Positions 1 through 35,288 of a stretch of 35,288 bases of DNA are shown here, piece after piece. Numbering within the stretch: the stretch's first letter is position 1; every line of letters begins with the position of its first letter. Made by a program: the position numbers and the translations under genes. The DNA is from Clostridia bacterium. GTDB taxonomy: Bacteria; Bacillota; Clostridia; Christensenellales; Borkfalkiaceae. The notes under the pieces were generated by a model, which was not told where the DNA came from, made no database searches, and was given only the letters and a program-made list of their open reading frames with translations. The stretch is from the NCBI GenBank assembly GCA_021204585.1, contig JAJPZC010000127.1, positions 1 through 35,288 on the forward strand. Direction: 5' to 3'.

Positions 1-210
1 TTCGTATATATCTGAAATCGCCTCCCAAACCGCAGCCTATCCTCTCTTCTGCGGCCAGGAAGCCAGTATAATCCCTTTGACGCCCGTATAATACCACACC
101 AGTCTTGAAGATTTCAAGCATTTCACCGCGATTTGACTAAAGTGTCAAAATTAGTCTCACATGACGCGAAAACATTCCGCCACATGGAGCCTCTCCTTCC
201 CGTGGACGCT

Positions 211-262
211 AAAAGACGCCCCGTTGCATAGACGGAACGCCTTGTATTGCCATATGCTGTTT
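211..262. repeat. ~50-bp imperfect direct repeat, copy A (aaaagacgccccgttgcatagacggaacgcc...ttgccatatg)
   Basis: By-eye match to 631-682 (gaaagacgctccgctcaaaaacggaacgcc...atgccatatg). Confidence 0.6.
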
Positions 263-359
263 TGTACGGGCCCTGAACCGGGCCCGGATAATGTGCCTGG
301 AATGCGCAGAAGCGGCATATACGCACTCTCAGAGCTTTCAGAGGCCTTGCGGAGGCCGG

Positions 360-569
360 CTAGAACTCCGTGCATAGCTCTGCGACGCAGATGGCTATGA
401 GGATGGCGGCTACGATGAAACAGATTACGGGAGTCTTTACGGGGTTCTGGTTCCAGGACTCAGTGGGGCCGTGCTTCTTCTTGCGCTTCACGAGGAAATA
501 TATGGCCACCCCGATGAGCGCAGCGGCGCCTGCGAGTATGATTATAGCAAGGATTCCGTATGCTGTCAT
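360..569 (-). CDS. small predicted membrane protein, 69 aa, two hydrophobic segments separated by a KRKKKH basic stretch
   Basis: ORF with a GGAG-like Shine-Dalgarno about 9 nt upstream of the ATG; hydrophobic-basic-hydrophobic composition. Confidence 0.55.
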   Translation of the reverse strand: MTAYGILAIIILAGAAALIGVAIYFLVKRKKKHGPTESWNQNPVKTPVICFIVAAILIAICVAELCTEF

Positions 570-630
570 TAGTGAGTCTCCGGGAAAAAGCCCGGGATGC
601 GCAGGGCCAAAGCCTTGCGGTCCCTTTTGT

Positions 631-682
631 GAAAGACGCTCCGCTCAAAAACGGAACGCCTGTTATGCCATATGTTCCTGGC
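631..682. repeat. ~50-bp imperfect direct repeat, copy B
   Basis: Match to 211-262; the two copies bracket the 69-aa ORF. Confidence 0.6.
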
Positions 683-740
683 TCCTTGCAGGGGCTTGTG
701 ATTTGCCCTGTTTTGTCCCTTTGAGGGGACTTATGCAGGT

Positions 741-2348
741 TTAAAGCAGGGGTGAAATGAGGCGGCAGATGTCCGTGCAGAGCTTGTCTCCGGCGCTGTG
801 GCGCTCTATGTCCGCAACCTGGTTGGTGCGGAAGATCTGCATGAAATCATCCTCTGCGCCCTTCATGCAGTCCGGATCATTGGTGTATACGCCGTTGTCC
901 AGCTCCTCGAAGAAGGCGCGCATGTCAAGGTTCGTGGAGCCTACCGTCATGGCGTTCTCGGTAAGCATTACCTTCATGTGCACGAAGGCTCCGTCCATGT
1001 AGTAAACCCTGCCGCCGGCCTTGATGACCTTCTCGGCGTGGAACTTGGTCACTCTGTGTATGTATGCATAGTCCGGCACGGCGGGAAGCACGATGCGCAC
1101 GTCCACTCCGGCCTTCGCCTTCTCAATGATTCTGTCCAGGAAGGACTCATCCGGAAGAAGGTACGGGGATGACATCCACAGCCTCTCATGAGCTCCGGTT
1201 ATGAGGGACAGGTATACGCCTCTGCACAGGTCTGCATCCATCTCGGGGCCGCCTGCGTACGGCATGACGTATGACGTGCTCTCATACGCATCATACCTGC
1301 GGAGGTAATCATTGAAGTCCAGCTTGCGGCCCGTGGCTATCTCCCACTGGCGCATGAAGCATGTGGAAAGGCCGTCCACGGCCTCGCCCTCGATGCGCAC
1401 GCCTGCGTCCTTCCAGTACCCTTCCATGACGTTCCTGTTCACGCAGTTGTCCGTGAGGTTGCAGCCTGCCACGAATCCCGTCCTGCCGTCCACAACGACG
1501 ATCTTTCTGTGGTCTCTGTAGTTCAAGCCGAAGTTTGCCACGGCAAACATTCTTGAGAATGCCTCAAACTCCACTCCCGTGGCCTTTATGCGCTTAATGG
1601 TCTCGCTCTTCAATGCCTTGGAGCTGCCCTGGTCATCATACAGGAAGCGCACGTGCACCCCGCGCGCGCATATCTCTTCAAAGGCAGAAATGAGCTCTTC
1701 CAAGAGAGTTCCGTCCGAGACCATGAAGTACTCCATGAAGACGAAATCCTGGGCCTTTGATACGGTGTCTATTATCTCGCCGAAGACAACGCTGCCGTCG
1801 CTGTAATACTGTATCTTCGTATTCTGGTACGGAACGAACCCGGAGGCTCCGTTCACGTATGTTATGTCGTTTGCAACGGCCGGTGAGGCGTCCTTCAAAT
1901 CGAAGCTTGCCGCGCAGCAGTCCGTGCGGGCGCGTATCTCCTGGAGCTTCTTCCTCTGCCCGTAGTAGCAGACGCGCCTGTCCGCCATGAAGTATATGAT
2001 GAACCCGCAGCCGCAGGATATTATGAAGATAACAAGCCAGCTCAGTCTGCACTGGGCGTCCTTCTCAAAGCACATCGCACATATGCAGACAACGACGTTT
2101 ACAGCAAGGCAGACATAGAAGAATATGTCAAAGTACCAGGCAATGACAAAATAAATGAGTGCCCAGACCGCACACTGCATGCCAAGGAAAAGGCTAGTGC
2201 CTGTTCCCTTCCAGCCGGAACGTCTGTCCACCCATATCTTCTTGATGGGCAGGGGCTCACTCACCTCCTGCATCCCATCTTCAAATGTCTTCGCTTTTTC
2301 CATAACTGCATCCCATATAACGGCCTTCAAACAGCGGACGAAGGCCAC
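741..2348 (-). CDS. cls: cardiolipin synthase-like phospholipase D family protein
   Basis: Two HxK PLD motifs (HRKIVVVDGRTGFVAGCNLTD; HMKVMLTENAMTVGSTNLDMRAF) and N-terminal TM segments. The true start may be internal (MEKAKTFEDG at ~2303). Confidence 0.88.
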   Translation of the reverse strand: MAFVRCLKAVIWDAVMEKAKTFEDGMQEVSEPLPIKKIWVDRRSGWKGTGTSLFLGMQCAVWALIYFVIAWYFDIFFYVCLAVNVVVCICAMCFEKDAQCRLSWLVIFIISCGCGFIIYFMADRRVCYYGQRKKLQEIRARTDCCAASFDLKDASPAVANDITYVNGASGFVPYQNTKIQYYSDGSVVFGEIIDTVSKAQDFVFMEYFMVSDGTLLEELISAFEEICARGVHVRFLYDDQGSSKALKSETIKRIKATGVEFEAFSRMFAVANFGLNYRDHRKIVVVDGRTGFVAGCNLTDNCVNRNVMEGYWKDAGVRIEGEAVDGLSTCFMRQWEIATGRKLDFNDYLRRYDAYESTSYVMPYAGGPEMDADLCRGVYLSLITGAHERLWMSSPYLLPDESFLDRIIEKAKAGVDVRIVLPAVPDYAYIHRVTKFHAEKVIKAGGRVYYMDGAFVHMKVMLTENAMTVGSTNLDMRAFFEELDNGVYTNDPDCMKGAEDDFMQIFRTNQVADIERHSAGDKLCTDICRLISPLL

Positions 2349-2620
2349 GGAGACGTGCGCTGGAAACTCATCTGCCTGCTCTTAAAAGGGCGCACCATCC
2401 CCCTCATCATCTTCCAAGTGCCTAAATTATATGCACCACTCACAAATAATGCAAGTTGTTGTCACATATTCGGCTTAAAATTTCACGCAACCAGAATTAA
2501 AACGGCACTGGCTGCAATTTTTGCAATCCCCGAACCAAAATTTCTGCAAAGAAAAAACGGCTTCCCGCCGTATCCCTCTGCCGCCTCACCGGCCGCCAAA
2601 TCGTTCTCTCATGAACGATT

Positions 2621-4603
2621 TCACTCTGCCTGCTCATCCTCCGCGCCACTTTCCTCCCTGCGGCCGTCTTCCGCAGGCTCCTCTATGGGCTCTCCTGCGG
2701 TCTTTCCGGGCTCCTCTATGGGCTCTTCTGCGCCCTCTCCAGGCTGCTCTATGGGTTCCTCTGCAGGCCCTTCCGCAGCGTCATCTGCAGGCTGTTCTGC
2801 CGGCTCTTCCGTGGATTCTTCCATAGCAACATCTGCAGATTCAGAAGACACCCCGGCACTCTCTTCCGTGAGATCTTGTACGGCCTTCACAGGCTCTTCT
2901 GCAGTCTCTTCCGGCTCCTCTATGGGCTCCTCTGCTGCCCCTGTAACCTCTTTTACAGGCTCTTCTGAAGACTCTGTAACCTCTCCCAAGGGCTCTGCGG
3001 GTTCTTGTGCAGGGGTCTCCTCCGGGTTTGTAATGACCTCTGGAGCGGCTGTATATGCGTCCTCCACGAGGACATCATCAGGCTTATCGGACTCCGGTTC
3101 TGCCGCAGACGGGGCGGAAGCGCCTTCGGATTTTGGACAAACAATTGTTTCAACTCTGTCCGGGGCGGCGATTGGAATGAATTCCTGCGCCATATCCGGG
3201 GGTGCTTGCACTTCTATGAACTCCGGAGTGAGGCCTTCCGGAGGCACGGGGATGTAGTCATGGGCGAAGTCTCCGAAGCCGTCCTCGTCCTCTTCGTCAT
3301 GGTGCGCCTCCGCTTCGGGCCGGAGCGCTTCCCCGGTGCGGGGCATGAGGGATGCAGGCAGCGGCGTGGGCTCATCCTCTTCTTCTTCCTCGTCCTCCGT
3401 CAGGGGGTGAGGGGCAGAGGGGATGTCTTTGTCCATGCCGGCCATGTTGTACAGGTTCCTGAGTTGTTCCGGATCTGAGTTCTCTGCGGACAGAAGAAGC
3501 GAGTTATAGCGGGTTGTGGAGTTCTCCAGGCTGTCCTTGATGCCGTCTGACATGCTCTCGTTCATCTCTTCGAGGGCAAGGTCTGATTCCACTATGTACT
3601 CCACGGAGCCGAACTGGACTGTGGCGAAGACGGCCTCCCAGGCGGGCTCTTCGAGGGAGTTCTCGAAATCCTCGTTGAGGCTGTCCATGAGCAGCTCATA
3701 CAGGGTGCGCCTGTTCCTCTTGAGCTTTACAACGGAGTTGATGAGCATGAAGAGGGCCATGGCGGCCACGTAGACGCATATGATGGTGCCGAGGACAAGG
3801 ACGGTCGTGACTGCCGTCCTGCTGTCCGAGAACCTTGTGAGGAAGGTCATGAGGAGCGTCAAGACGGAGACCATGGCATCCGCCATGTTGATGTTGCGCA
3901 CGGCGTGGGTTATCTTGTCATGACGGCCCCTGGTGTATATGAGGTTGGAGACGGCCAGGACCACCTTTATGACGGTGTAGATGCCCGTCACTATGGATAT
4001 GAGCAGGTGGTGGCGGAAGCCGAAGTTTGCCTGGGAGAGTAGCTCCCATAAAAGGAAGTTCAAGCCTATGGTGAAGGCCAGCATCATGATGGCGGCCATG
4101 CGGTACACTCTGAGCTGGGCGTCCTCGCGGCTGTTGTCATCGAAGTGCCTGGTCACGGTGAGGGCCCTTGCGGATATGCTGGAGCGCATCACTATGAGCA
4201 TGACGTAGTATATGAACATCGAGATGCACCACCACTCCATGTACATGAAGCCGTACACGGCGTTGAAGACGGCGAATCCGATGTTGATTGCCATGGAGAG
4301 CAGCATCGTGCATATGGTGCGGAAGTCGTAGTTCTTCACGAAGCTGTTGACGTACTTGCCGTGGCCTTCGGACCACTGCTCCAGCTTCGGCCAGTACTTC
4401 ATCAAAAGCACTATGATTGCATACGTCCCGTACCCTAAAAAGAGGGCGGATATGAACAGGCATATGAGCCCGGATGTGGGAAGCCCCGTGAGGAAGCAGA
4501 AGATGGTGAACAGGCCGACGGCAACAAAAATAAGCACTGCCATGCAGGTTGCATACAGACTCGGCCTTGTTATCTTCGTAAACAGCTTCCTTATAAGATT
4601 CAT
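2621..4603 (-). CDS. multi-TM membrane protein with a long acidic Glu/Pro-repeat C-terminal tail
   Basis: Likely start is MNLIRKLFTKITRP at 4603, not the ORF-track start at 4681. The N-terminal half is hydrophobic; the C-terminal ~200 aa are rich in EEPxEEP-type repeats. Confidence 0.75.
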   Translation of the reverse strand: MNLIRKLFTKITRPSLYATCMAVLIFVAVGLFTIFCFLTGLPTSGLICLFISALFLGYGTYAIIVLLMKYWPKLEQWSEGHGKYVNSFVKNYDFRTICTMLLSMAINIGFAVFNAVYGFMYMEWWCISMFIYYVMLIVMRSSISARALTVTRHFDDNSREDAQLRVYRMAAIMMLAFTIGLNFLLWELLSQANFGFRHHLLISIVTGIYTVIKVVLAVSNLIYTRGRHDKITHAVRNINMADAMVSVLTLLMTFLTRFSDSRTAVTTVLVLGTIICVYVAAMALFMLINSVVKLKRNRRTLYELLMDSLNEDFENSLEEPAWEAVFATVQFGSVEYIVESDLALEEMNESMSDGIKDSLENSTTRYNSLLLSAENSDPEQLRNLYNMAGMDKDIPSAPHPLTEDEEEEEDEPTPLPASLMPRTGEALRPEAEAHHDEEDEDGFGDFAHDYIPVPPEGLTPEFIEVQAPPDMAQEFIPIAAPDRVETIVCPKSEGASAPSAAEPESDKPDDVLVEDAYTAAPEVITNPEETPAQEPAEPLGEVTESSEEPVKEVTGAAEEPIEEPEETAEEPVKAVQDLTEESAGVSSESADVAMEESTEEPAEQPADDAAEGPAEEPIEQPGEGAEEPIEEPGKTAGEPIEEPAEDGRREESGAEDEQAE

Positions 4604-4649
4604 GAAAGCTTCTGCTCCCTCATCATTCCGGCCTTTTGCGGCGTCCGGA

Positions 4650-4745
4650 ATGCATTGCGTGCACCCATGCACTGCGTGCATGCACAGCTACAATATAATG
4701 CATTGCGTGCACCCATGCACTGCGTGCATGCACAGCTACAATATA
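4650..4745. repeat. two perfect tandem copies of a 48-bp unit (4650-4697, 4698-4745)
   Basis: atgcattgcgtgcacccatgcactgcgtgcatgcacagctacaatata occurs twice. Each unit contains the inverted repeat CATGCAC-TGC-GTGCATG and yields a TATAAT at its end. Confidence 0.95.
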
Positions 4746-4962
4746 ATAGAATACCAAAGAGGGGCCCGCTTTGCAATAGCAAAGGGTCTCTTTCCGCCGA
4801 AATATCATGCAAACATCATGCAGCGGGGCCTGCAGGCGGGCGCAAAGCGCCGGTCAGAGACCCTTCCGGGGCCCTCATCGGCGGCCTTTGCAAAGCCGTC
4901 CGGCATGCCGTGCAGGCCGCAAAACCGGCTGGCTTGCAGATTGATCCGGACATGCCTGCAGG

Positions 4963-5010
4963 GCGGATTTTCAGGCAGATTTTCAAGCAGATTTTAAGAC
5001 GGATTTTCAT
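4963..5010. repeat. four imperfect tandem copies of a 12-bp unit (gcggattttcag type)
   Basis: gcggattttcag gcagattttcaa gcagattttaag acggattttcat read directly. Confidence 0.8.
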
Positions 5011-5032
5011 GGGTCTGCAATGCCCCATTCTG

Positions 5033-5062
5033 TTGACAATTTCTTTGTTTTTGGGTTAAAAT
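5033..5062 (+). promoter_or_regulatory. sigma70-type promoter, -35 TTGACA (5033-5038), 18-bp spacer, -10 TAAAAT (5057-5062)
   Basis: Consensus -35 and near-consensus -10 immediately upstream of the 5070 ORF. Confidence 0.6.
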
Positions 5063-5069
5063 CGAAGCC

Positions 5070-6551
5070 GTGGAGAATGTTATACTGTCTGAAAATCCCG
5101 AAAGGGACAAGGTGCTGAAGTCCGGCCTGAACCGGGCTATGATGGTGTTGACCGTAATCCTTCTGGTTTGCGGTTTTTTGTCCACTCTCACAGTATCAGA
5201 CTACTACATCTTCAACCGCTTCGGCGAGTTCTATAAGTCATTCATCATCAGCCAGTGGGTCAAGAAGTGCGGCTACGTCCTTCTCCCCATGGCTGTTTTT
5301 TTGCACCGGCGCGAAGCATCCGACGTTGCCAAGTACTTCCTGCCCCTTTTTATCCTGATCTCTGCCTTCTTCTACGGGGACTTCTTCTCCGTCACGATGG
5401 CCACAGAGGGCGCCTCTGCCGCCACAATGATATACGCCGGCATAAACGAGTTCTTCCCCCAGTGGCTTGTCCGTGCGCTGTTCTATATAGAGAACGGCAC
5501 CATGATGATCCTGTGCATATGTCTCTTTGTCCGGGACGGGTACAAGATATACCCCCGCTCCTTCATCCTGGCTCCCGTCATCATGCTGACCGTGATGCCT
5601 CTCAACATCTTTGAGAACTTCTACGACGCCTCATCCGTCTCCGCAGACAGCTTCCTGAACTTCGGCAGCTTCACCCTGTGGCACCTCCTGGCCATTCTGT
5701 TCCTTGCAGGGCTTACCATAGGCATCTATTTCTGGCTGAGGCACAAGAATGCGGACTACAAATGGACCGCCCTGCGCTACATTGCTCTTGTAATGGTTCT
5801 GCAGTACTGCAGCCGCAATTCCATGCTGATGGGCGACGGCTACAACGTCTACCACACCATCTTCACAGCCCTGCCCCTCTACATCTGCAACATAGGCGTC
5901 TTCGTAGCCCTCATATCCGTCTTCTCCAAAAAGCGGGTCTTCCTGGCCATGTCCTTCTTCATCCACGCAGCCGGAGCCCTCTCCATGTTCGTATACTTCG
6001 GCCGGCCTGAGATGTCCAACTACGGCATATTCTGCAGCTACACCACAACATACCTCGTAGTAACCCATGCAGAGCTCTTCGCCGTCTGCGTCCTCCCCAC
6101 CGCCTTGGGCCTCTACAAGTGGCGTCCGAAAGATGCCATAATCCCCATCATCTACTACTTCGTCTTCATAGTCCTTGCGACGGTTGTGAGCGGGCTCATA
6201 ACATCCTACTCCATGACCTTGAGCTACAACGGCGTATACCTCACCGAGGATGAGCTCATAGTGCCCAACTACTCCTTCACGCAGATAGACCCTCTGCCCA
6301 TCTACAACCCGCCGAACATACCGTTCAAGATCTGGAACTACGAGTTCAACCTGTTCTACCTCATCTTCCTGTTCATAGACTACATCCTAATCTTCTACGC
6401 CTTCAACGGCTGCTACCACATCTTCCTCAAGTGCCACACCCGCTTCATCCACCGCAGGGGCACAATGCTGAACCCCGCCCCGGATGACCCCGAGGACGAC
6501 CTCCAGGAAGCCGTTGAGATCTCCACAGACGACACCGAAGAGCCACTATAA
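5070..6551 (+). CDS. polytopic membrane protein, possibly YwaF/TMEM164-like
   Basis: 493-aa hydrophobic ORF (GTG start) with LPLYICNIGVF and ...THAELFAVCVLPTALG segments; acidic C-terminal tail. An alternative GTG at 5112 has an AAAGGG Shine-Dalgarno. Family assignment is tentative. Confidence 0.7.
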   Translation: MENVILSENPERDKVLKSGLNRAMMVLTVILLVCGFLSTLTVSDYYIFNRFGEFYKSFIISQWVKKCGYVLLPMAVFLHRREASDVAKYFLPLFILISAFFYGDFFSVTMATEGASAATMIYAGINEFFPQWLVRALFYIENGTMMILCICLFVRDGYKIYPRSFILAPVIMLTVMPLNIFENFYDASSVSADSFLNFGSFTLWHLLAILFLAGLTIGIYFWLRHKNADYKWTALRYIALVMVLQYCSRNSMLMGDGYNVYHTIFTALPLYICNIGVFVALISVFSKKRVFLAMSFFIHAAGALSMFVYFGRPEMSNYGIFCSYTTTYLVVTHAELFAVCVLPTALGLYKWRPKDAIIPIIYYFVFIVLATVVSGLITSYSMTLSYNGVYLTEDELIVPNYSFTQIDPLPIYNPPNIPFKIWNYEFNLFYLIFLFIDYILIFYAFNGCYHIFLKCHTRFIHRRGTMLNPAPDDPEDDLQEAVEISTDDTEEPL

Positions 6552-6573
6552 CCCCACCAGACAGTATGCAACG

Positions 6574-6597
6574 GGCAGCCTAAGCGGCTGCCTTTTA
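6574..6597 (+). terminator. rho-independent terminator
   Basis: ggcagcc-taagc-ggctgcc-tttt downstream of the 5070-6551 CDS. Confidence 0.75.
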
Positions 6598-6637
6598 TGA
6601 TGCCTCATATACCCACGTCAGACATGAGATGGTATAC

Positions 6638-6669
6638 CAGTTTCGACAGTTTCGACAGTGTCGAAACTG
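6638..6669. repeat. 23-bp perfect palindrome CAGTTTCGACA-G-TGTCGAAACTG (6647-6669) plus an overlapping extra half-site (6638-6648)
   Basis: Read directly; GGTATACC is immediately adjacent at 6631-6638. Confidence 0.95.
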
Positions 6670-6876
6670 ATGTGTCAACAGCAACAGAATTACACCTGTT
6701 AGCCATTATCCCCCCCATGCAAAACGGGTTGTATACTTCTGCATCAACCGGTTGCTGAAAGCCATAAACGATAATATATACGGACAATTTTGAAGCATCT
6801 GGAGTGAACGGTGCTGCCTAAACTGCTTGTGTCTTCTTGTGTGATTCATATGAGTGGCTTGCAGATTTTCTCCATG

Positions 6877-6899
6877 CAGTTTCGACACTGTCGAAACTG
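6877..6899. repeat. 23-bp perfect palindrome CAGTTTCGACA-C-TGTCGAAACTG, second copy
   Basis: Same arms as 6647-6669, complementary centre base; followed by CTTTTTTT on the + strand. Confidence 0.95.
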
Positions 6900-6929
6900 T
6901 CTTTTTTTGCAGGGGATATGATGCCATTA

Positions 6930-7979
6930 CTACTCGAACAGCTTACTCAGTTCTTCAGGACTAGGCAGCATGCCTTCATATTCCTTAGGAACCGTTGCGC
7001 ATGTAGAATAGGTGGCTATTGCCAAAGGGCAGTTTTCCATACTCAACGCATATCTTACATCAGTTTCATCCTTATCCCTGCAGATTATGATACCTAAAGG
7101 GTAGTTCCCACTGGGGTTATAGAACTGATTATTCACGGCGTCGAGATAATACTTCATCTTGGATGCGTATTCAATCGCAAACTTCCTGACCTTCAGCTCA
7201 ACAACGACATAACACTCCAGCCTCAACTGATAAAGAAGGATATCGACACGATGTGCCTTGTTCCCTATCGTAACACTGACCTGATGCCCATGATAGGAAT
7301 AATCAGGTCCAAACACTTCTAATAACTTATCTACGTTAGAGATGAGCTGCTTCTCAAGTTCTGCTTCAGAATAATCATCCGGCAAATCCAAAAAGCCGAA
7401 ATCATAGTTCGCCCTTACAGAAAGAAGTGCCGGAACCTTGATTTCCTGGGGCAAAGTCATATCAAAGTTGGTCGTACTATTCATAGAGTTTTCGTACATC
7501 TTCTCTTTAATATGAGAGATCAGTACACTCCTTGACCAATGATACGTCAATGTCATGCGGACATAGTATTCCCGTTCAGCCTCATCCTTGCACTTGTCAA
7601 TAATAACGTCGTTGTTACTCCAGCTAATGCTCATAACAAGAGGCAGCAACCTTTCAGAATTGTGATATGTTCTATAAAATTTGCGCATCTGCCAAAGATT
7701 CTTTTCAGATAATCCAGACACACCAGGCATGCGCCTCTTAAGTTCCTTAGAAAGAGTCTCTACAACACGCCGACCCCATCCATATCTATCCTGTACCAAG
7801 CAAATCTTTTCACCATTCTCGTAATAGTGCTTAACTAATTCCGTATTAACTGAATAACAAACCCTGCGATAATCCCTTTCGATCTCATCTGCAAGGGCAT
7901 TAATTACAGGGAAAAACTTAGGATCGTCTTCATCATTCTTCACGACAAGATCCATACTCTTCTTACTCTTCCTACTCAT
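6930..7979 (-). CDS. DUF1016/YhcG-family PD-(D/E)XK nuclease domain protein
   Basis: N-terminal DUF1016-type region (YYENGEKICLVQDRYGWGRRVVETLSKELKRRMPGVSGLSEKNLWQMRKFY) and nuclease core HRVDILLY...CYVVVELKVRKF. Confidence 0.9.
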   Translation of the reverse strand: MSRKSKKSMDLVVKNDEDDPKFFPVINALADEIERDYRRVCYSVNTELVKHYYENGEKICLVQDRYGWGRRVVETLSKELKRRMPGVSGLSEKNLWQMRKFYRTYHNSERLLPLVMSISWSNNDVIIDKCKDEAEREYYVRMTLTYHWSRSVLISHIKEKMYENSMNSTTNFDMTLPQEIKVPALLSVRANYDFGFLDLPDDYSEAELEKQLISNVDKLLEVFGPDYSYHGHQVSVTIGNKAHRVDILLYQLRLECYVVVELKVRKFAIEYASKMKYYLDAVNNQFYNPSGNYPLGIIICRDKDETDVRYALSMENCPLAIATYSTCATVPKEYEGMLPSPEELSKLFE

Positions 7980-8037
7980 AATGGCACCCTCCTATCTAAC
8001 TCATCCTTCCTGATACAAACCAGCTTTATCAAATGCG

Positions 8038-8137
8038 TTGATCCGCTGGCTTCATCTTTATATTTCTCCAACAGCTTGTTGGAGAATTTCAAATAATTGA
8101 TCCGCTGGCACCAGCCTTACAAATCTCCAACAGCTGG
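8038..8137. repeat. two direct repeats (period 59 bp) of ttgatccgctggc...tctccaacagct; the first contains the 10-3-10 inverted repeat TTCTCCAACA-GCT-TGTTGGAGAA (8064-8086)
   Basis: Read directly, upstream of the DUF1016 gene. Confidence 0.85.
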
Positions 8138-8480
8138 CTACAGTTTTAAGAAAATTTATAGAATAGTTTAATTCTGCATTTCCTTTACCCCATAGATTAT
8201 ACGCATCCACAGAATTGTGTAAATCAAAAATCCCTCGAATTTTATAAAACTTTTAAGATTCTTAACCCCGGAATTTGAGCCCGCGGCAAAATGTGTAGTA
8301 AATGCATAAATGTCGTATATGATTGATTTCAGCCTGTTCCACTCTCACTCTCGGTCAGCCTTCCAACTGATGTGCAGGGGTTGCATAATTGTATAATAAA
8401 CTATTGTTTATTTGCAGCGCGAAAAAATAACAGGCCGGAGGCGGTCTGCTTGAAGGGGCGGTGCGGAGCCGGGGATGAGG

Positions 8481-8876
8481 CTAACTGATGAGGGCTTTCT
8501 CAGCGGCTATGCAGGCGGGGCATTTGACGGAAAACTCGATTGTGGCTGAGTAGATCTCGAAGCCTCCGAGGTCCTCCTCGCCCAGCATGAAGGACACTTT
8601 GTCCTCGAAGACATCGTAGATGCGGCCGCAGCAGACGCATTTGGCGTGGGCGTGAGGCTTTATGTTGGCGTCGAAGCGTGCTTCGCCGTCGGATAAGGTC
8701 ACCTTCTGGACGGAGCCCTCCTCTGCAAAAAGTGAGAGGTCTCTGAAGACGGTGGCGCGGCTTATGCCGGGGTTCTCTGCCTGCACTATCTCGCATAGCT
8801 CTGTGGCCGTGGGATGGTCGGCGCCCTTCAGGGCCTCCATTATGATCTGCTTCTGCCTGGTGTTTCTGTGGTTCAT
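8481..8876 (-). CDS. Fur-family transcriptional regulator (PerR/Fur-like)
   Basis: MNHRNTRQKQIIMEALKGADHPTATELCEIV winged-helix region; CVCC and CPAC zinc sites; HAHAKCVCCGRIYDV. Confidence 0.9.
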   Translation of the reverse strand: MNHRNTRQKQIIMEALKGADHPTATELCEIVQAENPGISRATVFRDLSLFAEEGSVQKVTLSDGEARFDANIKPHAHAKCVCCGRIYDVFEDKVSFMLGEEDLGGFEIYSATIEFSVKCPACIAAEKALIS

Positions 8877-10642
8877 TACAGCCCCTTCGCCGTGGAAAGG
8901 CTGGTTGTTCCGGCATACATGCGTATTGAGTCCGCTATGTTCTTGAGATGGCCGCCTATGCGCTCCAGGTTGATTGTGAGCTCAAGGTATATGGCGCCGG
9001 CCTCAGGGGTGCAGCGGTTCTCGGACGTGCGGCGAAGATGGCTCTCGCGCATCTTGTCACTCATCTTGTCTATGTCCTTTTCAACGAACTCGGCGTTTGA
9101 AAGGTAGCTTGCGTCTATGCCTCCGAAGGCCTTCTCTGCGTAGCCGTACAGGCGGGTGAGAAGAGTGTCCATCTCCCTGACCTCGGCCCAGGCGTGCTCT
9201 GAAAAGCTGATGTCCTCATCCGCCATCTTCTCTGCATAGTTCACTATGTTCTCGGAGTAGTCCCCTATTCTTCCTATGTCAGAGGCCACGTGGTAGAAGG
9301 ACGAGACTTTGTTCTCGTCTATCTCGGACAGCTCACTCAAGGAGAGCTTTACCAAAAAGCGGGTGAGGTAATCGCAGGTGTCATCTATCTTCTGCTTGTC
9401 CTCCATGAACTTCTCCTTCTCGGACACGTTGCGGGTCGTGAGCATGTCAAGGGCAAGCTTGTAGTTGCTGTACATGTCGTCCATCACGCGGCTGAACTCT
9501 TTTCTGGTCTGGCCTACGGCTATGGCAGGCGTCTTGAGGATACGGGGGTCCAGAGGCTCCCTGTTCTCTTCCCCCGCCTTGCCTTTCTTCTCACGGACAA
9601 TGAGGCAGGCAAGCTTAACGAGATACTTTGTGAAGGGCGCAAGAAGAAGGGTTGTCAAAACGTTGAAGCACATATGGAAGATGGCTATCTCCCATGATAC
9701 GATGCCTATGCCCTTTTCCAGCCATGCCGATACATACTTGCTTGTGAAGGCCAGCACAATCATGAATATGACTGAGCCTATGATGTTGAACATCAGATGC
9801 ACCATGGCCGTGCGCCTTGCGTTCACGCTTGTGCCTATGGAGGACAGCATTGCCGTCACCGTCGTTCCTACGTTCGTGCCTAAGATTATGAACATGGCCA
9901 TCGGGAAGGATATGAGGCCTGCCGATGCCAGCGATATTATAATGGCCGTCACGGCCGCCGAGGACTGCACGAGGCCCGTTATAAGGGCTCCCAGAAGGAA
10001 CAGCACTATGATCTCCCACGTGAGGGTATCCTTGCCGTTTCCTATGGCAACGAACAGATTCTGTATCGCTATCGAGATGTTTGAGTCCGTATCCTTTATG
10101 AGGGAGGCCATTGATGAGGACATGGTGTTCATGCCCACGAATATAAGCCCTAAGCCCTCCAGAATGACTCCGACCCTTTTGACCTTCTCGTTCTTTGAGA
10201 TCATGGTCATGAGAGCACCCACAAACGCAACGAATGCGAAAATGGAGGTTATCTCAAGTTCGCCTCCCGTTGTGGATATTGCTGATATGAACGCTGTGAT
10301 GGTCGTGCCAATGTTGGCGCCCATTATGAGCGACGTGGCCTGGACAAGCGTCATGAGGCCAACGTTTACGAAGCCCACTATCATGACGGTCGTGGCCGAG
10401 GAGCTGGTCACAATGGCCGTGACGGCAGCGCCTGTCAGGATGCCTAACGCCCTGTTCTTCGTGGCCTTGCCCATTAGCCTTCGTATAGGCTTCCCTGCGG
10501 CCTTCTCAAGGCCGGAGCCCATCATGTTCATGCCTATGATGAATGCAGCAACACCTCCAAGCATAAGCAGGAGGTTGTTGATGATGGTCAGCACATCACC
10601 GGTGGTCAGATTTGTACTTTCCGCTAAGAGCGACAGCGCCAT
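8876..10642 (-). CDS. Na/Pi cotransporter family protein with C-terminal PhoU-like domain
   Basis: Paired TSSSATT and QSSAAVTAI repeats, GANIGTT/GTNVGTT motifs, helical PhoU-like C-terminus. The stop overlaps the fur start (TAATG). Confidence 0.9.
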   Translation of the reverse strand: MALSLLAESTNLTTGDVLTIINNLLLMLGGVAAFIIGMNMMGSGLEKAAGKPIRRLMGKATKNRALGILTGAAVTAIVTSSSATTVMIVGFVNVGLMTLVQATSLIMGANIGTTITAFISAISTTGGELEITSIFAFVAFVGALMTMISKNEKVKRVGVILEGLGLIFVGMNTMSSSMASLIKDTDSNISIAIQNLFVAIGNGKDTLTWEIIVLFLLGALITGLVQSSAAVTAIIISLASAGLISFPMAMFIILGTNVGTTVTAMLSSIGTSVNARRTAMVHLMFNIIGSVIFMIVLAFTSKYVSAWLEKGIGIVSWEIAIFHMCFNVLTTLLLAPFTKYLVKLACLIVREKKGKAGEENREPLDPRILKTPAIAVGQTRKEFSRVMDDMYSNYKLALDMLTTRNVSEKEKFMEDKQKIDDTCDYLTRFLVKLSLSELSEIDENKVSSFYHVASDIGRIGDYSENIVNYAEKMADEDISFSEHAWAEVREMDTLLTRLYGYAEKAFGGIDASYLSNAEFVEKDIDKMSDKMRESHLRRTSENRCTPEAGAIYLELTINLERIGGHLKNIADSIRMYAGTTSLSTAKGL

Positions 10643-10882
10643 ATACGACTCTCAGAATCATATTGCCTCCCCCTCTCCGGGGAATGCATATATCATTCTA
10701 CCAGCTATACTCTTATAATGTCAAACAATTTTATAAGCACTCACTCCTCACGCTGCCGCCTGTCCAAAGTGCCGTTATGCGGCAGAACGCAACATATGCG
10801 AGGTCTTCTGCCCCTCCTGCCGCATCCCTTGCCGCAAATTTCACAAAGCGGCACAGCTCATGCACAGGCCCTCTCATGCGTT

Positions 10883-10910
10883 TGCTTTTTTGCGCGGCCT
10901 GTAGTACAAT
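10883..10910 (+). promoter_or_regulatory. candidate promoter for trmL (TTGCTT-17-TACAAT)
   Basis: -10 TACAAT at 10905-10910, about 46 bp upstream of the ATG. Confidence 0.4.
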
Positions 10911-10956
10911 TCCCGCATACGGCCCCTTTGCGGGGTCCGGACAGAAGGCAGCTGAA

Positions 10957-11451
10957 ATGTACAACGTAGTTCTCGTAGAGCCGGAGATACCCCAAAACAC
11001 AGGCAACATAGTGCGCACATGCGTGGCCACAGGCTGCGCCCTTCACCTGGTGCGCCCTTTGGGGTTCTCCACGGATGACAGGTATCTCAAAAGGGCGGGC
11101 CTGGATTATTGGTCCGAGGCAAAGATAGCATACTATGACTCCTTTGAAGAGCTCCAAAAGAAGTTCCCGGACGGGACGTTCTGGTACTTCACCACAAAGG
11201 GCCTCAAGGTGTACTCTGACGCACCCTTCCGTGAAGGGGACTTTCTGGTGTTCGGCAAAGAGACAAAAGGGCTCCCGGAGAGCCTCCTGAAAGCCAACAG
11301 GGAGCAGTGTCTGCGCATTCCCATGGTAGGGGACACGAGGAGCCTCAACCTCTCCAACTCCGTCGCGATAGCCTTATATGAGGCCCTGCGGCAGGACGGG
11401 TTCAAGGACTTCCGCCTTAAAGGACAGCTGCATGAGTCCGCGTGGGACTGA
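10957..11451 (+). CDS. trmL: tRNA (cytidine(34)-2'-O)-methyltransferase (SPOUT)
   Basis: MYNVVLVEPEIPQNTGNIVRTC...FGKETKGLPE...RIPMVGDTRSLNLSNSVAIALYEALRQ. Start trimmed from the 10612 ORF. Confidence 0.93.
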   Translation: MYNVVLVEPEIPQNTGNIVRTCVATGCALHLVRPLGFSTDDRYLKRAGLDYWSEAKIAYYDSFEELQKKFPDGTFWYFTTKGLKVYSDAPFREGDFLVFGKETKGLPESLLKANREQCLRIPMVGDTRSLNLSNSVAIALYEALRQDGFKDFRLKGQLHESAWD

Positions 11452-11545
11452 AGACATTTTGCTGGGGCGTGCTGAGATAAACAACACTTTATGCAGATAT
11501 GTTCAGCATTTCGCCCTATGGGGCCGGCAGAGCCCCTCTTTTGTC

Positions 11546-11574
11546 TTTACATTTATGGCGGGATATATTATAAT
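11546..11574 (+). promoter_or_regulatory. promoter TTTACA (11546-11551), 17 bp, TATAAT (11569-11574)
   Basis: Six nt separate the -10 from the rdgB ATG (11581), predicting a leaderless transcript. Confidence 0.7.
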
Positions 11575-11580
11575 TGCGTC

Positions 11581-12159
11581 ATGACACTGGAAAAGGTGAT
11601 CGTTGCCAGCTCCAATGAGGGCAAGATCAGAGAGATAAAGGAAATCTTCACAGGCGTTGAGATTGTAAGCCTCAAGGACCTGGGGTTCAACGAGGAGATC
11701 CCCGAGACGGGCGAAACCTTCAAGGAGAACGCCCTTATAAAGGCCGGCACCATATGCAAAAAGTACGGCCTCCCCGCCCTTGCGGATGACTCCGGCCTCT
11801 GCGTGTACGCTTTGGACCTCGCTCCCGGCATATACTCCGCCCGCTTCTCCGGCGAGGGCTCCGCAGCCAACAGAAAGCTTCTTTTAAAGCGCATGGAAGG
11901 ACTGACGGACAGGAAGGCATACTTTGAGTGCAGCGTCTGCCTCTGCTTCCCGGACGGCAAGACCATATACGGCCAGGGCCGCACGTACGGCCGCATCCTG
12001 TACGAGGAAATAGGCTCAAACGGCTTCGGCTATGACCCCCTCTTCTGGTCCCTGGACCTACGCAAGAGCTTTGGCGTGGCCACAGAGGAAGAGAAAAACT
12101 CCGTCTCCCACAGGGCAAGGGCCCTCAAGGACCTTGCAGACAAGATAGCAAGGCTTTAG
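11581..12159 (+). CDS. rdgB: XTP/dITP diphosphatase (RdgB/HAM1)
   Basis: VIVASSNEGKIREIKEI...ETGETFKENALIKA...LADDSGLCVYAL...GSNGFGYDPLF. Confidence 0.93.
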   Translation: MTLEKVIVASSNEGKIREIKEIFTGVEIVSLKDLGFNEEIPETGETFKENALIKAGTICKKYGLPALADDSGLCVYALDLAPGIYSARFSGEGSAANRKLLLKRMEGLTDRKAYFECSVCLCFPDGKTIYGQGRTYGRILYEEIGSNGFGYDPLFWSLDLRKSFGVATEEEKNSVSHRARALKDLADKIARL

Positions 12160-12330
12160 AGCCGCATACAGAGGGGCACACGGACGCTTATGTGACGGCA
12201 GACGGCCGCCAAGGGCCGGCAGACAGGCCGCCCAGAGGACGGGCCCGGGCCGCTTCCGGCAATCCTGAAGATTACAGACAGCCGCAAAAGGCTACAGATA
12301 TAAAGCCGCTTGAAGCGGTCTGGTGATGAT

Positions 12331-12804
12331 ATGACGACATGCGTTATCCTTTCTGACACCCACGGGTACAGGAAGGCAATGGACAGGCTGGAGGGCATAT
12401 TGTCCGAGGCGGACATGATAGTGCATCTCGGGGACACGTCGCAGGACGGGACCTATCTTCTGCAGAAGTTCCCGGACAAGAGGGTGTATCTTCTGAACGG
12501 CAACTGCGACGGAGAGAAGTTCGGCGAGAATGAACTGGTCATTGAGATAGAAGGCGTGAGGATATTCGCCACGCACGGCCACCTGTACTCTGCTAGAGGC
12601 GGGCCGTTCAAGATGATAGACAGAGCCAAAGAGCTTGGGTGCTCAGCGCTCATGTACGGGCATACGCACAGGGCGCAGGACGAGGAGATTGAAGGCATCG
12701 AGGTCTTCAACCCGGGGACATTGAGCCGCACGGCGGCAGACCCCAGCTACGGATACCTTGTTGTAAACCTCGACAAGGCCGTCTTCAAGGTCGTATACGT
12801 TTAA
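12331..12804 (+). CDS. YfcE/MJ0936-type metallophosphodiesterase
   Basis: ILSDTHGYRKAMD, HLGDTSQDG, LNGNCDGEKFGENE, FATHGHLYS, MYGHTHRA motifs. Confidence 0.9.
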   Translation: MTTCVILSDTHGYRKAMDRLEGILSEADMIVHLGDTSQDGTYLLQKFPDKRVYLLNGNCDGEKFGENELVIEIEGVRIFATHGHLYSARGGPFKMIDRAKELGCSALMYGHTHRAQDEEIEGIEVFNPGTLSRTAADPSYGYLVVNLDKAVFKVVYV

Positions 12805-12814
12805 TGAGGAAAGT

Positions 12815-13807
12815 ATGAAATTCAAGCATGCGTGCCACGTTTTAGTGGACAACTTCTCGCTCATATTCAAACAGCTCCTGTTCAGGATTGTCTTATGGGT
12901 CATCTTCGCCGTCATATACTACTTCTGCATCTATCCTGCCGTGGTGAAGATACTCAACTCAGAGGCCCTTTCGGAGATCATACAGTACATAAAGGACATC
13001 TTCAACGCATTCATCTCCGGAGATCTGTCCGGCATGCCGGACATAGTTGAGGCCATAAAGACCTCCTATGCGGACTTCATTGAGATCCTTAGCGGCTCCG
13101 TGGGCAGCCTCATTGAAACAGCTGTTCTGGTAGCCGTCGTGCGCCTTGTATCCAAGTGGATCACGACCCTCTGCAACTACGGCGCCGCACAGTGCATATC
13201 CGACAAGATGTCCATGCGCACTGACGACCACTTCTTCGCCACCACCATCCGCTGCTTCCGCAAGTCCTCCATATACAGCCTCCTGTACGTGCTGATGTCA
13301 TTCGTATACGAGATTCTGGTGACAGCCATTATGATTGCCCTCCTGTACGCCCTCGTTGTGAACAGCGTGCTGCCCCTCCTTCTTGCAATATTCATCTTCG
13401 TGGCTGTCCTTGTCTTCGCCATAGCCGTCCAGCTGACCTTTGCCTCCGACTGGATCCCGGCCTTGACGCGCGGCACCATGACGCAGCGTGAAGCCATAAA
13501 ATACACATTCAAGAGAAAGAACAAGAAGACAGCCAACATGCTTGCAAACTACGTCATCCTCGTGCTTCTCATCTTCAGCATCAACGTCCTGGCCGCCATC
13601 TCAACCATCGGCGTAGGCCTCCTCATCACCGTCCCCGCAAGCTATGTCATGCTCCTCTGCTTCCAGATGGTTGCCTACCACGACCGTGAGCGGATAACCT
13701 ACTCCATAGGCCCCGACTCCATGGTTGAGTACAAGTCTGAGCACATCCCTACAAAGGAAGAGTTCTTCCGCGGCGCAGAAGACCCCAGCGACGACCACAC
13801 CAGGTGA
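12815..13807 (+). CDS. conserved polytopic membrane protein of unknown function
   Basis: 330-aa hydrophobic ORF with GAGGAAAG Shine-Dalgarno, directly downstream of the phosphodiesterase. Confidence 0.75.
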   Translation: MKFKHACHVLVDNFSLIFKQLLFRIVLWVIFAVIYYFCIYPAVVKILNSEALSEIIQYIKDIFNAFISGDLSGMPDIVEAIKTSYADFIEILSGSVGSLIETAVLVAVVRLVSKWITTLCNYGAAQCISDKMSMRTDDHFFATTIRCFRKSSIYSLLYVLMSFVYEILVTAIMIALLYALVVNSVLPLLLAIFIFVAVLVFAIAVQLTFASDWIPALTRGTMTQREAIKYTFKRKNKKTANMLANYVILVLLIFSINVLAAISTIGVGLLITVPASYVMLLCFQMVAYHDRERITYSIGPDSMVEYKSEHIPTKEEFFRGAEDPSDDHTR

Positions 13808-13851
13808 TTCCTGCGGCCCAGCCCAAGGGCCGGCAAGATAAGCAGAAAGTA

Positions 13852-13881
13852 CAAAGGCTCCGCCATATGGCAGAGCCTTTT
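13852..13881 (+). terminator. rho-independent terminator
   Basis: aaaggctccgccatatggcagagcctttt. Confidence 0.75.
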
Positions 13882-13944
13882 GTGTTTTCCTTATGTGCGC
13901 CATATCCCGGGAGCTTTTATTATTGCCCGCAGGATATGCCCTTG

Positions 13945-14808
13945 TTACACCTCTCCCTTGCCCCGGACAATGATCTTCGCTTTGGGCTCATATTTGGTAT
14001 CCGGGGTGCGCATAACCTCGCCGTACCCGTCTGCGGTGACCTGGCCGGAGATGACGTTCTTGACGGACAGGATCCCGCCTTGGATATCTGCATCCACGTC
14101 GCTGTACTCAAAGGTGAAGTCACAGCCCTTCATGCGGCAGTTTATGAGCTTGAGCCCAACGCAGTAGCACAGGGGCTGGGTGCCCTCTATGTCGCAGTTG
14201 ATGAGCGTAAGGCCCTTGGAATACCAGCCGAGGTACTCTCCCTTTATGACGCTGTCCCTCACGGTGAGCCCCTCTGAGTGCCAGAAGGCGTCCTTGGTGT
14301 CAAAGACGCAGCCGGAGAGCTCCCCGCCCTTGACGTACTGGAAAGTGTACTTGCCCGCAAGGTTCAGGCCCGTTGCGTGTATGTCCCACGCCTCAAAGAA
14401 TGCATATTCCGAGTCTACGGAGCAGTTCCTTATATGGAAGGGTCCGCTGCGCCAGCCGAACTCCGGCGACACTATGTCGCACCCCTCAAGGGTTATGTCC
14501 TTGCACTCCCGGACGGCCTTGATGCCGTACATCCTGGTGTCCGCAATATGGATGTCATTGCTGTACCAGATGGCGGCGCGGCAGTCCTTGGACATGTAGC
14601 AGTTTGAAAGGGTCATGCCGTCCGTATGCCACAGCGGGTAGCGAAGAAGGAAGCTGCACTCCTCAGCCGCAACGTCCGTGCACTCCTTTATGGCGGATTC
14701 CCCGTCCTCGGCGCCTTCGAAGGTGCATTTGTACAGGACAAGGCCTGTCATGTTGTACAGGGCGCGCTCCTCTCCAAAGCGCTGCCCCTCTATAATCTTT
14801 TTCTCCAT
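13945..14808 (-). CDS. DUF3737 family protein (repetitive beta-helix type)
   Basis: MEKKIIEGQRFGEERALYNMTGLVLYKCTFEGAEDGESAIKEC...GWRSGPFHIRNC...WHSEGLTVRDSVIKGEYLGWYSKGLTLINCDIEGTQPLCYC. Confidence 0.88.
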   Translation of the reverse strand: MEKKIIEGQRFGEERALYNMTGLVLYKCTFEGAEDGESAIKECTDVAAEECSFLLRYPLWHTDGMTLSNCYMSKDCRAAIWYSNDIHIADTRMYGIKAVRECKDITLEGCDIVSPEFGWRSGPFHIRNCSVDSEYAFFEAWDIHATGLNLAGKYTFQYVKGGELSGCVFDTKDAFWHSEGLTVRDSVIKGEYLGWYSKGLTLINCDIEGTQPLCYCVGLKLINCRMKGCDFTFEYSDVDADIQGGILSVKNVISGQVTADGYGEVMRTPDTKYEPKAKIIVRGKGEV

Positions 14809-15026
14809 GTCTCTCCAAAGGCCCTGTGGCCCTATGAGTATTGCACCATTCTTCCCGAGTAAGTGAGCCGGCGTGCACGCTGTGCGGCGGATGCATGCGC
14901 CTGTATCTGGATATAGTATACCATGCGAAGGCGTTCCTGTACAAGAAATAATAGCCTGAGTTTTGTGTCACGGGTATGGCAAAAGTTACGAAATTGTGAA
15001 AAAAGCACCAATTCCGGCCCATATCC

Positions 15027-15055
15027 TTTACAAAACGGCACTTTGTCATTATAAT
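15027..15055 (+). promoter_or_regulatory. promoter TTTACA-17-TATAAT upstream of the phosphoglucomutase gene
   Basis: TTTACA 15027-15032, TATAAT 15050-15055. Confidence 0.65.
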
Positions 15056-15185
15056 GTCTCCTGTATTCGAGAGGCGGGAAAATGTCTCACAGCCGCATGG
15101 CTGCGGATGCCCCGGATGCGGCGGCCAAGGCCCTGGCGGGCCGGTCTGCCGGCGTTGAGATTACGTTAGAGGAGCATGATAATAT

Positions 15186-16907
15186 ATGAGTTACAAAGAT
15201 GCGTATGAGTCCTGGCTTAAGGACGAAAGGCTGAACGAAGAAGGCAGAAAGGAACTGGAGAGCATAGCTGGCGACGAGAGCGAAATAGAGTACAGCTTCG
15301 GCGCAGAGCTTGAGTTCGGCACGGCCGGCATGCGCGGAGTCATAGGCTACGGCACCAACAAGATGAACGTGTACACCGTTATGCGTGCCACACAGGGCCT
15401 TGCACAGTTCATAAAGACTCTGGGACAGGATGCCATGGACAGGGGCGTTGCCATATCTTATGACACAAGGCGCAAGAGCGAGGTGTTCGCCAGAGCTGCT
15501 GCGGACGTGCTTGCCGCCAACAACATCACGGCATACGTCTTTGACGTTGTCCATCCCGTACCCATGCTTTCCTTCTCAGTGCGCTACATGGGCACCATAG
15601 CAGGCATAATGGTTACGGCCTCCCACAACCCCAAGATCTACAACGGCTACAAGGTATACGGCCAGGACGGAGCGCAGATGAGCCCCGAGGACACGGCTGT
15701 GGTTGTGGACTTCATAAAGAAGCAGACAGACTTCCTTGGAGCCCCCGTTCCCACACCGGAGCAGAAGGCGGCATACGTGAAAGAGATGCCCGCCAAGGTG
15801 GACAAGGCATACTACAAGGAGCTCACAAAGCTCACCCTCTCCAAGAAGGCCGTCAAGGCCTGCGGCAAGGACCTGCAGATAGTATACACTCCCGTTCACG
15901 GCTCCGGCTACATCCCTGTAACGACAATCCTCAAGAAGATAGGCCTCAACGTAACCGTCGTCGAGGAGCAGAAGAACCCGGACACCGAGTTCTCCACCGT
16001 TGCCGTTCCCAACCCCGAGTTCAAAGAGACCCTTTCCATGGGCATTGAATACGCAAAGCGCATAGGAGCTGACGCAGTCTTCGGCACAGACCCCGACTGC
16101 GACCGCCTGGGCGTGGTTGTAAAGAACAAGGCCGGCGAGTTTGAGTCCCTTTCCGGTAACCAGGTAGGCATCCTCCTTCTGGACTACATCCTCAACAGGC
16201 TCAAGGATGAAAACAAACTCCCTGCAAACGCAGCCGTCGTAAAGTCCTTCGTGACCACAGGCATGGCCAAGGCCATATGCGCAAAGTTCGGCGTAGCCCT
16301 CTTTGAGGTCCCCGTAGGCTTCAAGTTCATCGGCGAGAAGATCAAGCAGTGGGAAAAGGACCACTCCCACACATACGTATTCGGCTTTGAGGAGTCCTGC
16401 GGATACCTCCGCGGCACCCACGCAAGAGACAAGGATGCCGTCGTAGCCTCCATGCTCTTTGCCGAGATGGTATGCTACTACACGTACATCGGCAAGACCG
16501 TCTCCCAGCGCCTGCAGGAGATATACGCAACATACGGGTACGTTCTGGACTGCAACATCTCCATCCCCTTCAAGGGCCTCAACGCCATGAAAGAGATGAA
16601 CGCCCTCGTAGATTCCCTTAAAGTAGAGCCCATCACCAAGTTCGACATCTACAACGTCTCCGCCGTCCGCGACTACTCCAAGAACATCCGCACGGATCTT
16701 GCCACCGGCGAGAAGACCGAGATCGGCTCCCCCCTCACCAACTGCGTATACTACGAACTTGAGAACGGCAGCTTCATCTGCGTCCGTCCCTCCGGCACGG
16801 AGCCCAAGCTCAAGATATACTTCTCCGTAAAGGCCAACAACAAGACAGACGCCGAGGCCGCCCTCGCCAGGATGCAGGCCGCCGTCCAGGAGATCATCAA
16901 GGCATAA
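15186..16907 (+). CDS. pgcA: phospho-sugar mutase (alpha-phosphoglucomutase type)
   Basis: GTAGMRGVIGYGTNKMN, TASHNPKIYNGYKVYG, DPDCDRLGV, GFEESCGYL, RPSGTEPKLKIY motifs. Confidence 0.93.
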   Translation: MSYKDAYESWLKDERLNEEGRKELESIAGDESEIEYSFGAELEFGTAGMRGVIGYGTNKMNVYTVMRATQGLAQFIKTLGQDAMDRGVAISYDTRRKSEVFARAAADVLAANNITAYVFDVVHPVPMLSFSVRYMGTIAGIMVTASHNPKIYNGYKVYGQDGAQMSPEDTAVVVDFIKKQTDFLGAPVPTPEQKAAYVKEMPAKVDKAYYKELTKLTLSKKAVKACGKDLQIVYTPVHGSGYIPVTTILKKIGLNVTVVEEQKNPDTEFSTVAVPNPEFKETLSMGIEYAKRIGADAVFGTDPDCDRLGVVVKNKAGEFESLSGNQVGILLLDYILNRLKDENKLPANAAVVKSFVTTGMAKAICAKFGVALFEVPVGFKFIGEKIKQWEKDHSHTYVFGFEESCGYLRGTHARDKDAVVASMLFAEMVCYYTYIGKTVSQRLQEIYATYGYVLDCNISIPFKGLNAMKEMNALVDSLKVEPITKFDIYNVSAVRDYSKNIRTDLATGEKTEIGSPLTNCVYYELENGSFICVRPSGTEPKLKIYFSVKANNKTDAEAALARMQAAVQEIIKA

Positions 16908-16975
16908 CACAGCCCCTCCAAAGGGCCTGCCCGTCTCCGCTCCAACTTAGACATTACACTTTAGATCACCTCATA

Positions 16976-17152
16976 AAAAGAGCCTGTCCCGCACATCGGG
17001 GCAGGTTCTTTTTCGCTCTCATACCTGGTCTGAAGAGCCGCCAAACTGGCTACACAAAAAAACAGCCGCTGGAAAAACTGCAGTATATATGAACAATACG
17101 GCCAGATTTTGAGCTCTGGCGGCCAATTGTAAGGTATACATTGCAATTAGCC
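16976..17152. repeat. 177-bp direct repeat R, left copy (contains a terminator hairpin)
   Basis: Near-identical by eye to 18462-18638; begins AAAAGAGCCTGTCCCG...CGGGGCAGGTTCTTTTT. Confidence 0.93.
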
Positions 17153-17229
17153 AAAAAAATACTTGACATCCTGAATTCCTTACACCAAAATTAAGACAGC
17201 GCATCTAAACCATCCAAAGGACTTGTAAA

Positions 17230-18450
17230 ATGACATATCTCCACAGAGCACTGGAAGATGCATTTATGGAAGCACAGAGCGAAGCTCCTGCAACGCTTCT
17301 GTCCGGGCCGAGGCAGGTCGGCAAGACAACAATGCTGGAACATCTTATGGAAGGCACAGACAGAAAGTTTGTGTCCCTGGATTATGCAAGCAATCTGGAC
17401 ATGGCCCGGAAAGACCCGGATGGATTCTTCCAGATTTTCTCCCCTCCTGTCCTTGTGGATGAAGTTCAGTATGCTCCCGGCTTGTTCAGACAGATAAAAA
17501 TAATAGCAGACAAGACTCACCGGAACGGAGATTTCTGGCTTACAGGATGTCAGCCCTATGCACTTATGAGAGGCAAAACAGAATCATTAGCCGGCAGACT
17601 CAGTCTTCTTAATATGATGCCGATGTCCCATTCTGAGATATGCGGATACGAGAATACTGCATTCGTTCCTGAAGCCGCAGCATTGATGTCCCGCCACTGC
17701 ACCCCTATGACAATGCCGGAAACATTTCAGATGATATTTGACGGGGGAATGCCCAAACTTGTTTCCGGAGAGGCCAAAAACCGAAAAAAGTTCTATGATG
17801 ATTATATTCAGGCCTATATAGAAAAGGATCTGAACTATCTTTCCCTTGGAATAGACGGCCTGGGCTTCTCAAACTTTATTCATGTTGTTGCAGCACATGT
17901 AGGACAGCTGGTCAATGTGTCAAATCTTGCAAAAGAAGCTGAAGTGAGCCGGGAAACAGCAAACAGATGGCTGGAACTTTTGGAGCAGCTGAATATTATC
18001 TTCCTGTTAAGGCCCTATTCCAACAGCCTGCTGAAACGCACTATCGGAACGCCGAAACTGTATTTCCATGACACCGCCCTTGCGATTCAGCTTATGGGCT
18101 GGGAAAATCCTGCGGTATTGCAGAACTGCGCACTGAGCGGGGCATACTTTGAGAACTATGTCATAAGTGAAGTGTACAAGAGCTGGATTAACACAGGCAG
18201 CAAGCCGAAACTGAACTTCTACCGTGACAAAGATGGAAATGAGATAGATCTCATTATAGAAGAAAACGCCTGCCTGCACCCTTTGGAAATCAAGAAAACC
18301 GCCACCCCGTCATCAGATATGATATCTGCATTCAAATGTCTTAAAGTGCCCGAGGCATTCACTATAGGGAAAGGCGGAGTAATTTGCAATGCTTCAGAAC
18401 TGTCTGCGTTTGATGCCAATAATCTCATTATTCCTGCATACATGATATAG
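17230..18450 (+). CDS. AAA+ ATPase with DUF4143 C-terminal region
   Basis: Walker A LLSGPRQVGKTT, Walker B PVLVDEVQYAP, FWLTGCQPYALM, then the DUF4143 region with RDKDGNEIDLIIEENACLHPLEIKKTA. Confidence 0.92.
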   Translation: MTYLHRALEDAFMEAQSEAPATLLSGPRQVGKTTMLEHLMEGTDRKFVSLDYASNLDMARKDPDGFFQIFSPPVLVDEVQYAPGLFRQIKIIADKTHRNGDFWLTGCQPYALMRGKTESLAGRLSLLNMMPMSHSEICGYENTAFVPEAAALMSRHCTPMTMPETFQMIFDGGMPKLVSGEAKNRKKFYDDYIQAYIEKDLNYLSLGIDGLGFSNFIHVVAAHVGQLVNVSNLAKEAEVSRETANRWLELLEQLNIIFLLRPYSNSLLKRTIGTPKLYFHDTALAIQLMGWENPAVLQNCALSGAYFENYVISEVYKSWINTGSKPKLNFYRDKDGNEIDLIIEENACLHPLEIKKTATPSSDMISAFKCLKVPEAFTIGKGGVICNASELSAFDANNLIIPAYMI

Positions 18451-18461
18451 CTTTAACCGTC

Positions 18462-18638
18462 AAAAGAGCCTGTTCCGTATCCGGGGACAGGTTCTTTTTT
18501 TGCTCTCATACCGGGTCTGAAGAGCCGCCAAACTGGCTACATGAAAATCAGCCTCCGTAAAAACTGCCGTATATATGTACAATACGGCCAGGTTTTGAGA
18601 CCTGGCGGCCAATTGTAAGGTATACATTGCAATCAGCC
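18462..18638. repeat. 177-bp direct repeat R, right copy
   Basis: Aligns end to end with 16976-17152. Confidence 0.93.
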
Positions 18639-18650
18639 GGAAACCCTTAA

Positions 18651-18690
18651 GTACATCCAGGACTGAGGGCCCTGGATACTCCCATACTTC
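18651..18690 (-). pseudogene. degenerate duplicate of the 3' end of the ASCH gene
   Basis: gtacatccaggactgagggccctggatactcc versus atacatccaggactgcggtgccctggatactcc at ~18852-18884. Confidence 0.65.
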
Positions 18691-18779
18691 CGCTTTAATT
18701 CAACTTGTTCAGATTCTATCATTATCCAGTCCTCTGGCTGCTATAATATGACTTTAAGACAATGCTGTCAGCAAAAATT

Positions 18780-18810
18780 ATCTCAAATTATCTCAAATTA
18801 TCTCAAATAT
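18780..18810. repeat. three tandem copies of a 10-bp unit (atctcaaatt)
   Basis: atctcaaattatctcaaattatctcaaata read directly. Confidence 0.9.
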
Positions 18811-18845
18811 ACAATGGCATTGTAAATCAAAAATCAGCCGTACTC

Positions 18846-19253
18846 TCACAGATACATCCAGGACTGCGGTGCCCTGGATACTCCTGTGGCCTTGAGCTCA
18901 ACAGGCTCTTCATATGCCGTTATGCGGCCCAGAAGGAAGGCATGGGCAATCTCTTGGCCGTGGAAATACTGCCTGTATGCGGCCTCTGTAAGGCCTCCCA
19001 GAGCTTTTGTGCGCTCCCACAGCTCCTCCACGGGGAGCTCCAGAAGCCCTATGACCTCTGCCTCTCCCATGATATGCTTTGCGGGTGCGGTCTCGTATAT
19101 AAGCATCCTGGAGACAGGGCGCCGGGGCACGGAGCGGCGGTATTCGCATGTCTTGGTGCCGTTTAAAATAGCCCGGGCATATGCCGGGCGGACGGATATG
19201 AGTATGGTGCTTTTGAGGCCCTCTACGGGCGTTGGATCTTGCATAAGTCTCAT
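18846..19253 (-). CDS. ASCH domain-containing protein
   Basis: STILISVRPAYARAILNGTKTCEYRRSVPRRPVSRMLIYETAPAKHIMGEAEV. Confidence 0.88.
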   Translation of the reverse strand: MRLMQDPTPVEGLKSTILISVRPAYARAILNGTKTCEYRRSVPRRPVSRMLIYETAPAKHIMGEAEVIGLLELPVEELWERTKALGGLTEAAYRQYFHGQEIAHAFLLGRITAYEEPVELKATGVSRAPQSWMYL

Positions 19254-19263
19254 GAAACAGGCT

Positions 19264-20127
19264 TCAGGCCAGGCCTAAAGCAACCATTATAGCATTAACG
19301 ATGATGCCTGCCAGGATGGCTGTGAGGTACAGGACTACGATAAGGATTATGTTCCTGCGGATCTTCTTGCCGTTGGACAGAAGGACCACGAGGCCGAGGC
19401 CTGCGTTGCAGCAGAGGCCTGCCACCATTGAGCCGAACATGATGCCGCCGTTCACGAAGGCGCCCGTTATGATGACGCTGGAGGCGCATGTGGGTATGAG
19501 GCCTACGAGGGCGGTGACTATGGGCTGCACGTAGGGGCCGCCTATGAAGGAAGAGGCTATGGTGTCCTCGCCTATGGCCTCTATAATGTAGCCGAAGGCG
19601 ATGTTGACCACAAGGAGCCAGAAGGCAATCTTCAAGGCCTGCCAAAGGGGCGAGACGAGATAGTTGTACACGTTCCCTTCATCCGGCTTTGCCGTAAGAC
19701 GGGCGTGCACAAAGCGCTCCAGGGGCATCTCCTGCAAGGTTTCCTTGCGCATGACGGCGTTGGCTATGTAGCCTACAAGGATGGCGAAGACGAACTTGAT
19801 GGCAAGGAGCGGCAGGACGGACTTGATGCCCTCGCTGTCTCCGAGGAGGACTACCAGTGCCTCGTCTGACGTGGAGATGAAGACTGCGAGGATTGTGCCT
19901 GTGCGGATGATGCCGGAGTCATAGAGTTTTGCGGCCATGACAGAAAAACCGCACTGAGGCACAAGGCCTGTGGCGGCTCCTACCACGGGAGCTATGTATC
20001 CCTGCATGACTTTGCGGCTGCGAAGGAGTGCCGTCCTGTTCTCTATTATCTCTATAAGGATATAGACAATGAATAGGAATGGCAGGACGTTGACGGTGTC
20101 CAGCAGCGCATCCGTGAAAATTTCCAT
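19264..20127 (-). CDS. putative manganese/arsenic efflux-type permease
   Basis: GAATGLVPQCGFSVMAAKLYDSGIIRTGTILAVFISTSDEAL and PIVTALVGLIPTCASSVIITGAFVNGGIMFGSMVAGLCCNAGLG internal repeats. Confidence 0.8.
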   Translation of the reverse strand: MEIFTDALLDTVNVLPFLFIVYILIEIIENRTALLRSRKVMQGYIAPVVGAATGLVPQCGFSVMAAKLYDSGIIRTGTILAVFISTSDEALVVLLGDSEGIKSVLPLLAIKFVFAILVGYIANAVMRKETLQEMPLERFVHARLTAKPDEGNVYNYLVSPLWQALKIAFWLLVVNIAFGYIIEAIGEDTIASSFIGGPYVQPIVTALVGLIPTCASSVIITGAFVNGGIMFGSMVAGLCCNAGLGLVVLLSNGKKIRRNIILIVVLYLTAILAGIIVNAIMVALGLA

Positions 20128-20134
20128 CCGTCCA

Positions 20135-20183
20135 TAAAAAATCCGGCGTCACAACAATTGTAATATGGTGCTGCAGCCGGATT
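20135..20183 (-). terminator. rho-independent terminator or possible attenuator between the ABC ATPase and the permease gene
   Basis: Minus strand AATCCGGC (20183-20176) and GCCGGATT (20147-20140) followed by TTTTTTATGG, ending close to the permease ATG at 20127. Confidence 0.65.
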
Positions 20184-20238
20184 GAAACTCAAATATCTTT
20201 CGCATATCCCCCGCTGTTTCGCTGCGGGGCCTGTCTTG

Positions 20239-21501
20239 CTACTTCTTCTTTTTGGCCTTGGGGGCAAGCTGCTTCAAAATCTCGCGCTCCTCAACGAAGG
20301 ACTTTGGCATCCTGTCTGCATCCGCATGCTTGGTCTTCTGGTACCCCTCGTCTTTTGCAAGGATGGTAAGCCTCGTTTCGCCGTCAAAGAGATACAGGTG
20401 CTCCGTATCCGTGTTGACCTGGATCTCGTGGTCCTTGAAAGGAGCCCCTTCGTCCCAGTCTCCGGACCAGTTCGCGCCGACTTCCTTGAACTTGACCTTC
20501 ATTATGTTGCGTCCTGCGGAGCACTCCGTATAGATGGCGTTGCCTGCGTACTCGTTCTGTATGGCCGTGGCCTTGAACATGCCGCCCTCTTCCACTATCT
20601 GCGTGTCCTCCGGACGGAGTCCTAAGATAACCTTCCTGTCCTTGTCCAGATAGTCCTCCAGGTTCTCTATCCTGGCCTTTATCTTGTCGCTTACGGGAAT
20701 GTCCCCGAAGTCACACCGTACCACAATCTTGCCGTCCTCTGCGGATGCAAGGGTGGCGTTGAAGATGAAGTTTATGGTGGGCTGGCCTATGTAGAATGCC
20801 ACGTATGAGTTGGCGGGATAGTCGTACAGGTTGGCAGGAGTGTCCACCTGCTGCACGAATCCTTCACGGAGGATTACTACCCTTGTAGCGATGGCAAGGG
20901 CATCCTGCAGGTTCCTTGTGGCGTATATGTACGGGGCCTTGGTCCTCATCTGCAGGTTGATTATGATATTGAGCATCTCGGCACGGAGCTTGGTGTCCAG
21001 GCCGGACAGGGGCTCATCGAACATGAACACTTGGGGCTCACGCACCAGGGCACGGCCGAAGGCCACCTTGAGCTTTTCCGACGCAATGAGGTTCTTGGGC
21101 TTCTTGTACAGAAGATCCGAGATGCCAAGTATCTGGGACACCACTCTGACCCTCTCTTCAATGAGCGTCTGGGGAGCCTTCCTTACCTTGAGGCCGAATG
21201 CAAGGTTGTCAAATATTGTGTCGCTGGGGAAGAGCGTGTCTCCCTTGAACACGACGGACACGTCCCTGGCCTTGGGCTCAAGGCTTGTGACATCCTTGCC
21301 GTTTATCTGTATAGTTCCCGAAGACGTGTCATCCAGGCCGGATATGAGACGTATAAGCGTACTCTTGCCGCTTTTTTCCTGTCCCACAACGACAACGAAC
21401 TCATTCTCATCCACTTCCAGATTGAAGTCCGTAATAGCCGGCACGCCAGAGGGGTATATCTTATTGACCGCAGTAAGCTTGAGACTGCTCATAACCTGCA
21501 C
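20239..21501 (-). CDS. MalK/UgpC/MsmX-like ABC ATPase with degenerate Q-loop, signature and H-loop motifs
   Basis: MalK-like throughout (SLKLTAVNKIYPSG...FDEPLSGLDTKLRAEM...GFVQQVDTPANLYDYPAN), with Walker A GQEKSGKST and Walker B VFMFDEPLSGLD. LSGGQ is replaced by LIASE. Confidence 0.88.
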   Translation of the reverse strand: MQVMSSLKLTAVNKIYPSGVPAITDFNLEVDENEFVVVVGQEKSGKSTLIRLISGLDDTSSGTIQINGKDVTSLEPKARDVSVVFKGDTLFPSDTIFDNLAFGLKVRKAPQTLIEERVRVVSQILGISDLLYKKPKNLIASEKLKVAFGRALVREPQVFMFDEPLSGLDTKLRAEMLNIIINLQMRTKAPYIYATRNLQDALAIATRVVILREGFVQQVDTPANLYDYPANSYVAFYIGQPTINFIFNATLASAEDGKIVVRCDFGDIPVSDKIKARIENLEDYLDKDRKVILGLRPEDTQIVEEGGMFKATAIQNEYAGNAIYTECSAGRNIMKVKFKEVGANWSGDWDEGAPFKDHEIQVNTDTEHLYLFDGETRLTILAKDEGYQKTKHADADRMPKSFVEEREILKQLAPKAKKKK

Positions 21502-21744
21502 CTCTTACCTGCAAGATTAGCTGTAATAGCATAATAGCACAAAACTTTCCTTTTGACCACACTTTCAACGCCCCTTTTCCATATAAAATGCCTCCGGCAG
21601 CAAATTTTCATGCGCCGTCCAGCCGCCGGGCTTGTATAGCCGCTGCCGGGCATATACAGCCGCCGCCGGATGCCGTGCTTGTACTGTTGCCTTCGCCGCC
21701 TTCGCACGGGCGATAGTCTCCGGCCACATCCTGCTGCATGTACA

Positions 21745-21786
21745 GAAACAGCTCCCATGGCGCTTGGCGCTGCGGGAGCCGTTCTT
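21745..21786. terminator. strong inverted repeat, probable terminator (possibly bidirectional)
   Basis: agctcccatggcgct-tggcgctgcgggagc followed by cgttctttt. Confidence 0.5.
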
Positions 21787-21817
21787 TTCATATATGAAGG
21801 GGTGATATTCTCAACCT

Positions 21818-21958
21818 GACTGAAGCTGCAGGTTGGATTACCGGACTGAAACTGCTGCAGGTTGGATTACCGGACTGAAACTGCTGCGGGCTGGATTGCC
21901 GGGCTGATGTCGCTGCAGGCCGGATTGGCGGGCTGATGTCGCTGCGGGCCGGATTATT
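21818..21958. repeat. 29-bp tandem repeat, four copies plus a partial leading copy
   Basis: ggactgaaactgctgcaggttggattacc and variants at 21843, 21872, 21901 and 21930; the last overlaps the stop codon of the 21954 CDS. Confidence 0.9.
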
Positions 21959-23996
21959 CCACGGCCTTGAGGCTCTTGTTCATGTCCACGAAGGCGATCT
22001 TCTTGCCAAGCATGAGGGTTACTATGCAGGTGAAGAACATAAGCAGGGCTATGCCCACTATCCACCAGAACCAGGTGAAGCTGGCAAGGGTTCCCATGCC
22101 GATGACGGAGAACAGAAGAAGGATTAAGGGAACGGAGAGAGGCAGACCGAACAGGATGCCTATGAGCGTGTCTATGTACACTTCCTTGTATATGTAATTG
22201 GAGACTTCAAAGTCCACATAGCCCAGGACTTTGAGAGATGCAAGCTCCCTTTCCCTCTCGCTGATGTTTATATTCGTGAGCGTGTATACAACGAGTACGG
22301 ACAGGAGGCCAGCAAAGACTACAACCACCACGGAAACGCCGGTTATGGCAGCGGAGGCTATGCCGCCGAACAGGCACAGGTCCAGAAGTGAGAGGCCAAC
22401 CATAACCAGGGCTGTGGCTATTGCCACGGAGACTACAGTCATGGTGAAGCGCAAAGGATACCGGAGAACGTTGCGGACCGTGGACTTCTGGTTGAATGAG
22501 AGCTTGTTCCAGATGGCCGGGAAGTACTCCAGGAACACCTTCTTGCCGGCTTTGGGGGTCTTCGGCCTCAGAAGGTCCGCAGGCTTCTCTTTTGTTTCCT
22601 TCATACCTGCCCAGATGGTGCCGCCCAGTGTGGCCACTACTATCACGGCGGCCGTTATGAGGAAGAACAGCAGGCCGGAATATACTGTTGAGGCAGGCAT
22701 TGCGAGGCAGTAATTGAATATGAAGTATATGAGCGATGAAAGGCCCATGCCTACGAAGTACCCGCCTGCTACTCCCACGGCCAGGGCTGCCATGGCGAAC
22801 AGCACGTACTTGGAAATGATGTTGCCGGAAGAGTATCCGAGGGTCTTGAGGCAGGCTATCTGGTTCCTTTCCTCCTCCACGAGGCGGGACATGGTGGAAA
22901 GGACAATGAGCACGGTGACAAGCAGGAAGACAACCATCATGATGTACCCTATGCCCTTGACGTCCTTTGCGTACGTGTACATGGACAGGAAGGAATAGTT
23001 CTCGCTGAGGGTTATGAACTGCACATCGTCTCCTATGGCCTCTGCAAGGGATGCGGTGTCTGCATCTATCTCGGCGTCATACTCGCTGCTGAAGGCGTCA
23101 AAGACGGTGCGGTCTATTAGCGTTGCGTACATGTCCATGGTGCCAAGCAGGGGCCCTGCGGAGAGGCCCGTGAGGCCCGTTATAACCTGCTGCATTGCAG
23201 GGCTGTACCCTTCAAGAGAGATCTCCGGGATGTATGAAGACGGCAGATACAGGATGTTCTGGAGGTCTATAAGGTCATTGGCTGCGGTGACAGATACGGG
23301 GGTGTCCGAATCCAGCCCGTTGAGATAGCTGGGCTCTCCGTCCAGGGCGAACGTGAGGGGCGAAGCCCACTCCTGCGATGCCGTTACGTCCAGGTCTGTG
23401 TATGTGAGAAGCTCACCGAGGTACTGCCTGGAGGTGTCATCCAGGCCCTCCGTTGAGCCGTTCTGCCTTGAGAGCTGGTCCAGGATGTCTATAAAGTCCA
23501 GGTGGATGGTCTCAAGGGCGCTGTATCCTGTGATGGCATTGTCTGCCGTCTCAAAGGCAACGGGGTTGGATGCGTTCCCTGCGGCATCATATACGGCTTC
23601 TGTCTCAGGGGTGTTGACGGTCATGTTGTCTGCGGAAAGGCCGTCATTGAGAGAGTCTAAGAAGTACAGGCGGGTGAGCTGCCCGTACGGGTTGTCTTCT
23701 GTCTTGTTGATGTATACGTCTATTGAGGCGCCTGTCTCCACGCAGGAGAAGAGACCTGTGTCCTCTGCGGCCCGGATCTGGTCCTCCGTAAACCCGGAGT
23801 CCGATGTGCTCTTGGCGATGAAGTCTGACACGTTCTGGGCCTGGTAATATGAGGTCATGGACGTGGTCATCTTGGTCCCTGCGGAGCCTAAGCCGGATAT
23901 GAAGCCTACAGCAATTAACACTATGAGTATTACTGAAATGAACCTTGCGGCATGCTGCTTGAACATCCGCGCAAGTGTCTTGAAATACGTTTTCAT
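21954..23996 (-). CDS. FtsX/MacB-type ABC transporter permease (paralogue 1)
   Basis: N-terminal TM plus large extracytoplasmic domain plus FtsX-like TM blocks (VEEERNQIACLKTLGYSSGNIISKYVLFA; ISERERELASLKVLGY). Confidence 0.88.
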   Translation of the reverse strand: MKTYFKTLARMFKQHAARFISVILIVLIAVGFISGLGSAGTKMTTSMTSYYQAQNVSDFIAKSTSDSGFTEDQIRAAEDTGLFSCVETGASIDVYINKTEDNPYGQLTRLYFLDSLNDGLSADNMTVNTPETEAVYDAAGNASNPVAFETADNAITGYSALETIHLDFIDILDQLSRQNGSTEGLDDTSRQYLGELLTYTDLDVTASQEWASPLTFALDGEPSYLNGLDSDTPVSVTAANDLIDLQNILYLPSSYIPEISLEGYSPAMQQVITGLTGLSAGPLLGTMDMYATLIDRTVFDAFSSEYDAEIDADTASLAEAIGDDVQFITLSENYSFLSMYTYAKDVKGIGYIMMVVFLLVTVLIVLSTMSRLVEEERNQIACLKTLGYSSGNIISKYVLFAMAALAVGVAGGYFVGMGLSSLIYFIFNYCLAMPASTVYSGLLFFLITAAVIVVATLGGTIWAGMKETKEKPADLLRPKTPKAGKKVFLEYFPAIWNKLSFNQKSTVRNVLRYPLRFTMTVVSVAIATALVMVGLSLLDLCLFGGIASAAITGVSVVVVVFAGLLSVLVVYTLTNINISERERELASLKVLGYVDFEVSNYIYKEVYIDTLIGILFGLPLSVPLILLLFSVIGMGTLASFTWFWWIVGIALLMFFTCIVTLMLGKKIAFVDMNKSLKAVE

Positions 23997-24008
23997 GCCG
24001 CCCTCCTT

Positions 24009-24944
24009 TTACCATTCCAGCTGATCCACGGGCATGGGGTTGGGGTTGTCCTCTATGGACTCCACCTGCCCGGATCTTACGTATATTACCTTGTCCGCTA
24101 TCTCACGGATTGCGGAATTGTGCGTTACAACCACTACCAGCTTGTTGTGCTTTTTTGAGATGTTGTACAGGAGCTCCAGTATGTTCTTGCCCGTCTTGTA
24201 ATCCAGGGCGCCTGTGGGCTCATCGCAAAGAAGCAGTTTGGGATTCTTCGCTATGGCGCGGGCTATGGACACCCTCTGCTGCTCTCCGCCGGAAAGCTGC
24301 GCCGGGAAGTTGTTCATGCGCTCCTCAAGGCCTACGTTCGTGAGCACCTCTGCGGGATCCAGATGGTTCTTGCATATCTCCACCGCTATCTCTACGTTCT
24401 CAAGGGCCGTTAAGTTAGGCATGAGGTTGTAGAACTGAAAGACGAAGCCTACGTCATTGCGCCTGTAGTACGTAAGACCCTTGCGGTCCAGCTTGGTTAT
24501 GTCCTTCCCGTCCAGCACAATATCCCCGGATGTGGCATTGTCCATGCCTCCGAGAAGGTTAAGCAAGGTTGTCTTGCCTGCGCCGGAGGAGCCCAGCACT
24601 ACTACGAACTGGCCGTTCTCCAGGTCAAAGGAGACGTCCCTTAGTGCATCTACGACAATATCTCCGGTGACGTACTGCTTTCCTACGCCCCGGAGTGAGA
24701 GAAACCCTCTGTCTTCTGTATCATCTGCCGACGGATCCAGGCCCGCCATTTCATCTGTCTTCTCTGGATCCAGGCCCGCCTTGCCACGGCGTATCTTTCT
24801 CGTTCCCATCACTTCAGCCTGCTCCTGTTTTCCTTCCGCAGCAATCCCGGCTGCGGCCAGCTCCTCTTCCTTCTGTGCGGAACCCTTTCCGCACCCGGAG
24901 CCGTTCTCTTTATTGGAATCTCTTAAACCAAATATACGCTTCAT
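24009..24944 (-). CDS. MacB/LolD-type ABC transporter ATPase (paralogue 1), with long N-terminal extension
   Basis: [56 protein letters not shown]. The start could be internal. Confidence 0.93.
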
Positions 24945-25231
24945 ATATTATTGTATCCTCCGCCTGTCACCAGCTCAAGTTACAACTTATCATGAAATGT
25001 CACGACTTTTTCATACACCCATGACACAGATGCCCGTCATCCGTCCCGCGCGGGGCCCGTGCATGTCATTCCTTGCCTCAAGTTCCGGCGCCATTGTGCG
25101 CCTCTCTGGCCGTGCGAATCAAATGCCTCCACCCAAATGGGCAAAATGCCACTCAAATGGAAAGAAACCGGCAGCTTTTTCTGCCGCTGAGACAGTTCAG
25201 TCCCTCAAACGGCGCATTCAGACATGAACAG

Positions 25232-25260
25232 TTGTCATTTGGCATAAGGCGTGGTATAGT
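25232..25260 (+). promoter_or_regulatory. promoter TTGTCA (25232-25237), 17 bp, TATAGT (25255-25260)
   Basis: Six nt separate the -10 from the queH ATG (25267), predicting a leaderless transcript. Confidence 0.65.
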
Positions 25261-25266
25261 ATTCGC

Positions 25267-25854
25267 ATGAACAGGCCCAATTACAATGAGATATGCATGA
25301 AGACCGCAGAGGAACACAGGGGCAGCAGGCTTCTTTTGCACTGCTGCTGCGCCCCCTGCTCTTCCGCATGCATGGAGAGGCTCCATGAGTACTTCCGTAT
25401 CACGGCCCTGTTCTACAACCCCAACATAGAAGACCCGGAATACACCCACAGGAAGAATGAGCTCATACGCCTTTTGAAGGAGACCGGATGGGCGGACATT
25501 ATGGAGTGCGACAGCCCCACGGGCGAGTATTATGACGCCGTACGGGGCTTAGAGGGTGAGCCGGAGGGCGGCAAGCGGTGCATGAAGTGCTTTGAGCTGC
25601 GCCTTAAAAAGACGGCGGAGCTTGCAAACGCAGGCGGATATGACTATTTCACCACCACCCTCACCTTAAGCCCCCTGAAGAACGCTGCAGCCATAAACGA
25701 GATCGGAGAGAGGGTTGCCCAAGGCGGCAGGGCGAAGTGGCTGCCCTCGGACTTCAAGAAACAGAACGGGTACCTGGAGAGCATAAGGCTCTCTGAACAG
25801 TACAATCTGTACCGGCAAAGCTTCTGCGGATGCGTCTTTTCCAAAAACAGTTGA
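25267..25854 (+). CDS. queH: epoxyqueuosine reductase QueH
   Basis: LLLHCCCAPCSS, YNPNIEDPEYTHRKNE, CMKCFELRL, TTTLTLSPLKN, YRQSFCGCVFS motifs. Confidence 0.93.
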   Translation: MNRPNYNEICMKTAEEHRGSRLLLHCCCAPCSSACMERLHEYFRITALFYNPNIEDPEYTHRKNELIRLLKETGWADIMECDSPTGEYYDAVRGLEGEPEGGKRCMKCFELRLKKTAELANAGGYDYFTTTLTLSPLKNAAAINEIGERVAQGGRAKWLPSDFKKQNGYLESIRLSEQYNLYRQSFCGCVFSKNS

Positions 25855-25879
25855 TAATTAAAACTGCAGGGTATATAAT
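25851..25879 (+). promoter_or_regulatory. promoter TTGATA-17-TATAAT for the carbamoyltransferase gene
   Basis: TTGATA 25851-25856, TATAAT 25874-25879; the -35 overlaps the queH stop. Confidence 0.6.
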
Positions 25880-25997
25880 AGCTACCGTGTGATTCATCCC
25901 CGCTGTGCAGTTTCCGTAGGCTGCATGGCACAAGGCCAGGCCGCAAGCGGCGGCAGGCCCCCTGCATCCGCCCAGTGGAGGACGGAAGGAGACATGT

Positions 25998-26939
25998 ATG
26001 GACATTAACCTGTACACACCGGCGTACCACATAAACCGCAAGCACATCATAAAGCTTACGGACTACTCCACGGAGGAGATATTTGAGCTCCTGTTCGCCA
26101 TACGCTCTCTGAAGGCCAAGTTCATTGCCCATGAGAGCACGGAGAACGTTTTGAAGGACACAACCATAGCCCTCATATTCGGGGACACCTCCATCCGCAC
26201 AAGGTCGGCAATAGAGATAGGCATCCACCAGCTTGGCGGCTACGCCATCAACCTTCCGTACAGCCAGGAGGACATGGAGGCCGGCGAGAACATCAAGGAC
26301 ATAGCGGACGTGCTGTCCCGTTACGGCGTGGGCGCCATAATAACAAGAGGCATCCCGGAAAAGGACCTCATGTCATACTGCGCCATCTCAAAGATTCCCA
26401 TCATCAACTCCTCCAACGCGGACGAGATCCCTTTGCAGACCCTCTGCGACCTCTTCACCATCTGGGAAAAGGTAGGGCACCTTGAGGACGTGAAGCTTGC
26501 ATACGTTGGCAAGGGAGACAACAACGCCGCCTCGCTCATATCCGGAGCCATAAAGTGCGGCATGCAGGTCTCTGTGGCCACTCCTCCGAAGTACCCCATC
26601 AAGCAGGAGAAGATACGCCTCGCCACCCAGTACGGGCCCATCCATATAACCACAGACCCCCACGAAGCCGTGGAAGGCGCAGACATCGTATACACGGACT
26701 GCTACTCATACCACACTCCCCTCACGGACGAGGACAGGAAGTACCTTGCCCCGTACCAGATCAACGAAGAGCTCATGAGAGAAGCCGCCCGCGGCGCATA
26801 CTTCATGCACGCCCTCCCCGCAAACCGCGGCACGGAGGTCACGGAAGCCGTCATAGACGGCCCCCGCAGCATAGTCCTGGACCAGGCATACAACAAGCTC
26901 CACGTGGTCAAGGCCATCCTCGTAATGCTTGTAAAGTAA
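25998..26939 (+). CDS. ornithine carbamoyltransferase-like protein with altered active-site motifs
   Basis: OTCase fold motifs (FGDTSIRTRSAIEIGIHQLGG; VKLAYVGKGDNNAASLISGAIKCGM; HALPANRGTEVTEAVIDGPRS). Confidence 0.85.
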   Translation: MDINLYTPAYHINRKHIIKLTDYSTEEIFELLFAIRSLKAKFIAHESTENVLKDTTIALIFGDTSIRTRSAIEIGIHQLGGYAINLPYSQEDMEAGENIKDIADVLSRYGVGAIITRGIPEKDLMSYCAISKIPIINSSNADEIPLQTLCDLFTIWEKVGHLEDVKLAYVGKGDNNAASLISGAIKCGMQVSVATPPKYPIKQEKIRLATQYGPIHITTDPHEAVEGADIVYTDCYSYHTPLTDEDRKYLAPYQINEELMREAARGAYFMHALPANRGTEVTEAVIDGPRSIVLDQAYNKLHVVKAILVMLVK

Positions 26940-26988
26940 CCATCCCCCGGCCCAAACCGGCCGAAAGACAGCAATATATGAGCCATAC

Positions 26989-27015
26989 AGCGGTGCCACA
27001 AGGCACCGCTTTTTT
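26989..27015 (+). terminator. rho-independent terminator
   Basis: agcggtgcc-acaa-ggcaccgct-tttttc. Confidence 0.85.
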
Positions 27016-27079
27016 CTTGCCAAGAATGAGGATGTTGCCCACACGGAGGCAGAAATGTGCCCGCACTGTAGTGTCGGCT

Positions 27080-27126
27080 CCCGGCTTTGGAATTCGGAAA
27101 TCATACAAACAAATGTTTCCATGCAG
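27080..27126 (-). repeat. interspersed ~48-bp repeat, inverted relative to 34184-34233
   Basis: Reverse complement ctgcatggaaacatttgtttgtatgatttccgaattccaaagccggg resembles ctgttcggaaacatttgtttgttagatctccgaatgaacttcggctggg. Confidence 0.65.
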
Positions 27127-27238
27127 CACTGCCCCGCCGCGAAAAAAGAGCAGCACCGTAAGGTACTGCCCGGAAATTTGATGTCTGTATGGGGCCGGAG
27201 ACACTGCTTTTGGCCGCCCGGCTGTTGTACGAGGGCCG

Positions 27239-29197
27239 TTACTCCACTGCCTTGAGGCTCTCGTTCATGTCTATGCGCACCATCTTGCGGCGGAGCATCA
27301 TGGTAACCAGGAAGGTAAACAAGAGTATAAGGGCGATGCCTACTATCCACCAGAACCAGGTGACGCCGAGAATGGTGCCCATGCCGAGGATGGAGAAGAG
27401 GATTAAGTCTATGGGAAGGGACAGCGGCATGCCAAATATGATGCCAACTATCGCATCTATGTACACTTCCCTGTTTATGTAACCGCAGACTTCGCGGTCC
27501 GTGTAGCCCAGGACCTTGAGGGTGGCAAGCTCTCTCTCACGCTCACTGATGTTGATGTTGGTAAGCGTATATACAACCAGTATGGCCAGGAGTGCCGCGA
27601 AGATGACCACCACTATTCCTATGGCCGTGACCGAGGCAGAGGATATGCCGCCGAAGAGGCATATGTCCATTAGGGCAAGGCCTACGTTTACAAGTGCCGT
27701 GGCAAAGGCCACAGAGACTACGGTCATGATGAACCGGGGCAGGTAGCGCAGGACGTTGCGGAAGGTGGACTTGTACTTGAAGGACAGCCTGTTCCAGATG
27801 AACGGGATGCGCTCCAGGAAGACTTTCTTGCCGGCTTTGGGAGGCTTCGGCCGAAGAAGCACCGCCGGCCTCTCCCTGGTCTCCTTCACTCCCGCCCATA
27901 TGGTGCCGACTATCATGGCAGCAAGGATTACAACCACCGTTATGACGAAGAAGGTTACGCCGGGGTTAGCCGTCATGGCTGGCATGAGGAAAGTGTAGTT
28001 GAAGACGTAGTAGAACAGCGTGGAGACGCCCAGCCCCACAAAGTAGCCCACTACGGCACCCACTATCATGGCAACAAGGGCAAAGAGGACGTACTTCATT
28101 ATGGTGCTCACGGATGAGTACCCAAGGGTCTTCATGCAGGCTATCTGGCTCCTTTCCTCCTCCACCATCCTGGTCATGGTGGAAAGAACCACGAGGACGG
28201 TGACAAGCAGGAAGATTACCATGAGCAGGTACCCTATGTAGAGGACGTCATCCGCATAGCCCTTCAAGGCATAGAATGAGTAGTTCTCATACAGCGTTAT
28301 AAGCTGCGCATCAGAGCCTAAGGCTGCGGAAAGGACCTCCGTCTCCCTCGTTATCTCCTTGTCATACGCATTGCTGTATGCGTCAAACTTGCTCCTGTCC
28401 GCAAGCGAGATGTGCAAGTCCATCGTGCCTATATAGGACTTAAGGAGCGTGGGGATGTAGCTTGAGGGGATGTACAGGATGTTCTCAAGGTCTATGAGGG
28501 CGTTGACCTCGTTGACAGTATTGGGCGTGTCCACGTCCTCTCCGTTGAGGTAGCTGGGCTCTCCGTCCATTGCGAACGTGAGGGGCGAAGACCAGACCTG
28601 CGTTACGGTTACCGTTACGGGAGATATGAGGTACTTCAGGGCACCCAGATCCATTGTGGTGCCGCCCTGGTCTGCAAGCTGTTCCAGTATGTCCGCGAAG
28701 TCCAGCTCCACTGTCTCAAGGGCATCATATCCCTGTATCTTGTTGTCTGATATCTCGCATGCCACGGGGTACTCTTCATCCCCTGTGGCGTCATACGCGG
28801 TCTTGACTATTGGCGTGTTGACGCCTATGTTGTCTGCATCCAGGCCGTCATTGAGGGAATCCAGGAAGTACAGGCGGGTGAGCTGCCCGTCCGGGTTCTC
28901 GTCCGTCTTGCCCAAGTATACGTCCATGGAGGCGCCTGTCTCAACGCAGGAGACGGCATCTATGGCCTCCACGGCCTCCACCTGCTCCTGGGTAAAGTTT
29001 CCCGAGGTGCTCTTGGCGATGAAGTCCGAGACGTTCTGGGCAACGTAATAATCGGACATGGATATGTATATCCTGTCCGCCGCTGAACCGACGCCGGCTA
29101 TGAACCCGACCGATATCAGCACCATCAGGATGAGAGACAGGAACCTGGTGACGTGCCTTTTGAACATCCGGCCGAGAGTCTTCAGATACGTTTTCAT
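27239..29197 (-). CDS. FtsX/MacB-type ABC transporter permease (paralogue 2)
   Basis: Aligns throughout with the 21954-23996 product (MKTYLKTLGRMFKRHVTRFLSLILMVLISVGFIAGVGSA...). Confidence 0.88.
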   Translation of the reverse strand: MKTYLKTLGRMFKRHVTRFLSLILMVLISVGFIAGVGSAADRIYISMSDYYVAQNVSDFIAKSTSGNFTQEQVEAVEAIDAVSCVETGASMDVYLGKTDENPDGQLTRLYFLDSLNDGLDADNIGVNTPIVKTAYDATGDEEYPVACEISDNKIQGYDALETVELDFADILEQLADQGGTTMDLGALKYLISPVTVTVTQVWSSPLTFAMDGEPSYLNGEDVDTPNTVNEVNALIDLENILYIPSSYIPTLLKSYIGTMDLHISLADRSKFDAYSNAYDKEITRETEVLSAALGSDAQLITLYENYSFYALKGYADDVLYIGYLLMVIFLLVTVLVVLSTMTRMVEEERSQIACMKTLGYSSVSTIMKYVLFALVAMIVGAVVGYFVGLGVSTLFYYVFNYTFLMPAMTANPGVTFFVITVVVILAAMIVGTIWAGVKETRERPAVLLRPKPPKAGKKVFLERIPFIWNRLSFKYKSTFRNVLRYLPRFIMTVVSVAFATALVNVGLALMDICLFGGISSASVTAIGIVVVIFAALLAILVVYTLTNINISERERELATLKVLGYTDREVCGYINREVYIDAIVGIIFGMPLSLPIDLILFSILGMGTILGVTWFWWIVGIALILLFTFLVTMMLRRKMVRIDMNESLKAVE

Positions 29198-29204
29198 GCC
29201 TTGG

Positions 29205-29963
29205 TCACCACTCCAGCTGCTCTACGGGCATAGGATTCGGATTGTCCTCTATGGACTCTATCTGCCCGGATCTTATGCGTATTACCTTGTCCGCTATCTC
29301 CCGGATGGCGGAATTGTGCGTTACCACCACTACAAGCTTCCTGTGCTGCTTTGAGATGTTGTACAGGAGCTCTAAGATGTTCTTGCCCGTCTTGTAATCC
29401 AGGGCACCCGTAGGCTCATCGCAAAGAAGGAGCTTGGGGTTCTTGGCAATTGCCCTGGCAATTGAGACACGCTGCTGCTCCCCGCCGGAAAGCTGTGCGG
29501 GGAAGTTGTTGAGACGCTCTGCAAGGCCCACCTTGGTGAGCACGGACCTGGGGTCATAATGGTTCTTGCATATCTCAACGGCAATCTCTACGTTCTCCAA
29601 AGCGGTGAGGTTGGGCATGAGGTTGTAGAACTGGAACACGAACCCCACGTCGTTGCGCCTGAAGTCCGTAAGGCCCTTGCGGTCCAGCTGGGTTATGTCT
29701 TTTCCGTCCAGCACAATGTCCCCGGATGTGGCATTGTCCATGCCTCCGAGGAGGTTTAAAAGGGTTGTCTTTCCGGCTCCGGAAGAGCCCAGGACTACGA
29801 CGAACTGTCCGTTCTCCAGGTCAAAGGAGACGTCCTTCAAGGCGTCCACCACAATGTCTCCGGTAACGTACTGCTTGCCCACGCCGCGGAGTGAGAGATA
29901 CCCTCTTCCCTCCATCTCTTCCGGGCTTAGTCTTGTGTCCCTTGCAGTCTTCTTTATGCTCAT
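29205..29963 (-). CDS. MacB/LolD-type ABC transporter ATPase (paralogue 2)
   Basis: Core nearly identical to the 24009-24944 product. Confidence 0.93.
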
Positions 29964-30062
29964 CTCTGCCCCTCAAATCTGCCTCTCAATGCGTAATCCG
30001 GCAATCCCATAGATTTTAATGAAAACGGCAGGCAAAAGTCAAGTCACTTCCGCAATTATCGT

Positions 30063-30091
30063 GCAAAAAGAAAGGCGCCAGGCGCCCTTTG
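30063..30091 (-). terminator. rho-independent terminator for the 30094 CDS
   Basis: Minus strand AAAGGGCGCC-T-GGCGCCTTTCTTTTTG. Confidence 0.65.
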
Positions 30092-30093
30092 CT

Positions 30094-30948
30094 TTAGTCC
30101 TTTGTGTGGGCGTTGTCATCCGTCCCGTCTTTTTTATCCGGCGCAGAGCCAAGCCCCTCCGGCTCATCCATGTCAAACGGATCATCCCCGTCCCCTGCCG
30201 GGCTGTCCCAGTAATGGTCCTTGAAGGGATTATCCTCCTCCGGCGCCTTCTGCACCGGCTCTGCGGGAGCCTTATCTGCACCCTTTGTGAGGTCCGCGGG
30301 CGTGCTTGAGCCGAGGTCAAATACATCGTCCTCCGGGGGCTGGTTCATGCCGAAGATGTCATCCGCAGACACAGCCCTGTACTCCTGGCCGCCTTGAAGC
30401 TTTAAAGCGGGGCCCTCATACTTTGTATGCCTCTTTATCCAGCCTGCCTTTTTGCCGAACAGCTCAAAGAGCGTGTACTTCTCCATCTCGGTAAGACTTG
30501 CCATGTAGACAGGATATATCACGCGGCCGTAGTTGAAAACGAGATATGCGCCGCCCTTTCCGCACAAGCGCGCCTTTTTGGCGCGGCGGTAATACATCTT
30601 GGGATACGGCGTCTGTGCAGACCCGGGAAGCAGGACTGTCACTATGACCCCGTCCCTGTGGAACGAGAAGGTCTGCAGATATGACCCTCTCATGGCCGTG
30701 TTCCTGTACGAGGAGCGCAGCCTCATCCACAGGATGCCTCCGATGATTACAAGCACTATGCAGACTTCTATCAAAAGCAGATAATTGCTCATGGAGTCAA
30801 ACATCATGTACGGAATGAAGAGCCCTACAAATCCCGCAAGGCCCACGGCAAAGAGCACGACAGAGACCACAAACATTCTCTTCGTGACTGCCTTGTGGAC
30901 ACTCACGTCCACCTGTGTCGCCGCTTCTATTGTCTTTCCGTTATACAT
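30094..30948 (-). CDS. two-TM membrane protein with an acidic tail carrying D[DN]xF motifs
   Basis: Likely start MYNGKTIEAATQVDVSVHKAVTKRMF at 30948; tail contains ADDIFGM, DDVFDLG, DNPFKD and DDPFDMD. Confidence 0.72.
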   Translation of the reverse strand: MYNGKTIEAATQVDVSVHKAVTKRMFVVSVVLFAVGLAGFVGLFIPYMMFDSMSNYLLLIEVCIVLVIIGGILWMRLRSSYRNTAMRGSYLQTFSFHRDGVIVTVLLPGSAQTPYPKMYYRRAKKARLCGKGGAYLVFNYGRVIYPVYMASLTEMEKYTLFELFGKKAGWIKRHTKYEGPALKLQGGQEYRAVSADDIFGMNQPPEDDVFDLGSSTPADLTKGADKAPAEPVQKAPEEDNPFKDHYWDSPAGDGDDPFDMDEPEGLGSAPDKKDGTDDNAHTKD

Positions 30949-31180
30949 GACTTCCCATCCCGCCAGGCGCACAAAAGCACCTTGGCCATATATTACCACA
31001 CGCGGACAAAAAGCACAATGCTTTAAGCCCATCGCTGTTTGACTTTTTGCGCCGGAACGCTTACAATACACCCGTAACAGCCCATGCGCTGCACGGCATT
31101 ATAATACACGCCAAAAGTGCAGGTTCTGTGTAAACCGGGTTAAAGTTTGGGCATAATCCCGCCCAAACAAAGCCAAATAT

Positions 31181-31265
31181 GCCGCCGTGGCGAAACTGGC
31201 AGACGCACTGGATTTAGGATCCAGCGGAGTGATCCATATCGGTTCGAGTCCGTTCGGCGGCACCA
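31181..31265 (+). tRNA. tRNA-Leu (anticodon TAG), CCA encoded
   Basis: gccgccg...cggcggc-a-cca acceptor stem; anticodon arm ctgga-tttagga-tccag; T-arm ggttcgagtcc. Confidence 0.97.
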
Positions 31266-31293
31266 GAGACCCCTTTCAAAAGGGTCTTTTGCT
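31264..31293 (+). terminator. rho-independent terminator after tRNA-Leu
   Basis: agaccccttt-caaa-agggtctttt. Confidence 0.8.
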
Positions 31294-31386
31294 TTGCCCC
31301 GCATATGAATAGTGAGCTCATATGCGCTGCACGCACCGGCTCACTGTTGTGTCTGAAGTTATGCCCACAAGGCCTCCAGGGCCCTG

Positions 31387-32225
31387 TTAAAAGTCAGAGA
31401 ACGGGTCATCCTCCGGGGCAGAGACCGCATTGGACGGCTCTTCTGCCTTGGCTTCAGGTGCGGACTCTATAGGAGCGTCCTGTGAAAGGGGCTGCGGGCC
31501 GGAAGACTGCAGCCCGGCGGAGTCAAACGGATCCGGGGCCGGAGGCTCCGGGGCGCCTGCGGAAAGAGTGATCTGGAAAGGATTCTGCTTGCAGATTGCT
31601 TCGCAGGATCTGGTTTGGGACTCTCCCATTCGGTCCGGACGGCCAAAGGCTCTTTGACCTTTTTGGCACGCACGAGACCAAAGATGCCCATTATAAGAAG
31701 AGCAATGTAGCCTGCTGCCATGAGGCACGGGAATACGAAAACGCCCTGCATCTCCAATGCGGCAAAGATGGCATAGAGGAAAAAGCCCAGGACGCAGACT
31801 GTTATGGAAACGGAAAGCCTGCGCGCCAGACGGATGCCTTTGTACGGCTTGTTCATAAGAGCGGGCCAGCATATGAAGAGGGTTGCAAGATAGGCGGTTA
31901 TGAAGGTGCAGGTAAGCGCCTCCAGCATGACATAGATTATGAGATCGTATGTGCCCCCTGTGGCTGAGAAGATTGTAGTCAAGAGCAGCAGGCCAGCTAT
32001 GACGATGTATCCTGTGGCACACTCATACTCCGCCCACTGAATAAAGATGCGCTTCTTCCCCTCCGGGGAATAGTCCGCAGGCTTGAAAGTCTCCGGCCCC
32101 CTGCTGGCGTATGCCGTGTTCATCTTCTGGAAGACATTGCGCCTGGGAAAGTGAATGGCCAGGAAGTACACCACAGACACAGCTGCATGCAATACAAGAA
32201 CAACCAGATGTATGTACCAGACCAT
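31387..32225 (-). pseudogene. membrane protein with acidic DPF-motif tail, interrupted by an apparent 11-bp frameshifting insertion at ~31586-31601
   Basis: N-terminal frame (MVWYIHLVVLVLHAAVSVVYF from 32225, GGAGGT SD) and tail frame (KQNPFQITLSAGAPEPPAPDPFDSAG...DDPFSDF) join cleanly if 11 bp are removed. Confidence 0.7.
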
Positions 32226-32458
32226 ATGCACTCCACCTCCCTTTAGCTCTGTATCCATTCTGCCAAACCGCAGGGACAAAGGCAACTGGCATTGGCCGTT
32301 GGACAGATTGCCTTTCGTGCAAACGGAAGGAGCCAGGGCTTCACCGCAGCGGCTTTGTGAGGGTCCTGGAGCCATTCTGCCGGGGCTTTTTATGCTGCCT
32401 CATGGAGCGGCAGAATGCACATTATTATGCAAAATGTACGAATATGTACCGCCCTTCG

Positions 32459-32487
32459 TTGACTTTCCTCTCCCCCGGGACTATAAT
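32459..32487 (+). promoter_or_regulatory. promoter TTGACT-17-TATAAT for the DUF368 gene
   Basis: TTGACT 32459-32464, TATAAT 32482-32487. Confidence 0.65.
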
Positions 32488-32513
32488 TTGAGCCAAGAAG
32501 ATACGGGACAGAG

Positions 32514-33524
32514 ATGAATAAGTTTGTAAAGAACCTGCTGTGCGGAGCCGGGATGGGCGTCGCCATAATAGTGCCCGGGATGTCCGGAGGCTCCGTAGCC
32601 GCCATCACGAGGATATACGAGGGCATAATTGAGAGCATAAGCAACCTCTTCAAGGACTTCAAGAAGAGCTTTATGTTCCTTTTGCCTGTAATAATAGGCG
32701 TCGTGGCAGGTCTTGTAATAGTCTTCTTCCCCATCAGGCTTGCGCTGCAGTACGCTCCGTTCCCTACCATGATGCTGTTTGCAGGGCTGATTATCGGCAC
32801 CCTGCCGTTCCAGTTCAAGGACGGCCTGCATGCGGGCTTCAAGCCGCAGTACATCGCTTCCATCCTGATCCCTATGGCCGTCATAATAGGCATAGGCTTC
32901 ATACCGGGCATGGGATCCGCAGACCTCTCAATGGATATGCCCACATGGCAGTACGTCGCCGTGTTCGCAATAGGCATTCTGGTTGCAGCAGCTTTCATGG
33001 TTCCCGGCATAAGCGGCTCCATGATACTCTTCATCCTTGGCTACTACTCCCCCATTCTGGACCTGTTCACGGGCGCCCAGGGGACTGCCGGGCACTGCAT
33101 CCTGGTCCTTGTAATCCTTCTCGTCGGCGCACTCATAGGCATCTTCTGCGTGGCAAGGCTCATGAAGGTCTTCTTAAACCGCTTCCCAAAAGGCTCCTAC
33201 TGGGCCATAACGGGGTTCATCGTGGGCTCCATAGTAACCATGTTCGTAGTCTTCCCTTCAGACTACCCGGATGCCGTATATGACACCATGCAGATCTCCT
33301 GCGCGGTAGCCCTCATTGTCGTAGGCCTCGTGGGCGGGTTCCTTTTAACCTTCTACGCAAGCAAATGGCAGGACAAGCCCCTCCTCCCCGCAAAGAAAGC
33401 AAAGCTGGAGCAAATGAAGGCAAAGATGGACGGCACCGTGCATGACGTGGAATCCACACCGGACGGCCCGGCTGCAGAGCTCCCCGCAGAAAAGAAGAAG
33501 CACGCAGCGCACCACACAAAGTAA
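32514..33524 (+). CDS. popT: DUF368 family protein (PopT-type undecaprenyl phosphate translocase)
   Basis: GAGMGVAIIVPGMSGGSVAAITRIYEGII and internal repeat VPGISGSMILFILGYYSPILD. Confidence 0.88.
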   Translation: MNKFVKNLLCGAGMGVAIIVPGMSGGSVAAITRIYEGIIESISNLFKDFKKSFMFLLPVIIGVVAGLVIVFFPIRLALQYAPFPTMMLFAGLIIGTLPFQFKDGLHAGFKPQYIASILIPMAVIIGIGFIPGMGSADLSMDMPTWQYVAVFAIGILVAAAFMVPGISGSMILFILGYYSPILDLFTGAQGTAGHCILVLVILLVGALIGIFCVARLMKVFLNRFPKGSYWAITGFIVGSIVTMFVVFPSDYPDAVYDTMQISCAVALIVVGLVGGFLLTFYASKWQDKPLLPAKKAKLEQMKAKMDGTVHDVESTPDGPAAELPAEKKKHAAHHTK

Positions 33525-33540
33525 TACAGCAAAGACTGCG

Positions 33541-33564
33541 GCCACCCGGACGGGTGGCTGTTTT
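33541..33564 (+). terminator. rho-independent terminator of popT
   Basis: gccacccg-ga-cgggtggc-tgtttt. Confidence 0.85.
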
Positions 33565-34150
33565 AATGTACGGACGTGTAGTTCTAACTCCGGAGGATAC
33601 GCAGGTTGGATGTGCAATGCTCTGTATGCAGAAAGCGCGGAATATGTGCAGAAACAGGCACTTTAGGCGGGTGATATGCAGGTAAGAATATCCATGGATA
33701 AGCAGGTAAGAAGGGGGGTGAATTCAGGACTGCATCCGGCAAGCAGCGTCCACGGGTAAGATGGCTGTTTTAATGTACGGATGTGTAGTTCTAACTCCGG
33801 AGGATACGTAGGTTAGAATTAGCAATGTTCTGTATGCAGAAAGCGCGGATTATGTGCAGAAACAAGCACTTTAGGCGGGTGATATGCAGGTAAGAATATC
33901 CATGGATATGTAGGTAAGAAGGGGTGAATTCAGGACTGCATCCGGCAAGCAGCGTCTACGGGTAAGATGGCAGTTTTAATGTACGGATGTGTAGTTCTAA
34001 CTCCGGAGGATTCGTAGGTTAGAATTCGCAATGCCCTGTATGCAGAAAGCGCGGAATATGTGCAGAAACAGGCACTTTAGGCGGGTGATATGCAGGTAAG
34101 AATATCCATGGATAAGCAGGTAAGAAGGGGGGTGAATTCAGGACTGCATC
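33556..34150. repeat. three tandem copies of a ~207-bp repeat (33556-33762, 33763-33968, 33969-34150 truncated)
   Basis: Shared blocks such as ttttaatgtacggaNgtgtagttctaactccggagga, ctgtatgcagaaagcgcgga and ggcgggtgatatgcaggtaagaatatccatggata. Confidence 0.97.
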
Positions 34151-34183
34151 GGCTCCCTCCACTCATGCGTGGAAGGGGCACAG

Positions 34184-34233
34184 CTGTTCGGAAACATTTG
34201 TTTGTTAGATCTCCGAATGAACTTCGGCTGGGG
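34184..34233 (+). repeat. interspersed repeat, second copy (see 27080-27126)
   Basis: ttcggaaacatttgtttgttagatctccgaatgaacttcggctgggg. Confidence 0.65.
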
Positions 34234-34285
34234 TGCAGGCCTGGACAATGGGCGCCGCGGACCGCCGCTTTCGATGGTACGGAAA

Positions 34286-34310
34286 CAGCCACCTCACTGG
34301 GAGGTGGCTG
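34286..34310 (-). terminator. 10-bp stem hairpin downstream of rpoC
   Basis: cagccacctc-actgg-gaggtggctg; minus strand continues into TTTCC. Confidence 0.55.
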
Positions 34311-34355
34311 CGTGTTTGTGTTTGTGTTGTGTGCGGGCTTCAGGCCTGCTGCAGG

Positions 34356-35288
34356 TTAGAAGCCGCTGTTGCGGCGGGAGGCAAGGAAGGCGCTCATGTC
34401 CAGGCCGGCGATTGAGTTATAGCCGGGGACTATGGAAGGGGACATGTTCTTGTACTCCTTGGCGCCGGTGCCGGCAGGGATGAGCTTGCCGATGATGACG
34501 TTCTCCTTGAGGCCCATGAGAGGGTCTGTCTTGCCCTTGATGGCGGCGTCTGTGAGGACGCGGGCGGTCTCCTGGAAGGAGGCTGCGGACAGGAAGGAGT
34601 CTGTGGAAAGGGCGGCCTTGGTGATGCCGAGAAGGATGCGCTTCTGGAGGGCGGGGGTGCCGCCGGCCTCGATGGCCTTCTGGTTCTGCTCTTCGACCTC
34701 AAACATGTCCACGGTCTCGCCGGGAAGAAGGTCTGTGGAGCCTGCGTTCTCGATGCGCACTTTGCGGAGCATCTGACGGACTACTATCTCGACGTGCTTG
34801 TCGTTGATGTCAACGCCCTGGGAACGGTATACGGACTGCACCTGCTCAAGGATGTAGTCCTGGACGCCCTTGACGCCTGAGATGCGCAGGATGTCCTGCG
34901 GATATACGGAGCCTATGTTGAGCACGGTGCCCGGCTCTATCTTCTCCCCTTCCTTTACGAGGAGGGCGGCGTTGAATGAGAGGGTGTACTCCTTCTTCGT
35001 GGCGCCGGTCTCGGGGTCGCGGATTATGACGTGCTTCAGGTTGTCCTTGTCGTCGAGGTGAACGACGCCGGACACTTCGCAGAGGGTTGAGCAGCCTTTC
35101 GGCTTGCGGGCCTCGAAGAGCTCTTCGACACGCGGAAGGCCCTGCGTGATGTCGCCGGTAGCTGCGATGCCGCCGGTATGGAAGGTGCGCATCGTAAGCT
35201 GCGTGCCGGGTTCGCCTATGGACTGGGCTGCGATGACGCCTACCGCCTCGCCCACCTGCACGGGGGTGTTGGTGGCCATGTTCTTGCC
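34356..35288 (-). CDS. rpoC: DNA-directed RNA polymerase beta' subunit, C-terminal part (truncated by window edge)
   Basis: [29 protein letters not shown]...[15 protein letters not shown]...[15 protein letters not shown]; reading frame continues off the window. Confidence 0.97.

Follow-up and report, generated by a model that had tools for sequence, protein, structure and literature searches.

The closest described relatives of the protein considered here are B. subtilis MsmX (6yir) and C. thermocellum Clo1313_2554 (7x0q), which were its best matches in both profile and Foldseek searches and with which it shares fold, length, residue numbering and an NBD joined to a TOBE domain. B. subtilis MsmX is also encoded by a solitary gene, retains a canonical Q-loop, signature and switch, and receives the coupling helix of the permease in its Q-loop region (PMC7658222). 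In ABC dimers, the signature and D-loop contact the nucleotide of the partner chain (site layout in PMC12038006). ABC ATPases with altered catalytic and switch residues, in which ATP binding is expected to persist, include the exporters MsRv1273c/72c and TM287/288, where one composite site is intact and the partner is encoded there (PMC12038006, PMC5216877). In MsRv1273c/72c, the altered-switch chain gives its signature to the consensus site (PMC12038006). Among sugar and nucleoside importers, a degenerate second NBD occurs in the CUT2 systems RbsA and NupO (PMC11466899), where it shares a polypeptide with another NBD and no longer has the Walker A Lys, unlike the separate, Lys-retaining protein described below. 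A search of the available literature for MsmX or MalK pseudo-ATPases found none.

The gene of interest lies in a 35,288-nt contig from a Clostridia bacterium (GCA_021204585.1, JAJPZC010000127.1), the whole of which was analysed and is called the window here. A reading frame on the minus strand is open throughout 20239-21501, in agreement with the original prediction that the frame is intact, and would encode 420 amino acids from a GTG or 417 from an ATG at 21492. The ATG is probably the true start, because it is preceded by AGAGGTG and its product begins at M1, a position invariant across 47 aligned orthologues. The resulting gene (20239..21492, minus strand, stop codon included) encodes a 417-aa protein, referred to here as pseudo-MsmX, composed of an NBD, a TOBE-type regulatory domain and a short Lys-rich tail. 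Profile searches identified it as MsmX/UgpC-type at 281 bits, well below the curated NCBIfam UgpC cut-off of 432. An AlphaFold2 model built from a 47-row alignment had a mean pLDDT of 92.2 and an MsmX-like fold, and its top Foldseek match was B. subtilis MsmX 6yir (TM 0.75/0.85, E 2.3e-40). The window protein therefore has the NBD, the TOBE-type regulatory domain and the fold that characterise MsmX/MalK/UgpC ATPases.

Residues are numbered here as in B. subtilis MsmX, in which the key positions are K43, Q83, the signature at 135-139, D159/E160 and H193 (PMC7658222). Walker A and Walker B with its catalytic Glu had been predicted to be kept, and K43, D159 and E160 are indeed present in the window protein. 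Walker A reads GQEKSGKS (G37-S44, 21361..21384, minus strand, as are all motif coordinates that follow), with K43 kept but S39 and G40 replaced by Glu and Lys, and Walker B D159-E160 is encoded at 21013..21018. The three predicted substitutions were also found: Gln to Lys at Q-loop position 83 (21244..21246), LIASE in place of LSGGQ at 135-139 (21076..21090), and His to Arg at switch position 193 (20914..20916), where Lys prevails in relatives. The changes exceed this triplet, since Walker A S39, D-loop N164 (Gly within SGLD, 163-166, 20995..21006), Q-loop Y85 (Asp) and H-loop D194 are altered too.

We compared these positions across 47 sequences from the genus clade and 58 canonical relatives, and the contrast between them does not reflect chance. 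Gln at 83, [LM]SGGQ and the switch His occur in 58/58 canonical relatives, a set that was defined by these motifs themselves, the independent evidence being the tree. Every clade protein keeps Walker A K43 and Walker B D159 (47/47 for each) as well as an aromatic residue, Tyr or Phe, at position 13, while position 160 is Glu in 30 and Asp in 17. None has the LSGGQ signature (0/47), which is absent from all 54 non-canonical proteins; LTAAQ is what most often stands in its place. All 47 likewise lack the switch His, with Lys in 44, Arg in 2 and Pro in 1 at this position, and position 83 varies (Arg 25, Lys 7, Gln 7, Gly 6, Ser 1, Asn 1). S39 is changed in 47/47, Y85 has become Asp, Asn or Ser in 47/47 and D194 has become Asn or Ser in 47/47, and D-loop position 164 is Gly in 46/47 clade proteins versus Asn in 58/58 canonical ones. 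R104, K74 and D77, residues with a link to permease function in MsmX, remain largely conserved. The clade consensus is thus LTAA[QA] with Arg or Lys at 83 and Lys at 193, and the window protein is one of its more divergent members.

In MalK, Walker A S39 touches the D-loop of the partner chain. Judged from the motifs, the changes are selective: the trans-dimer contacts (signature, D-loop and S39), the switch and the coupling pocket (Q83 and Y85) are rewritten. The retained residues are those predicted to contact ATP within a single chain, and the rewritten ones those expected to serve closure of the ATP-sandwich dimer, transition-state stabilisation and permease coupling.

A full-length orthologue is found in 54 of 61 same-genus genomes, the window genome counted, with the other 53 proteins 43-74% identical to that of the window; one further genome (G020) has a piece at a contig edge, and short edge fragments in G005, G023 and G047 may belong. 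The 47 aligned genus proteins form one clade with SH-aLRT support of 100, or 99 when the motif columns are masked. Among its members are loci of MAGs bearing the name Candidatus Coproplasma and of other uncultured Clostridia, and by inference the window genome belongs to the same genus. Among related pairs of pseudo-MsmX genes, dN/dS (NG86) is 0.21 for the window and its nearest relative G045 and 0.07-0.17 for the other pairs. The degeneracy is consequently not the genome-unique, scattered set of substitutions that the original prediction had named as the sign of decay; it is best described, from the tree and the substitution rates, as a conserved monophyletic subfamily under purifying selection. 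The idea that LIASE/K/R itself marks a conserved subfamily holds for the degenerate clade as a whole, while the exact triplet is not conserved.

Relatives outside the genus give an indication of where this subfamily came from. The long-tailed canonical MsmX proteins (~470 aa) of sister genera are close relatives that have canonical motifs and a longer charged tail, and in genus g7 of the same family such a protein adjoins the same ArsP_2 gene that adjoins pseudo-MsmX (L176, L177, L188). Since the g7 gene occupies this position and the C-terminal tails of the two types share sequence, pseudo-MsmX is best read, on sequence and gene order, as the positional orthologue of the canonical solitary MsmX of other family genera. 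When 161 genomes of the order were searched, each of the 22 top loci examined from other families proved canonical, with scores of at most ~439 bits, versus at least 600 for full-length clade members. Differently degenerate MsmX-type copies occur in other genera of the family (L164, L175, L180, L210, L211, L212, L215), for example LTALQ with Glu, LSAGQ with Asn, and LTSIQ with the switch His kept. These copies were left out of the genus clade, some being long branches of unsure placement, and they suggest repeated or early loss of the motifs. Canonical MsmX-type ATPases of ~630-650 aa (L170 901-2787, L171 3259-5148, L182 1982-3922) with an MSGGQ signature and a C-terminal extension of ~250 residues were noted as well.

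The gene directly downstream of pseudo-MsmX (19264-20127, minus strand) encodes an ArsP_2/NF037962 permease according to Pfam and NCBIfam. As originally predicted, there is no sugar permease in the vicinity, though this ArsP_2-family permease is a conserved neighbour. Of the 33 genus loci in which both neighbours were called, 31 have it as the next gene downstream in the same orientation, and 26 have a divergent upstream gene, usually QueH. We considered an operon with the ArsP_2 permease and judged it unlikely, given the hairpin between the genes in most relatives and the promoter-like sequence ahead of the permease gene in some of them, and it is weakened further by the same adjacency occurring with canonical MsmX. 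In the window, the 111-nt intergenic stretch (20128..20238, minus strand) carries a CCCCGC/GCGGGG hairpin beyond the stop codon. Relatives carry GC hairpins with T runs in this place, a hairpin following the stop codon in most of them, and the gap is usually 40-140 nt. A pattern scan of this strand of the window called no terminator-like site, the hairpin there being without a clear T run, and Rfam returned no RNA element match between the two genes. From this arrangement we infer that the pseudo-MsmX gene is monocistronic in most of the genus and that the ArsP_2 permease is probably its own transcription unit.

In the window, as in the nearest relative (G045) and unlike most of the genus, an FtsX/MacB-type ABC pair lies between QueH and pseudo-MsmX. 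The window holds two such pairs of FtsX permease and MacB/LolD-type ATPase (21954-24944 and 27239-29963), with permeases 61% and ATPases 91% identical, and the pairs flank QueH and an ornithine/aspartate carbamoyltransferase-like gene. Elsewhere in the window, a single gene at 6930-7979 encodes a DUF1016_N and YhcG_C protein of the PDDEXK nuclease family, and the opposite strand carries an AAA_14/DUF4143 ATPase gene (17230-18450) close to a small gene with an ASCH domain (18846-19253). Near the start of gene 2621-4681, a short direct repeat in tandem (4640-4760) shows up as a repeated peptide in antisense frames, and a predicted 325-aa protein without a Pfam match (30094-31071) has a tRNA gene (31181-31262) beside it on the other strand.

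An important question is whether the organisms carrying pseudo-MsmX have a sugar transporter for it to serve. Most other genomes of the genus contain canonical MsmX paralogues and CUT1 importers, with canonical copies scoring 425-476 bits with the UgpC model in some sister genomes. In the window genome (G000), G045 and a third genome (G033), the same model found no canonical MsmX, the next ABC ATPase scoring at most ~163 bits, so the canonical paralogue that the original prediction had proposed to look for elsewhere in the window genome does not appear in this 93% complete assembly. No MalF/MalG-type (CUT1) permease pair was found in any of the three, and the four BPD_transp_1 matches in G000 occupy three sites and all have an ATPase of some other type next to them. 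With G045 93% complete (6% contaminated) and G033 77% complete, canonical MsmX and CUT1 permeases are likely absent from all three genomes. A search with SBP_bac_1 gave no match even in genomes with canonical MsmX and is therefore uninformative on the absence of sugar importers. The clade thus differs from B. subtilis MsmX in also occurring in genomes without CUT1 permeases.

A kept fold, lost catalytic motifs and conservation by selection are the marks of a pseudoenzyme, and all three are found here. The reading that we favour, with a probability of roughly 0.55, is that pseudo-MsmX is a genus-conserved, ATP-binding protein derived from a solitary 'multitask' sugar-importer ATPase, with poor or no hydrolysis and a role as a regulator or scaffold. 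Apart from the Walker B Glu, retained by most members, every element that serves ATP-driven closure of the dimer, hydrolysis or coupling to a permease has fixed changes in this lineage, and the elements that hold ATP in a single chain are kept. To judge by its motifs, the protein, either monomeric or a dimer that does not close, would hold ATP or ADP, would hydrolyse it poorly or not at all, and would not drive transport. Its NBD surface and MalK-like regulatory domain could then let it work as a scaffold or as a regulator that responds to nucleotide. That the whole genus, one of gut Clostridia, keeps the gene, even species without a sugar ABC transporter to power, makes some other, likely regulatory, job probable. 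A model for such a role, as an analogy only, is E. coli MalK of the same family, which binds and restrains MalT through protein contacts apart from transport (PMC10427625), although MalK is a working ATPase as well. Two observations run counter to this reading: the catalytic Glu is kept in 30/47 proteins, which simple loss of catalysis would not require, and the permease-linked R104, K74 and D77 are largely kept. No conserved regulatory partner gene was found, the sole conserved downstream neighbour appearing to be separately transcribed. In most genus genomes, an accessory role beside the canonical MsmX/CUT1 importers is possible. Of the functions originally proposed, a nucleotide-binding regulator and a pseudo-ATPase both fit a conserved, monophyletic protein under purifying selection, and the non-catalytic half of a heterodimer is disfavoured for reasons given below.

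More tentatively, pseudo-MsmX may be a transporter ATPase that was converted at its original locus into a stand-alone ATP/ADP-sensing signalling protein, holding nucleotide with a basic switch residue and without an ATP-sandwich dimer, acting in a process unrelated to sugar import and outlasting the permeases of its ancestor.

The kept interface residues, together with the CUT1 importers of most genus members and the finding that MsmX is common to several permeases (PMC7658222), would fit a dominant-negative or occupancy regulator that docks on CUT1 permeases without powering them and so tunes the use of shared MsmX. We consider this unlikely, since the coupling-helix pocket is rewritten and the lineage of G000 and G045 keeps the gene under purifying selection without CUT1 permeases. 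In genomes that have sugar permeases, pseudo-MsmX could regulate them, but retention of the gene in G000 and G045 cannot be explained in this way.

It is also doubtful that pseudo-MsmX joins a canonical MsmX as the non-catalytic subunit of a heterodimeric importer ATPase, so that the transporter would have degenerate sites. Canonical MsmX-type ATPases do lie beside sugar permeases in most genus genomes, and R104 and D77 are largely kept. What disfavours this pairing is that G000, G045 and G033 have neither canonical MsmX nor a CUT1 permease pair, so that no partner is found in them, and that signature and switch are lost in the same chain. In known heterodimers, it is from the chain with altered Walker B or switch that the consensus site receives an intact signature (PMC12038006), whereas here both composite sites would be impaired, in contrast to MsRv1273c/72c and TM287/288. 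The loss of coupling-pocket Y85 in 47/47 proteins also speaks against it.

Less probable again is an active ATPase with alternative catalysis, in which Lys or Arg at 193 and 83 replaces His and Gln and drives another process. The presence of K43, D159 and, in 30/47, E160, and an almost always basic residue at 193, would be consistent with such an enzyme, but no member retains the signature, by which the active dimer is closed, 17/47 have Asp in place of E160, and the window genome encodes no transporter partner. Slow decay of a redundant gene, on its way out in the window lineage, is the most improbable reading, for although the window and G045 pair has the highest pseudo-MsmX dN/dS (0.21, against 0.08-0.12, or about half, for neighbouring genes in the same pair) and most comparisons show pseudo-MsmX diverging more quickly than its neighbours, frames are intact across the genus, dN/dS is far below 1, the proteins are monophyletic, and the Walker A Lys and Walker B Asp are invariant over deep divergence. 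Decay is largely refuted for the genus as a whole. We rejected the acceleration in the window lineage as proof of decay, given that neighbouring genes are more divergent there too and dN/dS is far below 1; constraint seems somewhat relaxed in that lineage and is purifying all the same.

Most of the known degenerate-site ABC ATPases are transporter halves. Throughout the present clade, one and the same polypeptide has lost its trans-dimer, switch and coupling elements while keeping the cis nucleotide pocket. Its persistence in some species that likely have no transporter for it to serve would provide a clean natural test of MsmX-type function beyond transport, and for this gene in this genus the annotation 'ABC transporter ATP-binding protein' is likely to be misleading.
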